From Selenomonadales bacterium (GTDB lineage: Bacteria; Bacillota; UBA994): 64,000 nucleotides of DNA. The position numbers were made by a program, and so were the translations under genes. Of this stretch, positions 1-64,000 are shown one piece after another. The stretch is taken from NCBI GenBank assembly GCA_018335585.1, contig JAGXRZ010000020.1, forward strand, positions 186,001 to 250,000. Direction: 5' to 3'. Below the pieces are notes generated by a model. The model was given only the letters and a program-made list of their open reading frames with translations. It had not been told where the DNA came from and did not search any database. Numbering within the stretch: the first letter of the stretch is position 1; every line of letters begins with the position of its first letter.

Positions 1-1723
1 AGAGCGTAGCGAGGCCGCCAAACGGCGGATAAGACAACTTGCGCCTCAGCCTGCTCTCAATGCTGTAGAAGCCGCAGTAGTCATGTTGTTCTAGCAGCCG
101 CAAGCAGTAATGGTTCGGATTAAACGTTTGGACAAACACCCGTCCGGACGTTGTCCCCCGCCCGGAGCGCCCGGCCACCTGCATTAGCAGAGCAAAGCTT
201 TCCTCTACCGCGCGAAAATCCGGGTAGTACATGCCGCTGTCGGCATCGACTACACCTGCCACAGTGACGCGGGGGAAATCTAGCCCTTTGGCAATCATCT
301 TGGTGCCCAACAAGACATGCGAATCTTGCCTGCCAAACTCGGTTAAGAGCTTCTGGTGGGCGCCTTTGCCCGCGGCAGTGTCGGCGTCGAGCCGCGTGAA
401 AAGAAAGCCAGGGAACAACGCCTGCAGCTCCTCGGCTAGTTTCTCCGTTCCGGCCCCGCGATTGTAGAGCTGCCCGCGACAGCGCGAACACTCCTCTGAC
501 GCACGCACAGAGTAGCCGCAGTAATGGCATAACAGCCGCCGCGCCGCCGCGTGCAGACGCAGACTTACGTCGCAGTGCGGACACGCGGCGATGTGCCCGC
601 AGTCGCGACAAAGCGAAAGCTGTGCGTAGCCGCGCCGGTTAAAGAGCAACAGAGCTTGCTCACCGTTTTGCAGGCTCGCGGCGACAGCCTGCCGCAGCGG
701 ACTCGAGAGAAGCCCTGACAGCCCCTGCCGCAGTTCTTGGCGCATGTCAATGATTTTTACTTCAGGCAAAGTTGTCCCCGGCGGTCGCGCAGTCAACCGC
801 AGCAGCTTCGTACCGCCACGTGCGGCAGAAGAATACACCTCTAGCGAGGGAGTTGCACTGCCCATAAGCAACACCCCTCCCTGCCGTCGCGCCCGCAGTT
901 GCGCTACCACGCGGGTGTGGTAGTTTACGCCGCCTTCGTGGCGATAAGTCTGCTCGTGCTCTTCGTCCATAACGATTAGCCCGAGGCGCGCTGTCGGAGC
1001 AAAAACTGCCGAACGCGCGCCGACGACTACCCGACATTCACCGCTTAGCACTCTCTGCCACGTCCTAGCCCGTTCACCGGGCGAAAGCCCGCTGTGGAGT
1101 ACTGCCACTGCCTCGCCGAAGCGATGCACCACATTGGCAATAACTTGCGCCGTCAGTGCGATTTCGGGCACCAAATAGATGGCTTGCTTGCCTTGGCTAA
1201 GTGCGAAGGAGATAGCGTGAAGGTAAACCTCTGTCTTACCGCTTCCGGTTACACCATAGAGAAGGTGCGGTTTGGCTTGCCCGTCGGCAATGGCCCGCTT
1301 GACCTGTTCGATGGCGTCTGTCTGTTCAGTCGTCAGCTGCGCCGGCGCGCTGCGCATCAGAGTTTCGTCGTGGCTTGTCGCTTGCCTAGCTACCTTCTTG
1401 AGCGAGCTGACCTCTTTCTCGCGAAAAGGTACCGGCAGCATAAGGTCGATAATGGCGCCACGTGTGCAAAGATAAAAGTCCGCGAGCTCCTGCGACAAAG
1501 CTAAGAGCGCATGGTCAAGCCAAACCGCACCGGAGTACAGCGGCTTGCCAAGGCACTTAATCTCCTCGGCAATGTCTGTGACTGAGCTGTGCCCTACAAC
1601 GAGAGCGGCCCTTGTGCTGCTCCCGAAGGGAACCTGCACGAGGCTCCCTAAAGGAGCCTCTCCTCGATACGTGAACACTCGGTCGTAGAGAGCCGGGACG
1701 TTGACCACAACTTGGCTGTACAT
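1..1723 (-). CDS. priA: Primosomal protein N' (replication restart helicase PriA), 3'-truncated by window edge
   Basis: PriA is a 3'-to-5' superfamily 2 helicase that recognises stalled forks and reloads the replisome. About 574 codons are visible and the C-terminus lies off the left edge. Reading from the ATG at 1723: an N-terminal 3'BD-like region, a Walker A motif (GVTGSGKTE) near residue 155, a DEEH box near residue 255, and four paired cysteines (CRDC, CPHC, CHYC, CSRC) around residues 370-415 that form the two zinc sites of the family. Helicase motifs continue to the edge (GTKMIAKGLDFP, AGRSGRG). It follows rpoZ after a 30-bp gap and is the last visible gene of the yicC-remA-rpoZ-priA operon. 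The usual coaBC gene is not between rpoZ and priA. Confidence 0.95.
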   Translation of the reverse strand, partial: MYSQVVVNVPALYDRVFTYRGEAPLGSLVQVPFGSSTRAALVVGHSSVTDIAEEIKCLGKPLYSGAVWLDHALLALSQELADFYLCTRGAIIDLMLPVPFREKEVSSLKKVARQATSHDETLMRSAPAQLTTEQTDAIEQVKRAIADGQAKPHLLYGVTGSGKTEVYLHAISFALSQGKQAIYLVPEIALTAQVIANVVHRFGEAVAVLHSGLSPGERARTWQRVLSGECRVVVGARSAVFAPTARLGLIVMDEEHEQTYRHEGGVNYHTRVVAQLRARRQGGVLLMGSATPSLEVYSSAARGGTKLLRLTARPPGTTLPEVKIIDMRQELRQGLSGLLSSPLRQAVAASLQNGEQALLLFNRRGYAQLSLCRDCGHIAACPHCDVSLRLHAAARRLLCHYCGYSVRASEECSRCRGQLYNRGAGTEKLAEELQALFPGFLFTRLDADTAAGKGAHQKLLTEFGRQDSHVLLGTKMIAKGLDFPRVTVAGVVDADSGMYYPDFRAVEESFALLMQVAGRSGRGTTSGRVFVQTFNPNHYCLRLLEQHDYCGFYSIESRLRRKLSYPPFGGLATL

Positions 1724-1753
1724 GGCTCAAACAAAGCGTAGGCAACGCCTACG

Positions 1754-1951
1754 CTACTTTGTGCCTTCCCGCAAACGCTGGTACGTGATAATCCCTTTGT
1801 CAATCTCCTCTAGCGCTGCCGTCACCGGTTTGTCTACGACCGGTTTCTTTTGCAGCATCAACTCGCGGGCCCGCTTAGCCGAAGCTACTACCAGTGTGTA
1901 TTTGCTGTCGACACGCCGCAGGAGTTTATCTACAGATGGGTGAATCATCAT
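1754..1951 (-). CDS. rpoZ: DNA-directed RNA polymerase omega subunit
   Basis: A 65-residue protein with the omega signature: N-terminal HPSVDKLL, then SKYTLVVASAKRARELM, and a VTAALEEIDKGII segment. Omega binds the beta' subunit and helps RNA polymerase assembly. Its place between remA and priA matches the conserved Firmicute order, but gmk, normally directly upstream, is absent: only 9 bp separate it from the remA stop. Two adjacent ATG codons could start it. The first, with an upstream AAGGGTAGG, is used here. Confidence 0.93.
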   Translation of the reverse strand: MMIHPSVDKLLRRVDSKYTLVVASAKRARELMLQKKPVVDKPVTAALEEIDKGIITYQRLREGTK

Positions 1952-1960
1952 GGCTATCGC

Positions 1961-2257
1961 CTACCCTTCCACTACTTCGTCTCTATCTTCTTTGTCAAGC
2001 GCATCGTCTTTGCTGTCGCGCGCATACAGGCGGTGCGCCACCGTCTCAGGCTGTACAGCCGACAGAACGATGTGGTCACTGTCAGTAATAATGACCGCGC
2101 GCGTGCGACGACCGTAGGTTGCGTCAATCAGCATGCCGCGGTCGCGCGCCTCCTGCACGATGCGCTTAATCGGTGCCGACTCCGGACTTACAATCGCCAC
2201 CATGCGGTTAGCGGACACGATGTTGCCAAAGCCAATGTTAATCAGCCTAATCTCCAT
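1961..2257 (-). CDS. remA: RemA/DUF370 extracellular matrix regulator
   Basis: A 98-residue RemA (DUF370) family DNA-binding protein. In Bacillus subtilis RemA activates matrix and osmoprotection genes. The core ([14 protein letters not shown], then [17 protein letters not shown] and the strongly conserved [19 protein letters not shown]) is intact. The start at 2257 has AGGGGAG just upstream; an in-frame ATG 21 bp further up lacks this support. The protein ends in an acidic tail (about 20 residues rich in D, E and K) beyond the usual end of the family. It sits between yicC and rpoZ, where gmk would normally follow. Confidence 0.92.
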
Positions 2258-2280
2258 GCTCAACTCCCCTTCAGCCAAAA

Positions 2281-3165
2281 CTATTCAAGGTTCTGTACTT
2301 GCTCCCTGATTTTCTCCAACTCAGCCTTAATATCTACCACGATTTGGCTAATACTTACGTCTGCTGATTTACTCCCCACAGTGTTAACCTCACGGTTCAT
2401 TTCCTGTAGGTAAAAATCCATCTTCCTGCCGACAGCCTGCTGACTGAGGAACTGACGGAAATTGTGCAGGTGGGTGTTTAACCTTACTATTTCTTCGGTG
2501 ATGTTGGCGCGGTCGGCCCAGAGCGCTACTTCCATCTCCAGTCTGCCTTGGTCTAGCCCCGCGTCTTGCGTGATGCGCTTCATGTTCTCAAAGAGCCTCT
2601 GGCAGTAGTTTCCGACGCTGTCTTGTGCCAACCCTTCGATACGGTCTACACAGCTCTTGATAAAGCCCAGCCTAGCCGCCAAATCATCGCACAGGCGCCG
2701 TCCCTCCTGCTCGCGCGACTCTACTAAGGCATCTAAGCCTTGTGCAACAATTTCTTTAACACAGGCCCAATGCGTCTGGGAATCATCGCTCTCTTCTTGC
2801 TCTACCAACACGCCGGGAAGCGACAACAAGTAGGGCAGTGAGACATTCTGGCGTGGATCTAGTTCTAGCTCGCAGGCTAGGCTGAGCAGTTTTCCCTTGT
2901 ATTCCCGCAGCAGCTCGCCGTTAAAGACAGCCGGTCGAGTATGCTTCGCCTGCGACTGCAGTCTAAGCGTAAGCTCGACTCTGCCGCGCGCCACCCTCTC
3001 CCTTACTAAGCCCTTAATCTCTTCTTCCATCGTCGACAGCTCTCTTGGCATACGCAACGACAAGTCGAGATACCTGTGATTGACAGACCTTAGTTCTGCG
3101 GTGAGTACGCCTACTTCGCACTCCCTCTGCACGCGCGCAAAGCCGGTCATGCTGCGCAAACCCAT
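2281..3165 (-). CDS. yicC: YicC family endoribonuclease
   Basis: A 294-residue YicC/YloC family protein with N-terminal [12 protein letters not shown], central YLLSLPGVL and C-terminal [17 protein letters not shown] and [16 protein letters not shown]. coli YicC is an endoribonuclease acting in sRNA turnover; the Bacillus homologue YloC has similar activity. The length is that of the family. The start at 3165 has a GGGGGAG-type SD. It is the first gene of the operon with remA, rpoZ and priA, and a good sigma-A-like promoter lies 50-75 bp upstream. Confidence 0.93.
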
Positions 3166-3212
3166 GCCCTAAACTCCCCCTACGCCTCTAACGGAACACT
3201 TCTCCTGCGAAT

Positions 3213-3240
3213 AGTATACCGTCTTTACCCAGAGAATCAA
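3213..3240 (-). promoter_or_regulatory. Sigma-A-type promoter of the yicC-remA-rpoZ-priA operon
   Basis: On the minus strand, TTGATT (3240-3235) is followed after 16 bp by TATACT (3218-3213). These match 4/6 and 5/6 of the vegetative consensus. The -35 overlaps the last codons of the upstream Ca2+ ATPase gene. The yicC start is about 48 bp downstream of the -10. This is a sequence match only. Confidence 0.55.
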
Positions 3241-5903
3241 GCGGCCCAGTGCGCAAGCAACCGCCGTATGCCGATTGCTATGCTCGGGAAACCTGACGCG
3301 ATCAACACTACCCCCCAGGCGGTCGCCGAAAGCGGCACATTTCCGAACAAGTCGCGGAGGAATGGCAAGTAAATAGATGCCAGTAACAGCACGGCTGAAG
3401 ACATTACTGCCGCGAACAGCCACGGATTTGACAGCAACCCCTTTTCCGCTACGCCCATTGTCTCTGAGCGGCAGTCAAACACGTGCAGGAGTTGGCAGAC
3501 GACCAAAGTCGCAAAAGCCATCGTCTGGGCAGTAGCGAGACACTGCCCGGTCTTTAAGCTGGCGGCAAACACTAGCGCGGTGGAGATGCCAATCAGCGTC
3601 CCGCGCGTCAGAATCCGGCGCGCGAGCCCACGACTGAAGACTCCCTCGGCCGGGGAACGCGGCTGACGCAGCATGACGCCTTTGTCAGCGCTGTCTACCC
3701 CGAGGGCCATGGCCGGCAGGCCGTCGGTGACTAAGTTCACCCACAGTATTTGCAGCGGACGTAGAGGAAGCGGCAGCCCCACCGCCATGGCCAAGAACAC
3801 CGCCAACAGCTCCCCCACATTGCACGACAATAGGTAGCGGATAAACTTGCGTATGTTGTCGTAGATGCCTCGCCCCTCCTCTATGGCTCTCACAATCGTG
3901 GCGAAGTTGTCGTCCTGGAGAACTAACGCCGAGGCCTCGCGGGCTACTTCTGTACCGCACTGCCCCATGCTCACGCCAATGTCGGCTTCGCTTAAGGCGG
4001 GAGCGTCGTTAATGCCGTCTCCCGTCATGGCTACGACCTGTCCTTGTCGGCGCAGGGCCCGCACTAGACGCAACTTACACTCAGGCGAGACGCGCGCGAA
4101 GACGTTAACGCGCGAGACTACGGCCTCTAGCTCTTTATCCTGCATAGCGCTTAGCTCCGTGCCGTTAACAACGCGCGCGTCCTGGTCCACAAGCTCAATT
4201 TCACGGGCAATAGCTAAGGCCGTTAAGGCGTGGTCGCCCGTAACCATAATCACCCTGATCCCGGCCATTTTGCACTTTCTCAGGGTTGCTCTGACTTCGG
4301 CACGCGGCGGGTCGTGCATGCCCATGAGCCCGACAAAAGTAAGGCCGCGCTCGCTAGTCGCGATATCTGCCGTCTCCGGATTGCCGCTGTACTCCCGATA
4401 GGCAACCCCTAGCACTCTAAGACCTCGCGCGGCAAGCTCCTCGTTTTGCTTCTGCAAGGCAGCAAGGGTGGCCGGAGTCAGCTTCTTGGTCTGTCCCCCT
4501 TCCCTGTATTCGGTACAAATCGCAAACAAGGCGTCGGGCGCACCTTTGGTGAGCACTTCGTGCTTACCGCTCTTGTCTTTTACGATTACGCTCATCAGCA
4601 TGCGCTCTGAATCAAAGGGAAACTCTCTCACTAAGTTGCCGCCAAACTCAAGCTTCGCTTTCTCCGCCGCCACAATCAGCGCGGCTTCGGTGGGGTCCCC
4701 TATTACTGCCCGCTGCTTACCGCGCGAGACGCGTGTAGTCGTGCAGACTGCACCAATGCGCAAGGCAAGGTTTAGGTCGGGTACTATCTGTGCTACTACG
4801 CGCCTGTCCTCCGCGAAAAACTCCCCCTGGGACGTGAGCCCATGCCCAGAAACTCGATAGCGCTCACCGCCTGCCAGGACTTCCGTAACCGTCATTTGAT
4901 TGCAGGTCAGAGTGCCGGTTTTGTCGGAGCAGATGACCGTAGCGCTACCTAAAGTCTCTACCGCCGGGAGCCGCCGCACCAGCGCATTGACCTTAGCGAT
5001 GCGCTGCACGCCTAAGGCCAAAACAATAGTCACAATCGCCGGTAGCCCTTCGGGAATAGCGGCCACCGCTAGGCTTACTCCCGCCAAAAACATGCTGTAG
5101 AACGGTTCTCCCCGACTTAGGCCAAGTGCTACGACACAAGCACATACAGCGAGGCAAGCGAACACCAAGTACCGACTCAGTTCATGGAAGCGTTGCTGCA
5201 ACGGCGTAGGCTCATCTTTAGATTGCAGAAGCAAAGCAATTAAGCCTACCTCCGTATCCATGCCGGTCGCCACAACCACGCCAACCGCACGGCCTTTGGT
5301 GGCCATTGTCCCAAAGTAGGCCATACAGGCGCGCTCGGGTAAGCCCGCACTCTCTGCTACCGCTTTAGTGTGCTTGCTGACCGGAATAGATTCGCCCGTC
5401 AGGGGAGCCTCGTCTACTTCGAAGGACCACGCTTGACACAGCCTCACATCAGCCGGAATGCGGTCGCCTGCGGTAAGGAGCACAATGTCGCCCGGCACCA
5501 GCCGCGACACAGCCATGGTTTTCTCTTCGCCGTCACGTCGTACGGTAACGGTAGGTGAAGCGAGTTTCTTTAGGGCGGCCAGCGCCTTTTCTGCCCGCCA
5601 TTCCTGAATGAGCCCGAGCGTAGCGTTAAGCAAGACTATGGCGACGATTATCACCGCATCCGCATACTCGCCCATCAGCCCCGAGACGACCGTCGCCGCT
5701 AAGAGAACTAGCGTCATTAAGTCGCTGAGCTGTGCAATGAACCGCGCCAAGAGACCCGGGCGCGGCTTTTCGACTAGTTCGTTTAACCCAACTTCGCGCA
5801 GTCGGCGCTCTGCCTCACGTTGACTAAGCCCACTTTGACTTGTTTCCAGCCAGCGCAAAACCTCTTCATAGGCGAGCGCGTGGCATCCGCTTTCTCCCTT
5901 CAC
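3237..5903 (-). CDS. Calcium-translocating P-type ATPase (type IIA)
   Basis: An 888-residue P2A ATPase that pumps Ca2+ across the membrane through a phospho-aspartate intermediate. Seen in order: N-terminal cation-ATPase domain, actuator loop with TGES near residue 170, M4 with the PEGL motif near 284, phosphorylation site DKTGT near 327, hinge motifs [11 protein letters not shown], then M5 ([10 protein letters not shown]) and M6 (NLVTDGLPA) with the N, E, T and D residues expected for SERCA/PMR1-like calcium sites. The GTG start at 5903 is chosen because AAGGAGGTG lies 5 bp upstream; an ATG 21 bp further out would put this SD inside the gene. The gene is divergent from rqcH. Calcium specificity is inferred from motifs. 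Confidence 0.93.
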
Positions 5904-5993
5904 GCTGCACCTCCTTATCCTCATAAAACATATGCCTGTTATCGCGCGAAAATGTGCGGTAAGATATGAGGAGTTAGGGAGGTCTGCCTGTAT

Positions 5994-8251
<2,258 letters not shown>

Positions 8252-8258
8252 TCAGCCT

Positions 8259-9191
8259 TCACCTCTGTGAGCTTATACCGCCGGCAATCCTCTGCAGCTT
8301 GTCTAGCAGTGACCTAAATTCTGCCGGCAGTTCACTGCTAAACTCCATGCGTTCACCCGTCATCGGGTGTGTAAGCGTTAACTTGGCGGCGTGCAACATA
8401 TGACGGGTTAGCTGTAGGGTGGACTTCCGCGGCCCATAGACCTCATCACCCACGACAGGATGCCCAATATATGCCAGGTGCACGCGAATCTGGTGTGTGC
8501 GCCCTGTTTCCAGTTTGCAGGCCAGCAAGGCGTATCTGCCGAGACAATCTAACACTTGGTAGTGGGTCACCGCAGCTCTCCCGTGCGGTACTACGGCCAT
8601 TTCCTTGCGGCGCGCAGCGTGACGTCCTATGGGGGCATTCACCGTCCCCTGGTTGACCTTTGGACAGCCGTGTGTCAGGGCTACGTACTCCCGGCCCATC
8701 TTGCGCGACGACAGCTGTTGCTGCAAGCGAAGCAGGCTCTCGGTGTGCTTCGCCACAACCAAGAGACCGGATGTGTTCTTATCTAACCTATGGACAATAC
8801 CGGGGCGCTCCTCACCGCTTATCCCCGCCAAATCTTGCACGTGATACAGCAAAGCGTTGACTAAGGTGCCGCGACGGTGCCCTACCGCCGGGTGGACTAC
8901 CATACCGGCAGGTTTGTCTATGACGATAATATGGCTGTCCTCATATACGACCGCGAGGGGCATAGCCTCAGCTACTATTTCGGTTGCCTTCACTTCCGGG
9001 AGAGTTACCGCCACGAGCTGCCCTGCGCGCAGGCGATAGCTATTGCGCTCGCTCTGTCCGTCAACGGTTACCAGTCCTTCTGCAATCAAGCGCTGCGCGG
9101 CGCTCCGCGTTACGCCCGGGACAGACTCACTGACGTAGACATCAAGGCGTTTGGAGGCGTCTGCAGGCGCTACTATAAGCGAATCGCTCAT
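8259..9191 (-). CDS. RluA-family pseudouridine synthase (RluD-like)
   Basis: A 310-residue enzyme that converts uridine to pseudouridine in rRNA. An N-terminal S4 RNA-binding domain (SAAQRLIAEGLVTVDG, about residues 15-75) precedes the catalytic domain, with the HRLDKNTSGLLVVAK motif holding the catalytic aspartate. Other family motifs are VIDKPAGMVVHP and ETGRTHQIRVHL. It overlaps the end of lspA by 4 bp (ATGA), indicating translational coupling. The Bacillus equivalent is YlyB. The exact rRNA target is not decidable from sequence. Confidence 0.94.
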   Translation of the reverse strand: MSDSLIVAPADASKRLDVYVSESVPGVTRSAAQRLIAEGLVTVDGQSERNSYRLRAGQLVAVTLPEVKATEIVAEAMPLAVVYEDSHIIVIDKPAGMVVHPAVGHRRGTLVNALLYHVQDLAGISGEERPGIVHRLDKNTSGLLVVAKHTESLLRLQQQLSSRKMGREYVALTHGCPKVNQGTVNAPIGRHAARRKEMAVVPHGRAAVTHYQVLDCLGRYALLACKLETGRTHQIRVHLAYIGHPVVGDEVYGPRKSTLQLTRHMLHAAKLTLTHPMTGERMEFSSELPAEFRSLLDKLQRIAGGISSQR

Positions 9192-9625
9192 CTCAGTTCC
9201 GCGCGCAACAAAACATAGGAGAGAACGGCTGTCCCAACCACAATCGCAGAGTCGGCCACATTAAAAACCGGCCAAAAGCCCACATCGACGAAATCTACGA
9301 CATAACCGAGGCGCACGCGGTCGACGAAGTTTCCCAGTGCACCACCTAAGACGCAGCCGCTTGCCCACACTGCGCCTCGCCCGACCAACACGATTTCTTT
9401 CCAGAATACGACCATGGCGAGGACCAGAATTAACATGGCCCCAAAAAACAGCAGTCTCTGGCGATAGAACAAGCCAAAGGCCGCGCCAAAGTTCCTGACA
9501 TAGGTGAGACTGAGGATGTTAGGTAGTATGGAAACAGACTCACCGTAGGCTAGGCGCGTCACGACGAAGTGCTTACTGGCTTGGTCTAACACTACGACCA
9601 TCACCGCAATATAAACGAGTACCAT
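9188..9625 (-). CDS. lspA: Lipoprotein signal peptidase (signal peptidase II)
   Basis: A 145-residue membrane aspartyl protease that cleaves prolipoprotein signal peptides after lipidation by Lgt. Four hydrophobic segments are visible. The two catalytic aspartates lie in GNFVDRVRLGYVVDF and FNVADSAI. Other conserved residues are DQASKHFV near the N-terminus and NFGAAFG. The start has AGGAGG 6 bp upstream. One substrate class is in the window: gerAC at 59745 carries a lipobox. Confidence 0.95.
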   Translation of the reverse strand: MVLVYIAVMVVVLDQASKHFVVTRLAYGESVSILPNILSLTYVRNFGAAFGLFYRQRLLFFGAMLILVLAMVVFWKEIVLVGRGAVWASGCVLGGALGNFVDRVRLGYVVDFVDVGFWPVFNVADSAIVVGTAVLSYVLLRAELR

Positions 9626-9652
9626 AAGTTCCTCCTGTGGACTGATAAGACA

Positions 9653-9925
9653 CTAGCGCAGTTGTATCTGCACCAGCTTTACAATCTCCGCGATGATGTC
9701 GCTGATGAGAGGTAAATTGAGTATCGCAATCTGCGACAGTAAATAGAGCAATACCCCAACTAACAGTGACCCGCCGATAGCTATGCCGACCCCGCGCGCT
9801 AGGCCGGCGATAAAATTAAGCCACAGCAGGCGCCAGGGGTTGTTCATAAGCTGCACGTATTCCGCTAGTTTTGCCCGTTCGAGCGTCATAGCGACAGCGC
9901 GAATCTTCTCATCTGATGACTCCAA
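9653..9925 (-). CDS. DUF5665 family small membrane protein
   Basis: A 90-residue protein of unknown function that resembles the DUF5665 family seen next to lspA and divIVA in Clostridia. An N-terminal amphipathic region with YVQLMNNPWRLLWLNFIAGLARGVG is followed by one long hydrophobic segment (IAIGGSLLVGVLLYLLSQIAIL). The TTG start at 9925 is preceded by AGGGAGGG at a rather long distance, so the start is uncertain. Confidence 0.75.
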   Translation of the reverse strand: MESSDEKIRAVAMTLERAKLAEYVQLMNNPWRLLWLNFIAGLARGVGIAIGGSLLVGVLLYLLSQIAILNLPLISDIIAEIVKLVQIQLR

Positions 9926-9949
9926 AATCGTCCGATTCCCTCCCTTACG

Positions 9950-10678
9950 TTATAGCCCGCCTGCACGGTGTACGGAGCCCTCTAAGCCAAAGCTGACTAG
10001 TGCCTCGGCTAAGGTGGACGTAGGGTCAATAACCGGCAGCAACCGCGACGCCGGACCGGAGATGAGCGGGAGTTCCGTACAAGCAGCGACTATAGCTTCC
10101 GCACCGGAGCGAAGCAAACGCAAACATACGTCTTGGTAACCCAGGCAGTTCACCTCGTCTACGAACCCTGCCTTAACGCCACGCGGCCCAAAGATGAGGC
10201 TGTCTATAATCTCCTGCTCCGCGGCAGACGGCACCAACGGCTTTAGTCCGTAGCGAAGCAACGCACGCTCGTATAGCCCTGTAGCTAATGTGCCTCGGGT
10301 CGCAGTGACGGCTACCACAGCATTCGCTCCGAGCACGTTGCTTGCCGCCTTTGCGGCAAGCTCAATCATGTCTAGTACCGGGACTCCTGCCGCTGCCTGC
10401 CGAATAGCCTCAAGGTAGTAATGTGCCGTATTACACGGAATGCCGATGCACTCCGCGCCGCCCTTTACGAGCTTCGCGGCGCCGGCATAGAGGGCAGGTC
10501 GGGGGTCCTCGCCGCAGCCAAGTATCGCCGCCGTGCGGTCAGGAATGTGTGGGTCAGACCAAATCAGCACCTGCAGATGGTCCTGGTCTTTGGTTGCTGG
10601 CGTTAAGTTAAGTACCTTCTGGTAAAGGTCGATTGTAGCCTGCGGTCCCATGCCGCCTAGAATGCCGATGATGCGCAT
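9950..10678 (-). CDS. Aspartate/glutamate racemase family protein
   Basis: A 242-residue member of the Asp/Glu/hydantoin racemase superfamily, closest to the YgeA/RacD aspartate racemase type. It begins MRIIGILGGMGPQATIDLY. The two catalytic cysteines lie in IPCNTAHYY and AACTELPL. It probably interconverts L- and D-amino acids (aspartate most likely) for wall or spore use. The ATG at 10678 overlaps the divIVA stop (TAATG), suggesting coupling; an earlier in-frame start would lie inside divIVA. In many Firmicutes ileS occupies this place between divIVA and lspA. Confidence 0.88.
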   Translation of the reverse strand: MRIIGILGGMGPQATIDLYQKVLNLTPATKDQDHLQVLIWSDPHIPDRTAAILGCGEDPRPALYAGAAKLVKGGAECIGIPCNTAHYYLEAIRQAAAGVPVLDMIELAAKAASNVLGANAVVAVTATRGTLATGLYERALLRYGLKPLVPSAAEQEIIDSLIFGPRGVKAGFVDEVNCLGYQDVCLRLLRSGAEAIVAACTELPLISGPASRLLPVIDPTSTLAEALVSFGLEGSVHRAGGL

Positions 10679-11139
10679 TACTGCGTTAGCTTGTCCCAAT
10701 CACTAGCACCGATCATCTCTAGTTGCGCCTGTAGCAACGCACGCAGACGTCCGCGGAAGATTTCGGCCTGCTTTTGCACCTCTTGGTACTCGCTGGCCAT
10801 TTTGCGTGACTTGGCAATGGCCTCTTCTACTATCTTTTCTGCCCGCACCTCAGCTTCCTTAACCAAGAGCTGAGCTTCTTTGCGCGCCGAGTTCTTGACT
10901 TCTTCGGCTGTCTCTTGTGCTACTACCAAAGCGCCGTGCAGAGTCTGCTCTAGCTTGTAATAGTGGGTTAGCTTGTCTTCTAGTTTGGCGACTTGCTCAC
11001 GGCTGACCGTAAGCTCGCGCAGGCTGCCTTCATAATCCCGCGTAACTTGGTCTAAAAAATCGTCGACTTCCTCGGTATTGTAGCCCCTCATAGTGCGTTT
11101 GAACTCTTTTTTGTTGATATCCTGCGGCGTTAATGGCAT
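10678..11139 (-). CDS. divIVA: DivIVA domain cell-division protein
   Basis: A 153-residue DivIVA homologue. These proteins bind curved membrane at poles and division sites and position other proteins. The N-terminal membrane-binding motif (MPLTPQDINKKEFKRTMRGY, with NTEEVDDFLDQV following) is clear. The rest is predicted coiled coil with charged heptads up to about residue 135. GAGGAGG precedes the start. It lies with yggT, sepF and yggS in the standard ylm order downstream of the division genes. Confidence 0.95.
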   Translation of the reverse strand: MPLTPQDINKKEFKRTMRGYNTEEVDDFLDQVTRDYEGSLRELTVSREQVAKLEDKLTHYYKLEQTLHGALVVAQETAEEVKNSARKEAQLLVKEAEVRAEKIVEEAIAKSRKMASEYQEVQKQAEIFRGRLRALLQAQLEMIGASDWDKLTQ

Positions 11140-11152
11140 AGTCGAACCTCCT

Positions 11153-11404
11153 CTATAAATACCCTAATAATTGCCTTAAGATACTGGCCAGTAACAGGAC
11201 CACGATGGGCGACACGTCAATGTAGATGTTGCCAAGGCGCACAAGGCCAAAAGCGCGGCGTATCGGCGCGAGCAAAGGCTCTGTGAGCGCGTGCACATAG
11301 CTAAGCGGCGGGCGGCTGCCGTCAATAGGCATAAAGGAAGCCACCAGCCTAAAAAGCATCAGCCAATAAAAGACTTCGTACGCTATCGAAAAGACTTGCT
11401 GCAT
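11153..11404 (-). CDS. YggT family membrane protein
   Basis: An 83-residue YggT (YlmG-type) integral membrane protein with two hydrophobic stretches, one near the N-terminus (FSIAYEVFYWLMLFRLVASF) and one near the C-terminus (ISPIVVLLLASIL-like). The conserved TEPLLAPIRR motif is present. Genetic linkage to sepF and ftsZ suggests a role in division or membrane organisation; the molecular function is unknown. AAAGGGG lies upstream of the ATG. Confidence 0.9.
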   Translation of the reverse strand: MQQVFSIAYEVFYWLMLFRLVASFMPIDGSRPPLSYVHALTEPLLAPIRRAFGLVRLGNIYIDVSPIVVLLLASILRQLLGYL

Positions 11405-11405
11405 A

Positions 11406-11858
11406 TTAGTCCCCTTTCTTCATCACGATGCGCTTACCGGGGACCTCCTCCTCATAGACCTCACCGGTCACATTGTCAATCTGCACACTTGACGGGGCCG
11501 AGAGGAATATCCACTCGCTGACCTTCTGCATTCTCCCACCCGAGCCATACGTAGCGCCGGACATAAAATCTAGCACACGCTGACGGCTCTTCTGTTCACA
11601 CACGTCAAGGTTAAGGATAATCGGCCGCTTGGCTTTAATGTGCTCTACGACACTGGGCACATCGTCGAAACTGCGCGGCTGAATCACGACTACGCGCAGC
11701 TGTTGTCTTTTGCTTAGGTCGACAACTTGCTGTGGACGACGGTTAGGAACTACGGCTTGGTCGTACTGGTCAGCCTGCTCCTCGCGCATTTCCTCTTCCT
11801 CGTCACTGTCAAAACCGAAAAAGTCCAGGGTCTTTCTCCATAGGTTTTTATTTGCCAT
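11406..11858 (-). CDS. sepF: Cell division protein SepF
   Basis: A 150-residue SepF. It binds membrane through its N-terminus and tethers and bundles FtsZ filaments. The N-terminal helix (MANKNLWRKTLDFFGF), an acidic linker and the C-terminal FtsZ-binding domain (VVVIQPRSFDDVPSVVEHIK, DFMSGATYGSGGRMQKVS, FLSAPSSVQI) are as in the family. The ATG at 11858 is preferred: GGGGGAAG lies upstream and the known N-terminus begins here. It overlaps yggS by 11 bp. Confidence 0.95.
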   Translation of the reverse strand: MANKNLWRKTLDFFGFDSDEEEEMREEQADQYDQAVVPNRRPQQVVDLSKRQQLRVVVIQPRSFDDVPSVVEHIKAKRPIILNLDVCEQKSRQRVLDFMSGATYGSGGRMQKVSEWIFLSAPSSVQIDNVTGEVYEEEVPGKRIVMKKGD

Positions 11859-12531
11859 CGTGTCTTCCCCCATTATCGCGCAAATTCGAAAATATGGCAC
11901 TGCCAATCCGCAACATAGTGGCCCCCTCGTCGAGGGCCAGCTCGTAATCGGCACTCATACCCATCGACAGGTGTTGCATGCAGGCCTCGCCGCTTGGCAT
12001 GCGCCTAAGCTCCTCGTATAAGGCCCTTACCTGACGGAACACGCGCCGAATTGCGAGGCGGTCCTCGGTGTGCGGCCCCATGGTCATCAACCCTAGGACT
12101 CTAACTCCCGGCAGCCTAGATACCAGAGCGAGAAAGTCGGCTACTTCGCCTAACGCCAAGCCTTGTTTCGTTTGCTCAAGAGAAGCGTTCACCTGCACCA
12201 AGCAGGGAAAGCAACTTCCAGTTCGCAAGGCAATGCGGTTCATCTCCTCTGCTAAGTGCAGACTAGACAGCGAGTGATACAGCGCAAAGCGCCCGGCCGC
12301 TGACCGGACCTTATTAGTCTGCAGACGACCCACGAAGTGCCAGCTTACGTGCAAATCTAGCGCGTCCTGCTTCGCCAGCGCATCCTGCATGCGGTTCTCG
12401 CCAAAGTGCCTAAATCCGCAGTCGTAAGCTAGGCGTATCTCTTGTACCCCAACTTCTTTGCTCACCGCTACGATTGTGACATCGGGGTACTCGTCGATCT
12501 TTGCCAACAAAGAGGCTAACCGGGGGTTCAT
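11848..12531 (-). CDS. YggS family PLP homeostasis protein (PLPBP)
   Basis: A 227-residue PLP-binding protein of the YggS/PROSC family with an alanine-racemase-like barrel. It buffers pyridoxal phosphate and affects amino-acid homeostasis. The PLP lysine is in IVAVSKEV, followed by HFGENRMQDA, SWHFVGRLQTNKVR, the LMTMGP segment and SMGMSADYELA. The ATG overlaps the stop of the upstream HlyD-like gene (TAATG). Next to sepF, as usual. Confidence 0.94.
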   Translation of the reverse strand: MNPRLASLLAKIDEYPDVTIVAVSKEVGVQEIRLAYDCGFRHFGENRMQDALAKQDALDLHVSWHFVGRLQTNKVRSAAGRFALYHSLSSLHLAEEMNRIALRTGSCFPCLVQVNASLEQTKQGLALGEVADFLALVSRLPGVRVLGLMTMGPHTEDRLAIRRVFRQVRALYEELRRMPSGEACMQHLSMGMSADYELALDEGATMLRIGSAIFSNLRDNGGRHDGK

Positions 12532-13784
12532 TACCGACTCGCCTCCGCCCGCACAGCCTGTGGGTTACTTACCACCGACTCCTCCGCATTAAGACCAGAC
12601 ACTATAGCTAGACCGGCCCGCCTTTGGCGAACGTGCACCACGCGCTCTTCTAGTTCGCCGCCGTCTGATTGGACATAGACGATATCGCCATTATCCCGAG
12701 CCACTACGGCGCGCAGAGGTATCTTAGTAAGGACTTCTCCTTGCGGCCGCACACTGATGTTCACCACACGTGCTGTCAGGAGCGATGTGGGCGGGTTTAT
12801 CAAGCTCAGGGCAACCAAACCGCTACTTGTACCGTCTTGCACGGCCGCAGACAACACCCTAGCGGTAAGCACAGACTCTCCATACACTACTTCCACCTCT
12901 CCCCCGAGCGCGACTGCGCCTGCTTCAAACAGCAGTACAGCCCTCCTCGAGTCGACAATGGAACCAACCACTTGGCCAGCTTGAATGATGTCCATGTTCT
13001 GTCGCGCACGCGGGTTTCGCTTTATCTGTCGGAAGGTTGCGAGCGGCAGTGAGTGATAGTCTGCGGTGCGCAACTCGTCCTCCCACCCGTCCAAGGCAAA
13101 ATTCAACACACCTGACAGCGGTGACGTCACTGAATGGATTGCCTGCCGACGCTGATTCTGTAACTCCTCCCGGCGCGCTGCATACTGCTCTTGTGATCTA
13201 TCCGCAAAAATGTATTCCTCTTTACTTGCTTGCGCCTTTCTGTTGGCGACCTCTAAGTCGGAGAACACACGCAGAGCTCTCACGCTGTCGTTAGCTCGCA
13301 GATAAGAGGCATACCGCACAGTTAGGTCTCGGACGGCAGTTTGCGCCGCCGCTACCTGGGAGCGCAGATGGGCGATTACTTCCGACGACTGCGCCTGGCT
13401 AGCTGCCATGCGCTTTGCTTCATCGGCGAGCTGTCGGTCAATCGCTGCCAGGCGATTGACGTCCACGATCTCAAACATAACCTCGCCCGCAGATATGTTG
13501 TCGGCATGAAGGTGCAGTTGATTAAGCATACCTGCCCTTTCGGCTGCCACCACCACCTCGTCACGCAAAACCACAGCTTGTCCTGCAAACAGCGGTTCAT
13601 CGGCCAAAACGGCCTGCTCAAGGCGCAGCTTGGGGAAAGCGGTGCTGTAAACCAAACGAGAGCAGCTATAGGCCCCATACACCAATCCTACAATCACAAG
13701 CAACAACAGGAGGCGCCTTAGAGGCCGGAAGCGACGCCTCCTGCGCCTATGTAGCGCAGGGCGTCCAAACTCGTTCACGCTCAC
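12531..13784 (-). CDS. HlyD-like membrane-anchored protein
   Basis: A 417-residue protein resembling membrane-fusion (HlyD/RND adaptor) proteins. It has a very basic N-terminus (a run of arginines), one transmembrane segment near residues 23-42, a region with lipoyl-like halves (AERAGMLNQLHLHADNISAGEVMFEIVD and SPLSGVLNFALDG), and a central alpha-helical hairpin rich in A, Q and R. No efflux transporter partner is adjacent. The position upstream of yggS-sepF suggests a role linked to division or envelope rather than export. This is inferred from context only. Its upstream region shares a 14-bp element with the SASP gene. Confidence 0.7.
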   Translation of the reverse strand: MSVNEFGRPALHRRRRRRFRPLRRLLLLLVIVGLVYGAYSCSRLVYSTAFPKLRLEQAVLADEPLFAGQAVVLRDEVVVAAERAGMLNQLHLHADNISAGEVMFEIVDVNRLAAIDRQLADEAKRMAASQAQSSEVIAHLRSQVAAAQTAVRDLTVRYASYLRANDSVRALRVFSDLEVANRKAQASKEEYIFADRSQEQYAARREELQNQRRQAIHSVTSPLSGVLNFALDGWEDELRTADYHSLPLATFRQIKRNPRARQNMDIIQAGQVVGSIVDSRRAVLLFEAGAVALGGEVEVVYGESVLTARVLSAAVQDGTSSGLVALSLINPPTSLLTARVVNISVRPQGEVLTKIPLRAVVARDNGDIVYVQSDGGELEERVVHVRQRRAGLAIVSGLNAEESVVSNPQAVRAEASR

Positions 13785-13886
13785 ACCTCCCTTGCGGCCT
13801 CGCCCTTATTTACTTCTGGAAAAGTTGCGCTAATCCTGCTTGACAGGACAAAAGTTCAGCAATCGCAAGCAGCTACTGAGCTTACT

Positions 13887-14348
13887 TTAGGTGGTGCGAA
13901 TGCGCAACAGGCGTTCGAGCTCGCCTAGAAAATTGTTAATGTCGGTAAACTGGCGGTAGACCGAAGCGAACCGTACATAGGCAACTTCGTCAATGGCACG
14001 AAGCTTCTCCATAACTAACTCCCCGATGCGGCTAGAAGGGACTTCTGCCGTAGACTCCTGCTGCAGTGTAGCCAAAATCTCGGACACCGCCTCTTCTAAC
14101 ACTTGCAGAGGTACAGGCCGCTTCTCACACGCCCGCAAGAGACCCGCCAAGATTTTTGCCCGACTAAACAGCTCGCGCCGCCCGTCCTTCTTAATCACTA
14201 CCACCGGCTGCTCCTCAGGTCGCTCGTAAGTAGTGAAGCGGCGTAAGCACTTAGGGCATTCACGGCGGCGACGAATAGCACTTTCCTCACCGGTCGGGCG
14301 GCTGTCGACCACCCTGCTGTCTAGCTGACTGCAATAAGGACACTTCAT
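13887..14348 (-). CDS. nrdR: Transcriptional repressor NrdR
   Basis: A 153-residue repressor of ribonucleotide reductase genes that senses ATP/dATP. The N-terminal zinc ribbon has CPYC and CPKC pairs (MKCPYCSQLDSRVVDSRP, RRRRECPKCLRRFTTYE). An ATP-cone domain follows (VVIKKDGRRELFSRAKILAGL to about residue 130). The ATG at 14348 matches the family N-terminus; a GTG 9 bp upstream is possible but has poor SD spacing. A heptanucleotide-repeat island begins 40 bp upstream of this start. Confidence 0.95.
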   Translation of the reverse strand: MKCPYCSQLDSRVVDSRPTGEESAIRRRRECPKCLRRFTTYERPEEQPVVVIKKDGRRELFSRAKILAGLLRACEKRPVPLQVLEEAVSEILATLQQESTAEVPSSRIGELVMEKLRAIDEVAYVRFASVYRQFTDINNFLGELERLLRIRTT

Positions 14349-14388
14349 GCGCGCCACCGTTCCTTCTTTGTGTTTGCAGGATGTTTGT

Positions 14389-14416
14389 AGCACTTAGCAC
14401 TTAGCACTTAGCACTT
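14389..14416. repeat. Heptanucleotide tandem repeat, AGCACTT x4
   Basis: Four perfect tandem copies of the 7-mer AGCACTT just upstream of nrdR. The same word recurs in the larger array at 39743-39868. It is the first array of a 230-bp island of period-7 repeats. Confidence 0.9.
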
Positions 14417-14433
14417 CGTGGAGGCCGGCGGAT

Positions 14434-14549
14434 GCTGGCTCCTGGCTCCTAGCTCCTGGCCGAAGAACGGTGCCCAGTGCCCAGTTCTCAGTGCTCAGCG
14501 GGAAACGCATCCCCTAGTTCACGATTCATGATTCGCGATTCATGATTCC
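14434..14549. repeat. Composite period-7 repeat block with three different words
   Basis: Three short arrays with a 7-bp period and different words follow each other: GGCTCCT-type at about 14437-14459, GTGCCCA/GTGCTCA-type at about 14470-14498, and CGATTCA/TGATTCG-type at about 14521-14548. Copies differ by one or two bases. The remainder of the 14349-14686 intergenic stretch holds further arrays and the ylmC terminator; no gene is seen in it. Confidence 0.75.
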
Positions 14550-14575
14550 TATCGCCAGGCAGTGACCCCCTACTG

Positions 14576-14617
14576 GGCACTAGGCACTAGGCACTAGGCA
14601 CTAGGCACTAGGCACTA
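14576..14617. repeat. Heptanucleotide tandem repeat, GGCACTA x6
   Basis: Six perfect tandem copies of GGCACTA, ending the island between ylmC and nrdR. The word differs by one base from GGCACTT, which is used in the 39743-39868 array. Confidence 0.92.
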
Positions 14618-14668
14618 TGCATCTGCTTCCTGTCCTTATCCTACTACATTTTGGGGGCAAAAGAAAAG

Positions 14669-14684
14669 CGCGCCGTTAGGCGCG
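14669..14684 (-). terminator. Rho-independent terminator after ylmC
   Basis: On the minus strand CGCGCC-TAAC-GGCGCG forms a 6-bp GC-only stem with a 4-nt loop, followed by CTTTTCTTTT. It begins 2 bp after the ylmC stop and probably ends the spoIIGA-sigE-sigG-spoIIR-ylmC unit. Confidence 0.8.
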
Positions 14685-14686
14685 GT

Positions 14687-14953
14687 CTATGTTTCATCTT
14701 CCAGGCAAGCGATATCTTCCGCCGGCAGGTCCACAAGGATAACATCCAGGCCAATTTTGACGATTTTTTCCCAGGGGACGTATATGTCATTGTCTCGTCC
14801 AAAAAGCCCGAGAATCTTGCCCCCGCCCGGTATAATGATGCCTTTGACCCTGCCTGCTGTAAGGTCTATCTCAAGGTCCCCGATCAAGCCTAGGCGTTTC
14901 CCGTCAAGCACGCTAATTACTTCTTTTGTGCGCAGTTCGGAAATCCTTAACAG
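14687..14953 (-). CDS. YlmC/YmxH family PRC-barrel sporulation protein, probable CTG start
   Basis: An 88-residue PRC-barrel protein of the YlmC/YmxH family, small proteins found next to sigG in endospore formers; the role is unknown. The body reads GKRLGLIGDLEIDLTAGRVKGIIIP and continues to DIYVPWEKIVKIGLDVILVD. A GTG at 14911 would give a shorter protein without the family N-terminus. The frame extends upstream through LRISELRTKEVISV, the usual N-terminus, to a CTG at 14953 preceded by GGGGGTGA at 6 bp. An in-frame TGA lies just beyond, so no ATG or GTG is available. I chose the CTG. Confidence 0.8.
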   Translation of the reverse strand: MLRISELRTKEVISVLDGKRLGLIGDLEIDLTAGRVKGIIIPGGGKILGLFGRDNDIYVPWEKIVKIGLDVILVDLPAEDIACLEDET

Positions 14954-15019
14954 CGTGTGTCACCCCCACACCGGCCGAGTCGCTCTCCACACTATATGCT
15001 CGGGAGGCAGCCAAGTTGC

Positions 15020-15553
15020 TTAATTCGCGACTATTCTACGCCAGAAGCTGCGCAAGAGGTTCAGCAAGGCAAACTCGTGACGAGACTCGCCTGTGCGCCG
15101 CACAACGCCGGGGACGTAACACAGCGGAGGATACATAATGCACCACCAGTTTGCGCCTCGCCCGGCGCCGATGTTGACGTAGAGGGCCGGGTATACACCG
15201 GCCGGCAGCGCAACTTGGCGATAGGCGCGCGCCGGGAAAGGAAAGCTTCCCCACATCAGGCTGATGGTGTGCTGAGAACCGAGACTGCTAAGCTCCTGCG
15301 ACGCCAGCAGTTCGAGTCGAGGGAGGTTTTTTGTGACTACGCTTGAGGCCTCATGGATGTTCTGGGCGTCTTTAAGCAGCTCGCTAATTTCCTGCAACAG
15401 CGCGTTCCGCAAGGATAACTTCGCAGCCTGCTCAGCCGCGGTGTTGTTGTGAGCGAGGATGTGCAGGCGGATAACCGTAGGTTGATTGCCCGCCGCCCTT
15501 GCTCCGGGCACACTGAGCAAGGCAATGAGAAGACATAACAGAATTCTACGCAT
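15020..15553 (-). CDS. spoIIR: Stage II sporulation protein R
   Basis: A 177-residue secreted signalling protein made in the forespore that triggers SpoIIGA to cleave pro-sigma-E in the mother cell. A signal-peptide-like hydrophobic stretch (RRILLCLLIALLSVPGARA) is followed by VIRLHILAHNNTAAEQAAKL and the signature GANWWCIMYPPLCYVP. The ATG at 15553 overlaps the sigG stop by 8 bp; no strong SD is visible, which fits coupling to sigG. This arrangement would give forespore expression, as required. Confidence 0.92.
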   Translation of the reverse strand: MRRILLCLLIALLSVPGARAAGNQPTVIRLHILAHNNTAAEQAAKLSLRNALLQEISELLKDAQNIHEASSVVTKNLPRLELLASQELSSLGSQHTISLMWGSFPFPARAYRQVALPAGVYPALYVNIGAGRGANWWCIMYPPLCYVPGVVRRTGESRHEFALLNLLRSFWRRIVAN

Positions 15554-16337
15554 CTGACTGACCATGCGGTGCAATGAGCTTTCGCATATGCGTGAGAGCG
15601 GCCTTTTCGAGCCGCGATACTTGCGCCTGCGAGATGCCAATCTCCTCCGCGACTTCCATCTGTGTCTTACCGGAGAAAAAGCGCAGATTGAGTATGTGGC
15701 GCTCTCTCTCGCTTAGGCGATGCAACGCCTCCTTAATGGCGAGCCCTTCCACCCAGTACGAGTCTTGGTCGCGTTCACTCTTGATTTGGTCCATGATATA
15801 GATGGGGTCGCCGCCCTCTTGATAGATGGGGTCAAAGAGCGATACCGGTTCCTGAATAGCATCAAGGGCAAACACCACTTCTTCGCGCGATATCTTCAGC
15901 TCATCGGCAATCTCACTTACGGTCGGTTCCCGCGCGTTGCGGTTGACGAGAGCGTCCCGCACCTGCAAGGCTTTGTAGGCAATGTCTCGCAGGGAGCGAC
16001 TGACGCGGATAGGGTTGTTGTCGCGCAGATAGCGGCGTATCTCGCCGATGACCATCGGCACGGCATAGGTCGAAAACTTGACGTTTTGGCTTAGGTCAAA
16101 GTTGTCGATGGCCTTCATCAGTCCGATACACCCTACCTGAAACAAGTCATCGACAAACTCCCCGCGGTTGTTGAAGCGCTGTATCACGCTTAAGACTAAA
16201 CGCAGATTCCCCATGATGAGTGTTTCACGGGCTGCGGTATCACCTTTCTGCAAGGCCACAAAAAGCTCACGCATTTTGGCGTTAGTGAGTACCTGCAGCT
16301 TGGCAGTGTTCACTCCACAAATCTCTACTCGGTTCAA
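15546..16337 (-). CDS. sigG: RNA polymerase sporulation sigma factor SigG
   Basis: A 263-residue sigma-70 family factor for late forespore genes. Family-specific sequence is unmistakable: NRVEICGVNTAKLQVL at the N-terminus, GNLRLVLSVIQRFNNRGE, then DLFQVGCIGLMKAIDNFD, NNPIRVSRSLRDIAYKALQVRD and KTQMEVAEEIGISQAQVSRLEK (region 4 helix-turn-helix). The TTG at 16337 is the start: GGGAGGAGTGAG lies just upstream and this matches the known N-terminus. A sigma-F-type promoter lies about 30-60 bp upstream, so sigG has its own promoter within the sigE cluster. Confidence 0.97.
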   Translation of the reverse strand: MNRVEICGVNTAKLQVLTNAKMRELFVALQKGDTAARETLIMGNLRLVLSVIQRFNNRGEFVDDLFQVGCIGLMKAIDNFDLSQNVKFSTYAVPMVIGEIRRYLRDNNPIRVSRSLRDIAYKALQVRDALVNRNAREPTVSEIADELKISREEVVFALDAIQEPVSLFDPIYQEGGDPIYIMDQIKSERDQDSYWVEGLAIKEALHRLSERERHILNLRFFSGKTQMEVAEEIGISQAQVSRLEKAALTHMRKLIAPHGQSDA

Positions 16338-16367
16338 CGTCTCACTCCTCCCGTTTGCGCCCATCAT

Positions 16368-16398
16368 GATTATCACCATGCGCAGGGCAAGTTTATAC
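16368..16398 (-). promoter_or_regulatory. Sigma-F-type promoter upstream of sigG
   Basis: Minus-strand GTATA (16398-16394), a 16-bp spacer and GGTGATAATC (16377-16368). The B. subtilis sigma-F consensus is GYATA, 15-16 bp, GGNNANAHTR; only the last base differs. The -10 lies about 30 bp upstream of the sigG TTG start. In B. subtilis sigma-F transcribes the sigG gene (spoIIIG), so position and sequence agree. Confidence 0.75.
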
Positions 16399-16437
16399 GG
16401 GGGAGAGAAGATTATCCATATACCACTAAAAGTGCGT

Positions 16438-17169
16438 CTATTCCATTTTTCTAAATTCTCGCCGCAGCCTGCCAAGAATGCGCTTTTCTAGCCGAGAAAT
16501 ATAGGATTGCGAAATGCCAAGTAAGTCGGCCACTTCTTTTTGCGTGCGGTCGCGTCCGTCGACTAATCCGAATCTCAAATGCATAATCTGGCGCTCACGG
16601 CTCTCGAGTCTGCTTAACGCCGTTTTGAGCAACACCCTGTCAACTTCGGCCTCAATTCCCCGATGGACCTCACTGCCCTCAATCGGGATGACGTCCGACA
16701 GCAGAAGCTCATTGCCGTCCCAATCGACGTTCAGCGGCTCATCAAGCGAAACCTCGGCCTTTAGTTTTTGGTTACGCCTCAAGTACATGAGAATCTCGTT
16801 TTCGATGCAGCGCGACGCATAAGTAGCGAGCTTGATGTTGCGGCTTGGGTTGAATGTATTGACTGCCTTTATCAGTCCAATCGACCCAATGGAAACCAAG
16901 TCTTCGATTAAGACTCCGGTATTCTCGAACTTCCGAGCGATGTAAACCACAAGCCGCAGGTTGCGCTCGATAAGAACGGTCTTAACGGCGTGGTCGCCTT
17001 GGCGCAACCTATCGATTAGAAAGAGCTCCTCCTCCTCGCTCAGGGGCGGAGGAAGGGCCTCGCTGCTGCCAATGAAGAAGATAGAGCGTGGTACTTGCAC
17101 CCCAATGTGCGATAAGATGCGGATGACAAAGAGCTGCCATCTGAGTTTCAAGACCGAAAACAGCTTCAC
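16438..17169 (-). CDS. sigE: RNA polymerase sporulation sigma factor SigE (pro-form)
   Basis: A 243-residue sigma factor for early mother-cell genes, made as an inactive precursor. The N-terminal about 30 residues form a hydrophobic/amphipathic pro-sequence ([15 protein letters not shown]) removed by SpoIIGA. Then follow [50 protein letters not shown] and region 4 ([24 protein letters not shown]). The GTG start at 17169 has AGGGAGGGAG upstream. It is downstream of spoIIGA by 15 bp, the standard spoIIG operon. Confidence 0.97.
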
Positions 17170-17184
17170 AATCCTACTCCCTCC

Positions 17185-18048
17185 CTAAGATAGCGGCCAC
17201 AGCGCCTGCGGCAGTAATGCTCCCTTGCCGGCTAGCCGAACATCGCCGACCGCGAAGGCGACAACCGCCTCGAAGGTATACCATATGCCCCTAGACTCAA
17301 CTTCGCAAGAATCCGGTCGTATAGCCAGCATCAGTCCGCTTGCGGCTACAGTCGTGTAGGGAATTAACGTAACTTTGCACATAAGGCTGTCCGGCAGCGG
17401 CATGAGCTGTGTTGCATCATCCTCCTGCCACCGCTCGACCGCCCCGCGCAGCGGGGGTGGCAGTTGTTCCGCTGCCAGTGCTGTGTCTACTACTACGACA
17501 GGCCGATAGGTGAGCGGCTCAAGCAACGTATTCCCGGTGTCGAGTGCGGCCTCTAGCTCGACGATGGCTCCTCCTAAGCGGAAGCGAAATCGTCCCGCTG
17601 CGTCTGTTGCTCTAAAGCACGCAGCCAGAGAGCTCCACAGGCGCTTCAGGGGAAGCGTCGCCAGCAAAGGACTAGCTGCCACCAAGTACCAGTGCACAAG
17701 CGGCCAACCGTCGCCGCCGGTAGAAGACAAAGCCGCGGCATAGGTTAGCCCCGCGCTAAAGGCAGAAAGAGCGACAAAGATTGCGGTCTGCGTGATGAGA
17801 GCCCACCAGGTGTTAGGGCGAAAGCAGAAGGCAACCATAGTCGCGGCCACAACTCCCTTGAGGATTAGCTCGCGTGTCAGTGTAAGCGGCACGACCAGCC
17901 CGACAAAGGCGCACGCTGCTCCAAAGGCGGCTCCGCCACACAGCACCCACAGGCGCGCTCTTTTCCGCAACAGCAAGGCTGTAGCCCACAGTAGCCACCA
18001 GTTCATGCCGAAGTTGAGCAAGAAGACTAAATCCAGATAGACGGCAAT
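17185..18048 (-). CDS. spoIIGA: Sigma-E processing peptidase SpoIIGA, probable ATT start
   Basis: A 287-residue membrane aspartic protease that activates pro-sigma-E after receiving the SpoIIR signal. About five hydrophobic segments in the first half precede a soluble protease domain with the catalytic LDTGN motif. Reading from a TTG at 18021 would omit the family N-terminus. The frame continues upstream as AVYLDLVFLLNF, which matches SpoIIGA proteins, and reaches an ATT at 18048 preceded by AAAGGGGGTG at 5 bp. No ATG, GTG or TTG lies there in frame, so ATT is the likely start. A Spo0A-type promoter lies directly upstream. Confidence 0.88.
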   Translation of the reverse strand: MAVYLDLVFLLNFGMNWWLLWATALLLRKRARLWVLCGGAAFGAACAFVGLVVPLTLTRELILKGVVAATMVAFCFRPNTWWALITQTAIFVALSAFSAGLTYAAALSSTGGDGWPLVHWYLVAASPLLATLPLKRLWSSLAACFRATDAAGRFRFRLGGAIVELEAALDTGNTLLEPLTYRPVVVVDTALAAEQLPPPLRGAVERWQEDDATQLMPLPDSLMCKVTLIPYTTVAASGLMLAIRPDSCEVESRGIWYTFEAVVAFAVGDVRLAGKGALLPQALWPLS

Positions 18049-18051
18049 AAA

Positions 18052-18091
18052 AACACCCCCTTTAAGCGCATTATACTGCGGCGGGGGTGTT
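18052..18091 (-). terminator. Terminator hairpin downstream of ftsZ
   Basis: On the minus strand AACACCCCC (18091-18083) pairs perfectly with GGGGGTGTT (18060-18052) across a 22-nt loop, followed by TTTATT. It starts 27 bp after the ftsZ stop. The downstream arm contains the SD of spoIIGA, and the loop contains the -10 of the spoIIG promoter. A read-through ftsZ transcript would therefore hide the spoIIGA ribosome-binding site. Confidence 0.65.
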
Positions 18092-18103
18092 GGAATATGT
18101 CGT
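18070..18103 (-). promoter_or_regulatory. spoIIG promoter, sigma-A with 22-bp spacer and probable Spo0A site
   Basis: Minus-strand ACGACA (18103-18098), a 22-bp spacer and a perfect TATAAT (18075-18070). In B. subtilis the spoIIG promoter has the same unusual 22-bp spacing and needs Spo0A~P bound over the -35. Here the -35 lies in AACGACA, which shares CGACA with the 0A box TTCGACA. The predicted transcription start is about 15 nt before the ATT start of spoIIGA. Confidence 0.65.
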
Positions 18104-18118
18104 TTGGCGCTAACTCTA

Positions 18119-19177
18119 TTACTTATCTATTAGCCGTTTCTTACGCATAAAGGTAGGGATATCTAGCTGTTCGTCGTCGTAAGGCGAGATGGTAATCCCA
18201 TCGAAGAAGCGGTCGCGAGACTTCCGGCCGTCGAATCCTGTGGCAATTACCGTAACGCGGACTTCTTCGCCTAATCTCTCGTCAATCACCGCGCCAAGAA
18301 TGATGTTAGCATCAGGGTCGACAGCACCGGAGACAGTCTCGGCGGCCTCGTTAATTTCATGCAAGCCCATGGACGGCCCCCCGGTGAAGCTAAGGAGCAG
18401 CCCCCTCGCCCCATCAATCGTAGTCTCAAGCAAGGGGCTAGACATGGCTTGCTTGGCGGCAGCCATAGCTCGTCCTTCACCCGAACCAGTTCCTATACCC
18501 ATTAAGGCAGACCCTGCGCTAGACATTACGGTCTTGACATCCGCAAAATCGACGTTAATCAGGCCGGGAATCATAATAACATCCGAAATACCCTGTACAC
18601 CCTGCCGCAGAACATCATCAGCGATGCGGAATGACTCCGACAAAGGGGCCTTCTTATCTACGACCTGTAGCAAGCGGTCGTTAGGAATAGTAATAATGGC
18701 GTCTACCTTTTCTTTGAGCGCCGCAATGCCCCGCTCCGCCTGCGCGAGCCGTTTTCGCCCTTCAATTGAGAACGGTTTGGTAACGACTCCGACAGTGAGG
18801 GCGCCAACTTCGCGCGCGACTTCAGCTACAATCGGAGCCGCGCCGGTGCCTGTTCCGCCACCCATCCCCGCAGTGACAAAGACCATATCCGCGCCTTTTA
18901 TCGCCTTAACGATTAAGTCACGGCTTTCCTCCGCCGCCTTTAAGCCGATGTCTGGGTTTGAACCTGCACCTAAGCCCCGCGTTAGCTTCTCTCCAATCTG
19001 CACTTTATGAGTGGCCTTTGAGGATGCTAGAGCTTGGGCATCAGTATTGATGGCGATAAACTCCGCTCCCTTAAGTCCGGCTTCGATCATGCGGTTGACG
19101 CCGTTGTTGCCTCCCCCACCGACCCCAACAACCTTGATCTTTGCATATGGACTAAACTCAAGATCCCATTCACCCAT
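18119..19177 (-). CDS. ftsZ: Cell division protein FtsZ
   Basis: A 352-residue tubulin-like GTPase that forms the division ring. The tubulin signature GGGTGTG lies at residues 106-112. [30 protein letters not shown] and [11 protein letters not shown] are all present. The short linker ends in [10 protein letters not shown], the C-terminal peptide that binds FtsA and SepF. The SD is GGGGGAGGG. It is the last gene of the dcw cluster here, directly after ftsA. The gene is followed by a hairpin that separates it from spoIIGA. Confidence 0.98.
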
Positions 19178-19195
19178 CGTGGTCCCTCCCCCAAA

Positions 19196-20401
19196 CTACT
19201 CCCAAAAATCCTGCAGGACACCCTTCACTCTTGCCCATACGCTCGTCTTGATGCGCCCGGACGGCGTCGCTTGTGCCGGCCTCTCCTGCGAAAAAACATA
19301 TGCCGCAACTGCCAGTGCCGTATGTAACCCCGGGTCATCCACGAAATCGTAGGCTTCTAACTTCATGCGCACGACGCCGCTCTGCGAACGCTCCGCCAGG
19401 CGCGCCAAAGCCTTAGTCTTCAGCATGCCGCCAGTAAGAACTGTCCCCGCCGGTGGTGCCTCCCGGCCGCTCATGCTCTCCCCTTGTTGGCGGATTAACT
19501 TCATCAGTTCATCGAGACGGGGCTCGATAACCTCAAGAACGCTCCGCGGTTGAACTCGACGCGACTCCACATGCCCAAACGCCTGCAAATCGAAGGCCTT
19601 GTCGTCGGGCATGGAAAACCAGTCTACCTCAGTCTTAAGTTTCTCGGCAGTAGAGATACTAATCTTTAGCCCCACGGCAAGGTCGTTTGAAACACTGCCG
19701 CCTCCAATTGGCACCACACAGATAGACTTGAGCGCACCTTCCTCAAAATACGCCATCTCTGTTACGCCTGCCCCTATATCTACGAGCTGTACGCCTCGCT
19801 CTCGCTCATCCGCACTGAGAATGAGCTCTCCTAACGCCAGCGGCTTGAGAATAAAGGAGGCGGTAGAATAGCCCGCTCTTTCTACGGTGCGGCGCAGAGT
19901 CGAAAGCGCCGTGAGGTTACCCACCACCAGCAAAGCGTCTAGCTCTAGCCTCATTCCGACCATGCGCAAGGGGTCCTTCAGTCCACCGTAACCGTCAACT
20001 ATGTACTGCCTAGGAATGATGTCCACTATTTCGCGATTAGGGGGGAGACTAACCACTCGCGCCGCCTGCACCACCCTAGCGATATCTTCCTCACACACTT
20101 CATACTTTTCGCTCTGGACAGTAACTACGCCACGACTTGGCTGCAAAGTCGCATGAAGGGGTGACAACGCCACATAAAGTGCACCTGCTCTTACGCCTGC
20201 CATTCGCTCGGCGGATGATACCGTCTCTTGCACGGTGCGGGCGCAAGCGTCAACGTCTACAATAACGCCTTTGCGCACCCCCTGACTGGGGCGCTGGCAC
20301 AATCCTAGTACACGCAGCTGGCCCCGAGTGCTGACCTCAGTCAGAACACAGCGTGTAGTGGCAGTGCCAATATCTAAGCTAGCTATTACATCTCGCGGCA
20401 T
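19196..20401 (-). CDS. ftsA: Cell division protein FtsA
   Basis: A 401-residue actin-fold ATPase that tethers FtsZ to the membrane and starts divisome assembly. ATP-binding motifs IASLDIGTATTRCVL, LVDIGAGVTEMAYFEEG and VLTGGMLKTKAL are visible, with an SHS2-like 1C domain between them. A C-terminal basic/amphipathic helix (ARVKGVLQDFWE) probably binds membrane. AGCGGGAGG precedes the ATG. It is 18 bp upstream of ftsZ. Confidence 0.95.
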   Translation of the reverse strand: MPRDVIASLDIGTATTRCVLTEVSTRGQLRVLGLCQRPSQGVRKGVIVDVDACARTVQETVSSAERMAGVRAGALYVALSPLHATLQPSRGVVTVQSEKYEVCEEDIARVVQAARVVSLPPNREIVDIIPRQYIVDGYGGLKDPLRMVGMRLELDALLVVGNLTALSTLRRTVERAGYSTASFILKPLALGELILSADERERGVQLVDIGAGVTEMAYFEEGALKSICVVPIGGGSVSNDLAVGLKISISTAEKLKTEVDWFSMPDDKAFDLQAFGHVESRRVQPRSVLEVIEPRLDELMKLIRQQGESMSGREAPPAGTVLTGGMLKTKALARLAERSQSGVVRMKLEAYDFVDDPGLHTALAVAAYVFSQERPAQATPSGRIKTSVWARVKGVLQDFWE

Positions 20402-20464
20402 ATCAATACCTCCCGCTGCTTACCCTTTCGACAGAACAGAGAAATTCCCTCTTGGTCTTCCGGA

Positions 20465-20800
20465 TTATTTCACGCGTTGCAGAATGAGCCTGCGGATGAG
20501 AGCAAGGTTTTGGAAAATCCTTACCCCAAAAGCCACCAAGGCCGCCAAGTATAGGTTAATGCCTATGCGGTCGCCCACAAAGGCCAACAGCGCAGCCAGG
20601 AGTGTATTGCTTAGCAGACCAGTCACAAAGATACTGTCCTCAAAGTGCTTTTCCAGTGCGGCGCGCAAGCCCCCTAGCAGAGAGTCAAAAGCGGCCAACA
20701 GAGCCACCGCTGTGTACGGCGCTAAGTGCGGCGGCACCGAAAACTGACCGAAAAAGCCAATGGCTAGGCCTATGAAGACGCCAAGTAGCGGTAGTACCAT
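20465..20800 (-). CDS. Small basic protein family (SbpA-like) membrane protein
   Basis: A 111-residue protein of the small basic protein family (B. subtilis Sbp, DUF1290) found in the ftsQ-ftsA region. Three hydrophobic helices are visible, with PYTAVALLAAFDSLLGGLRA and a C-terminal RIFQNLALIRRLIL. The function is unknown. The ATG at 20800 has GGAGGGGAGG upstream, so the longer frame above it is rejected. It lies between a DUF881 gene and ftsA. Confidence 0.88.
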   Translation of the reverse strand: MVLPLLGVFIGLAIGFFGQFSVPPHLAPYTAVALLAAFDSLLGGLRAALEKHFEDSIFVTGLLSNTLLAALLAFVGDRIGINLYLAALVAFGVRIFQNLALIRRLILQRVK

Positions 20801-20804
20801 ACTG

Positions 20805-21521
20805 CTACCTCCCCTCCGTAGGCTTAGCCCACTCAAAACGCAGCGGGCGCGTAAAGCCGGGCACATCTAGCGTGGTGTGCTGGGTAATCGCAATTTCCAT
20901 GCCAAAATATCCTAACGTCTCCACTATGCCTCCCCGCATACGCAAAGAGCTCTCCATGGCCGCAGGATTGCCGATAGCCTTTATCTCAAACGGGGCTGCC
21001 ACACGCGTATTGTTTATGGATATGGCCGGGCCTGCGCAGTGAATTTCGGTTGATGCCAACAAGCGCTCCCCGTTGACAGAGAGCGCTTCCGCACCTGCGG
21101 CCCTCAACACGTTTACTAGCTTAAGAATATCTTCATCGTGAATAATAAAAAGAGCTGGGTCATCGCCATGCACAGGTGGCCGCTTGCTGTCACTCAGCGT
21201 GATGATTAGTCCCGGACCGCGCACAGGCGTAATACCCGCTAATAGCCGCGCCCTGTCAAGCTCCGTGCGCAGTAGGCCTAATGCACCCTCGCCTTCTGTC
21301 ACGCTTAGTTCATAGTCGCGCACCTTGCGTCTAAGCTCTTCTAAGTCCTCCTGCATGGTTTGATTTTGCCGAATTGCGTCCATGAGCATGACGCGCATTT
21401 CACTCGTGCGCAAATCCGGCACGGCAGAGGTAAGATTGCCAGTGCTTCGTATCTGCACAGCCAATAGAACCCCGATAGCGACGCATACTGCGGTTAATAC
21501 AAAGCGTGAACTTCCTCTCAC
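20805..21521 (-). CDS. DUF881 domain protein (YlxW/YlxX-like)
   Basis: A 238-residue DUF881 protein: one N-terminal membrane anchor (FVLTAVCVAIGVLLAVQI), a coiled-coil stretch (about residues 45-80) and an extracellular DUF881 domain with PVRGPGLIITLSDS, NVLRAAGAEALSVNGERL and INNTRVAAPFEIKAIGN. Homologues occur next to divIB and sbp in Firmicutes. The role is unknown, probably linked to septation. The GTG start has GGAAGG upstream. Confidence 0.9.
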   Translation of the reverse strand: MRGSSRFVLTAVCVAIGVLLAVQIRSTGNLTSAVPDLRTSEMRVMLMDAIRQNQTMQEDLEELRRKVRDYELSVTEGEGALGLLRTELDRARLLAGITPVRGPGLIITLSDSKRPPVHGDDPALFIIHDEDILKLVNVLRAAGAEALSVNGERLLASTEIHCAGPAISINNTRVAAPFEIKAIGNPAAMESSLRMRGGIVETLGYFGMEIAITQHTTLDVPGFTRPLRFEWAKPTEGR

Positions 21522-21524
21522 CTG

Positions 21525-22247
21525 TTACCTTCCTTTATACACCGGTATTTCTCCGGTCATGTCGATGTAGGCGACGGTAGTCGTGGACAATCCCCTCACT
21601 TCATAAGCATAGAGCACCGCGGAAAGCAAAGCAAGCCTTGCAGGCGCACCTTTGTGGTTGCCAATTTTTACTCTCAACCCATCGGTCACCGTGAGGACCA
21701 TCTCACCTTCCGGGTTCACGTGCAGCTCGGAGATGCGCGGACGCACGTCGCTTGGGATGGCAGCCATCGCTGCTCTTGCGCCCTCGAACAGCTCACCCGT
21801 CAGCTTGTCCCCCAGAGCGACTTGAGACAGCTCCAAACCAGTAATAATGGGTAGATTTACTAGGCTGAAGTTCGTGACGATGGATACAACGGTTCCGTTG
21901 CGGTCAATTTCTACAAAACCAACGTGATATGGCAACACCGCGAGCCCGAGGCTTTCTTCGATACGTATGCGCAGCGTACTTGGGAGAACGCGGGTTACCC
22001 GTGCACTCACAATGCGTGGGTCGGCGAGCAGTCTCCTCTCGATTTCGCCGAGGTCTAGCCTAAGGAGCGGCGCGCCTTGCCACACGCCTGCCAACTCCTC
22101 GATTTGTCTTGCGGATACGGTTTCCGCTCCTAGCACTTCTATCGATTCTGTGCTGAAAATCACGGCTGAGTTTACTGTTTGCCAAGCAAAAAGGAGCAGG
22201 AGTAAGAGTAAGAACAGCGCCTTCTGCAGATGTCTATAACTCTCCAC
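21525..22247 (-). CDS. ftsQ: Cell division protein FtsQ/DivIB
   Basis: A 240-residue bitopic protein of the divisome. One transmembrane segment (residues about 10-28) precedes a POTRA-like domain (STESIEVLGAETVSARQIEELAGVW), followed by the beta domain with DPRIVSARVTRVLPSTLRIRIEE and a C-terminal YIDMTGEIPVYKGR. It acts with FtsL and the septal PBP. The GTG start at 22247 has GAGGGAG upstream. Located after murA, as in many Clostridia. Confidence 0.9.
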   Translation of the reverse strand: MESYRHLQKALFLLLLLLLFAWQTVNSAVIFSTESIEVLGAETVSARQIEELAGVWQGAPLLRLDLGEIERRLLADPRIVSARVTRVLPSTLRIRIEESLGLAVLPYHVGFVEIDRNGTVVSIVTNFSLVNLPIITGLELSQVALGDKLTGELFEGARAAMAAIPSDVRPRISELHVNPEGEMVLTVTDGLRVKIGNHKGAPARLALLSAVLYAYEVRGLSTTTVAYIDMTGEIPVYKGR

Positions 22248-22265
22248 TCTACTCCCTCGCTCTCA

Positions 22266-23519
22266 CTAAATTCTCTCAATGGCCGCGCCTAGCGTCTGCA
22301 AATCAGAGAGCATGCTGGCGTAGCCGCGCGCAATGTGATGTACTTCGTCCACTACCGTTATGCCGCGTGCGGCAAGGCCAGCTAGGGTCAGTGCCGCACC
22401 GGCCCGCAGGTCACTCGCGGTTACCATTGCTCCTGTCAGGCCGCCAACTCCTCGGATAACTGCGCTTCGTCCCACGACATTAATGCGCGCGCCGAGGCGA
22501 TTAAGCTCATCGACGTGCTTGAAACGGCTCTCAAACACCGTCTCGGTCAAAACAGATGTGCCTTCTGCCAAGCACAAAGCCGCCGAGAGCGGGGCCTGCA
22601 AATCAGTCGGGAAACCCGGGAAGGGGGAAGTCTTTATTGAATCGAGTGCTTTCGGTCGCCCCCGACCTACCGCCGTAACGCCGCAACCGTCAACAAATAC
22701 CAGAGCACCCATTTCCCGCAGTGCAACCAAGAGCGATTCGAGCTGCTCAGCCGGCGCCGGGAAAACCGTTACCTGGCCACCTGTCATAACCGCGCCTAGC
22801 AGATACGTCCCCGCCACAATGCGGTCCGGAATAATAGTGTACTCCGCCCCGTGCAGGCGATTTACCCCCCTAATGCGTATTAGGTCGGTGCCTGCACCCG
22901 AAATTTCGGCCCCCATGGCGTTAAGGAAGTTCTGTAAATCTACAATCTCCGGTTCTCTCGCCGCATTGCGGATAATCGTCTCCCCTAGAGCCAACGTCGC
23001 CGCCATCATAATGTTTTCGGTCGCCCCGACACTTGGCAAGGTAAGGTGAATATCGGCTCCCTGCAGTGTCTCCACACACGCCTGCAGGAGTCCGTGCCCC
23101 TCATCTTCGATCTGCGCCCCGAGAGCTCGCAGCCCTTTCAGATGCAAATCAATCGGCCGTGAACCTATGGCGCAACCACCGGGATAGGACGCCGTTACGC
23201 GCCCGGAGCGGGCTAGAAGCGGGCCGAGCAGGATGATCGAAGACCTCATCTCACGCATAAGATCATCGGGTATAACACAGCTACTAATCCGCTCGGCGGA
23301 GACAACCAAATCGTCGCCGTCCCATTCGCACTCCGCGCCCAAACTATGTAGAATACTGCACATTGCATTGATGTCGGTCAACTTTGGGATATTGCGCAAC
23401 CTAACAGGTTCTTCGGTTAAGAGACAGGCAGCAATGGTTGGTAGAGCCGAGTTCTTGGCCCCCTGCACCTTGACAGTGCCGCAAAGAGGCCGCCCCCCCG
23501 CGATTACAAAACGGTCCAC
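22266..23519 (-). CDS. murA: UDP-N-acetylglucosamine 1-carboxyvinyltransferase
   Basis: A 417-residue enzyme for the first committed step of peptidoglycan synthesis, adding enolpyruvate from PEP to UDP-GlcNAc. The catalytic cysteine is C116 in YPGGCAIGSRPID, the fosfomycin target. VQGAKNSALPTIAA at the N-terminus, and TDLQAPLSAALCLAEG and ESRFKHVDEL near the middle, are typical. The GTG start has AAAGGAG upstream. Only one copy is in the window; Clostridia often have a second. Confidence 0.95.
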   Translation of the reverse strand: MDRFVIAGGRPLCGTVKVQGAKNSALPTIAACLLTEEPVRLRNIPKLTDINAMCSILHSLGAECEWDGDDLVVSAERISSCVIPDDLMREMRSSIILLGPLLARSGRVTASYPGGCAIGSRPIDLHLKGLRALGAQIEDEGHGLLQACVETLQGADIHLTLPSVGATENIMMAATLALGETIIRNAAREPEIVDLQNFLNAMGAEISGAGTDLIRIRGVNRLHGAEYTIIPDRIVAGTYLLGAVMTGGQVTVFPAPAEQLESLLVALREMGALVFVDGCGVTAVGRGRPKALDSIKTSPFPGFPTDLQAPLSAALCLAEGTSVLTETVFESRFKHVDELNRLGARINVVGRSAVIRGVGGLTGAMVTASDLRAGAALTLAGLAARGITVVDEVHHIARGYASMLSDLQTLGAAIERI

Positions 23520-23603
23520 CTTCGTCGCTCCTTTCGCTCATACAGCACTCGCTACTGCACCAGTGTATGCGTACAGGAGCGAGAGAGTGAATGTGGTTAG
23601 CTG

Positions 23604-24707
23604 TTAGAGCGCTCGCCGCATGACTTGTTCCATTAAGTCACAGAGGTCACGCGTGGCATCAGGGAAGGCTAACGTCTTGCTGTTAGCGCTCATTTTGCCA
23701 AGTAGCGCGGGGTCGCGGAACAACTCACATACAGTGCTCGCTAAGGCTTGTCCTGTAAGAAACCGCTCCTCTAGCAGTATCGCCCCGCCCGCCTGCGCCG
23801 CGACACGGGCATTATGGAGCTGATGGTCGTTAGGCGCACTAGGCAGGGGGATAAGGATGGCCGGCTTGCCGAGCAAAGCGAGTTCGGCAGTTATTCCCCC
23901 CGCACGGGACACAACCAAATCTGCCGCCGCTAGAACCTCCGGCATATTCGCAGCGTAGTCAACCACGCGAATGCGTCGGGGAGGAAGGTGACGCGCCGCG
24001 TCGAGAGTAGAGTTGTAATACCGCTTACCCGTCACATGATATACGACTATCCCGGCCTGCAGAAGGGCAGAGTAAGCGCCAATCACCGCTTGGTTAACCG
24101 CCTGTGCGCCTCCGCTCCCTCCTACTACAACCAAGAGCTTCTCTTGGTCGCTTAGGCCAAGTTCTTGGCGTGCGCGTTGTCTGTCTACCGAGAACAGCTC
24201 CGCTCGCAGCGGATTCCCTGTTACTCGGACTTTATCGGTCGGAAAGTGAGCTCGGGCTGCGGCATGGCTTACGGCAATGGCGCGCACGAACCTGCCTAAG
24301 ATTCTGTTGGTTAGACTGGGGAAGGCGTTTTGCTCATGTATAAGCGTCGGGTAGCCTAGTAGCGCCGCGGAAAGTAACAGCGGCCCCGCAGCATATCCGC
24401 CTGTCCCGACGACGACGTGGGGCGCAAACTCGCGTACCAAACTGCGCGCTGCGACGAGTGCCCGCAGTGCTAACCAGGCACTCTGCATCTGCTTAAACGA
24501 AGGTCGGCGCGGAAAGGACATTATCTCAAGCGTTGCCAGCCTATACCCGGCAGCTGGCACTATCTCCCGCTCCATGCCGCGCGCCGCACCGACAAAGAGA
24601 ATCTCGGCGTGAGCGTGACGCCTTTCAACTTCTTTAGCCAAGGCAATGGCTGGGTAGATATGACCGCCTGTGCCGCCTCCGGCAAGTAATACACGTAGCT
24701 TCTGCAT
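23604..24707 (-). CDS. murG: UDP-N-acetylglucosamine--lipid I GlcNAc transferase MurG
   Basis: A 367-residue peripheral membrane glycosyltransferase that turns lipid I into lipid II. It begins MQKLRVLLAGGGTGGHIYPA, the first glycine-rich loop. GTGGYAAGP, HEQNAFPSLTNRIL, VVVGGSGGAQAVN and DLVVSRAGGITAELA follow. The ATG at 24707 has GAGGG 5 bp upstream; an ATG 12 bp earlier overlaps the ftsW stop but is less well spaced. Confidence 0.95.
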   Translation of the reverse strand: MQKLRVLLAGGGTGGHIYPAIALAKEVERRHAHAEILFVGAARGMEREIVPAAGYRLATLEIMSFPRRPSFKQMQSAWLALRALVAARSLVREFAPHVVVGTGGYAAGPLLLSAALLGYPTLIHEQNAFPSLTNRILGRFVRAIAVSHAAARAHFPTDKVRVTGNPLRAELFSVDRQRARQELGLSDQEKLLVVVGGSGGAQAVNQAVIGAYSALLQAGIVVYHVTGKRYYNSTLDAARHLPPRRIRVVDYAANMPEVLAAADLVVSRAGGITAELALLGKPAILIPLPSAPNDHQLHNARVAAQAGGAILLEERFLTGQALASTVCELFRDPALLGKMSANSKTLAFPDATRDLCDLMEQVMRRAL

Positions 24708-24715
24708 GGTATCCC

Positions 24716-25816
24716 TCATTCGCTGATGTGCTTCGAGACGTTGAGCAAAATTCCGAGTGAACCCATAATGATCAAGAGAGAGCTGCCTCCATAGCTGACC
24801 AAAGGCAGAGTGATACCGGTAACCGGCACAGAAGCGGTGACGACGGCGATATTAATCATCGCCTGCGATATGACCATTGACGTAATTCCGGTAGCTAAGA
24901 GGCTACCGAAGCGATCCGGGGCCCTGAGAGCCACCCGCATGCCACGCACCGCCAGGACCGCAAAGAGGAAAATGAGCAGTGCCCCCCCGAGGAATCCCAG
25001 CTCCTCGGCGAGGGTAGAAAAAATAAAGTCGTTGTGTGGCTCGGGCAAGAAGAAGCGCTTCTGTTGTCCCCCGCCGAAGCCTCGCCCAAACAGGCCTCCT
25101 GTACCGATTGCGTACAACGACTGGATAATCTGATAGCCCGTGTCTAACGGATCCTTCCACGGGTCGAGGAAGGCCATATAGCGCTCGAAACGGTAGGGTG
25201 CCATGCGTATCAGCTGTGCCAACACCACCCCCCCGACGCCAACTAATGCTATCGTCTGCGTCATAGGCAAGCCGGCCACAAACAGAACCAACCCAAAGAC
25301 TAAGATAATGGCCACGGCAGTGCCAAGGTCAGGCTGTAGCAAGATAAGCGATCCGATGAGCCCCGCTACTGCGAGTAAAGGCAGAGTGCCGCGTATGAAC
25401 GAAGTGAGCCGCCCCGGTCGCCTAGCCAGCCTGTCGGCTAACCAAATCATTAAAGTGACCTTCGCCACCTCCGAGGGCTGCACTCGCACTACTCCTAGGT
25501 TTATCCACCTAGAAGAGCCCTGAATTGTGACCCCTATGCCCGGCATCCAGACAAAAAGCAAGAGGATTACGGTGCACACAAGACCTAGGCCGGCAAGCTG
25601 CTGCCACTTGCGGTAGTTAATACGGCTGGCCACGTAGAGGGCGACAGTACCTAGGACTGTCCAGAGAATCTGCCTAATGATGAAGTGCCACTCATGTCCC
25701 ACCATCGCATATGACAGTGAAGTGCTAGCACTATACACCATCACCACGCCTATACAAATGAGCGACATAATTGCCGCCAGCAGTATGTAGTCGGGAGAGC
25801 GGTGTTTCATCTTCAT
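24716..25816 (-). CDS. ftsW: FtsW/SpoVE family peptidoglycan glycosyltransferase
   Basis: A 366-residue SEDS protein with about ten transmembrane segments that polymerises lipid II. Family motifs: GSSRWINLGVVRVQPSEVAKV, QPDLGTAVAII, GGQQKRFFLPEPHNDFIFSTLAEELGF (shown in part) and LPLVSYGGSSLL. In spore formers the copy at this site may serve division, cortex synthesis (SpoVE) or both. The start at 25816 has GGGGGAT upstream. It follows mraY by 17 bp; murD, normally between them, is absent. Confidence 0.94.
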   Translation of the reverse strand: MKMKHRSPDYILLAAIMSLICIGVVMVYSASTSLSYAMVGHEWHFIIRQILWTVLGTVALYVASRINYRKWQQLAGLGLVCTVILLLFVWMPGIGVTIQGSSRWINLGVVRVQPSEVAKVTLMIWLADRLARRPGRLTSFIRGTLPLLAVAGLIGSLILLQPDLGTAVAIILVFGLVLFVAGLPMTQTIALVGVGGVVLAQLIRMAPYRFERYMAFLDPWKDPLDTGYQIIQSLYAIGTGGLFGRGFGGGQQKRFFLPEPHNDFIFSTLAEELGFLGGALLIFLFAVLAVRGMRVALRAPDRFGSLLATGITSMVISQAMINIAVVTASVPVTGITLPLVSYGGSSLLIIMGSLGILLNVSKHISE

Positions 25817-25833
25817 CGACACTATCCCCCCAT

Positions 25834-26799
25834 TTAGAGTGCAAGTAAGCCCACCGCAGTACAGAGCAGTCCAACAAGGTAGTAAACCCCGACTATTCTT
25901 TTCTCCGACCAACCTCTAAGTTCCAGCGCATGGTGGAAAGGAGCCATGCGAAACAAGCGGCGCCCGTGGGAGAGGCGAAAAAAGGTAACCTGCAGGATAA
26001 CGGAGAGCGTGCTCCAGACATAGACCAAACCTATTACGGGAAGGAGTAGCTCGGTCTTAGTGAGAACACTCATAGCCACCAACCCCCCTCCGAGCGCAAG
26101 CGAGCCCACATCACCCATAAACACGCGCGCGGGATGAGCGTTAAAGTAAAGAAATCCTAGCAAGGAACCGGTTAAGGCTACGGCAAAAAGCACTACTTCG
26201 GGTCTGTTTGTGGCCAGCCCAATACCGATATAGGCCAGACTCGAGAGTGCAACCGTCCCAGCCGCCAAACCGTCTACGCCATCTGTCAGATTAACCGCAT
26301 TGCTAAAGCCCATCCCCCATACCAAAAGCAGCGCCCAATAGAGAGGTCCAAGCTCAAGCGGAAGACCCAGGAATGGAATCATGACGCGCGTGCTGTGACC
26401 GATAAAATGTAAGATTAAAGCCGCAGACACCGTCAACAGCGCTTGCCAGAGAAGCTTCTCTCGCGCCAGTAAGCCTAGGGGACGCCGAAAGACGACCTTT
26501 AGGGCGTCGTCAGTGAGTCCCACCAAGCCAAACCCAAGCGTCAGAACCGAAATTACCATGATTCGTGCCGGATCAAGCGACATCCTGACCCCTAGAAGCC
26601 ATAGGAGCGCTACCGCGGGCGCAAGAAAGATAATTCCGCCCATAGTCGGCGTACCTTTTTTCGCCAGGTGCGACTGCGGACCGTCAGACCTAATGACCTG
26701 CCCTAACCGCAGGCGCGTTAAGAGCGGCAAGGTCAGCGCGCCTAGCGCCAAACTGGCGACGAGAGCGGCAATGCCAATGTACCAAAACTCAATCTGCAT
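25834..26799 (-). CDS. mraY: Phospho-N-acetylmuramoyl-pentapeptide transferase
   Basis: A 321-residue integral membrane enzyme that makes lipid I from UDP-MurNAc-pentapeptide and undecaprenyl phosphate. The family motifs KKGTPTMGGIIFL, the DD pair in LTDDALKV, NAVNLTDGVDGLA, FMGDVGSLALGG and APFHHALELRGWSE are present, along with about ten hydrophobic segments. It overlaps the end of murF by 11 bp. Confidence 0.96.
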   Translation of the reverse strand: MQIEFWYIGIAALVASLALGALTLPLLTRLRLGQVIRSDGPQSHLAKKGTPTMGGIIFLAPAVALLWLLGVRMSLDPARIMVISVLTLGFGLVGLTDDALKVVFRRPLGLLAREKLLWQALLTVSAALILHFIGHSTRVMIPFLGLPLELGPLYWALLLVWGMGFSNAVNLTDGVDGLAAGTVALSSLAYIGIGLATNRPEVVLFAVALTGSLLGFLYFNAHPARVFMGDVGSLALGGGLVAMSVLTKTELLLPVIGLVYVWSTLSVILQVTFFRLSHGRRLFRMAPFHHALELRGWSEKRIVGVYYLVGLLCTAVGLLAL

Positions 26800-28162
26800 T
26801 AGACTCGACCCCTTTGAGTACGGCTGCCACTATCTGCTCCAGGCGGAGCCCGCGCGAGCCTTTAATCAGCACGACGTCTCCGGGCCTCTGCTCGCGCCTA
26901 AGCAACGACAAGGCCTCAGTCGGCGTTTGGCAGGAGTACACCGGCTTAGTGCCGCGCGAAGAGACTTCTGCCGCAATGTCTAGCGCTTCGGCGCCGACGG
27001 TGATCACTATATCACAGACTGCGGCCGCGGCACTCCCTACTTCCTGATGCGCAGCCTTACTGCGGTGGCCGAGCTCGTACATACTCCCGAGCACGGCTAT
27101 TCGCCGTCCGGCCGTTTTGGTTTCACTTAGTGTCGCTAATGCTGCGAGCATGGAGATGGGACTTGCATTATAGGTGTCATCAATCACTACTACGCCGTCC
27201 GCAGACCGCAAGACATTCAGGCGGTGTTCACTAGGTGCACAGACGGCAATCGCTTCTATTGCCCTGTTTGGATCTACGCCCACAGCCGCCGCCGTCGCGA
27301 CTGCCGCGGCCGCATTGTAGATGTGGTGACGTCCTGGCCAGGGACAGCGTACAAAGTATTGCTCTCTCTCGCGGCGCAGAGCAAAGGAGTAGCGCAGCAG
27401 CGCGTCAGCCTCTCCCTCGCCTATTACCCAATCTGCCTGACTATGCACACCAAAGGATATGACCGGCCCTTTGGCCCACCGCGCCAGGTACTCATAGTAC
27501 TCGTCGTCACGGTTAAGTACGGCTATGGACTTAGCCTTACTCCCCTGCAGGATTTCTGCCTTGGCGCGGGCTATGTTATCCCGCGAACCCAGAAGCTCAA
27601 TGTGGGCTTCACCGATGTTTGTCACCACCGCCACGTCCGGCGGAGCAATTTCCGTGAGAAAAGCTATCTGTCCAAAGCCACGCATAGCCATCTCCAGCAC
27701 CATGACTTCCTCCTGTTGATGGCTGAGGACGCTCAGCGGCAGGCCAACTTCCGTGTTTTGGTTGCCGCCGCTCTTTAGTACGCTGAACTGAGAGGCAATA
27801 GCGGCTGCCGTCAGCTCTTTGCAGCTGGTTTTGCCGACGCTGCCGGTAATCGCCACGACGCGCGGGTTCACGCGAGCCATGTAGGCACGAGCGAGTCTTG
27901 CTAGCGCCTGGCGCGTATCCTCTACCATCACTAGAGGACATCCATACTCGCCTGTACGCGACGCAACAACTGCCACAGCCCCCGCCCTAAGTGCGGCCGC
28001 AATGTGCGCATGCCCATCCTCCCTAGCCCCCGGCAAGGCGAAGAAGAGCTGTCCCGCAGAAACTTTACGGCTGTCCGTGGCCACCCCTTCGGCAGTCACG
28101 GCCTCACCTAATAACTGCCCACCCGTCACTTCGGCTACCCAGTCGAGTCTGAGGCTAGTCAC
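26789..28162 (-). CDS. murF: UDP-N-acetylmuramoyl-tripeptide--D-alanyl-D-alanine ligase
   Basis: A 457-residue Mur ligase adding D-Ala-D-Ala to the UDP-MurNAc-tripeptide. The substrate domain (GVATDSRKVSAGQLFFAL) precedes the ATPase domain (VAITGSVGKTSCKE, NTEVGLPLSVL, NIGEAHIELLGS) and the C-terminal domain (IDDTYNASPISMLAAL, VLGSMYELG). The start is a GTG at 28162 whose bases overlap the murE stop codon; family length fits this start, while the longer frame would lie inside murE. Confidence 0.95.
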   Translation of the reverse strand: MTSLRLDWVAEVTGGQLLGEAVTAEGVATDSRKVSAGQLFFALPGAREDGHAHIAAALRAGAVAVVASRTGEYGCPLVMVEDTRQALARLARAYMARVNPRVVAITGSVGKTSCKELTAAAIASQFSVLKSGGNQNTEVGLPLSVLSHQQEEVMVLEMAMRGFGQIAFLTEIAPPDVAVVTNIGEAHIELLGSRDNIARAKAEILQGSKAKSIAVLNRDDEYYEYLARWAKGPVISFGVHSQADWVIGEGEADALLRYSFALRREREQYFVRCPWPGRHHIYNAAAAVATAAAVGVDPNRAIEAIAVCAPSEHRLNVLRSADGVVVIDDTYNASPISMLAALATLSETKTAGRRIAVLGSMYELGHRSKAAHQEVGSAAAAVCDIVITVGAEALDIAAEVSSRGTKPVYSCQTPTEALSLLRREQRPGDVVLIKGSRGLRLEQIVAAVLKGVESNAD

Positions 28163-29621
28163 GGCAGCACGCCCTAAGAGCAGACCTAGCCTCTTCCCTG
28201 TCGTCAAAATGCGATACGCCTGCACGGGTCGTTTGCGTAGTTTCGTGACCTTTGCCGGCGATTAAGACAACGTCGCCTTTATCCGCGAGCGCGATGGCGA
28301 GTCTTATTGCTTTGCGGCGGTCAGGCTCGACCTTAAGACCGTCACTACCCTCACTGCGCGAAATCCCCGCCAATATATCGCCAATGATTTCCAGGGGGTC
28401 TTCCGAACGGGGGTTGTCGGAAGTGATCACGACTACATCGGCGTAGCGGCAAGCAATCTCGCCCATGAGAGGACGCTTCCCTCGGTCGCGGTCACCGCCG
28501 CAGCCAAAGACAAGGATAATCTTCCCGTGCACAAAATCTTTCACCGCCCGCAGCACGTTCTCCAGTCCGTCGGGAGAATGGGCGTAGTCTACGAGTACGG
28601 CAAATTGCTGTCCCTCGTCGATTGGCTCCATGCGACCGGGGACACCGGACAAACGGAGCCCGCGCTCCACATCTTCCAAGCTAGCCCCCTCTACGAGCGA
28701 CGCACCGGCTGCCGCCAATGCATTATAGATGCTGTGCGCACCGGGCGTGACAATGGCTACTTCCCGCTCACCCCAAGGCGTGTGCAGGACAAATGACGAA
28801 CCACGTGCATTAGACTGAATCGCGGTGGCGTGTATGTCGGCTATCTGCGCAAGCCCGAAGCTCAGAACTTGTCCGCGACTTACTTTGGCTAGGCGCTCCC
28901 CATAGGCGTCGTCAACATTTACCACAGCCGTTCTCCCTGCAAAATCTTGTGCCTCAGTGAACAGCTTAGCCTTAGCCTGGTAATAGTTTTCCATGGTACC
29001 GTGAAAATCGAGGTGGTCCTGCGTGAGGTTAGTGAAGACTGCCGTGGTGTAATCTAGGCTGGCCACACGCCGCATAGCTAAAGCATGCGATGATACTTCC
29101 ATGACAGCGTGGCTCGCGCCCATATCCGCCATGTGCTTAAGCAATGCCTGCAGCTCCGGGGCTTCAGGCGTAGTGAACTTCACTGGCAGCACTCGCTCTC
29201 CCACTTCGACTTGTACGGTGCCGATGAGGCCGACAGTGCGTCCCGCTTGGCGGAGTATACTCTTGATAAGGTAAGTCGTGGTCGTCTTGCCGTTCGTGCC
29301 GGTGACGCCGATAACCCGGAGTCTGCGCGATGGGTAGCCAAAGAACTTCGCCGCCAGCTCTGCTAACGCTAATCGCCCATCTTCGACCACCGCCCAGGCG
29401 ATGTGGGGAGGAAGTGTCACTTGCCGCGTAGCGACGATGCCTGAGGCTCCTCGATTAATGGCCTCAGGTATATAGTCGTGCCCGTCGGCGCGCTGTCCCA
29501 CGAGTGCCACGTAAACAGAGCCAGGCTTAACGTCGCCCGCGAAATGCGTGATCCCCGTCACCTGCGCATCGCCGCCGCACGCCTGCACAGCTACACCCGA
29601 TAAGAGATATGAGAATTGCAC
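28155..29621 (-). CDS. murE: UDP-N-acetylmuramoyl-tripeptide synthetase, meso-DAP adding
   Basis: A 488-residue Mur ligase. The ATP loop GVTGTNGKTTTTYLIK, MEVSSHALAMRRV, TNLTQDHLDFHGTMENY and DYAHSPDGLENVL are conserved. The DNPR motif (ITSDNPRSEDP) indicates meso-diaminopimelate as the added amino acid, so the wall is probably A1-gamma type. The GTG start at 29621 has AGGGGTGAG upstream. It sits between spoVD and murF. Confidence 0.96.
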   Translation of the reverse strand: MQFSYLLSGVAVQACGGDAQVTGITHFAGDVKPGSVYVALVGQRADGHDYIPEAINRGASGIVATRQVTLPPHIAWAVVEDGRLALAELAAKFFGYPSRRLRVIGVTGTNGKTTTTYLIKSILRQAGRTVGLIGTVQVEVGERVLPVKFTTPEAPELQALLKHMADMGASHAVMEVSSHALAMRRVASLDYTTAVFTNLTQDHLDFHGTMENYYQAKAKLFTEAQDFAGRTAVVNVDDAYGERLAKVSRGQVLSFGLAQIADIHATAIQSNARGSSFVLHTPWGEREVAIVTPGAHSIYNALAAAGASLVEGASLEDVERGLRLSGVPGRMEPIDEGQQFAVLVDYAHSPDGLENVLRAVKDFVHGKIILVFGCGGDRDRGKRPLMGEIACRYADVVVITSDNPRSEDPLEIIGDILAGISRSEGSDGLKVEPDRRKAIRLAIALADKGDVVLIAGKGHETTQTTRAGVSHFDDREEARSALRACCRD

Positions 29622-29640
29622 CTTTCGCTCACCCCTCGCC

Positions 29641-31719
29641 TTACGGACTAAATCTTACACGCACACCCGTACCTAAGGCAACTTGCGTCCCCGGAAGCGG
29701 GTCTTGTGCGTTAGCTGTCCCTGTTCCCTCGATGATAATGCGTAGCCCCAAACTCTCGATGCGCAGACTTGCGTCGCGCATGGTCATACCGCGAACATCC
29801 GGCACGACAGCGGTGGTGCCGAGTACCGGCGGTTCGCCCAAACTTACGATGACCGTAGTGCCGGCAGCCACTTGTGCCCCCGGTTTCGGCGTCTGGTCGA
29901 CAATCTGAACCCCTGCCTGCTCTATCCTTAAGTTTAGTCCTAAGTCGCGCAGGTGCGCAACAGCCGCTGTGGTGGTGAGCCCACGGAGCTCAGGCACGAC
30001 AATTGGGTTTGGCTGTAGTTCCGAGGCGGCAGTCGGCGCAGGTTGGACTCTAAGGTAACGCAAAATATCAACCATCATGGCCCGAAAAGCAGGGGCGGCA
30101 ACCTGGCTGCCGTAATAACCGTAAGGGCCGCGAGGGTCGCGCACCATTACCAGAAGGGCAACCTGTGGGTCATCCGCCGGCGCAAAGCCAATAAACGAAG
30201 CTATGTACCTATCGGGGAAATACCCGCCTCCCGGACGCGGAACCTGCGCTGTACCTGTCTTCCCTGCCACACGATAGCCTTCGATAAAGGCATTGCGTCC
30301 CGAACCGTGCACCACCGCACTCTCGAGTAGCGCCTGTAGCCGCCTAGCTGTCTCAGCTGTGACCGGGCGGGCAACCTCTTCCGGGGCAAAAGTCTCTACG
30401 CCATTGCCATGGTTATCCTTTATCTGGTTAACCAAGCGAGGCCGCATCCGCCTTCCGTCGTTGGCAATGGCGGAAATGGCGACCACCTGCTGCAGGGGAG
30501 TCACTGCCGGACCTTGGCCAAAACTGGTAGTCGCCAACTCGACAGGCCCTACCTGTCTAAACATAATGCCAGTGGCCTCGCCGGGCAGGTCGACACCTGT
30601 TCTCCTGCCAAAGCCAAACTCGGCGATGTATCGAAAGAGCGCCTCTTGGCCGAGTTTTTGTCCTACATTGACAAAGCCGGGGTTGCAGGAGAGGTCCATC
30701 ACCTGGCTGAAGTTGAGGCTTCCGTGCCCTCGCGTCCTCCAACAGGAGAGACGTACGCCTGCGACGACGACATAACCCGGGCAGTAGAAGCGGTCTGTTT
30801 CTCTCACGAGGTCCTCATTTAATGCGGCCGCAGCCGTCACCAGCTTAAAAGTTGAGCCCGGTTCAAAGCTGTCGGACACCGCGGCATTGCGACGCAACTC
30901 TACCGGATAGAGATTGAACCGGTTGGGGTCATAAGTCGGACGATTGGCCATAGCGAGAATCTCGCCGGTCCTAGGGTTCATCGCGACGGCAAGGGCTGCC
31001 TGTGCCTGATGCTTTGCCATGGCTATGTCGAGCTCTCGCTCCACTATATGCTGTATGACTTCATCGATTGTCAAGACTATGCTCCTGCCGTCTACGGGCG
31101 GAACATACTCCGGGTAAGCGTTAGGCAACGGGTTACCTTTGTTGTCAGTAGGAGTGCGCACTTTGCCTGCCGTTCCGCGGAGAATGCTGTCGTAAGTGAG
31201 CTCTACGCCGTCTAGCCCCTGTCCGTCTCTCCCCGCAAAACCAAGCACGTGGCTAGCTAGCGTCCCGAAAGGGTAAAATCGAGCTGTTTCAATGTCAAAA
31301 TGGATGCCCGGAAGTGCCAGCGCCCTAACTGCGGCTGCCTGAGCCTCCGTCACCCTTCTCGCCACATATACCCGCGACTGCCGGCGGGTCAGCAACTCGT
31401 ATATAGTATCTTCGGCGAGCCCTAGCACCGCTGCCAGCTTCTTAGCTGTCTCCCTTGGTTCGGTTATCCTAGCCGGGCTCGCGACGATGCTATCGACGTC
31501 GGCGCTGATGGCCAGCTCGCGTCCTTGACGGTCATAGATGACACCGCGCCTGGGGTCTACAGGCGCATCCCGCATCCATTGCGCGATGGCCAAGCGCGTC
31601 AACATGGGCCCCCGGACAAATTGCAGGAAACCTAAACGCAGAACCAGTCCAAACAGCGCCACCACGAAAACAGCTAACAGCAGGCCGGCACGAGTCCTGA
31701 AGCTTTTGGGAGTTGACAC
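29641..31719 (-). CDS. SpoVD/FtsI-type class B penicillin-binding protein with PASTA domains
   Basis: A 692-residue transpeptidase. One N-terminal membrane helix (residues 10-30), a PBP dimerisation domain (RGVIYDRQGRELAIS), then the transpeptidase domain with the active serine in STFK (S289), the SCN motif and KTGT. Two C-terminal PASTA domains (residues about 565-692) resemble SpoVD of spore formers, which is needed for cortex. As the only class B PBP in this dcw cluster it may also serve septation. The GTG start has TAGGAGGAG upstream. Confidence 0.93.
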   Translation of the reverse strand: MSTPKSFRTRAGLLLAVFVVALFGLVLRLGFLQFVRGPMLTRLAIAQWMRDAPVDPRRGVIYDRQGRELAISADVDSIVASPARITEPRETAKKLAAVLGLAEDTIYELLTRRQSRVYVARRVTEAQAAAVRALALPGIHFDIETARFYPFGTLASHVLGFAGRDGQGLDGVELTYDSILRGTAGKVRTPTDNKGNPLPNAYPEYVPPVDGRSIVLTIDEVIQHIVERELDIAMAKHQAQAALAVAMNPRTGEILAMANRPTYDPNRFNLYPVELRRNAAVSDSFEPGSTFKLVTAAAALNEDLVRETDRFYCPGYVVVAGVRLSCWRTRGHGSLNFSQVMDLSCNPGFVNVGQKLGQEALFRYIAEFGFGRRTGVDLPGEATGIMFRQVGPVELATTSFGQGPAVTPLQQVVAISAIANDGRRMRPRLVNQIKDNHGNGVETFAPEEVARPVTAETARRLQALLESAVVHGSGRNAFIEGYRVAGKTGTAQVPRPGGGYFPDRYIASFIGFAPADDPQVALLVMVRDPRGPYGYYGSQVAAPAFRAMMVDILRYLRVQPAPTAASELQPNPIVVPELRGLTTTAAVAHLRDLGLNLRIEQAGVQIVDQTPKPGAQVAAGTTVIVSLGEPPVLGTTAVVPDVRGMTMRDASLRIESLGLRIIIEGTGTANAQDPLPGTQVALGTGVRVRFSP

Positions 31720-31737
31720 GCTTTTCTCCTCCTAGGT

Positions 31738-32106
31738 CTAGTTGCCGCCGCTTGCCCCCAGTGTCAGTACTTGCAGTGTTGTCGGCGCACGCATGCCAAG
31801 CCGCTCTCTGGCTACTTGTTCGATGTGTGCAGTCGAGCCGAGCCTTGCGACCTCTACCCGCAACGCAGCATTCCTCGCTTCCAAGTCGGCGACCTCAGCC
31901 GAGAGAGCGCGCAAAGTGCGATTGTGGGCAACGATGTTGGCCTCTCGCGCTACCGCGCCAAAGGCGAGAACGCCAAAAACGGCGAGTACAAACACTAAGC
32001 GATAGACATTCCGAAGCTGGCTTCGCTTGCGAGGTTTCTCTACTGGGCGCGATAGTGGCGCCGCAGGAAGAGGCATCCGCGGTAACGGCTTTGTGGCTAG
32101 TATCAC
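31738..32106 (-). CDS. ftsL: FtsL-like septum formation initiator protein
   Basis: A 122-residue bitopic protein between rsmH and the PBP gene, the position of ftsL. A basic N-terminal tail (KPRKRSQLRNVYR), one transmembrane helix (LVFVLAVFGVLAFGAV) and an extracellular leucine-zipper-like coiled coil (LRALSAEVADLEARNAALR) followed by VARERLGMRAP are seen. It works with FtsQ/DivIB and FtsB/DivIC. Sequence similarity is low, as usual for FtsL, so context carries much of the call. Confidence 0.85.
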   Translation of the reverse strand: MILATKPLPRMPLPAAPLSRPVEKPRKRSQLRNVYRLVFVLAVFGVLAFGAVAREANIVAHNRTLRALSAEVADLEARNAALRVEVARLGSTAHIEQVARERLGMRAPTTLQVLTLGASGGN

Positions 32107-32134
32107 AGCTATTCACTCCCTGTTTGTGATAGAA

Positions 32135-33061
32135 CTAAAGACGTTCTGCTGCACGCAGCCGAGCACTGCGACTACGCGGGTTGACTCGAATTTCTTCCGC
32201 CGACGGAGCAATAGCCTTACGCGTCAGCAAACGAAGCACTGGTTTCACTTGGCAGACGCATTGGGGAACTCCGCTGGGACATACACAATCCTTAGCCGCA
32301 GACACCATAAACTGCTTGACTACCCTGTCTTCAAGGGAGTGAAATGAGATACAGCCTAGGCGCCCTCCCGCGACCAGCGCCTTCACCGCCTTCGTTAAGG
32401 CCTCCTCTAGTGCGCCAAGCTCGTCGTTAACGGCGATGCGCAGCGCTTGAAACGTCCTGCGTGCTGGGTGTTGCTCTTCTTTATCCCGCACGCCCTTAGG
32501 GATGGCCGCTTTAATGACGCTGACTAGCTGCTGTGTCGTCTCGATGGGTTGGCGCGCGCGCGCTTCGACTATGAAGGCGGCAATGCGCTTGGACCAGCGT
32601 TCTTCCCCGTATTCATGGAGTATCTCCGCTAGTTTAGTCTCCGCATAGGTGTTGACAATGTCTATAGCGCTCAGTTTCTGCCGCTCATCCATGCGCATAT
32701 CTAATCTTGCGTCGTGTTGATACGAGAATCCCCTGCCACGCTCGTCTAGCTGTGGGCTAGACACGCCGAGGTCAAAAAACACTGCGTCGACATACCTGAC
32801 ATCTGTTAGCGCCAACGCCGAGTCCAGTTGTCTAAAGTCACGCCGGACGAATCTGAAGGCAGGCTCGCCCTTAAACGCTTCCGCCGCTACCTCTGCCTCG
32901 CGGTCGACATCGAGCCCGATTACCAAGCCGTTTGGGCCCACTGCCTTGAGGAACTCCCGCGTGTGCCCGCCACGCCCAAAAGTGCAGTCCAACACCTTAT
33001 CGCCTGGCTTTAGATTAAGTGCGACTAGACTCTCCTGCAGCAAGACCGGCACATGCTCCAC
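32135..33061 (-). CDS. rsmH: 16S rRNA (cytosine-1402-N4)-methyltransferase
   Basis: A 308-residue SAM-dependent methyltransferase (formerly MraW). Motifs: HVPVLLQESL, DCTFGRGGHTREFL (SAM loop), FFDLGVSSPQLDERGRGFSY, ARRTFQALRIAVNDEL and ISFHSLEDRVVKQF. The GTG start has AGAGGTGG upstream. It lies 14 bp after mraZ in the start block of the dcw cluster. Confidence 0.97.
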   Translation of the reverse strand: MEHVPVLLQESLVALNLKPGDKVLDCTFGRGGHTREFLKAVGPNGLVIGLDVDREAEVAAEAFKGEPAFRFVRRDFRQLDSALALTDVRYVDAVFFDLGVSSPQLDERGRGFSYQHDARLDMRMDERQKLSAIDIVNTYAETKLAEILHEYGEERWSKRIAAFIVEARARQPIETTQQLVSVIKAAIPKGVRDKEEQHPARRTFQALRIAVNDELGALEEALTKAVKALVAGGRLGCISFHSLEDRVVKQFMVSAAKDCVCPSGVPQCVCQVKPVLRLLTRKAIAPSAEEIRVNPRSRSARLRAAERL

Positions 33062-33075
33062 TCGGCCACCTCTTC

Positions 33076-33504
33076 TCAGATTGGGGTTTGCAGCTCCTCT
33101 GCTAGAGCCTCGTATTCGCTCTGCATGGTGTGCTTGTACCGCGCCCAGTTCTCAGCGCTCCAGATTTCGACTCGGCTGTTGGCACCAATGATTACGGTCT
33201 CTCCCGCGAGCGACGCATATTCACGTTGGTGCAGTGGAATGTTAACGCGCCCTTGCTTGTCACACTCGCACTCTTGGGCGTTAGCAAAGAAGAGACGGGA
33301 AAAAGCGCGTGCGTTGCTCTGCGTCGTGGCCAAGTTCCTGAGCCGCTCTGCAATCGTCTCCCACTCGGCCATAGGGTAAACGAAGAGACAGCCGTCTAGC
33401 CCTTGCGTGGTAACAAAGGACGAGCCAAGCCGTTCGCGAAACTTCGCCGGCAGTGACAACCTGCCCTTTTCATCAATAGAGTGCACATAATGCCCCACGA
33501 ACAT
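33076..33504 (-). CDS. mraZ: Transcriptional regulator MraZ
   Basis: A 142-residue protein with two AbrB-like/SpoVT halves: DEKGRLSLPAKFRE and CDKQGRVNIPLHQREY. MraZ binds direct repeats ahead of its own gene and controls the dcw operon. GTGGG direct repeats with a 10-bp period lie immediately upstream (33525-33549), ahead of an AAGGAGGTCA SD. It is the first gene of the dcw cluster. Confidence 0.96.
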   Translation of the reverse strand: MFVGHYVHSIDEKGRLSLPAKFRERLGSSFVTTQGLDGCLFVYPMAEWETIAERLRNLATTQSNARAFSRLFFANAQECECDKQGRVNIPLHQREYASLAGETVIIGANSRVEIWSAENWARYKHTMQSEYEALAEELQTPI

Positions 33505-33524
33505 CTAGCTTGACCTCCTTTCGC

Positions 33525-33549
33525 CCCACTTCATCCCACTATTCACCTC
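33525..33549 (-). promoter_or_regulatory. MraZ operator (GTGGG direct repeats)
   Basis: Minus-strand GTGGG at 33539-33535 and 33529-33525, spaced 10 bp start to start, and a degenerate GAGGT at 33549-33545 in the same phase. MraZ in E. coli and Mycoplasma binds TGGGN repeats separated by 5 bp. The promoter itself was not identified. The rest of the 33505-33739 gap holds period-7 repeats and a T-rich stretch. Confidence 0.7.
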
Positions 33550-33633
33550 ATTGTGGGTATTTTTCGCCACTACATGCGGCGTTCCTGCTTGTCCGCAAAA
33601 AAAATTTCCCCACTTTGTGTGGGGAGGGGAGAG

Positions 33634-33713
33634 GAATCTTGAATCGGGAATCGTGAATCGTGAACAGCGGGGTAACAAAGGGGGCAATCGGCTCTCGGCT
33701 CTCAGCTCTCAGC
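33634..33713. repeat. Period-7 repeat island (GAATCGT and GCTCTCA/CGGCTCT words)
   Basis: Two short arrays: about four copies of GAATCNN (GAATCTT, GAATCGG, GAATCGT, GAATCGT) at 33634-33661 with a partial fifth copy, and about three and a half copies of CGGCTCT/CAGCTCT at 33689-33713. Both have a strict 7-bp period. They lie between mraZ and the DUF2200 gene. Confidence 0.85.
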
Positions 33714-33739
33714 TGCGCCAGGCCTTGCCTGCGAAGGCT

Positions 33740-34090
33740 TTAACTCCGCAACACCTTCTCCATCGCTTTGCCTTTGGCCAGTTCGTCGACGAGTTTATCT
33801 AACCAGCGAACCTTTTGCATAAGCGGGTCCTCTATTGCCTCTACGCGACAACCGCAGATTACTCCTGTAATCTTCTGTGCATTGGGGTGAATCTGCGGGG
33901 CTGCAGCAAAAAACGTTTCGAGAGTCACCGCCTTGTCGATTTGCTCCTGTAGGCTCCGTTCGTCATAGCCCGTTAACCAACAGAGAACCTGGTCCACTTC
34001 TTCTTTAGTGCGACCCTTCTTCTGCGCTTTCTGCACATAAAGCAGATACACGCTGGCAAACGTCATCTTGTATACGCGCTCGTTCTTCAT
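33740..34090 (-). CDS. DUF2200 family protein
   Basis: A 116-residue protein recognised as the DUF2200 family: VYKMTFASVYLLYVQKAQKKGRT, WLTGYDERSLQEQ, FFAAAPQIHPNAQKITGVICG and a C-terminal LDKLVDELAKGKAMEKVL. The function is unknown. The ATG at 34090 has AAAGGAGAG upstream. The gene stands alone between two heptad-repeat blocks. Confidence 0.85.
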   Translation of the reverse strand: MKNERVYKMTFASVYLLYVQKAQKKGRTKEEVDQVLCWLTGYDERSLQEQIDKAVTLETFFAAAPQIHPNAQKITGVICGCRVEAIEDPLMQKVRWLDKLVDELAKGKAMEKVLRS

Positions 34091-34122
34091 GGACACTCTC
34101 CTTTCCACTGTAACATCGCTCT

Positions 34123-34228
34123 ACTGAGCACTGAGCGCTGAGCACTGAGCACGCTCCCCTCTACCAGTAGCCAGCAGCCAAGAGCGCTATACCCTCTCCG
34201 AAGTGCCAAGTGCCAAGTGCGAAGTGCC
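34123..34228. repeat. Period-7 repeat island (ACTGAGC and AAGTGCC words)
   Basis: About four copies of ACTGAGC (one GCTGAGC) at 34123-34150, then four copies of AAGTGCC (one AAGTGCG) at 34201-34228. AAGTGCC is the reverse complement of GGCACTT in the array at 39743-39868, so the two arrays lie in opposite orientation at either end of the molybdenum-cofactor operon. The 34091-34241 gap otherwise holds no gene. Confidence 0.88.
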
Positions 34229-34241
34229 ACGCGCTTCGGCG

Positions 34242-35162
34242 CTACGCGCTCCCACAACTCAGCGTCACGCCCGAGATAACTTCGAGCGCGTGCGGCACTG
34301 CCGGCAAAACAACTTGCAGGCACTCCAGCGCGCCTTTTTTGCTGCCCGGTAGATTTATTATAAGCGTTCCTTTGCGCACACCAGCCACAGCCCGACTTAA
34401 CATGGCGTGCGGTGTGACGAGCAGGCTCTGCATGCGCATGGCCTCGGCTAAGCCTGGGACTTCGCGCTCTATGGCGTCACGTGTTGCCTCCGGTGTAACA
34501 TCGCGCGGCGACAACCCTGTGCCGCCGGTAGTTACAATTAAGTCAGCCTGCTTGGCGTCGCACGTCGTTACGAGCAGGTCGCGTAGCGAAGCGTAGTCGT
34601 CGGGCAGTAGCGCGCGCTCTACGTCAGCTCCGAGCAGCGCAAACTCTTCTGCCAAGAGCTTGCCGCTTTCGTCGACTTGTTCGCCGCGCGAGCACCTGTC
34701 ACTCAGCGTAACGACTAAGACGCGAAAGCGCGGCCAAGCGATGACAGACATTCCGCCTGCTACCCGACCATCTCTTAGCACTTCGGCAAAGATACCTTCC
34801 TTGGGCATTACGCAGTCGCCAGCCTGATGATAAATAGCACAGCGTTCATGACACACTTTGCCTATCTGAGTGACGTTTAGCACGGCCGACCCTAGCGTCA
34901 GGCGAGTGCCTAACGGTAGCCTAGCCAAGTCGATACCCTGCGTAGTGATGTTCTCCGCAAAGTCCCCCGGTCCTACGGCTAGGCCTAGCTTCTGCATCTG
35001 GGCAATACTTTCTTGAGCTAGGAGACTAACTTGGCGATGACCACTCCCTGCGTGTGCGTCACCCTCTACACCTAGCCCCGTGCGCAGTGTGATATGCGTC
35101 ACCGGGGTCTTCTTTGTGCCTTTGACGGCGCTGACATTGACCGCAACGACCTTAGCTCTCAC
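34242..35162 (-). CDS. MOSC domain / MogA (molybdopterin adenylyltransferase-like) fusion
   Basis: A 306-residue two-domain protein. The N-terminal half (about 1-145) is a MOSC domain (GLGVEGDAHAGSGHRQVSLL, GDFAENITT, CHERCAIYHQAGDCVMPKEGIFAEV), a family that handles sulfur on molybdenum cofactor. The C-terminal half is MogA/MoaB-like (VVTLSDRCSRGEQVDESG, TTGGTGLSPRDVTPEA, NLPGSKKGALECL), which adenylylates molybdopterin. The GTG start has GGGAGG upstream and overlaps moaC by 11 bp. It is the last gene of the operon. Confidence 0.9.
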   Translation of the reverse strand: MRAKVVAVNVSAVKGTKKTPVTHITLRTGLGVEGDAHAGSGHRQVSLLAQESIAQMQKLGLAVGPGDFAENITTQGIDLARLPLGTRLTLGSAVLNVTQIGKVCHERCAIYHQAGDCVMPKEGIFAEVLRDGRVAGGMSVIAWPRFRVLVVTLSDRCSRGEQVDESGKLLAEEFALLGADVERALLPDDYASLRDLLVTTCDAKQADLIVTTGGTGLSPRDVTPEATRDAIEREVPGLAEAMRMQSLLVTPHAMLSRAVAGVRKGTLIINLPGSKKGALECLQVVLPAVPHALEVISGVTLSCGSA

Positions 35163-35637
35163 TGCTTTTTTCCTCCCAACGGAAGTCCCCGCTCCGGCCG
35201 CCTGTCTTTTCGAGCAGATAAATCTCCTTAATCGCCATGCGCCGGTCTATGGCTTTACACATATCAATGGCAGTCAGCGCCGCGACCGCGACCGCCGTTA
35301 GCGCCTCCATCTCCACGCCCGTGCTGTCGACGGCCGCGACAGTCGCCACAATTTCTAGCTCCTCGGGGGGCAGTGGGCTGATTTCTAAATTAGCCGTCTT
35401 CAGCTGCAGCTGATGGCACAGCGGTATAAGCTCCCATGTCTTTTTAGCGGCCATAATGCCTGCTAGGCGCATAGCCGCGAGCACGTCTCCCTTGGGCATG
35501 TTGCCCTGTAGCACTAAGTCGAGCGTGGCTGCCTGCATAGCCACTACGCCGCGCGCCCGCGCGATGCGGAGGGTAGTGGGCTTCCCCGAAACATCTACCA
35601 TGCGCGCGCGACCTTCTTGGTCAAGGTGAGTTAACAT
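35152..35637 (-). CDS. moaC: Cyclic pyranopterin monophosphate synthase MoaC
   Basis: A 161-residue enzyme that works with MoaA to convert GTP to cyclic pyranopterin monophosphate, the first step of molybdenum cofactor synthesis. MVDVSGKPTTLRIARARG, KGDVLAAMRLAGIMAAKKT, the PLCHQL motif, GVEMEALTAV and the catalytic EKTGGRSGDF are present. AGGGGG precedes the ATG. It lies 1 bp after moaA. Confidence 0.96.
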   Translation of the reverse strand: MLTHLDQEGRARMVDVSGKPTTLRIARARGVVAMQAATLDLVLQGNMPKGDVLAAMRLAGIMAAKKTWELIPLCHQLQLKTANLEISPLPPEELEIVATVAAVDSTGVEMEALTAVAVAALTAIDMCKAIDRRMAIKEIYLLEKTGGRSGDFRWEEKSSES

Positions 35638-35638
35638 G

Positions 35639-36577
35639 CTATCCCCCTATTTCTGCCATGCGTGTTTTGGCAAGGGCAGCTCCTCGCGGCTGTTTGGCAG
35701 AGACAGCTGCCTGTAAGACCTCTGCTAATGCGGGTTTGTCCCGCAATCTAACCGCGGCCAGAACGTCAAGTTCTATCGGTGAAAAAAGACATGGGCGCAC
35801 TGCGCCGCGCGCCGTCACACGCACGCGGTTACAGGCCGCGCAGAAGTGTTTACTGTCTCCGCTGATAAACCCAATCGTACCCACAGCGCTAGGAAGCCGA
35901 TACACCATGGCTGGACCGGCGCCAACTTCAGCGGCATTTTCTAAAGGCCCTAAGCTTTCTTGCATGGCCTTAACCGACACAAAGCGCGCCTCGGGCCAAG
36001 CCTCTGCCGCTCCGAGACGCATAAGTTCAATAAAGCGGACAGACAAGGGCTCTCGGTAAGTAAGCGCGGCAAAGTCTAAGAGCTCGTCACCGTTAATTCC
36101 GCCCACAACTACGCAGTTTATCTTAACCGGCGTTAGGCCTACTTGTAGAGCTTTGGAGATGCCTGCCAATACCTCGCCTAGTTCCCCACCGCGTGTCATG
36201 TAGCGATAGCGCTCTGGGCGCAAGGAGTCCAGACTGACATTTACCCGCGCTAAGCCCGCCTGCTTAAGCTGTGCTGCCATGCTAGCGAGGAGATGTCCAT
36301 TGGTGGTTAGGCTGACTTCCGAAATGCCATTAAGGTTGCATAAATCAGCTATCAGCTCTGGCAAATCTGGTTTTAGCAGAGGCTCACCTCCTGTCAAACG
36401 CACCCTGCGAATGCCAAGCTCAGCCGCTACCCCAACCAGGAACACGAGGTCGCAGTTGTCCATAATGCTTTGCTCGCGCTCCTCGCCGCTTGACGAGCAA
36501 TACCGACAGCGCAAGTTGCAGGATGGTGTTAGCGAGAGCCTGAGATAATCTATCGTTCTCCCTTGTGCATCACGCAT
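35639..36577 (-). CDS. moaA: GTP 3',8-cyclase MoaA (radical SAM)
   Basis: A 312-residue radical SAM enzyme. The SAM cluster motif is CNLRCRYC, followed by RLTGGEPLL. The second cluster site is CAACNRVRVTARGAVRPCLF near residue 255. The C-terminal two-glycine tail (MAEIGG) is the GTP-interacting GG motif of MoaA. The ATG at 36577 overlaps the end of the upstream moeA-like gene by 8 bp, and the family N-terminus (DAQGRTIDYLRLSLT) starts there. Confidence 0.96.
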   Translation of the reverse strand: MRDAQGRTIDYLRLSLTPSCNLRCRYCSSSGEEREQSIMDNCDLVFLVGVAAELGIRRVRLTGGEPLLKPDLPELIADLCNLNGISEVSLTTNGHLLASMAAQLKQAGLARVNVSLDSLRPERYRYMTRGGELGEVLAGISKALQVGLTPVKINCVVVGGINGDELLDFAALTYREPLSVRFIELMRLGAAEAWPEARFVSVKAMQESLGPLENAAEVGAGPAMVYRLPSAVGTIGFISGDSKHFCAACNRVRVTARGAVRPCLFSPIELDVLAAVRLRDKPALAEVLQAAVSAKQPRGAALAKTRMAEIGG

Positions 36578-38480
36578 GGCTTCGCCACACCACCTGCCCC
36601 GAAGTGCCCAGGTCATACCCCGCTAAGCCTAAGCGCGCAACTTCCTCGGCAAACAGCCGCGACCCAAGGACGCTAAGGAGCGCTGCCACGCGGGAATCCG
36701 CGAGCGACAGCCTTGGCAACAACAGGTCGTAGTTCTCAAGGCACAAGGGCACAAAGCCGAGGCCAAAAGCGTCGGCGGCAGCTTTGATGCCAAGCCCAAT
36801 CTCCGCTTCACCGGCGCTTACCGCGCAAGCAACTGCCAAATGCGTAGTTTCCTCGCGCTCATACCCAGCGACGGCGCTTGGGTCCATGCCTTCTAGCCGC
36901 AGGTGATAATCCAGCAGCACACGCGTGCCCGAGCCGCTTTGGCGGTTAACAAACCGGTACTTGCTGAGGTCGCGCCAAGAATTCACCTGTCTTGCCAAGT
37001 GGGACGGAACAATAAACCCCTGCCAGCGTTTTACCACGTTGACTAAGAGCATATCCCGCTCAGGCATTAACCTCTTGACGTAGGAGACATTGTATGCGCC
37101 TGTTTCCTCATCTAGGAGGTGTACCGTGGCGACGTGGCAGAGACTCTGGCTTAGCGCAAGCAAACCTGCCAGGCTACCCACGTGACTGGAGGCAAAACTG
37201 ACGTTCTGTGTACGTTTTAGCAGGTCTGCCAGCACGTCGAGGATGACGTCGTGGCTACCGATGCAGACTAGTCGCGCGGCAATCTGTCCTAACGAGCGCC
37301 AAAGCTTGACGTCGACTTCCTCCCCTGTGTCGAAGCCTTCGGTGTTCGCGGGGACGCGCACATAACCATCCGCCTTGACGAGCGACGTAACTGCGCCCGC
37401 ACCTCTCCCAAGCGGCGTTACAACGGTCTGCTGCGCGACCTGCCCCACTTGCACACGCACAAACTCATCTACACCAAAGCCCGACACCAAAGGGCGAGTT
37501 AACGTGCCCTTAAGAATAGGCTCCTCTGGCAACGGCTGACGGTAGCGCGCAAACACTAGGGGCTTTACGAGGTTCTGTAAGCACACTGCCGCGCTCACAG
37601 GGTATCCCGGCAGCCCAAAGACTGGTACACCCGCTACGCTTCCCACTAACACAGGCTTGCCCGGCCGTATAGCCACGCCGTGGAACAGCAGCTCGCCGAG
37701 GGTGGCGACTACCTCGGCAGTATGGTCCCCGCGCCCTGTAGAAGTGCCGGCGATGACTAGAACTATGTCTGCCTGACGCGCGGCTCGTGCTATAGCCTGC
37801 GCGAGTAACCCGCGCTCATCCTTAACCGGTGCGGTTATCTCGCACTCAAGGCCCCACTCCATAAGCGTAGCCGCAATAATGCTTGAGTTAAACTCCACTA
37901 TCTCGCCAGCCTCCGGCGTTACCCCTGCTACCGGAGAAACAAGTTCATCACCCGTTGGTATAACGACTGCTCGCTGCCTAGCGAATACGGGCACCTCTAG
38001 GACACCCGCCGCCAACAGCGCTCCAATATCCACAGCCGAAATGAGATGATAACGCGGCAAAAGCAGGTCGGTTGCCACGATATCCTCGCCCACCGGCCGC
38101 ACGTGTTGCCACGCAGGCGCAGCTTGCTCGATGAGGGCATCTTCTCCCTCGAGCACAACATGTTCGATCATAATAACGGCGTCCTTACCCACGGGCAAAG
38201 CGTCGCCGGTGTCGACGGGCAAGAACCCTTGTCCCCGTACGAGTCTCTGCGGGCGTCCCGGCCGTGCTCCCTGCGTGTCCTCAGCCCGCACAGCTATGCC
38301 ATCCATAGCGGCAGAGGCGTAGTGGGGCGAAGACTGTTTGGCGAAAATCGGCTGTGAGGTCACCCGACCCAAAGCCTGTTGTGCCGGTACGATTTCCTCC
38401 CGGTCGAAGGCGCCAAACGCAGTGACGATGCGTCGCTCTGCCTCAGCTAGCGATATACTCTGTAAAAAGTGCTGTCGCAC
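36570..38480 (-). CDS. MoeA molybdopterin molybdotransferase fused to a periplasmic-binding-like domain
   Basis: A 636-residue protein. Residues 1 to about 405 are MoeA: ASAAMDGIAV, PTGDELV, AGTSTGRGD, PGKPVLVG and FGLPGYPVS. Residues about 410-636 form a substrate-binding-protein/LysR-effector-like domain (CIGSHDVILDVLADLL, RFVNRQSGSGTRVLLD, GLGIKAAADAFGLGFVPL). Such fusions occur in Mo/W-using anaerobes; the extra domain may bind molybdate or tungstate. The GTG start has GGAGGTGAT upstream. The gene follows a second moeA by 4 bp. Confidence 0.92.
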   Translation of the reverse strand: MRQHFLQSISLAEAERRIVTAFGAFDREEIVPAQQALGRVTSQPIFAKQSSPHYASAAMDGIAVRAEDTQGARPGRPQRLVRGQGFLPVDTGDALPVGKDAVIMIEHVVLEGEDALIEQAAPAWQHVRPVGEDIVATDLLLPRYHLISAVDIGALLAAGVLEVPVFARQRAVVIPTGDELVSPVAGVTPEAGEIVEFNSSIIAATLMEWGLECEITAPVKDERGLLAQAIARAARQADIVLVIAGTSTGRGDHTAEVVATLGELLFHGVAIRPGKPVLVGSVAGVPVFGLPGYPVSAAVCLQNLVKPLVFARYRQPLPEEPILKGTLTRPLVSGFGVDEFVRVQVGQVAQQTVVTPLGRGAGAVTSLVKADGYVRVPANTEGFDTGEEVDVKLWRSLGQIAARLVCIGSHDVILDVLADLLKRTQNVSFASSHVGSLAGLLALSQSLCHVATVHLLDEETGAYNVSYVKRLMPERDMLLVNVVKRWQGFIVPSHLARQVNSWRDLSKYRFVNRQSGSGTRVLLDYHLRLEGMDPSAVAGYEREETTHLAVACAVSAGEAEIGLGIKAAADAFGLGFVPLCLENYDLLLPRLSLADSRVAALLSVLGSRLFAEEVARLGLAGYDLGTSGQVVWRSHA

Positions 38481-38484
38481 TCAA

Positions 38485-39678
38485 TCACCTCCAGATCTCT
38501 ACTGCGACCTCTGCTCCGGCGTTTAGACCTTCGCAATCCTCAGGTATGGTAAGGAGCCCATCCGCACGCGCGAGCACTTGGATGGCGGCCGACTTCGCCA
38601 AAAGCGGCGTAGCCACGCCGCGCTCTAAACTAATGGGTATAAAGTCCCTGCGCCCGGGGACGCTCGCTACCGCACGGCTGAGTGCGGCCGTCACTTCCCA
38701 CGTGCGGGGAGGTATTACCCCTGCTGCACGGCAAAGAATGGGCCAAGCTACTTTGTGCGCGACGATGGCACACGAAAGCGGGTGTCCCGGGAGCCCCACG
38801 ACCAGCTTCCCGCCGACAGTCGCCAAAATGGTTGGCTTCCCCGGCTTAACCGCCAGACCGTGCGCCAATACTTCCGCGGCGGGAAGTCGCAGGATAGCCT
38901 TGACGGTAAAGTCGAGGGCTCCGGCAGAACTCCCGCCCGACAGCACCACGGCATCGCACTCCTGTAGGCTATGGGCTAGGACCTCGGTCAGCAGCGTTTC
39001 ATCGTCCCGGATAATGCCATAGTTCATCGGCGCAAGGCCCCGGCTCGCCAAATACGCGGTGAGATACGGCGAATTGGAGTCCCTGATTTGTCCTATCCCC
39101 GGCACCTGCTCGACCGAAACAACTTCGTCGCCCGTGGCTACAATCCCAACCTTAAACACTTTTACGCTCACGGCAGTTACACCCTGCGTGGCCAAAACAG
39201 CGATGCGAGAAGGAGACAGGTATTCCCCCTCGGTCACTAAAGTCGACCCTGCCTCCACATCCTCGCCGACATCCATAACGTTTTCACCGGAAGCAACAGG
39301 GCGCGTCACCATGAGGGTTGCGGGGGGAACTTGCCTAACATACTCCTGCATTACGACGGCATCGTAGGGGTAGGGCACGGGCGCCCCGGTCAGCACCGCC
39401 ACGCACCCTTGCGCGTCCTGTCTGTCGCGGTTAAGCAACGCCGGTATAGTCTCGCTCGCGCCGGTCGTGACGCGCGCTGTAACGGCAAGCCCATCCATAG
39501 TGGAGCGCCGAAAATGCGGCACAGGACACGAGGCTACGACAGATTCTGCGGCAACTCGCCCGCTAGCGCATTCTATAGGCAACAACACCGTAGCGCCGCG
39601 CGGCGTGAGCTCGCTACACACCCTCTCTAGCGCTTCGTCTAATCTGGTAATGTTTTTTAAGAGCCTAATAGACCGCAC
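38485..39678 (-). CDS. moeA: Molybdopterin molybdotransferase MoeA
   Basis: A 397-residue MoeA that inserts molybdate (or tungstate) into adenylylated molybdopterin. FRRSTMDGLAV, IVATGDEVV, LSGGSSAGALDF, KPGKPTILA and GLPGHPLSCAIV are the family motifs. The GTG at 39678 gives the full length but AAAGGAG is only 1 bp from it, so the exact start is uncertain; an ATT 9 bp further in would be spaced better. It is the first gene of the Moco operon, directly after the heptad-repeat island. Confidence 0.93.
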   Translation of the reverse strand: MRSIRLLKNITRLDEALERVCSELTPRGATVLLPIECASGRVAAESVVASCPVPHFRRSTMDGLAVTARVTTGASETIPALLNRDRQDAQGCVAVLTGAPVPYPYDAVVMQEYVRQVPPATLMVTRPVASGENVMDVGEDVEAGSTLVTEGEYLSPSRIAVLATQGVTAVSVKVFKVGIVATGDEVVSVEQVPGIGQIRDSNSPYLTAYLASRGLAPMNYGIIRDDETLLTEVLAHSLQECDAVVLSGGSSAGALDFTVKAILRLPAAEVLAHGLAVKPGKPTILATVGGKLVVGLPGHPLSCAIVAHKVAWPILCRAAGVIPPRTWEVTAALSRAVASVPGRRDFIPISLERGVATPLLAKSAAIQVLARADGLLTIPEDCEGLNAGAEVAVEIWR

Positions 39679-39742
39679 ACTCCTTTGGCAAGGATGGTTA
39701 TTTGTTCGACGCGCGATTCAGCTTTCCTGCCACGGCAAGCTT

Positions 39743-39868
39743 AGCACTTGGCACTTGGCACTTGGCACTTGGCACTTAGCACTTAGCACTTAGCACTTAG
39801 CACTTAGCACTTAGCACTTGGCACTTAGCACTTGGCACTTAGCACTTGGCACTTCGCACTTAGCACTT
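39743..39868. repeat. Heptanucleotide tandem array, (A/G)GCACTT x18
   Basis: Eighteen contiguous 7-bp units over 126 bp. Words are AGCACTT and GGCACTT, with one CGCACTT, interspersed. The array lies upstream of the Moco operon, 64 bp from the moeA start. The 39679-40010 stretch contains this array, a second composite block and the SASP terminator; no gene is seen. Confidence 0.95.
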
Positions 39869-39890
39869 CGTAGGGGGCGAGGGCCCGCTT

Positions 39891-39982
39891 CTGCTGAGAG
39901 CTGAGAGCCGAGAGCTGACTGCCTCCTTCCCTCAAGCGACAAGGGACAAGCAACAAGCGACAAGCCACCTGCCCCAAGCGAC
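39891..39982. repeat. Period-7 repeat block (GAGCTGA and CAAGCGA words)
   Basis: About four copies of GAGCTGA-type units (CTGCTGA, GAGCTGA, GAGCCGA, GAGCTGA) at 39891-39918, then five CAAGNNA units (CAAGCGA, CAAGGGA, CAAGCAA, CAAGCGA, CAAGCCA) from about 39933 to 39967 and one further CAAGCGA near 39975. The block ends at the SASP terminator. Confidence 0.85.
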
Positions 39983-39985
39983 AAA

Positions 39986-40005
39986 AACAGGGCCGTAGCC
40001 CTGTT
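39986..40005 (-). terminator. Rho-independent terminator of the SASP gene
   Basis: Minus-strand AACAGGGC-TACG-GCCCTGTT, an 8-bp perfect stem with a 4-nt loop, runs into TTTTTG. It begins 6 bp after the SASP stop codon. Confidence 0.88.
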
Positions 40006-40010
40006 CTTGC

Positions 40011-40187
40011 CTAGCGTCTTCCGGTTAACATTTTCTCGGCCTTGGCGATAGCCAGTCTGACCATATCACCTGTGTCCCGGGTAGAAACTGCTCCCCAGCC
40101 TCCGGTGCGAACGGTCTCGGCAAACCCCAGTTCTTGCGCGAGCTGCATCTTGAGCTGCTCTGACATTACTTTTCGTCTGCGTGCCAT
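40011..40187 (-). CDS. Small acid-soluble spore protein, alpha/beta type (short variant)
   Basis: A 58-residue protein: MARRRKVMSEQLKMQLAQEL, then GFAETVRTGGWGAVSTRDTG and DMVRLAIAKAEKML. These match the two conserved segments of alpha/beta SASPs, which coat and protect spore DNA: the helical segment around the GPR protease site (here near QELGFAE) and the C-terminal VRLAIAKAE helix. The N-terminus is very basic and the protein is shorter than the usual 60-75 residues. AAGGGGTGAT lies 7 bp upstream. It has its own terminator. A sigma-G promoter could not be placed with confidence. Confidence 0.88.
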   Translation of the reverse strand: MARRRKVMSEQLKMQLAQELGFAETVRTGGWGAVSTRDTGDMVRLAIAKAEKMLTGRR

Positions 40188-40232
40188 TTACTATCACCCC
40201 TTTACCGCGATAGACGCCGGCACTTATATTTT

Positions 40233-40261
40233 TTGAAAAAGTTGCGCTTGCTATGTAGATT
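40233..40261 (+). promoter_or_regulatory. Candidate sigma-A promoter for the HAD hydrolase gene
   Basis: TTGAAA (40233-40238), a 17-bp spacer and TAGATT (40256-40261), each 4/6 to consensus, 46 bp before the TTG start of the HAD gene. The -35 overlaps a 14-bp element shared with the region upstream of the HlyD-like gene. Confidence 0.4.
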
Positions 40262-40307
40262 GCCGCCATGCAAAATATAGAAGACAAACAAAAAAGGAGA
40301 TATGCGC

Positions 40308-40937
40308 TTGAAGGCTGCGATTTTCGACCTTGACGGCACTTTGTGGGATGCCACCACTGTGGCATTGCCTGCATTTCGAAGTGTGTTGGCTCGACTGGAG
40401 CTTCCTGCTGTGTCCGACGACCGCTTAACTTCGACGCTTGGCTACCCTATCCCAGAAATTTGGCAAATGCTCCTGCCGCCAGAAGAACTGCACCGTGCGC
40501 ATGAGGCAGACAAGCTTATGGAAGAGACTGAGGCCGAGCTCTTAGCTGCAGGCATGGGGAAACCATTCCCCGCGGTTCTAGAAACGCTCTCCGTCATTCG
40601 ACAGCGCGGGTTCCTCACGTTTATTTGCAGCAACTGCCAGCCAAACTACCTCGAAATTACACCTAATAGACTGGGGGTCGCCCACCTTTTCGATGGGCGT
40701 TACTGCGCAGGGCAATATCAGGGACTTACAAAAGTAGATATTGTTAAGCTCATTAAAGAGAGCCACGGCATTACTAGCGGCTTTATGATTGGCGACCGCT
40801 TTCACGACGTAGAGGCCGGGCTAGCCAATGGCCTTACTGCTGTCGGGTGCCTATTTGGCACCGGGACGCGCGAGGAGCTTAAGCGCGCCCATTACCTGAT
40901 TAATGGCTTCAGTGAGTTACAGCGCATCGTAACTTAA
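40308..40937 (+). CDS. HAD superfamily hydrolase
   Basis: A 209-residue HAD phosphatase-like protein. Motif I is FDLDGTLWD at the N-terminus, motif II SNCQ around residue 107, and motif IV GDRFHDVEAGLANG. A helical cap lies between motifs I and II. The substrate is unknown. TTG at 40308 is preferred because AAGGAG lies 8 bp upstream; an ATG at 40302 is only 2 bp from that SD. The 3' end overlaps the convergent CoA activase gene by 4 bp. Confidence 0.88.
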   Translation: MKAAIFDLDGTLWDATTVALPAFRSVLARLELPAVSDDRLTSTLGYPIPEIWQMLLPPEELHRAHEADKLMEETEAELLAAGMGKPFPAVLETLSVIRQRGFLTFICSNCQPNYLEITPNRLGVAHLFDGRYCAGQYQGLTKVDIVKLIKESHGITSGFMIGDRFHDVEAGLANGLTAVGCLFGTGTREELKRAHYLINGFSELQRIVT

Positions 40938-41902
40938 TTGCCGGCTTTTTCGCGCTTGCTGCCGAAGCGGCCGCATCTGTCACCCCAATAGGCTACGGCC
41001 GTTCTATCCATGCGGAACTCGACCACTTCACAGAGGTGGCCGCAGCCGCCGCAGGTGGAAGTGGCGGTCTGGCAGTGTGCCTCTGCCACGGCAAAGCCGC
41101 GAAAAGCGCTCGCCCCTTTAACCCCTTGGCTCAAGAAGCAGGCACCTAGTGCGCCCATAACATTGTAGTGGGGCGGCACAATTATGGGTAGCTGCAAGGC
41201 ATCTTCAAAGGCCTTTCTGATGCCGACGTTAGCTGCGACTCCCCCTTGGAAAACTACGGGGGACACGATACTCTTGCCTTTCCCCACGTTGTTGAGATAG
41301 TTTCGCACTAACGCTTCGCAGAGTCCGGCCACTATATCTGCCAGCGAGTGGCCGACTTGCTGCTTATGAATCATGTCAGACTCCGCAAACACCGCACACC
41401 TACCCGCAATGCGGGTAGGTTTTGTCGCTTGTAGCGCGAGCCGGCCTAAGTCGGCGATGTCTAGGCCTAGACGGCTAGCCTGCCTGTCCAAAAATGAGCC
41501 TGTCCCGGCTGCGCACACGGTGTTCATGGCAAAGTCGGTGACGACACCGTGGTTAAGCACGATGATTTTGGAGTCCTGCCCGCCGATTTCAATAATCGTG
41601 CGCACATCCGGCACAGCCCGCAAGGTAGCTGCGGCATGTGCCGTGATTTCATTCTTGACGATATCCGCCCCTACTAATGCCCGGGTTAACAGGCGACCGC
41701 TGCCGGTAGCCCCGACACCGCGGACAGTTGCATCCTGCGGCAGCACAAGCGCGACATCCCGCAGTCCCTTCTGCACGGCGGCAATCGGCTGCCCCTGCGT
41801 CGGGAGGTAGCCGACCGCTAAGACCTGCGATGCATCATCGATAACAGCCAAGTTCGTGCTGACAGAGCCTACATCTATGCCTATGTAAACGCTTTTTCCC
41901 AC
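40934..41902 (-). CDS. Acyl-CoA dehydratase activase (HgdC/BcrA family ATPase)
   Basis: A 322-residue ASKHA-fold ATPase of the BadF/BadG/BcrA family. Such activases use ATP to drive an electron from a 4Fe-4S cluster into 2-hydroxyacyl-CoA dehydratases. GIDVGSVSTNLAVID, EIGGQDSKII, the cluster cysteine in NTVCAAGTGSFLD, and GRCAVFAESDMIHKQQ are present. A C-terminal cysteine-rich motif (CGGCGHLC) is an additional possible metal site. The GTG start has AAGGAGG upstream. It overlaps the next gene of the cassette by 22 bp. The substrate is unknown. Confidence 0.9.
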   Translation of the reverse strand: MGKSVYIGIDVGSVSTNLAVIDDASQVLAVGYLPTQGQPIAAVQKGLRDVALVLPQDATVRGVGATGSGRLLTRALVGADIVKNEITAHAAATLRAVPDVRTIIEIGGQDSKIIVLNHGVVTDFAMNTVCAAGTGSFLDRQASRLGLDIADLGRLALQATKPTRIAGRCAVFAESDMIHKQQVGHSLADIVAGLCEALVRNYLNNVGKGKSIVSPVVFQGGVAANVGIRKAFEDALQLPIIVPPHYNVMGALGACFLSQGVKGASAFRGFAVAEAHCQTATSTCGGCGHLCEVVEFRMDRTAVAYWGDRCGRFGSKREKAGN

Positions 41903-42996
41903 TGATTTTGCCTCCTTGGTGCACTCTTTCGCACCCGCAGCATGTCCACAAAGGCTTCGAGCCTCGTCTGCAGCCCCGCTTCGCCGGAATGCTCGTCAAA
42001 TACGAGGGTCATAATCGGTACGCCTAGTTGTCGGCTCACGGCAGGCAGAATGCTCTGCGCCACAATCTCCGGCATGCAGGTGAGCGGCATTACCTGAATT
42101 ATGCCATCGACGCCTTGCTCACCGTACAGCACACTGTTGCCGACTGTCTCAAGACCGTGGCCACCCACAAACCCACGCAGGTAAGGACGTGCTTTGCTCT
42201 TTAGCTTCCGCTCCTTCTGCAGGGCACAAGGGCTCGGAATTAGGTGCGAGAAGACCCAGTCGCTTACACAGATGCTTCGCTCTACTGCCACACCCATATC
42301 GCCGAGGCGCTTTTCTAAGTTAAGGTTTACGCTCGGCTCGAGAACCACGTAGATCTCCCCCACTATCGCTACGCGCAGCGGTACCGGAGCGCCCCGTCGC
42401 TCTAGGGCACCTAATAACTCATATACCTGCAGCTTAGCCCGTCTTAAGTGCGCGACATCGCGCACCTGTCCAAAGAGATGCAGGGCTGTCTCCCACACTG
42501 CATCGCAGCTCGTGGGTGTTATCTGCATGGCGCGCAGCTCACTTAGCTCGCGCTCTACCTTGTCGAGGGCTTGGCAGAGCTCCAAAGCAAAACGGAGGTT
42601 TCGCACGACCTCGGTTGGCGTGGCTCCGTTGGTTAGAGGGGCAATAATGCGGCCGATTTCCCATACGCCCTTTTCCGGCGGCTCTAAGACTAAGAGTCTC
42701 AGGTCAGTTCCCAGTTCGCGCAGTATCTCGCGCTGTGAGGCAGCGTAGAAGCCTAGTCGGCAGGGGCCTGTCCCACCCGCCATCACCGCCGTGTCGGCCC
42801 CGCTCGCCGCTGCCTCCAGGAAGTTGCCCACATTCACTTTAAAGGGCAGACATACACACTCCGGGGAGTATTTGGCCCCGAGAGCCAAGGTATGGCTGCT
42901 TACAGGAGGAGGCACGACGACGGTGTGGCCGAAGTTCTCAAGGAGCGCTCGTAGCACGAGCCACAGCGTCCCCATGTGTGGGAACGTTACGCGCAT
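41881..42996 (-). CDS. Acyl-CoA dehydratase activase-related protein (DUF2229/HgdB-like)
   Basis: A 371-residue protein related to the dehydratase component (HgdB-like/DUF2229). Cysteines likely to hold an Fe-S cluster occur in ECVCLPFKVNVGNF, GGTGPCRLGFY and VMPLTCMPEIV. The C-terminus carries DEHSGEAGLQTRLEAFVDM, nearly identical to the next gene, so the two are paralogues. GGGGAGGAG precedes the ATG. It overlaps its neighbours on both sides. This three-gene set occurs in anaerobes without an assigned substrate. Confidence 0.82.
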   Translation of the reverse strand: MRVTFPHMGTLWLVLRALLENFGHTVVVPPPVSSHTLALGAKYSPECVCLPFKVNVGNFLEAAASGADTAVMAGGTGPCRLGFYAASQREILRELGTDLRLLVLEPPEKGVWEIGRIIAPLTNGATPTEVVRNLRFALELCQALDKVERELSELRAMQITPTSCDAVWETALHLFGQVRDVAHLRRAKLQVYELLGALERRGAPVPLRVAIVGEIYVVLEPSVNLNLEKRLGDMGVAVERSICVSDWVFSHLIPSPCALQKERKLKSKARPYLRGFVGGHGLETVGNSVLYGEQGVDGIIQVMPLTCMPEIVAQSILPAVSRQLGVPIMTLVFDEHSGEAGLQTRLEAFVDMLRVRKSAPRRQNQWEKAFT

Positions 42997-43960
42997 AAAT
43001 ACTCCTCCCCTTAATCATGTCCACGAAGGCCTCGAGGCGTGTCACCAGCCCGGCTTCCCCGCTATGCTCATCAATGTTGAGTAGCATATGAGGAAACAGA
43101 GCCCGCCGCGCTGCCCTCCCCAGTAAATCGCCCACAAGCGATTCCAACCCGCACCCAAAGGAGGAGAGCAAAATCAGCCCATCGACTTCATGCGGGTGGT
43201 TAAGATAGTACATGCCTGCTCCTAGCACTCGCTTACTAAGCGTCCAATAGAGCTTCTTTCCTCCCATGTAGGCTAGCCCGCAAGCCACCTTTTCGACAGG
43301 TAACATTTCGGCCGTACAGACATCTACCTCCAGCGCGCGCAGGTGGTCAGCTATGTCCATGGAAAGCACTGGGTCGTACACGTTGTAGGCGTGGCCGAGT
43401 AACGCGACGCGCAGACGTCTGCCTGGCAAGCGGCGAGCTTTTTGTCCGTGAAAGGCCTCCTCCGGCGTTATTCCTGTTAGGAGTAACCGCTCCAAGCGTC
43501 GCTCTTCCTGCAGCGAACGACTAAAGGCACGCATTGCCTGCGGTGTGCTTAAAGCGAAAAACTTCCTTGCCGCCAACAGAGGTGACAGCCAGGCAAGCGG
43601 CCCCTTTCGCAAGTCAATGTCAGGCGAAAAGAGCGCCGGCAAGCGAGCGTGGCTGTGCCTAAGCATGTCCGGCAAGCCCATTAGTTTCGGACAAATATAT
43701 GCCCCACGCTCAATGCTGACGTATCTTGGCACTAGAACACAATCCACTTGGTCTCTAAGTTCAAGCACATGTCCAAAGTACACCTTAACCGGGGCACAAA
43801 CTTCGTCTACTGTCACGGCTGCCCCTTGGTTTAGGATGCGCTCCGTGGTGGGGGGGGAGAGAATCACCCTAATCCCAAGTTCTTGGAAGAAACGCCGCCA
43901 ATGCGGGAAGTGCAGGTAGTACAACAAGGCGCGAGGAATTCCAACGGATGCCAAGCTCAA
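42938..43960 (-). CDS. Acyl-CoA dehydratase-related protein (HgdB/CoA protein activase-like)
   Basis: A 340-residue paralogue of the downstream gene: ASVGIPRALLYYLHFPHWRRF at the N-terminus (shown in part), VDEVCAPVKVYFGHVLEL, SSFGCGLESLVGDLL and the C-terminal DEHSGEAGLVTRLEAFVDM. Cysteines in these segments may bind 4Fe-4S. The TTG at 43960 is the start, with GGGGGTGA just upstream; a second TTG 6 bp further in is also possible. It overlaps the next gene by 59 bp, which indicates tight coupling. Confidence 0.8.
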   Translation of the reverse strand: MSLASVGIPRALLYYLHFPHWRRFFQELGIRVILSPPTTERILNQGAAVTVDEVCAPVKVYFGHVLELRDQVDCVLVPRYVSIERGAYICPKLMGLPDMLRHSHARLPALFSPDIDLRKGPLAWLSPLLAARKFFALSTPQAMRAFSRSLQEERRLERLLLTGITPEEAFHGQKARRLPGRRLRVALLGHAYNVYDPVLSMDIADHLRALEVDVCTAEMLPVEKVACGLAYMGGKKLYWTLSKRVLGAGMYYLNHPHEVDGLILLSSFGCGLESLVGDLLGRAARRALFPHMLLNIDEHSGEAGLVTRLEAFVDMIKGRSIYARNVPTHGDAVARATSAP

Positions 43961-44020
43961 TGCTTCACCCCCAAGTACTCCCCTAGCCTGCCCTTTTCGC
44001 CGGAAGTTCATACCAGCCGA

Positions 44021-44698
44021 CTATGCTTTTTCCCGTAACTGAACTACGAATTTCTTCTCACCATCGAGATAGGCATATAAGACAGCCTTGGAATCGCTGA
44101 CGTTATACTGCCGCAACAATTTTGCGAACTCCTCCTGCCCGTAGCCTGCCTCCTGCACGGAACGCCAATGTATATGCCCATCCGTAATTAAGGGCAAAGG
44201 GAGCCCCTGGTAGGTAACCGCTACCCCTAAGTCTTTAGGCGTAGCCGGGCGTTTCTCGGCACGCGGCATAACACTAAGGTTCCCCCCCGGCTCTAGCACG
44301 GCATACTCCACTTCCCCTAGGTCAAACACGCCTTGGGAGCGTAGACCCACCATAAGGTCATGCAGAGTATAGCGCTGCCGACGCATTTCTCGCTCCATAA
44401 GCCTCCCCTTGGCAACAATAATGCTCGGGGTGCCATTTATAAGCTCCCGCACGCGCTCGGACTTTAGCGAGGCGAAAGACAAAGCGACTTCGGCACAGAG
44501 CAGTACGGCTAGGGGCAGGAGACCGAGGAGTAGCGGTTGCTCCGGGTGCTCGATGGGAAGTGCGGCTAGTTCGGCAATCATGATGGAAACGACCAAGTCA
44601 AACGGCGATAGGTTGCCCATTTCCCTCTTTCCCATAACCCGCATAACAAAAAGCACAGCGAAGTAAAAAAACAGCGTGCGAAAGGCAATAGTCAGCAA
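44021..44698 (-). CDS. DUF421 (YetF family) membrane protein
   Basis: A 225-residue YetF/DUF421 protein. Three N-terminal hydrophobic segments precede a cytosolic domain with INGTPSIIVAKGRLMEREMRRQ (shown in part), YTLHDLMVGLRSQGV, EYAVLEPGGNLSVM and QEEFAKLLRQY. Several YetF-type proteins of Bacillus sit in the spore inner membrane and affect spore heat resistance. The TTG at 44698 has AGAGGTG 6 bp upstream, and the family N-terminus (FRTLFFYFAVLFVMRVMGKRE) starts just after it. A terminator separates it from the coat operon upstream. Confidence 0.88.
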   Translation of the reverse strand: MLTIAFRTLFFYFAVLFVMRVMGKREMGNLSPFDLVVSIMIAELAALPIEHPEQPLLLGLLPLAVLLCAEVALSFASLKSERVRELINGTPSIIVAKGRLMEREMRRQRYTLHDLMVGLRSQGVFDLGEVEYAVLEPGGNLSVMPRAEKRPATPKDLGVAVTYQGLPLPLITDGHIHWRSVQEAGYGQEEFAKLLRQYNVSDSKAVLYAYLDGEKKFVVQLREKA

Positions 44699-44747
44699 CT
44701 GCACCACCTCTTTTCTACCCTGCCCTAGGCCCCGCGAAAATATAAAA

Positions 44748-44765
44748 GCCGCTGCGCTCAGCGGC
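44748..44765 (-). terminator. Terminator at the end of the spore-coat operon
   Basis: Minus-strand GCCGCTG-AGCG-CAGCGGC, a 7-bp perfect GC-rich stem, followed by TTTTATATTTT. The stop codon of the CotS-like gene (44760-44758) lies inside the hairpin. Confidence 0.85.
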
Positions 44766-45843
44766 GGGGGAAAGGTCTCCAAGTAAGGGGTGTAGTTAGC
44801 GATGGCGGTGAAGGTGGAGGCGGTGAAAGCTCAGGCGACGCATCAGCCTCTACCGTGACTAGCTCGACATCGTTCTTGGGTGTAACCACCTGCACCTTGT
44901 CGCGGCGAATCTCTGTCAGGTGCTCCTCCAGCCAATCTAGCCATTCGCCCTTGCGTTTTGACAAAGCCAGCACTCTCTCCCCGTCAAAAGTGGCGTTGCC
45001 GCGGGTGACTTCGTCTAGTTTCTCAGCCCATTCGTGGGGGTAACACAGATAAGCCAAGAGCATTTCACGCTCAAGTGCGCTAAGTGGGCGAGCTGCTTGA
45101 TAGGCGGACAAGAAGTGCAGCCCTGGCTCATTGCCAAGCCCGGCCTCGAAAAGCAGCTCCCCCACGTTAATAAAGCTATGGTCTACGCATAGGTGCGCCT
45201 CATTGAGGCACACGGCATGTGTCTCGCGCATATAGGCAAATTGTCCGAAGGATGCGTGCGCCAAAGACAACACGCGCTCACCGGCAAGGCTCTCTGTGTA
45301 CCTCTCTGCCCGAGTCAGCGCTTCTTCTGCTTGCCGCAGCAACTCGCGCAGTGCTTCGCCCCTTGTGCCCTTGCGGTAGCGATGTGTTGCCAAACGCCAG
45401 TAAGCGGCTCGCTCGCGCGCCGCAGTCAACCAATCGCTGGCCAGACACGTCGTCGGTGGCGGTTGCACCGCGAGCACGGCGGGGGAAGCGCGGTGCAGGT
45501 GCGCTATAAGGCGTCCCACAGCTCTAACCTCGAAGAAGTTGCTGGCATCGCACGCTGTGCCCGGCATGTACTGAGTCAGGTACACCCACCTGCCGTCGAC
45601 CTCCACGGCATATGCTCCATCCTGAGTCCTGATGAACTGCCCAAAATCGCGCAAGCCCAACTCGGCTAACCGATCTAGACTGGCGCCGGCCCAACTAAGC
45701 TCCAAGAGCCCGCCGAGCGAGTAGCGCACGGCCGCCAACCCGCTGTCAGTCGTCAGGCAATCGACTCCGTCTACACTTAAGAGCGAAGGAGGTAGGCCGT
45801 ATAGCGCGGCAACATTGGCGGCGTTCGTAGTCAACCAGCTCAT
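44758..45843 (-). CDS. CotS/YutH-family spore coat-associated kinase-like protein
   Basis: A 361-residue protein of the CotS/YutH/CotI coat family, which has an aminoglycoside-phosphotransferase-like fold. LAHASFGQFAYM is in the position of the catalytic loop but lacks the usual HGD, while the DHSFINVGELLFEAGL segment resembles the IDFD part. Activity as a kinase is therefore doubtful. The C-terminus ends in a proline-rich tail (PELSPPPPSPPSL). The ATG at 45843 has GGGAGG 6 bp upstream. Last gene of the coat operon, 33 bp after the GNAT gene. Confidence 0.8.
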   Translation of the reverse strand: MSWLTTNAANVAALYGLPPSLLSVDGVDCLTTDSGLAAVRYSLGGLLELSWAGASLDRLAELGLRDFGQFIRTQDGAYAVEVDGRWVYLTQYMPGTACDASNFFEVRAVGRLIAHLHRASPAVLAVQPPPTTCLASDWLTAARERAAYWRLATHRYRKGTRGEALRELLRQAEEALTRAERYTESLAGERVLSLAHASFGQFAYMRETHAVCLNEAHLCVDHSFINVGELLFEAGLGNEPGLHFLSAYQAARPLSALEREMLLAYLCYPHEWAEKLDEVTRGNATFDGERVLALSKRKGEWLDWLEEHLTEIRRDKVQVVTPKNDVELVTVEADASPELSPPPPSPPSLTTPLTWRPFPRR

Positions 45844-45876
45844 ACATGGCCTCCCTTCGCGGAGCATCAATCTAAT

Positions 45877-46362
45877 CTATTCATGTCCGCGCTTCTGTAA
45901 AACCACATCCTCGCCCCTGCACAAATCGCCAAAGGTCTTAAGCGATAGCACCACTTTGCCGTTGTCACGCACGAATACGGCGTAACCGAGCAGCCCGCAG
46001 CCAAACGCGACCTTCAGGCTTGGTACGTTGTCGGCTGCTATTTGCACGTGAAAACTGCCAAGCTCAGCAACGGCCCGGCGCAGAAGCTCCTTGCCCAGCC
46101 CGCGACTTCGGGTGCTGCGTCTGACGACGGCTAGGGAGCAGTCCTTGCCATAATCCTTACCTACCAGTACGCCTGTTAAGCGCTTGTTCTCAGTGGCGGC
46201 TAGGACGAGCGTTCCCGGCTCCGTAAGGTCTAGCTTAGTTAGGGCACGGAGCTTAGCACTCGTTTCGCGCGTGATGTGTTTGTCTTTGTGCTGCCTGACG
46301 AAGGCGACAATGCGCTTCTTCCAGCGCGGCCATTTCTCTCGGCTAATCTTAAATACTGACAC
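45877..46362 (-). CDS. GNAT family N-acetyltransferase in the coat ATP-grasp operon
   Basis: A 161-residue GNAT-fold protein. The acyl-CoA loop is RSTRSRGLGKELLRRAV, preceded by GVLVGKDYGKDCSLAVV, and followed by QIAADNVPSLKVAFGCGLLGY. The GTG at 46362 has GGGGGA 7 bp upstream and lies within the end of the ATP-grasp gene upstream (14-bp overlap). GNATs in amidoligase operons are proposed to modify or transfer amino acids. The substrate here is unknown. Confidence 0.85.
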   Translation of the reverse strand: MSVFKISREKWPRWKKRIVAFVRQHKDKHITRETSAKLRALTKLDLTEPGTLVLAATENKRLTGVLVGKDYGKDCSLAVVRRSTRSRGLGKELLRRAVAELGSFHVQIAADNVPSLKVAFGCGLLGYAVFVRDNGKVVLSLKTFGDLCRGEDVVLQKRGHE

Positions 46363-47677
46363 CGCTCTGTCCCCCACTGCTTTGGTAACCGGCGAGATAC
46401 CGGCTAAACTCCACTAGCCTCCGCAGCGACTTGGCCCTGATGGCAGGTTCGTCAAACTTCATCGGTTTGGCGTTAGCCTCAAAAAAATAGCACTTCTTTG
46501 CCTCGGTAATGCCGATGTCCATAGACATTTCGCCAAAAAGACTGCCTACGCCGCGTTCTATGGCCGGTGCCACCTTGAGGGCCAGTGCTTCGATTTCCTC
46601 GCGCAGGCCTTGTGGTCGACCAGCGCTTTCGCCAAAGGCCTCCTTCAATACCGTGTCCAGAGGTGCAATATGCCCTCCATTCGGCACATGTGTAGTGATA
46701 CCCCCCGGCGCCGCTACGCGCACGCCTATGCCTGTGACTTCCCACTGGCCTTGATTGTTTTTTTGCACGAGCACCCGAACATCGAAAATGGCGCCGCGAA
46801 GCTTCGCTAGGCGCAGCCCTTCCTGCAGCAAATAGCGGCTCCCCGCACGCCGTGCGACAAAGGCACGGAGCAGCGCGTCGGTGCCGGTGTACGAAGCATG
46901 CCGATACTTTGCCCCGTCCTTGTAGCTAAGAACTAGTTTTTGGCCTTTACGCCATACGCGCATGATGCCCCGTCCCGCAAAGGTGTCTTGCGGCTTAAGA
47001 TACACCATGTCGTGCTTTCGCAGCATGTCGACTAAGTCTTTCGGCTCCCGGTAGAGACACGTCTCAGGAACAAAAGGTGTAAGCTCAGGCTGTTTAGCGA
47101 GGAGGCCGTACAGCTCCCACTTGTTGAGAAACTTTGGGTTAAACAGCGCCACCGCCGGTTGCAGGCGCTTTATCTGCTGCTTGAAGCGCATTACAGGCAG
47201 TGACACCTCGCTCTTCCTATCAGGCACGCGGTTGTAGACGACATCAGGCAGAGGGTATTCCCGTGGCACCCACCGACCTCCTACGCGTGCATAGCCAAGC
47301 ACTCGCCTTTGCGCGAAATCTACGTCTTCGACGGCAAACACAAAGGCTACGGCCCCCATTTCTCCGGCCATCCGTGTTAAAGCGGTGTAGTTCTCGCGCC
47401 GGCCGCGCAGCCCGCGAAACCCCGGTAGAGTGCCGGGGCGTTTGTTCGTCATAATACCTACATATGGCCCGATGCGCATGCCGTAAGCGGCGCGCCACAC
47501 GCCTACGCGCTGCTTGTCGCGCAGACCAAGCAGGTGCGCTGCCCGCTCTGTGAGCTCTAGCGCGCTCTTTCCCTCCGCAAGCCTAACTCCCCCTGATACT
47601 TCCGCCACGCCTCCAGAAAGGCGCGTGGCTTGCGCCCGCTGCTGCTCACTCGCTATGATTACTCGTGCGTAGTGCAT
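46349..47677 (-). CDS. YheC/YheD-family coat-associated ATP-grasp protein (paralogue 1)
   Basis: A 442-residue protein. The N-terminal about 75 residues form a small YheC-type domain that ends in MRIGPYVGIMT. The ATP-grasp core has VVYNRVPDR, NPKFLNKWELY, the ATP lysine in VYLKPQDTFAGRGIMRV, FDVRVLVQKN, TTHVPNGGHI and the metal-binding end FFEANAKPM. Homologues YheC/YheD of B. subtilis are spore coat proteins; the reaction is expected to be an ATP-dependent carboxylate-amine ligation but is unproven. The ATG at 47677 has AGGAGGTG upstream; a longer frame is rejected. Confidence 0.88.
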   Translation of the reverse strand: MHYARVIIASEQQRAQATRLSGGVAEVSGGVRLAEGKSALELTERAAHLLGLRDKQRVGVWRAAYGMRIGPYVGIMTNKRPGTLPGFRGLRGRRENYTALTRMAGEMGAVAFVFAVEDVDFAQRRVLGYARVGGRWVPREYPLPDVVYNRVPDRKSEVSLPVMRFKQQIKRLQPAVALFNPKFLNKWELYGLLAKQPELTPFVPETCLYREPKDLVDMLRKHDMVYLKPQDTFAGRGIMRVWRKGQKLVLSYKDGAKYRHASYTGTDALLRAFVARRAGSRYLLQEGLRLAKLRGAIFDVRVLVQKNNQGQWEVTGIGVRVAAPGGITTHVPNGGHIAPLDTVLKEAFGESAGRPQGLREEIEALALKVAPAIERGVGSLFGEMSMDIGITEAKKCYFFEANAKPMKFDEPAIRAKSLRRLVEFSRYLAGYQSSGGQSGVSI

Positions 47678-47687
47678 ATTGCACCTC

Positions 47688-49025
47688 CTACCTGATTTCG
47701 CCAAATCCAGCCGCGAAATGGGCGTAAGCGCACACGCAATGGTATGAATACCACCCGTCCCTGCGGGCCCAGATAGGCGCAAACACCATTCGGCCTGGTT
47801 TGGCATTAACTTCAAAGAGATACACCTCGCCGTTTGGCGTAACGCCTAGGTCGAGCCCTAATTCCCCGAGCCTTACATTCATGGCCTTCTCTAGAGCCAA
47901 GGCCACTTCCTTGCCGGCCTGAATGATGCGGCCGTAAACAAGCTGCTCGTTACCGCCGAAAACTTCCTTTAGTACCCGCAGCAGCGGGTAGACGCGGCCC
48001 CCGTTATGGACATGAGTCGTGATGGCACCCGATACCGCAACTTTGGCCGCAGGCCCTATCGCTACCCATTCCCCGTAGCCGTTCCGCTGCATGGTGACGC
48101 GAACATCAAAAGTGCGCCCCCGGTACTTGGCTAGGGTTAAACCTTGCTGTACTAGGTATTCACGGCGATGCCTGGCAGCGAGGAGGTCGGCTGCCGCCGC
48201 CTCCCACGTAGCATGCCGGTGCAAGATATTGGTGTGGCCGTGGCGATAGGCCACCACAAAACCGCCGAGCTTACTCTGGTAGACACGCATGATGCCGGCT
48301 CCCAAACTTCCCCCTACCGGCTTGACGTAGGCATGCTGATGCTTTTTGAGTATACTCGCGACATCGGACACGCCGCGCCAGGGCCTAGTTTCGGGCAGGA
48401 GGTGGTTGACCTCGCCTGAGCGGGTAAGCCAACGGTGCACGTGCCATTTGTTAAAGAACATGGGGTTAAAGAGGTATGTGTCTCGGACCGAGCTAAGTTG
48501 CCTGAGAAAGCTCCGGTAATGCGCGGTGCGCTCCAAGCCGCGGTTAGGAATACGGTTGTAGATGACGTCAGGTAGCGGCAGAGTAATACTCCTCACGCCG
48601 TGACCATAGTCTACCGTGCCCCGCACCAAGCGCCTCCCCCAATCGACGTCGCGCGAAGTGAACGCATAGACAAAGGCCCGCACCCTAGACGCGGCCCGGC
48701 ACAGACCACGGTACATGGGGTTACGTCCAACACTTTGCGACGAGCCAAAGGGGACAGTCAAGAGACCGATGAGCGGTCCGAAGTGGAGCTCATTCTCGCC
48801 TCTGTCGTAGACAAGCTTGCCGTTATAACCTGCCGGGTAGTGCAACCTCATCCTTAAGAGCGGCGACAGCGAGTACTCCTCCGCCAGGTCTGCTTTGGCC
48901 AAGACCACTGCCTTAACAGTCCTGCTGCCAAAACGCACTTTCACGTGGCTGCCGGTCGCAAGTCCCATTTCCGCAATCTTACAGGGCCGCAACGCCACCG
49001 CACATCGCCCGTTTACATCACGCAC
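47688..49025 (-). CDS. YheC/YheD-family coat-associated ATP-grasp protein (paralogue 2)
   Basis: A 445-residue paralogue of the neighbours. The N-terminal domain ends in LHFGPLIGLLT. The core has VIYNRIPNR, NPMFFNKWHVH, AYVKPVGGSLGAGIMRV, FDVRVTMQRN, TTHVHNGGRVYP and LFEVNAKPGR, so ATP and metal ligands look complete. The GTG start at 49025 lies inside the end of paralogue 3 (13-bp overlap), with AGGTGA 6 bp upstream. It is followed by paralogue 1 after 10 bp. Confidence 0.88.
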   Translation of the reverse strand: MRDVNGRCAVALRPCKIAEMGLATGSHVKVRFGSRTVKAVVLAKADLAEEYSLSPLLRMRLHYPAGYNGKLVYDRGENELHFGPLIGLLTVPFGSSQSVGRNPMYRGLCRAASRVRAFVYAFTSRDVDWGRRLVRGTVDYGHGVRSITLPLPDVIYNRIPNRGLERTAHYRSFLRQLSSVRDTYLFNPMFFNKWHVHRWLTRSGEVNHLLPETRPWRGVSDVASILKKHQHAYVKPVGGSLGAGIMRVYQSKLGGFVVAYRHGHTNILHRHATWEAAAADLLAARHRREYLVQQGLTLAKYRGRTFDVRVTMQRNGYGEWVAIGPAAKVAVSGAITTHVHNGGRVYPLLRVLKEVFGGNEQLVYGRIIQAGKEVALALEKAMNVRLGELGLDLGVTPNGEVYLFEVNAKPGRMVFAPIWARRDGWYSYHCVCAYAHFAAGFGEIR

Positions 49026-50134
49026 GGCTCTTCACCTCGCCTCGACTGACCTAAGTACCTGCAGTACTGCATTGGCCGCAAAACACTCAGGCGCCTTAAG
49101 TCCATCGCCTTAATCCTAAGAAAGACCTTGCGCCCCGGCTTGCTGTTGGCTTCAATAAGCCACACCTTGCCGTCCCTATCTACTCCTAAATCCAAGCCTA
49201 GCTCTCCAAATCGCCCTAGCTCTCGGTCGAGTGCGCTCGGGATCGCCAGACACAGGCTCTGAATCTTAGCATAGATAGCCTCCCACTGCTCGGGAAACGC
49301 AAGCCGCAGCAAAGCCTCGGTACGCATAGCTCTGCCGCCGCCGTGCAGGTTCGACGTGATGCTCCCCCTCTGCCCTATGCGAGCCGCTGTACCCGTGAGC
49401 GCCCACTTGCCCGTTTCGTCCTTCTGCACTACCGCGCGAACATCAAATGTACTGCCATGATAGTGGTTCAGGTAAAGCCCCTGCTGCACCAAGAGCCTGT
49501 GCCGCTGACTTTCTCGCTTGGCTAGGCTAAGCGCCACAGCGGCTGAGTGTACCAGTGCCGAGTATGGTCGGTTAGCACTGTCGCGGCCGCGGCACGCTAG
49601 GCCTGAACCGGTAGCGCGAATTTGCATAACACCTTTGCCTTGGCTCCCCATGTCCGGCTTAATAAAGACATAGCGATGTCTATCTAACATGTGCTTAAGA
49701 ACCGCGACGCCGCTAAGCCTTTTTGTGTCGGGCACATGGGGGGCGAGATCCGGGCACTTGCGTACTGACCGATACACCTCCCACTTCCCCTTTAAGGCAC
49801 GGCCAAAGAAGACTACACCTCTCTGCCGCTTGAGCCTTCGCGCGGCGGCAAACAAGATGTTTGCCATATGCCCGCGCGGCGGGAAAAGACGGTCGTAGAC
49901 CACGTCCGGCAAGGGGAAGCGCTGGTGACTCCACCCGCCGAGGCTAGGATTATAGGTATATCCCGCAACCGTCCGCGCTTGCCAATCGACATCTAGGGGA
50001 CAAAAGACAAAGGCGCGCACGTTTAAGCCCCTCGCCGCGCGAATCAGCTGCTTAAAGTAAAGCCCTTCGCTAAAAGGTAACCCCGTCCCCCCCCTCCTCG
50101 ACGACATAATGCCCACTAAGATTCTGCCGCTCAT
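49013..50134 (-). CDS. YheC/YheD-family coat-associated ATP-grasp protein (paralogue 3, short)
   Basis: A 373-residue paralogue that begins directly at the GPxxGI-like strand (RILVGIMSSRRGGTGLPF) and lacks the 75-100-residue N-terminal domain of its neighbours. The core is intact: VVYDRLFPPR, GKWEVYRSV, VFIKPDMGSQGKGVMQI, FDVRAVVQKD, SNLHGGGRAM and LIEANSKPGRKVF. The ATG at 50134 has AGAGGTGA upstream; an ATG 15 bp earlier is less likely. It lies 18 bp after the amidoligase gene. Confidence 0.88.
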   Translation of the reverse strand: MSGRILVGIMSSRRGGTGLPFSEGLYFKQLIRAARGLNVRAFVFCPLDVDWQARTVAGYTYNPSLGGWSHQRFPLPDVVYDRLFPPRGHMANILFAAARRLKRQRGVVFFGRALKGKWEVYRSVRKCPDLAPHVPDTKRLSGVAVLKHMLDRHRYVFIKPDMGSQGKGVMQIRATGSGLACRGRDSANRPYSALVHSAAVALSLAKRESQRHRLLVQQGLYLNHYHGSTFDVRAVVQKDETGKWALTGTAARIGQRGSITSNLHGGGRAMRTEALLRLAFPEQWEAIYAKIQSLCLAIPSALDRELGRFGELGLDLGVDRDGKVWLIEANSKPGRKVFLRIKAMDLRRLSVLRPMQYCRYLGQSRRGEEPCVM

Positions 50135-50152
50135 TTTGTCACCTCTCACTTC

Positions 50153-51568
50153 TTACCCGCGGTAGATTCTCGCGCGCGGTATCTGAAGACCCCAGGTCTT
50201 GCGGATGTCAATTTTCTCAACCCATGTCTCTTGTTTTTGGATCATTTCTTCGAGCACTTTCATGCCCTGCTCATACAGACCAAACGTCGGCGTAGCAGCT
50301 AGGTCACTCCAAAGCGCGGCGAAGTGCGGCATAAAGTACTCGCGGTTGGCGGTGACAAACGCCTGCTGGGCCTCAGCCCTTAGGAAGACATCACGCGCTA
50401 GTACATGGTATTCGCTGGCAATAACTTTGGCCAGACAAAGCGCGGCCCTGCTAACTTCGGGCGAGACTAGCCAACTTGCCGGCGTGCGATACTCAAAGCC
50501 ACCATGAGGCTTCAGGCGAAAGTCTCCGAGAAAGCCGTATTTTTCCCGACGACGCCGCGCTGAAGTCGGTTCTTCAATCAACAGCAGAGGCACGGCGAGG
50601 TAGTTATCTAGAGCTCGCAGCAGCTGTCCGGAGAGCAGCACGCCCTTGAAATGAATGTGGCCGCCTACAGGAAACTGATCGAAAGGCATACTGCCAGCCC
50701 GCCACTCGATGTTAGAGAAAGGTGCTAGACGCAGTGCTTTGCGCATGACCATGCGGATATTGTCTACTACCTGTAGTGGCGAGTAACTAGGTGCCGGCCG
50801 GATCTCCGCTAAAGGGTATCCGGACACAGGACCCCGCACGAAGCGTGCATCGCACCCCACTGCGCCTTCTCTGGGGAAGAAGCGCGAGGCCATAACTAGG
50901 CGGCGCGTGCGGCAGTCACGCAGCATAAACTCAGGGTCGGCGCCTACGCTCACTACCTTGTCAAGGTAATTAGGATTGGCCTTCTGAAAGATAGGTAGAG
51001 TCTGCCGGAGCTCGGCTTCGCGTATGCGCTGCCTGATGTGCTCCGCATAGGCCTCGACCAAGCGAGTAGTTACTCTGGGGGCTGCGTCAATGCCCAACAC
51101 CTTGAGTTGACCGCGGCTGTCTACTCCCACCTCTACCACCCCAAAATCGAGACGCAGCGTGTGCAAAGCCCTTGTGGCTAGGACTGACCCGTCGCGCGCT
51201 TCCTTAGAGCCCTGTGATGATACTTCCAGTGCCGCGCTCTGACCTATCTCTCTGCGCAACACCCTAACTACCTGCAAATCAAAGAGGGAGTACCTATACC
51301 GTCGATACCACGTGCTCTTGGCAGTAGCCACCGGCACGGAGCCCTTGGCCCACATGTCGCGCGCCTGCGGGATGTTGCGCAGGGCTGCCGCCTTGTTCAG
51401 TACGACACTTACCTTGGCGTCAAGTTCACCGTCCCGTTCGCTGCCCCAGCGAATGAGCACTTGTGGCAAGTCGTGCTGCTCGAGTGCGGGCTGCGCAGTG
51501 AGTGCCGGTAGTTCACTCTCTAAAGCACGGCAAGCGGAGGGGTCGTGATGGAGGATTACGGCCGCCAT
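50153..51568 (-). CDS. Degenerate ATP-grasp fused to PhiEco32-type COOH-NH2 amidoligase
   Basis: A 471-residue protein. Residues about 205-471 match the PhiEco32-like amidoligase-type 2 family, a glutamate-cysteine-ligase/GS fold: VGADPEFMLRDC, AVGCDARF, PLAEIRPAPSYSP, GGHIHFKG and FEYRTPASWLV. Residues 1 to about 200 resemble pieces of an ATP-grasp: SVVLNKAAALRNI, RYSLFDLQVVRVLRRE and LRLDFGVVEVGVDSRG, but the metal-binding end is changed to LGIDAAPR and the usual NGG loop is missing, so this half is probably inactive. GGAGGGGAAGC precedes the ATG. It lies between two ATP-grasp genes. Confidence 0.85.
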   Translation of the reverse strand: MAAVILHHDPSACRALESELPALTAQPALEQHDLPQVLIRWGSERDGELDAKVSVVLNKAAALRNIPQARDMWAKGSVPVATAKSTWYRRYRYSLFDLQVVRVLRREIGQSAALEVSSQGSKEARDGSVLATRALHTLRLDFGVVEVGVDSRGQLKVLGIDAAPRVTTRLVEAYAEHIRQRIREAELRQTLPIFQKANPNYLDKVVSVGADPEFMLRDCRTRRLVMASRFFPREGAVGCDARFVRGPVSGYPLAEIRPAPSYSPLQVVDNIRMVMRKALRLAPFSNIEWRAGSMPFDQFPVGGHIHFKGVLLSGQLLRALDNYLAVPLLLIEEPTSARRRREKYGFLGDFRLKPHGGFEYRTPASWLVSPEVSRAALCLAKVIASEYHVLARDVFLRAEAQQAFVTANREYFMPHFAALWSDLAATPTFGLYEQGMKVLEEMIQKQETWVEKIDIRKTWGLQIPRARIYRG

Positions 51569-51579
51569 GCTTCCCCTCC

Positions 51580-52929
51580 TTACTGCAGCCCACGGCTGCG
51601 CAGGAAGCTTACCAAACGTTGTACCGAGCGCGAAATCCGCTGCGGGCGGCCCTCACCCGTCTCTCGGCCGGGGCGTGAGTTAGCCTCGATTACCCATATC
51701 CTAGCTGCCGCATCTATCCCTAAGTCAACGCCCATCTCGGCTAGCTCAAACCCCACCTCGCTTTCAATGACTTCCGCGGTGGCTTTAGCTATGCGCTTTA
51801 GCCGCTGCATAATAGCGCGTGAGTTCACTCTCCCCCCAAAGGCCAACGCTATCGCGCGCCTAGGATGCAGGATGTGCCCTCCGTCCGCTACGTTAGAGAC
51901 TACGTTGCCGGGTTCCGCGACGCGCGCTACCATGCTTTGGATTACCCACTTGTTGCGGATAGTCTTCTGTAGCAGGACGCGCACATCAAACGTCGCCCCG
52001 CCGATGCGGGCTAGGCGCAGTCCCCGCTGCACGACATACTGCCCGTTCTGCATCAGGCGTGACGCGAAGGCGAGCACGGGCGCGACCCCTTTGGTGCGTC
52101 CTCGCTTGTCGGGGAGATTGAGGCGCGTGAAGCGGTAGTTGTAGCCTGTGCCTGCCCGCGCAACTCGAAAGATGCCCGCGCCGTGACTGCCGTGCGCGGG
52201 CTTGACGTAGACCACGCCGTAACGCTTAAGACATTTCTCCAGTACATTGACACTAGAGAGCTCCTCCGTTTGTGGGAGGTAGCCCTTGGTCGAGGCATGC
52301 TTCTCTAGAATGCGATGAACATCCCACTTGTTAAAAAATGAGCGATTATAATATTTTACCGGGCAGGCTAGCAAGCGCTCTTTGGCTCGCACAAAGGACG
52401 GAGCATTCTCTGCAGTGCGGCTTGAAACGCGGTCGTAGACGACATCAGGCAAGGGGCACTTGACCCGCCTGAGCACGTTACCCGTCCATACCCACCCTCG
52501 CACGGCGCGCTCCTGCCAGTTGATGTCTTCCGGGGCAAAGGCATACGCCAACATACCTTTCCTGCGCGCTTGGCGCACACACCAGCGAATTATCCCTGTC
52601 GACGGGCCAAACAGCCCACCGCGTGAGCGTTTCCCAAGCACCCCAAGTACCGGGCCAAACCTGACCACACCTTGACGTGTGTCACGCCACATCGCTAACG
52701 TATCGCCCTCGGTGAGCCTAAGTTCCTGCAGCAAGTCTCGACTCAGCAACACCCGTCGCGGGCGACACACTTCCGTACTTGCCTTTACTGACACCGACGC
52801 CACAGACTGCCCGGCACGCAATGTTACGGTCGAGTCAGGCTTTAGCTGCGAAGTTAACGGCAGAGGCAATACTACTTCCCGGCCTGCATCCTCCTCGGGG
52901 CGAACCGCGAGCACAACCCTCGTTGCCAT
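51580..52929 (-). CDS. YheC/YheD-family coat-associated ATP-grasp protein (paralogue 4, first gene of operon)
   Basis: A 449-residue protein with a longer N-terminal region (about 1-100; barrel-like, with VLLSRDLLQELRLTEGDTLAM) ending in VRFGPVLGVL. The core has VVYDRVSSR, NRSFFNKWDVH, VYVKPAHGSHGAGIFRV, FDVRVLLQKT, SNVADGGHILHP and VIEANSRPGRE. The ATG has GGGGGG 7 bp upstream. A terminator at 52995-53016 isolates the operon from cotE, so it needs its own promoter; a weak sigma-K-like match lies at 52961-52989. Confidence 0.88.
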   Translation of the reverse strand: MATRVVLAVRPEEDAGREVVLPLPLTSQLKPDSTVTLRAGQSVASVSVKASTEVCRPRRVLLSRDLLQELRLTEGDTLAMWRDTRQGVVRFGPVLGVLGKRSRGGLFGPSTGIIRWCVRQARRKGMLAYAFAPEDINWQERAVRGWVWTGNVLRRVKCPLPDVVYDRVSSRTAENAPSFVRAKERLLACPVKYYNRSFFNKWDVHRILEKHASTKGYLPQTEELSSVNVLEKCLKRYGVVYVKPAHGSHGAGIFRVARAGTGYNYRFTRLNLPDKRGRTKGVAPVLAFASRLMQNGQYVVQRGLRLARIGGATFDVRVLLQKTIRNKWVIQSMVARVAEPGNVVSNVADGGHILHPRRAIALAFGGRVNSRAIMQRLKRIAKATAEVIESEVGFELAEMGVDLGIDAAARIWVIEANSRPGRETGEGRPQRISRSVQRLVSFLRSRGLQ

Positions 52930-52960
52930 GTACTTCCCCCCTCTCCGCTAAGCTCACTCT

Positions 52961-52989
52961 CAGCATATGTAGTGCGTAGTTTTTGGGTA
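52961..52989 (-). promoter_or_regulatory. Weak sigma-K-like promoter of the coat ATP-grasp operon
   Basis: Minus-strand TACC (52989-52986), a 16-bp spacer and CATATGCTG (52969-52961). The sigma-K consensus is mACm, 16-17 bp, CATAnnnTA; one base in each box differs. It is the only promoter-like site I found between the cotE terminator and the first gene. Confidence 0.3.
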
Positions 52990-52994
52990 CACAA

Positions 52995-53016
52995 AATGCC
53001 GCCTTGCGGCGGCATT
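52995..53016 (-). terminator. Rho-independent terminator after cotE
   Basis: Minus-strand AATGCCGCC-GCAA-GGCGGCATT, a 9-bp perfect stem with a GNRA-like loop, followed by TTGTG. It lies 43 bp after the cotE stop and separates cotE from the ATP-grasp operon. Confidence 0.8.
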
Positions 53017-53059
53017 GATAAGTAATCGGCGCAGTCCTTCGCAGAGGCTGCCTAGTGAA

Positions 53060-53620
53060 CTAAAGTTCTTCCTCGATTAGCTCGTCGTCTTCTTCGAATT
53101 CGAGAAACTCCTCATCGTCGACAAAGTCTAGGTCCTTCTTCTCGTCAACCGCAGAGGGTGGCTCGTATACCCTAACCCACAGCCTAGCTTCACCGACAAC
53201 CTCCGCATAGAATTCCACCGCTACCGTTGCCTCCACCGTCACATGCCTGAGATGAATACTTGCGATGCGAGGCTCTTTGACTACCGTCGCTTGGACACAC
53301 TCGTTCACACCTAGGCGCACGCCCTCAAGGTCGATAACCGGCAGGTGCTCGGAGTAGCACACCGTCTTTCTCTCCACCACCGTCTCACTGCCGCCGTTAT
53401 AGGCATACCATACGTGTAAGTCGTACTGCCCGGTTACCTCGACGGAATGCCGCTCCGGCGACGCCACAAAGCTGTGATTCATCACGCGATAACCGAGGAT
53501 ACCATCCGGCAGGTGCGTAGCTTGCAGAGTGAAAGTCTGCTTAAACCGTTTTTGCCCCTTAGCGCAGGTCGTGCGTGCGATAATGTCTCTGAGTCCCCCG
53601 GTCTCTTGGCGATTCCACAT
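53060..53620 (-). CDS. cotE: Outer spore coat protein CotE family
   Basis: A 186-residue CotE homologue. In B. subtilis CotE is the morphogenetic protein that organises the outer coat. Family sequence: REIITK-like RDIIARTTCAKGQKRFK, ILGYRVMNHSF, VEVTGQYDLHVWYAYNGGSETVVERKT (in part), VNECVQATVVKEP and VTVEATVAVEFYAEVVGE. The C-terminus is a highly acidic tail (about 28 residues, nearly half D or E), also typical. The ATG at 53620 has a G-rich SD at 7 bp. It precedes the coat ATP-grasp operon but has its own terminator. Confidence 0.9.
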   Translation of the reverse strand: MWNRQETGGLRDIIARTTCAKGQKRFKQTFTLQATHLPDGILGYRVMNHSFVASPERHSVEVTGQYDLHVWYAYNGGSETVVERKTVCYSEHLPVIDLEGVRLGVNECVQATVVKEPRIASIHLRHVTVEATVAVEFYAEVVGEARLWVRVYEPPSAVDEKKDLDFVDDEEFLEFEEDDELIEEEL

Positions 53621-53739
53621 AATCGTCCCCCCCTTCATTCACCCGCCTCTGGGCGATAGTGCATGACGCGATAGAACCTTCGCTGCCATGCTGCATCATA
53701 TGAAGGGGACGCGTGAGTGGTGCATGCGAGGGCTACCGC

Positions 53740-55065
53740 CTAGAACTCCGCCTCCCAGGAGTAGATAGCACCATGCCTAAAGGGTGGCGTGTCTTCGGTA
53801 GCAAGCGAGCCTAAGGTGACGCTGAGCGACATGTCGGTTTGACCTCGCCGTATTCCCAGAGTAATTCTTTGTCCCGGCGAATGCTGCTCGAGCTCCGTTC
53901 TAAGCTCTAAGAGGCTGCGAATCGGTCGGTCGTTAAGTGTGCGCAGGACATCGCCTACCTGTAGGCCGGCTAGAACCGCGGGAGAGCGCGGCGCCAGTTC
54001 AACCACCGACAGGCCGCGAGCGTTAGGAACGTTAAGCCCGGCAAAGGGCGATTCCTCTACCACTACGCCCAAGAACGGGCGCACAATGCCGCGGTCGGTG
54101 AAACGAGCTAGGATGCTCCGCACTAAATTCATGGGGAGTGCGAAACCTAGCCCTTCTACCCCCTCTGCCACGACCTTAGACGAGGTAATGCCTATCACCT
54201 GTCCGCTGAAGTCGACTAGCGGGCCGCCGCTGTTACCCCGATTTATAGCGGCATCCGTCTGCAAGAGCGGGTAAGCACTCTGGTCTGCTCTGTTCAAGCC
54301 GCTAATTACGCCCACCGTAACCGTATTGCGGAGGCCAAGCGAAAGTGGATTGCCGATGGCAATTACCGGCTGACCAACAATGACCCTATCCGAATCGCCA
54401 AGGGTTGCGGCCACGAGAGAAACAGCATCCGTTACTCTAACCACGGCTACGTCCGACAGATAATCGTGGTTCACTAGCTCCGCCCGCAGCGCTCGCCCAT
54501 CATGGAGTATTACCAACATATTGGTAGTAGTAGCGCCACGTGCTTTTACTACATGCGTGTTCGTCAGAATCCTGCCATCTGAAGACACCACCACGCCTGT
54601 GCCTTGCCCTATGACCTGCCTTCCTCCGGGAAACACTTGCGTAGCAATAATACCTACTACGCTTTGTTGCACAGCAGTAACAACTGCAGCGGGAGAAATT
54701 ATGGAATCTCGCAATGCGGCTAGCTCCCGCCCGAGCTGTTCTAGATCCGCCCTCAAACGTGCCACTTCGGCCTGTAGCGCCGGGTCCGGCAAAGCCGTGC
54801 GCGGCACAGCGGAGACGGTTACCTGAAAGGTCTGTTCATCCCAAGTGACTGCTGCGCCAAGTGCCTCCGCCACAAAGCGCAGGGGCACGAGGGTTCGCCC
54901 GTCGGCAACGTGAGCAGGCACATCTGTCCGCACTTCCTGATTGTCGACTAGCACGCGCACTACAGGGTAGCCGCGGTAAACCCCCCACGGCGCAGCGACA
55001 GAGCTCGCGCTAAGGGGAGTTAGGAGTATCGCTAAGGCTACCGCTAAGCTTAGGACTTTCCTCAC
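53740..55065 (-). CDS. HtrA-like serine protease with copper-amine-oxidase-N-like domain
   Basis: A 441-residue secreted or membrane-anchored trypsin-like protease. A signal peptide (VLSLAVALAILLTPLSASS) is followed by a domain like the copper amine oxidase N-terminal/stalk repeat (VRVLVDNQEVRTDVPAHVADGRTLVPLRFVAEALGAAVTWD, in part), a short coiled coil (about 95-120), the protease with His in TNTHVV, Asp in DYLSDVAVV and Ser in GNSGGPLVD, and a C-terminal PDZ domain (LGVVVEE to about residue 410). The GTG start overlaps the end of lgt. It probably acts in envelope protein quality control. Confidence 0.9.
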   Translation of the reverse strand: MRKVLSLAVALAILLTPLSASSVAAPWGVYRGYPVVRVLVDNQEVRTDVPAHVADGRTLVPLRFVAEALGAAVTWDEQTFQVTVSAVPRTALPDPALQAEVARLRADLEQLGRELAALRDSIISPAAVVTAVQQSVVGIIATQVFPGGRQVIGQGTGVVVSSDGRILTNTHVVKARGATTTNMLVILHDGRALRAELVNHDYLSDVAVVRVTDAVSLVAATLGDSDRVIVGQPVIAIGNPLSLGLRNTVTVGVISGLNRADQSAYPLLQTDAAINRGNSGGPLVDFSGQVIGITSSKVVAEGVEGLGFALPMNLVRSILARFTDRGIVRPFLGVVVEESPFAGLNVPNARGLSVVELAPRSPAVLAGLQVGDVLRTLNDRPIRSLLELRTELEQHSPGQRITLGIRRGQTDMSLSVTLGSLATEDTPPFRHGAIYSWEAEF

Positions 55066-55829
55066 ACTTCTTCCTCCTGCTCTTTAGTCTTAAGGGGGCT
55101 CGCCGACAAACGCCGCGACTCAAAGTAGTAGAAAGCTCCCCCCGCGGCTATTAGTACCAGACTTACTATTTGGGCGGCCCGCAGCGGCCCGACCATTAAG
55201 CTATCGACTCGCAACGCCTCTATCCAAAAACGGCCAACCGAATACCCAATAGCGTAGAGGGCGGCGACTTGCCCATGAAACTTCTTACGTTTTAGCATCC
55301 ACAAGAGGAGCGCAAACACGCCAAGATTCCACAGCGATTCATAGAGAAAAGTGGGGTGACGGTACTCACCGGCGATAAACATCGCCCACGGCCCAGTAGT
55401 AGGATATCCATACGCCTCTTCGTTAAAGTAATTGCCCCAACGCCCGATAGCTTGCGCTAAAATCAGGCTAGGTGCCGCGATATCTGCCCACTGCCAAAAA
55501 TTCACGCGGCGATAGCGCGTATAAAGCACCCCAGCCAACAGGCCGCCAAATATGCCGCCATGAATAGCTAACCCGCCTTCACGGATGTTAATGATGCTTA
55601 GAGGATTCGCCGCGTAGTACGACCAGTTAAACATAACAAAGAATAAGCGCGAGCCGATGAGCCCTGCCGGTACCGCGAACAACACCATATCGAGGAACCA
55701 ATCGGTGTTTTCCCCTTGACGCCGGACTTCACGCAGTGCCAGCAAGATTCCCAGTACCATGCCGAGGGTAATCAGCAGCCCATACCAGCGGATGGCTAGC
55801 CCAAACACCTGAAACGCCACCGGATCCAT
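55062..55829 (-). CDS. lgt: Prolipoprotein diacylglyceryl transferase
   Basis: A 255-residue integral membrane enzyme that attaches diacylglycerol to the lipobox cysteine of prolipoproteins. Seven hydrophobic segments are visible, with IRWYGLLITLGMVLGI, GGLAIHGGIFGG, AIGRWGNYFNEEAYG and HPTFLYESLWNL. The ATG at 55829 has AGGAGTG 7 bp upstream and matches the family N-terminus; the longer frame is rejected. Substrates probably include GerAC in this window. Confidence 0.95.
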   Translation of the reverse strand: MDPVAFQVFGLAIRWYGLLITLGMVLGILLALREVRRQGENTDWFLDMVLFAVPAGLIGSRLFFVMFNWSYYAANPLSIINIREGGLAIHGGIFGGLLAGVLYTRYRRVNFWQWADIAAPSLILAQAIGRWGNYFNEEAYGYPTTGPWAMFIAGEYRHPTFLYESLWNLGVFALLLWMLKRKKFHGQVAALYAIGYSVGRFWIEALRVDSLMVGPLRAAQIVSLVLIAAGGAFYYFESRRLSASPLKTKEQEEEV

Positions 55830-55977
55830 TATCATCACTCCTATAAGTGTGCACACAGAGGCACAAAGTCCACAGAGACGAGGCATGTGACGCGGCACAA
55901 CACAAGTATATGGTACTGTCTCCCCAACAGATTAGCAAGGGTATGGTATTATGTTGCAGTGTAAGGAGCGTGGATAA

Positions 55978-56940
55978 GTGAAGCAGGTTGCGCAAAATAA
56001 CGCGGCACGGGCGGTAGCCACCGTAAGCATGGCCACTAACATCGCGTTGACATTCGCGAAAGCTATCGTCGGCCTTCTCACGGGCAGCACCGCAGTCTTG
56101 GCGGACGCCGCGCACTCGGCGTCGGACATATTCGGCACCGCCGTAGTCCTGGTCGGGCTCCGAATCGGCGGCTCGCCGCCTGACAAAACCCACCACTACG
56201 GACACGCTAAGCTGGAATCAGTCGCGGCTAAGGTCGTAGCCTTGGTTTTGCTGGGCACGGCTTTTGGCCTTGGCCTAAGTGCCGCAAACGTCTTACGCCT
56301 TGGCCAAGCCGAGTCGCCCGGACGGCTGGCCATATGGGTTACCATTGCCTCTATGGTAGTTAAAGACCGCCTCTACCGTTACGTTTTAAACGCGAGTCGT
56401 CGCCTCGAGAGCACGGCTTTGCAGGCGGAAGCGCTTAATCACCGCGGAGACGCCGGTGCCTCCTTTGCCGTGCTGGTCGGAGTTGTGGGGGCCTACCTCG
56501 GCTATCCCATCCTTGATCCGTTAGCGGGTCTATTGGTGGCCGCCCTCATAGCCCTGATGGGAGTGCGGCTCTACATTCAGTCGGTGCGCGAGCTCATTGA
56601 TGAAGCGCCGAGTGAAGACATCTTGGCACAGATTAAGCAAGTGGCACTGAGTACAGCAGGTGTCATCTCTGTAACCGAGGTTAAGGCGCGCTTAGCAGGC
56701 TCCCTCGCGCTTGTCGACTTAAAGCTGTGCGTCAACCGCTTCTTAACAGTTGAGCAGGGTCACCACATCGCGAGTCTCGCTAAGCGCAATATCCTCGCAC
56801 AGGTGCCGTCTGTCGCCAATGTGTTGGTACACGTGAACCCCTGTCACCACGTGCAGTCACTTGAGGAAGTGCCCAACTGCGACTCCTGCAACGACCACGC
56901 CGAGCTACTTGCAGACACAGGTCATACGCTCGGCATATGA
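55978..56940 (+). CDS. Cation diffusion facilitator family transporter
   Basis: A 320-residue CDF transporter that exports divalent metals (Zn2+, Mn2+ or Fe2+) by proton exchange. Six transmembrane segments with metal-site residues in AHSASDIFG (TM2) and LNHRGDAGASF (TM5) are followed by a cytoplasmic domain. The C-terminus adds a cysteine- and histidine-containing tail (NPCHHVQSLEEVPNCDSCNDH). The GTG start has AAGGAG upstream; an extended -10 (TGGTATTAT) lies about 25 bp before it. The specific metal is unknown. Confidence 0.9.
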   Translation: MKQVAQNNAARAVATVSMATNIALTFAKAIVGLLTGSTAVLADAAHSASDIFGTAVVLVGLRIGGSPPDKTHHYGHAKLESVAAKVVALVLLGTAFGLGLSAANVLRLGQAESPGRLAIWVTIASMVVKDRLYRYVLNASRRLESTALQAEALNHRGDAGASFAVLVGVVGAYLGYPILDPLAGLLVAALIALMGVRLYIQSVRELIDEAPSEDILAQIKQVALSTAGVISVTEVKARLAGSLALVDLKLCVNRFLTVEQGHHIASLAKRNILAQVPSVANVLVHVNPCHHVQSLEEVPNCDSCNDHAELLADTGHTLGI

Positions 56941-56963
56941 ACTTCGCACAGCTGGGAACAATA
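56933..56963 (+). promoter_or_regulatory. Forespore (sigma-F/G-type) promoter of the gerA operon
   Basis: GCATA (56933-56937), a 16-bp spacer and GGGAACAATA (56954-56963). This fits GYATA, 15-16 bp, GGNNANAHTR at every position. It lies about 30 bp before the gerAA ATG. In B. subtilis gerA is transcribed by sigma-G. The -35 overlaps the last codons of the CDF gene. Confidence 0.78.
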
Positions 56964-56994
56964 TGGGGAGACGCATGCAACCGGAGGCGAACAC

Positions 56995-58659
56995 ATGACG
57001 AAACGCCGACTGCGCAAACCCCTGTCTGTAGCCCGGCTAAGGCGCGAACGTAGCCGAGAAAACTCGGGTAAGGCCAAAGAATTAGACCTGAAAGTCCCTC
57101 CGCCTCGCCCTGTGGAGGACGAGAAGGATGAGCCGTTAGCCTTGTCGCTCGACGAAAACCTCCACCTGCTCAAGCTTCACCTCGGAGGCAGCGATGACGT
57201 AGTATTTAGGGACTTTCGCTTAGGCAATGCTAGTGCACTTCGGGCTGCGGTCGTCTTTATTGACGGCCTGACAAACAAGGATCAGCTGCAGCGCGACCTA
57301 CTGAGCCCGCTGATGATCTTTGCTCACCACACCGCGCAGGCGGAATGTGAGTCGGGGTTAAGAGGTTTCGCTGCGCTCAAAAGCCATTTGCTGACCGTAA
57401 TGGAAGTAAAAGATGTCGGCACGGTGGGCGAATGCGTGCTCGCCGTACTTTCTGCCGATACCGTGCTTCTCTTAGACAGAACGGACACGGCGCTGGTGAT
57501 TGGGGCGAGGACGTGGGAGCATAGGCCAATCATGGAGGCTGTTACTGAGCGCGGCGTGCGCGGGCCACGCGATGGTTTTAATGAGCTCTTTAAGAGCAAT
57601 ATCGCCCTAGTGCGCCAGCGCATGAAGACGCCTTCCCTGCGGGTTAAGTTTGCCTGCATCGGGCGCCGTAGTCAGACTAACCTAGCCATCCTCTATGACA
57701 GCGGCCTAGCATCACCGGCAATACTCACCGAACTATACAAGCGCCTTTCCTATATTGACGTGGACGGCATACTAGACTCCGGATACATAGAGCAGTATAT
57801 CGAGGACAGCCCCTACTCCCCTTTCCCGCAAGTGCAGTTTACAGAGCGACCCGACCGCGTGGCCGCAGCGATTATGGAAGGCCGCGTGGCGTTAATCGTG
57901 GACGGCACTCCTTTTGCCATCTTAGTCCCGTCGGTGCTCAGTAACTTCCTGCCCACATCAGAAGACCACTATGAACGGTGGCTGGTGATGACCGGCGTGA
58001 GATTCGTGCGAGCCATGAGTATCATCATGGCTGTTTTGCTGCCGGCACTATACGTCGCGGTAACCACCTTTCACCAAGAGATGATTCCCAGCCAATTGGC
58101 GCTTACCATCGCCGGGGCGCGCGCGGGCGTGCCGTTTCCGGCGGTGGTTGAAGCGCTGATGATGGAGGTTACGTTTGAGTTGCTGCGCGAAGGCGGCATT
58201 CGCGTACCCGGCACGGTAGGTACGACGATTGGCATTGTGGGGGGCATTATCATTGGGCAGGCAGCCGTAACGGCGGGGTTGGTGAGTCCGGTCATGGTGG
58301 TCGTTGTCGCGCTCACTGCCATCGGCTCGTTTGCGGTGCCAGCCTTTAATGTGGGGCTATCGCTGCGCCTGCTGCGCTTCCCGCTCATTCTCTTGGCCGG
58401 CACCCTCGGTCTCTATGGGGTGCTCGCGGGCGTAATTGCGGTGGTACTACATCTGGTCAGTCTCAAGTCGTTTGGCGTCCCCTACTTGTCCCCCCTAGCG
58501 CCGTCGGATAATCAAGGGCTAAAAGACACCCTCATCCGCGCACCTTTGTGGGCACAACTCTTAAGACCCGGGATGTTTGAGCCGCGGCAGAAGCGACGCA
58601 TCGGCAGGCCGGCTTATGTGCAGCACCCGCCGGGAGGAGAGGACGACGGCGATGCCTAA
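56995..58659 (+). CDS. gerAA: Spore germination receptor subunit GerAA family
   Basis: A 554-residue GerA-type A subunit. A long hydrophilic N-terminal region (about 1-330) contains a charged start and the conserved DGILDSGYIEQYIEDSPYSPFPQ (in part) and QFTERPDRVAAAI. Four to five membrane segments follow, with TFELLREGGIRVPGTVGTTIGIVGG (in part). The receptor sits in the spore inner membrane and detects nutrients. GGAGGCGAACAC precedes the ATG. It overlaps gerAB by 8 bp. Confidence 0.95.
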   Translation: MTKRRLRKPLSVARLRRERSRENSGKAKELDLKVPPPRPVEDEKDEPLALSLDENLHLLKLHLGGSDDVVFRDFRLGNASALRAAVVFIDGLTNKDQLQRDLLSPLMIFAHHTAQAECESGLRGFAALKSHLLTVMEVKDVGTVGECVLAVLSADTVLLLDRTDTALVIGARTWEHRPIMEAVTERGVRGPRDGFNELFKSNIALVRQRMKTPSLRVKFACIGRRSQTNLAILYDSGLASPAILTELYKRLSYIDVDGILDSGYIEQYIEDSPYSPFPQVQFTERPDRVAAAIMEGRVALIVDGTPFAILVPSVLSNFLPTSEDHYERWLVMTGVRFVRAMSIIMAVLLPALYVAVTTFHQEMIPSQLALTIAGARAGVPFPAVVEALMMEVTFELLREGGIRVPGTVGTTIGIVGGIIIGQAAVTAGLVSPVMVVVVALTAIGSFAVPAFNVGLSLRLLRFPLILLAGTLGLYGVLAGVIAVVLHLVSLKSFGVPYLSPLAPSDNQGLKDTLIRAPLWAQLLRPGMFEPRQKRRIGRPAYVQHPPGGEDDGDA

Positions 58660-59752
58660 ACAAAAGGACTCGATCACCGCGCGGCAGCTCATGCTGCTTA
58701 AGCTAAGCGGCATCACCGGCACCGTGTTCTTGGGCGCAGTAAACTTAATTACCTCACTGGCCGGGGCGCAGGGCTATATGGCAGTACTTGGAGGAGGCTT
58801 GCTCAGCGCCTTGGTTGTGTATCTGGCGACAACGCTAGGGCGACGTTTTCCGCGCCTTACTCCTTTTGAGTACGCTAGGTCAATATTTGGCAAGTGGCTT
58901 GGCTCGCTGCTTGGTCTGTCGCTGGTCGCCTTTAACATTATCTCCAGCACGCTTGTGCTGCGCTCGCTAGGCGACTTCTTAATTACGGCCATCTTGCCGG
59001 ACACGCCTATCAGCGTGACCATCACAACCATGCTCATTTTGGTGTGCGGCGGAGCTTGGCTCGGGATACAGGCACTAGCGCGCTTTAACGAAGGCCTCTA
59101 CCCCCTTGGGTTCTTAGCCTGGATTGTCGTGGCCGGAGCCGGTCTCTGGCGCATTGACCCAGGTTGGCTGTTGCCACTCTTCGACGCGGAGCCTTTTGCT
59201 CTGGCGCGAGCCTCGGTTGTTAGCGGGAGTTTGCTAGTCAATGGGCTGGTTGTGCTGATGTTCTTTAATTTCGTGGAAGAGCAATCGGCCGTACTTAAGT
59301 ACTCCGTGTGGGCCGTATTTGCGGGAACATTGTTAATCGGTGCACTGCAAGTAGCGGTCGTCGCAGGCTATAGCCCAGCCTTGGCTGAGACGCTGAAATA
59401 CCCTGTTTTGGAACTGGCGCGCAATGTGTCCTTTGGGCTATTCCTCGAACGCATCGAGGCCCTCTACTTAGGCGTCTGGATTATCGGGACGTTTGTCAAG
59501 GTCAGCATTTTGTTTTATGCCGCCGCCTTGGGCCTCTCTTTGGTGACGGGCGCTAGAAGCTATCACTGGTTCATCCCACCCTTAGCCGCGGCCTCGTTCT
59601 ACTTGTCATTCCAGGCAGACAGCGTCCCACAAAGCTACCTATGGGAAAGCATGTTCAACGAACACGCCTATTTTTACCAAATAGGCATAGTCGGAGTGCT
59701 TTTGGCCGGGGCCCTCTTGCGCGGTAAAAGTGGGGCAAAGTCGCATGAGTGA
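58652..59752 (+). CDS. gerAB: Spore germination receptor subunit GerAB family
   Basis: A 366-residue membrane protein with about ten hydrophobic segments, of the GerAB/APC-like family that binds the germinant. N-terminal ITARQLMLLKLSGITGTVFLG, central GTFVK and PVLELARNVSFGLFLERIEALYLGVWI (in part) are typical. The ATG at 58652 has GGAGGAGAGG upstream, so the longer frame is rejected. It is coupled to gerAA and gerAC by overlaps of 8 bp each. Confidence 0.93.
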   Translation: MPKQKDSITARQLMLLKLSGITGTVFLGAVNLITSLAGAQGYMAVLGGGLLSALVVYLATTLGRRFPRLTPFEYARSIFGKWLGSLLGLSLVAFNIISSTLVLRSLGDFLITAILPDTPISVTITTMLILVCGGAWLGIQALARFNEGLYPLGFLAWIVVAGAGLWRIDPGWLLPLFDAEPFALARASVVSGSLLVNGLVVLMFFNFVEEQSAVLKYSVWAVFAGTLLIGALQVAVVAGYSPALAETLKYPVLELARNVSFGLFLERIEALYLGVWIIGTFVKVSILFYAAALGLSLVTGARSYHWFIPPLAAASFYLSFQADSVPQSYLWESMFNEHAYFYQIGIVGVLLAGALLRGKSGAKSHE

Positions 59753-60947
59753 AAACAACAGAGAAAGTCGAATGCTCAAAGCACCTGCGCTTATTATTCT
59801 CTTCGCCTGCATCGCTGTCTTTCTCACAGGCTGCTGGAGCGCGCGAGAAATCGAAGACCTGGCCTTTGTGATGGCTATGGGTGTAGACACCGACCCGGAA
59901 GGAGTGCGCATCACTTATCAGCTGGCTCTTCCCGCCCCGGGTGGGGAGGGCCCGGGAGCGCAAGGAGGGGCGCAAAGTCCGGTGTGGGTAACTAGTGTCG
60001 CTGCGCCAAGCATTGCCGAGGCCATGCTTCGCCTTCCCGCTGTGCTCGGCAAAGTGCCCTTTACCGGACACACTCTGGCCGTCGTAATCGGTGAGGAGTA
60101 TGCGCGGCACGGTATCGGCGAGCTCTTGGACTATCTCGCACGTGACCGCGAACTGCGCGACCGCGTGCGCCTCGCTGTGTCCTTCGGGGAAGCGAAAGAG
60201 GTCTTGGAGGTCGAGCCGCGCATAGAGGCCATGCCGGCGGAATACCTGTTTAACCTGTTACGGCAGGGAGAGGCAACCGGCATTGTTCCACCCGCCGACT
60301 TTCTGAGCGTCCGCATTGCCTATGCTAACCGCCCGCGCCTGCAAATTAAACTGCCAGCGCTGCAGCCTGCGCCGCCCCCCGCAGATGCTGAAGCCGACCC
60401 GGCGGCCAAAGCAGAAGAAAAACCGCCGGCCACAGCTATCGAGCTAAAGGGCACGGCGGTGTTTCGCGACGACAAACTGGTAGGGTTTCTAGACGAACGG
60501 GAAAGCCGCGGCGTGGCATGGTTAGCCGAGAACCTGCGCATGGCGGTAGTAACAGTCCTGAGGGAGGAAGGCCCGCTAGTCCAGCTCGCCAACTACTCGT
60601 CCGTCAGATTTAGTGCGCGCAAGGACAACGGCGGCTACCGCCTGCACGCGCGGGTCAGCCAAGACGGCAACCTTACGGCGTGGCCACACCCCGAGCAAAC
60701 CATCACCCATGCCCTGCTCAAACAAATCGAGGCCGACCTAGCAGAAGTAGTGGCCGACGAGATTCACAGCGCCCTAGAGAGGCTCCAGCAAGAGTTTAAC
60801 GCGGACATTTTGGGGCTCGGAGAACAGATGCGCCGCCTCCAGCCGGACTATATGGCCACACTCGACTGGAACGCGGCTTTTCCGGCACTAATCGTAGAAG
60901 TCGAGGTGCGGGCGGCTTTCCGTCGCGTTGGGCTTACGATTAGATAA
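59745..60947 (+). CDS. gerAC: Spore germination receptor lipoprotein subunit GerAC family
   Basis: A 400-residue lipoprotein. A hydrophobic signal ends in the lipobox FLTGCW, so Lgt and LspA (both in this window) should process it. Then ReIEDLAFVMAMGVDTDPEG, PFTGHTLAVVIGEEYARHGIGELLDYLARD (in part) and AVFRDDKLVGFLDERESRGVAWL (in part) follow. A proline/alanine-rich acidic insert (about residues 200-230) is not part of the usual core. The ATG at 59745 overlaps the gerAB stop. It ends 2 bp from the convergent rubredoxin gene. Confidence 0.94.
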   Translation: MSENNRESRMLKAPALIILFACIAVFLTGCWSAREIEDLAFVMAMGVDTDPEGVRITYQLALPAPGGEGPGAQGGAQSPVWVTSVAAPSIAEAMLRLPAVLGKVPFTGHTLAVVIGEEYARHGIGELLDYLARDRELRDRVRLAVSFGEAKEVLEVEPRIEAMPAEYLFNLLRQGEATGIVPPADFLSVRIAYANRPRLQIKLPALQPAPPPADAEADPAAKAEEKPPATAIELKGTAVFRDDKLVGFLDERESRGVAWLAENLRMAVVTVLREEGPLVQLANYSSVRFSARKDNGGYRLHARVSQDGNLTAWPHPEQTITHALLKQIEADLAEVVADEIHSALERLQQEFNADILGLGEQMRRLQPDYMATLDWNAAFPALIVEVEVRAAFRRVGLTIR

Positions 60948-60949
60948 AC

Positions 60950-61108
60950 CTATTCTTCCGGTTCAAATTGGTCTTTGCCCACGCCGCATAGCGGACATAC
61001 CCAATCGTCATGAATGTCTTCGAAGGCTGTCCCCGGAGCAATGCCGCTCTCGGGGTCTCCTTCGTTGGGATCATAGACATAGTTGCATACTACGCACACC
61101 CACCTCAC
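60950..61108 (-). CDS. Rubredoxin
   Basis: A 52-residue electron carrier with a single iron bound by four cysteines: CVVC (5-8) and CPLC (38-41). The middle reads [28 protein letters not shown], fully typical. The GTG start at 61108 has GGAGGTG 6 bp upstream. In anaerobes rubredoxin passes electrons to rubrerythrin or flavodiiron proteins in oxidative defence. A flavoprotein gene lies divergently on the other side of the intergenic region. Confidence 0.95.
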
Positions 61109-61134
61109 TCGTGCCACCTCCTTCCTTTAGGCCA

Positions 61135-61163
61135 AATATACCATCTCGCGCGCATCGGCTCAA
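61135..61163 (-). promoter_or_regulatory. Sigma-A-type promoter of the rubredoxin gene
   Basis: Minus-strand TTGAGC (61163-61158), a 17-bp spacer and TATATT (61140-61135), matching 4/6 and 5/6. The predicted start lies about 20 bp before the GTG codon. Confidence 0.55.
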
Positions 61164-61224
61164 GCAAATGCTTGCCTCACCGCAAGAGAAGTGCTACATT
61201 GACTGTGAATGGGGGCGTTTTAGC

Positions 61225-61791
61225 ATGCGCGTCATTGCACTACAAGGCAGCCCGCGGCGAGACGGACACACCGCCCTACTGCTTGAGTCGTTTTTGTCCC
61301 CCTTCTGCACTGCTCATGCGGTCAAGCGCGTCGATGTCTGCTATCAACATATACTCCCCTGTTGGTCATGCTATGCCTGCCAAAACAGCGGCTTATGCGT
61401 GCGGGACGACGACATGCGTCAGCTATACACCCACCTAGCCGAGGACGACGTAGTAGTCATCGCGTCGCCCATATACTTCTACGGCGTCACGGCGCAGCTT
61501 AAGGCGGTTGTCGACCGTTGCCAGCCTTTCTGGACTCATCCAAACAGACGCAAAACCTCTCGCGTGGGAGTGCTGTTACTCACGGCCGGTGCGCCTGACG
61601 GCCCAGGCACCGGCGTAAGTACTACCGCCGCGCAGGTGCGTATATTCTTAACGTGCATCGGTGCGCCGCTAAAACACGTCTTCGCGGCTACTAATACGGA
61701 TGCCGTCCCGGCGCGCGAGCAACACGGGTTACTCACAGAAGTAGCGGCAGCGGCACGGCAGTTAGCAGGAGCCGCCAAAGGGGGCAATTGA
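61225..61791 (+). CDS. NADPH-dependent FMN reductase / flavodoxin-like iron-sulfur flavoprotein
   Basis: A 188-residue flavodoxin-fold protein. The FMN phosphate loop is ALQGSPRRDGHTALLLE. A cysteine group CWSCYACQNSGLC around residues 50-62 is typical of iron-sulfur flavoproteins and related oxidoreductases. SPIYFYGVTAQLKAVVDRCQPFW (in part) and LLTAGAPDGPGTG follow. GGGGGCG precedes the ATG. It probably carries electrons between NAD(P)H and acceptors; the partner is unknown, possibly the divergent rubredoxin. Confidence 0.88.
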   Translation: MRVIALQGSPRRDGHTALLLESFLSPFCTAHAVKRVDVCYQHILPCWSCYACQNSGLCVRDDDMRQLYTHLAEDDVVVIASPIYFYGVTAQLKAVVDRCQPFWTHPNRRKTSRVGVLLLTAGAPDGPGTGVSTTAAQVRIFLTCIGAPLKHVFAATNTDAVPAREQHGLLTEVAAAARQLAGAAKGGN

Positions 61792-61795
61792 CGGA

Positions 61796-62749
61796 GTGCG
61801 AGATGCAACTACACAGGTATTGTCGGAACTTATGTCGGGCCGAGCGCGCTCGGGTGAAGCTATAGCCCGGCAGCTCGGTGTTTCTCGCGCCGCGGTGTGG
61901 AAGCACGTCACGGCGCTCCGCGCACTTGGCTACGAGATTGACTCCCGTACCGGTACCGGCTACACGCTGACGCATATCCCCGACCACCCCCATGCCGTGC
62001 TGGTGCACCAATACTTTGCCCCGGTCGCGTTAGGCAAGACCATAATCTACTTGCCGGAGTGCGGCTCCACAAATGCTGAGCTGCGGGCAAGGGCGGAAGC
62101 GGGCGCACCGGCAGGACTCGTAATCACCGCGGACGAACAGCATGCAGGCCGGGGCAGACGCGGCCGCACCTGGACCGCTGCGCGTGGAACCGCGCTCTTG
62201 TTTTCTGTCCTTTTGCGCCCACAAATGCCACCCGGTGAACTCGCCGGGCTTACACTCCTAGCCGGGGTAGCGGTAGCGGAAGCCCTGCGAGAACTAGGTG
62301 TAACCGCGACGCTCAAGTGGCCAAACGACGTGCACATCGCCGGCAAAAAAGTGTGCGGCATCCTCGCGGAACTTAGTGGCGAGCTCGACTACACGAGCTA
62401 TGTCATCCTAGGGATTGGTGTAAATGTCTGGGAACATCCCACGGGCGCCGAGTACGCAAGCACATCACTCGCGGCCGAAGGCGTACGGCAGAGTCGGGCA
62501 AAAGTGCTGGCAACGATTCTAGCCGCGCTAGAGACCAACATAGACTTATTTAGAGCCGGGCACCTTGCCGCATGTCTCGCGAAATGGCGGGAGTTTAGCG
62601 CCACGCTTGGACGCCAGGTGACTGTGCACGGTGTGTCCGAGAGTTATACCGGGCTGGCACGCGATATAACCGCCGAAGGAGCGTTAGTCGTGCGCTTAGA
62701 TGACGGCCAGGAGAAAGTTCTCACCGCAGGCGATGTAACTATTAGATAA
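61796..62749 (+). CDS. birA: Bifunctional biotin--protein ligase / biotin operon repressor
   Basis: A 317-residue BirA with a DNA-binding domain. The N-terminal winged HTH (SGEAIARQLGVSRAAVWKHV, residues about 18-37) precedes the ligase core with GSTNAELRARAE, the ATP/biotin loop GRGRRGRTWTA, LKWPNDVHIAGKKVCGILAE and ILGIGVNV. It attaches biotin to carboxyl carriers and represses biotin genes. The GTG start lies 4 bp after the flavoprotein stop. The convergent bioY partial gene at the right edge is a likely target, beyond the window. Confidence 0.95.
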   Translation: MRDATTQVLSELMSGRARSGEAIARQLGVSRAAVWKHVTALRALGYEIDSRTGTGYTLTHIPDHPHAVLVHQYFAPVALGKTIIYLPECGSTNAELRARAEAGAPAGLVITADEQHAGRGRRGRTWTAARGTALLFSVLLRPQMPPGELAGLTLLAGVAVAEALRELGVTATLKWPNDVHIAGKKVCGILAELSGELDYTSYVILGIGVNVWEHPTGAEYASTSLAAEGVRQSRAKVLATILAALETNIDLFRAGHLAACLAKWREFSATLGRQVTVHGVSESYTGLARDITAEGALVVRLDDGQEKVLTAGDVTIR

Positions 62750-62767
62750 ACAAAATGGGGGCTAAGC

Positions 62768-63745
62768 ATGATTCCGCATATTATGGTTCTAGCTACAGGC
62801 GGGACAATCGCCGGCCGAGGCGACTCACCGCTGCAAACCATGGGCTATCGAGCCGGCCAGTTTACTGTCGATGAAATGTTAGATGACTTACCCGACATTA
62901 CCTCTTCGGTTCGCGTGTCGGGCGAGCAGTTCGTCAATCTTCCAAGCTCGGCGCTAACCCCTACCGATTGGCTAAAACTAGCGCAGCGAGTCAATGCCCT
63001 GTTAAGCGAAAACGATATTGACGGCATAGTCATTACCCACGGCACCGACACCATGGAAGAAACCGCCTTCTTTCTCCACCTTGTAGTTCAGAGTAAGAAG
63101 CCCGTTGTTCTCGTAGGTGCTATGCGGCCGGCCACGGCACTCAGTCCCGACGGCCCGATGAATCTCGTGAACGCAATTAGAGTAGCGGCGGCTAACGGTT
63201 CCAAAGGCTTAGGCGTGTTAGTAGTGATGAACGACGAGATATTTTCTGCCCGTGACGTCACCAAAACCAGCACAACTAGACTAGACGCCTTTCGCTCGCC
63301 CGACTTTGGCGCACTAGGTAGCATCGACAACGGCCAAGTAGGAATCTACCGCCGACCGCTGCGCAAACACACACTAGACGCAGTTTTTCGCGTGGGTGGA
63401 CTAGCTAAACTCCCCCGCGTGGACATTGTGCTGGGGTATGTTGGCGCAGACGACGTATTGGTGAAAGCCGTACTTAAGGCCGGGGCGCAAGGCATCGTAC
63501 TGGCGGGGACGGGAGCAGGACACATTTCTCCTTCAGCCGACCGCTCCTTGCAAACGGCTATGGAGAGAGGCACTATTATCGTGCGCTCTAGTCGCACAGG
63601 CGGCGGGCGCATCCTCCCCGCATCCTTAGATGACTTTATTGCCTGCGACAACCTCTCGCCCCAAAAGGCGCGCATCCTGCTGATGCTAGCGCTAACTATA
63701 ACACGCGACGCAGCCGAAATTCAGCGCATGTTCGGCGAATACTAA
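62768..63745 (+). CDS. L-asparaginase (type I/II family)
   Basis: A 325-residue asparaginase hydrolysing asparagine to aspartate and ammonia. The catalytic threonines lie in LATGGTIAG (T13) and in IVITHGTDTMEETAFF. GAMRPATALSPDGPMNL and TGAGHISPS are also conserved. No signal peptide is seen, so it is probably cytosolic. A weak GGGGGC SD lies upstream. It ends before a terminator hairpin shared with bioY. Confidence 0.94.
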   Translation: MIPHIMVLATGGTIAGRGDSPLQTMGYRAGQFTVDEMLDDLPDITSSVRVSGEQFVNLPSSALTPTDWLKLAQRVNALLSENDIDGIVITHGTDTMEETAFFLHLVVQSKKPVVLVGAMRPATALSPDGPMNLVNAIRVAAANGSKGLGVLVVMNDEIFSARDVTKTSTTRLDAFRSPDFGALGSIDNGQVGIYRRPLRKHTLDAVFRVGGLAKLPRVDIVLGYVGADDVLVKAVLKAGAQGIVLAGTGAGHISPSADRSLQTAMERGTIIVRSSRTGGGRILPASLDDFIACDNLSPQKARILLMLALTITRDAAEIQRMFGEY

Positions 63746-63760
63746 GGTGACCAAACTAAG

Positions 63761-63785
63761 AGGACTTCACGCGCGGTGAAGTCCT
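63761..63785 (+). terminator. Terminator between asparaginase and bioY
   Basis: AGGACTTCAC-GCGCG-GTGAAGTCCT, a 10-bp perfect stem, followed on the plus strand by TTCTTT. It lies 15 bp after the asparaginase stop. The bioY stop codon (63769-63767) is inside the stem; the minus side has no long T run, so termination of bioY here is less certain. Confidence 0.8.
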
Positions 63786-64000
63786 TTCTTTAGTTGACGG
63801 CCGATAAAGAGCGCTAGCGCTGCTTTGACTAAGTCGAGCCCAATAAACGGAGCCGCAGCCACACGAATGGCCCACCAGAAGTCTACCGGCCTACCGAGGT
63901 AGAACCGCACAATCGCAAAGAGATAAGGCAGCCCCACGGCATAGAGTGCCACAAGGCCTAAGACAATCGCCAAAGCTCCGCCACGCGGCGTGTCAATGTT
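63767..64000 (-). CDS. bioY: Biotin transporter BioY, 5'-truncated by window edge
   Basis: About 77 C-terminal codons of BioY, the substrate-binding membrane subunit of the biotin ECF transporter. Visible: DTPRGGALAIVLGLV, LFAIVRFYLGRPVDFWWAI, and PFIGLDLVKAALALFIGRQL with a final basic tail, typical of the last three membrane helices. The start lies off the right edge. Convergent to birA and asparaginase. Confidence 0.85.
   Translation of the reverse strand, partial: NIDTPRGGALAIVLGLVALYAVGLPYLFAIVRFYLGRPVDFWWAIRVAAAPFIGLDLVKAALALFIGRQLKKGLHRA

Follow-up and report, generated by a model that had tools for sequence, protein, structure and literature searches.

A conserved operon of ATP-grasp and amidoligase genes beside cotE, with a probable role in modifying the outer spore coat

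The window, by which we mean the whole 64-kb stretch of DNA analysed here, comes from a 2.34 Mb draft genome in which SpoIVA is present, and it also contains sigE, sigG, spoIIGA-like and spoIIR-like genes together with GerA-type germination genes. Downstream of cotE, seven ORFs occupy positions 44758-52929 of its minus strand in the order AG1, AML, AG3, AG4, AG5, GNAT, CotS-like. Successive genes are spaced by 11, 3, -13, 10, -29 and 6 bp (with AG5 starting at ATG 47677), which confirms the tight packing reported in the first-pass annotation, with gaps of -29 to 11 bp. The features are as follows:

53695..53721, minus strand: predicted sigma-K-type promoter of cotE, ACC-N16-CATATGAT
53060..53638, minus strand: cotE, outer coat morphogenetic protein with an acidic C-terminal tail (PF10628, 8e-31), its own transcription unit beside the operon
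52998..53010, minus strand: terminator-like stem-loop between cotE and the operon (stem-loop/T-run scan; weak evidence taken alone)
52962..52988, minus strand: predicted sigma-K-type promoter of the operon, ACC-N16-CATATGCT
51580..52929, minus strand: AG1, YheC/D ATP-grasp with N-terminal domain (PF14398, 1.2e-68; catalytic K, R, D, E, N present)
50153..51568, minus strand: AML, degenerate ATP-grasp half joined to an intact GS/GCS-like COOH-NH2 ligase (PF14395, 3.8e-101)
49013..50149, minus strand: AG3, short YheC/D ATP-grasp without the N-terminal domain (PF14398, 1.2e-77)
47688..49025, minus strand: AG4, YheC/D ATP-grasp (PF14398, 2.1e-70; own orthologue clade)
46349..47677, minus strand: AG5, YheC/D ATP-grasp (PF14398, 2.7e-72; own orthologue clade)
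45877..46377, minus strand: GNAT acetyltransferase-like protein (Pfam GNAT just under cut-off; conserved in the class)
44758..45870, minus strand: CotS-like predicted pseudokinase (CotS model, 38.8 bits; C-terminal [IVL]xWxxFP motif)
44748..44765, minus strand: terminator-like stem-loop at the operon end (stem-loop/T-run scan)

Terminators had been thought to set this unit apart. Stem-loops do lie at 53010-52998 and 44765-44748, but the scan returned fewer such sites than the shuffle mean (5 observed vs 10.3), so that terminators alone prove little, and we discarded them as evidence for a single unit. That the operon is more than a chance grouping follows from the recurrence of the same gene order elsewhere in the class: further genera of the window's family (f1), and a second family (f2) of that class, also have cotE-AG1-AML-AG3-AG4-AG5-GNAT-CotS-like. 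Next to the operon, at 40934-44011 of the window, three genes resembling a 2-hydroxyacyl-CoA dehydratase activator and two subunits were recognised by eye; genes of this type are also kept beside the operon in L059-L061.

The presence of four ATP-grasp ligases, proposed earlier, is well borne out. AG1, AG3, AG4 and AG5 match PF14398 over the whole domain at 232-261 bits, far above the cut-off of 26.8, and the catalytic Lys, Arg, Asp, Glu and Asn are complete in all of them. For AG5, the ATG with a GGAGG-type site is the favoured start, a longer ORF from 47815 being less likely. Each of the four positions forms its own strongly supported clade spanning two families, and the four ATP-grasp positions of Thermincola likewise fall into separate, strongly supported clades. 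The four ATP-grasps have therefore been kept apart for a long time; judging by these trees and active sites, they are separate ancient orthologues that are probably all catalytically competent. Such separate retention of complete enzymes is compatible with the idea that each adds a different unit.

AML had been described as a fusion of an ATP-grasp and an amidoligase, a description that holds fully for the second half of the protein. The COOH-NH2 ligase domain (residues 208-461) matches PF14395 at 338 bits (cut-off 25) along the entire profile (1-254 of 254) and keeps the conserved acidic, histidine and arginine residues of this GS/GCS-fold family. The ATP-grasp-like half (residues 1 to about 205) is degenerate: its central part is deleted, the ATP-binding loop is lost and the catalytic Glu/Asn are replaced. 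Only residues 121-166 align to an ATP-grasp profile (hhalign E 1.5e-4, probability 52%), a weak similarity that falls around the last ATP-grasp motif. As far as sequence can tell, this half is a dead ATP-grasp scaffold for the GS-like ligase. An AF2 model of AML (pLDDT 95.9) retrieved by Foldseek both ATP-grasps (PsnB, the best structural neighbour, RimK and ArgX) and proteins of the GCS/GS fold (YbdK and glutamine synthetases), the match to YbdK 1r8g at 1.9e-5 placing the ligase in a GS/GCS-like fold. With AML, the operon is predicted to hold five ATP-dependent carboxylate-amine ligases with intact active-site residues. A natural fusion of AML with a YheC/D ATP-grasp in one protein occurs in G084 (L057:7567-10338). 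A tblastn search for a phage relative of full-length AML found none, and a phage origin of the full protein was set aside. In several lineages AML is adjoined by a secreted-looking peptidase of three AstE/AspA-M99 (M14-type) repeats (L064:2268-4850, L054:16825-19164 and others), a possible trimming enzyme.

These active sites bear on one rival explanation, namely that YheC/D and the amidoligase are mainly structural components of the coat whose enzyme activity is secondary. YheD of B. subtilis self-interacts and forms shells around the spore (PMC7911427), as such a role would have it. Nevertheless, the catalytic K, R, D, E and N are complete in 88 of the 90 ATP-grasp domains compared, that is, in every one not cut short (the other two are truncated), and many AML residues are invariant among 41 diverse homologues, which a purely structural protein would not need. 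We consider a mainly structural role very unlikely.

The last two genes are restricted to part of the operon's range. The GNAT-like protein scores just under the Pfam cut-offs (23.0 vs 23.6 and 20.4 vs 20.7 bits). For the CotS-like gene, what stands of the earlier claim is its place at the end of the operon and a distant similarity: the protein reaches 38.8 bits against the CotS model TIGR02906, far under the cut-off of 172.7, and the kinase HGD and DFD motifs are missing in six homologues. N223 and the W364/F367/P368 motif are invariant. The fold prediction was discarded, as a model with pLDDT 50 is too poor to judge the fold. At the C-terminus, after a variable linker, a conserved [IVL]xWxxFP is found (window 44761-45870), perhaps a docking motif.

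When and where would these genes be expressed? Sigma-K sites combine an AC -35 element with a CATA-type -10 element that is common with sigma-E (PMC3789822), separated by a gap of 14-16 nt (PMC517825). Counting both strands of the 64-kb window, ACC-N16-CATANNNT matches twice, once before cotE and once before AG1, with 0.93 matches expected by chance anywhere in the window. Both sites agree with the published consensus (-35 AC, -10 CATAnnnT, correct spacing; PMC517825, PMC3789822). Across genomes, a looser AC-CATA form lies upstream of 20/26 cotE genes and of 9/12 first ATP-grasp genes after cotE, compared with 15/267 control genes, and a stricter form precedes 9/30 leading ATP-grasp genes vs 5/413 controls. 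The same site marks the start of ATP-grasp operons in families f17, f47 and f102. Directly before AML in Paenibacillaceae no sigma-K-type site was found, and the two operons of family f105 have a conserved CATATTAT -10 with no matching -35. We thus predict sigma-K-type, mother-cell-type promoters for cotE and the operon, the sigma assignment being drawn from the consensus only.

The distribution of the operon points the same way. In a survey of 249 Bacillota genomes, with counts not corrected for relatedness, AML occurs in 33, and all 33 encode SpoIVA and YheC/D; within Bacillota, therefore, the search for the set in non-sporulating genomes produced no AML genome without SpoIVA. Since SpoIVA is present in 215/249 genomes, this association alone is modest (p about 0.005), and YheC/D by themselves are not spore-specific. 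The link to CotE is far tighter. AML and CotE occur together in 21 genomes, in every case on the same contig and at most 6.6 kb apart (Fisher p about 2e-13 for co-occurrence, phylogeny uncorrected), and CotE lies beside the set in nearly every relative's contig with enough flank. Around this core, the arrangement varies between lineages. Thermincola-type genomes have two cotE genes, four ATP-grasps and then AML; in Alicyclobacillaceae cotE is followed by two ATP-grasps, AML, one or two further ATP-grasps and mutS; in Paenibacillaceae AML sits between cotE and mutS, followed by mutL. One Paenibacillus record lists an annotated CotE, then AML as 'hypothetical protein', then mutS, while at the corresponding site in Bacillus cotE is followed directly by mutS without AML.

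Within the class, represented by 15 genomes, AML and YheC/D are found in 10/10 genomes with SpoIVA (one SpoIVA being cut by contig ends), and CotE in 9 of these 10 and in 0/5 of the others. Three genomes without SpoIVA (G242, G221 and G251, the last 72% complete) have neither AML nor YheC/D, nor does G199, which retains a 33-residue SpoIVA remnant. In G151 (L070), SpoIVA is in pieces, AML contains a stop and the ATP-grasps are broken. In the close relatives G151, G199, G242 and G221, sporulation seems to be disappearing or already gone, and the operon decays together with it.

A different kind of evidence comes from a sister family in the same class, f105, in which two species (G249 and G250) have the operon with AML in two pieces 5.2-5.35 kb apart (L085:6992-13733 and L086:3608-10209). 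In both, the interruption lies in the same codon region, directly ahead of the catalytic GGHIH motif, in which the G and H residues are invariant or almost so across 41 AML homologues. The intervening element encodes a large serine recombinase with resolvase, recombinase and zinc-ribbon domains, and its ends carry short direct repeats (14 bp in one species, 10 bp in the other). Joining the flanks yields uninterrupted, in-frame proteins of 464 and 465 residues. Between the two species synonymous sites are saturated or nearly so, and dN values (0.29 and 0.18 for the AML halves, 0.28 for the recombinase) resemble those of neighbouring genes; the split arrangement is therefore old and both halves are under selection. 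We read this as the likely signature of a sporulation intervening element, with excision as the candidate mechanism. Together, the CotE linkage, the sigma-K-type promoters, the loss with SpoIVA and the split amidoligase strongly support the assignment of the operon to the spore coat and the mother cell, as made in the first-pass annotation.

Our preferred reading, which we hold to be probable, is that the operon is expressed late in the mother cell and modifies the outer spore coat through amide bonds formed with ATP; the inference of amide-linked chains or cross-links on the spore surface made earlier is in keeping with it. In the manner of RimK or tubulin ligases acting on their targets, the mother-cell ligases would attach amino acids or short peptides via amide bonds to carboxylates of coat proteins, or cross-link them, with each ATP-grasp taking a different step. 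The GNAT could cap or acylate the product, and the kinase-dead CotS-like protein might serve as an adaptor. As acceptor or docking site, the leading candidate would be the acidic C-terminal tail of CotE (107 bits against PF10628, cut-off 25). Three things favour CotE: it is the neighbour found most constantly, most copies compared have a strongly acidic tail, and in B. subtilis the charged CotE C-terminus governs CotH assembly (PMC4618286). It cannot be the sole substrate, since AML and YheC/D occur in about ten genomes of families f17 and f47 in which no CotE was detected, and the two f105 genomes have CotE 26 kb and >20 kb from the operon, respectively. A candidate divergent CotE beside the operon in f17 was rejected, as the neighbours are housekeeping genes by eye.

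Several observations concern CotE itself. Acidic tails cannot serve as proof of a substrate, for Bacillus has such tails without any amidoligase. Two tandem CotE paralogues, one with and one without an acidic tail, occur in L006, L008, L017, L074 and L075. Among non-Bacillus CotE proteins, the few with no amidoligase (L080-L082, a very small sample) have tails that are not or only weakly acidic. CotE homologues are also present in clostridial-type loci (L006, L008, L017 and others); a 2012 survey reported no CotE in clostridia (PMC3533761).

Two further alternatives concern the product. The ligases could cross-link coat proteins mutually (Glu/Asp to Lys), in the way of a transglutaminase driven by ATP. 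PsnB, which is structurally closest to the AML model, is a graspetide ligase that joins side chains, and CotE tails contain acidic runs with a few lysines nearby; yet the PsnB match stems from the dead ATP-grasp half, and we regard mutual cross-linking as quite unlikely. Alternatively, the mother cell might make a free peptide or polymer (of the teichuronopeptide, cyanophycin or gamma-peptide type) and deposit it on the coat, in which case CotE would mark only the locus and the time. Genes for an ATP-grasp, a COOH-NH2 ligase and a GNAT, when linked, were earlier predicted to build peptide-like products and are said to act serially in polymer or metabolite pathways (restated in PMC4431377), amidoligase operons without CotE exist, and the secreted-looking peptidase adjoins the amidoligase in several lineages. 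On the other hand, the operon has no recurring gene for an exporter, a precursor or amino-acid synthesis, and cotE synteny is its steadiest link, so a free polymer seems to us rather unlikely.

Coat-protein modification, the reading we prefer, can be taken further, to a system akin to the tubulin code. In the mother cell, five amide ligases would mark the acidic CotE tail and further coat proteins with amino acids or peptides, and one lineage would gate this activity through a sporulation-specific DNA excision that rebuilds the amidoligase gene. In this complete form the proposal is speculative and doubtful.

For about two decades, YheC and YheD have figured among the coat-associated B. subtilis proteins whose function is unknown. 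Their connection to CotE, to an amidoligase and to mother-cell-type promoters opens them to direct testing in the culturable Paenibacillus, Brevibacillus, Alicyclobacillus and Thermincola, and points to an ATP-driven modification or cross-linking of the spore coat distinct from transglutaminase and the coat kinases. A search of the open-access literature for CotE with amidoligase or ATP-grasp returned nothing relevant; relative to that literature, whose scope does not include Iyer et al. 2009, new here are the link of the operon to cotE, its conserved promoters, its loss along with sporulation, the dead ATP-grasp half of AML and the split gene.

Compared with known systems, AML has the same ligase domain, of GS/GCS-like fold, as the PhiEco32-like COOH-NH2 ligases (PF14395), but it is cellular, stands behind a dead ATP-grasp half and belongs to a sporulation operon. 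The operon's ATP-grasps are, by sequence, carboxylate-amine ligases with complete active sites like RimK, TTL and PsnB, which include structural neighbours of the AML model, yet similarity in sequence is weak (AG3 against TTL: 20.8 bits, Pfam cut-off 20.1). The last gene is distantly similar to the CotS/YutH/YsxE coat kinases (TIGR02906) while lying far under the cut-off and lacking the catalytic residues. The f105 element resembles known sporulation intervening elements, such as skin (sigK), SPbeta (spsM), gin (gerE), vfbin (spoVFB) and yin (yabG) (PMC10747680, PMC5595907), in its recombinase, short end repeats and in-frame rejoining halves, but it differs in being only 5.2-5.35 kb long with no phage genes recognised. 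AML is missing as a target from the published list (PMC10747680), and with the split gene a coat-modifying enzyme would join the few sporulation genes known to be interrupted by recombinase elements. The closest parallel is yheC-yheD of B. subtilis, of the same PF14398 family, for which mother-cell regulation (sigma-E/SpoIIID genes; PMC517825) and coat location (YheD coats the forespore; PMC7911427) are documented; no PF14395 amidoligase was found in the B. subtilis control genome, whereas here four paralogues share a single operon beside cotE.
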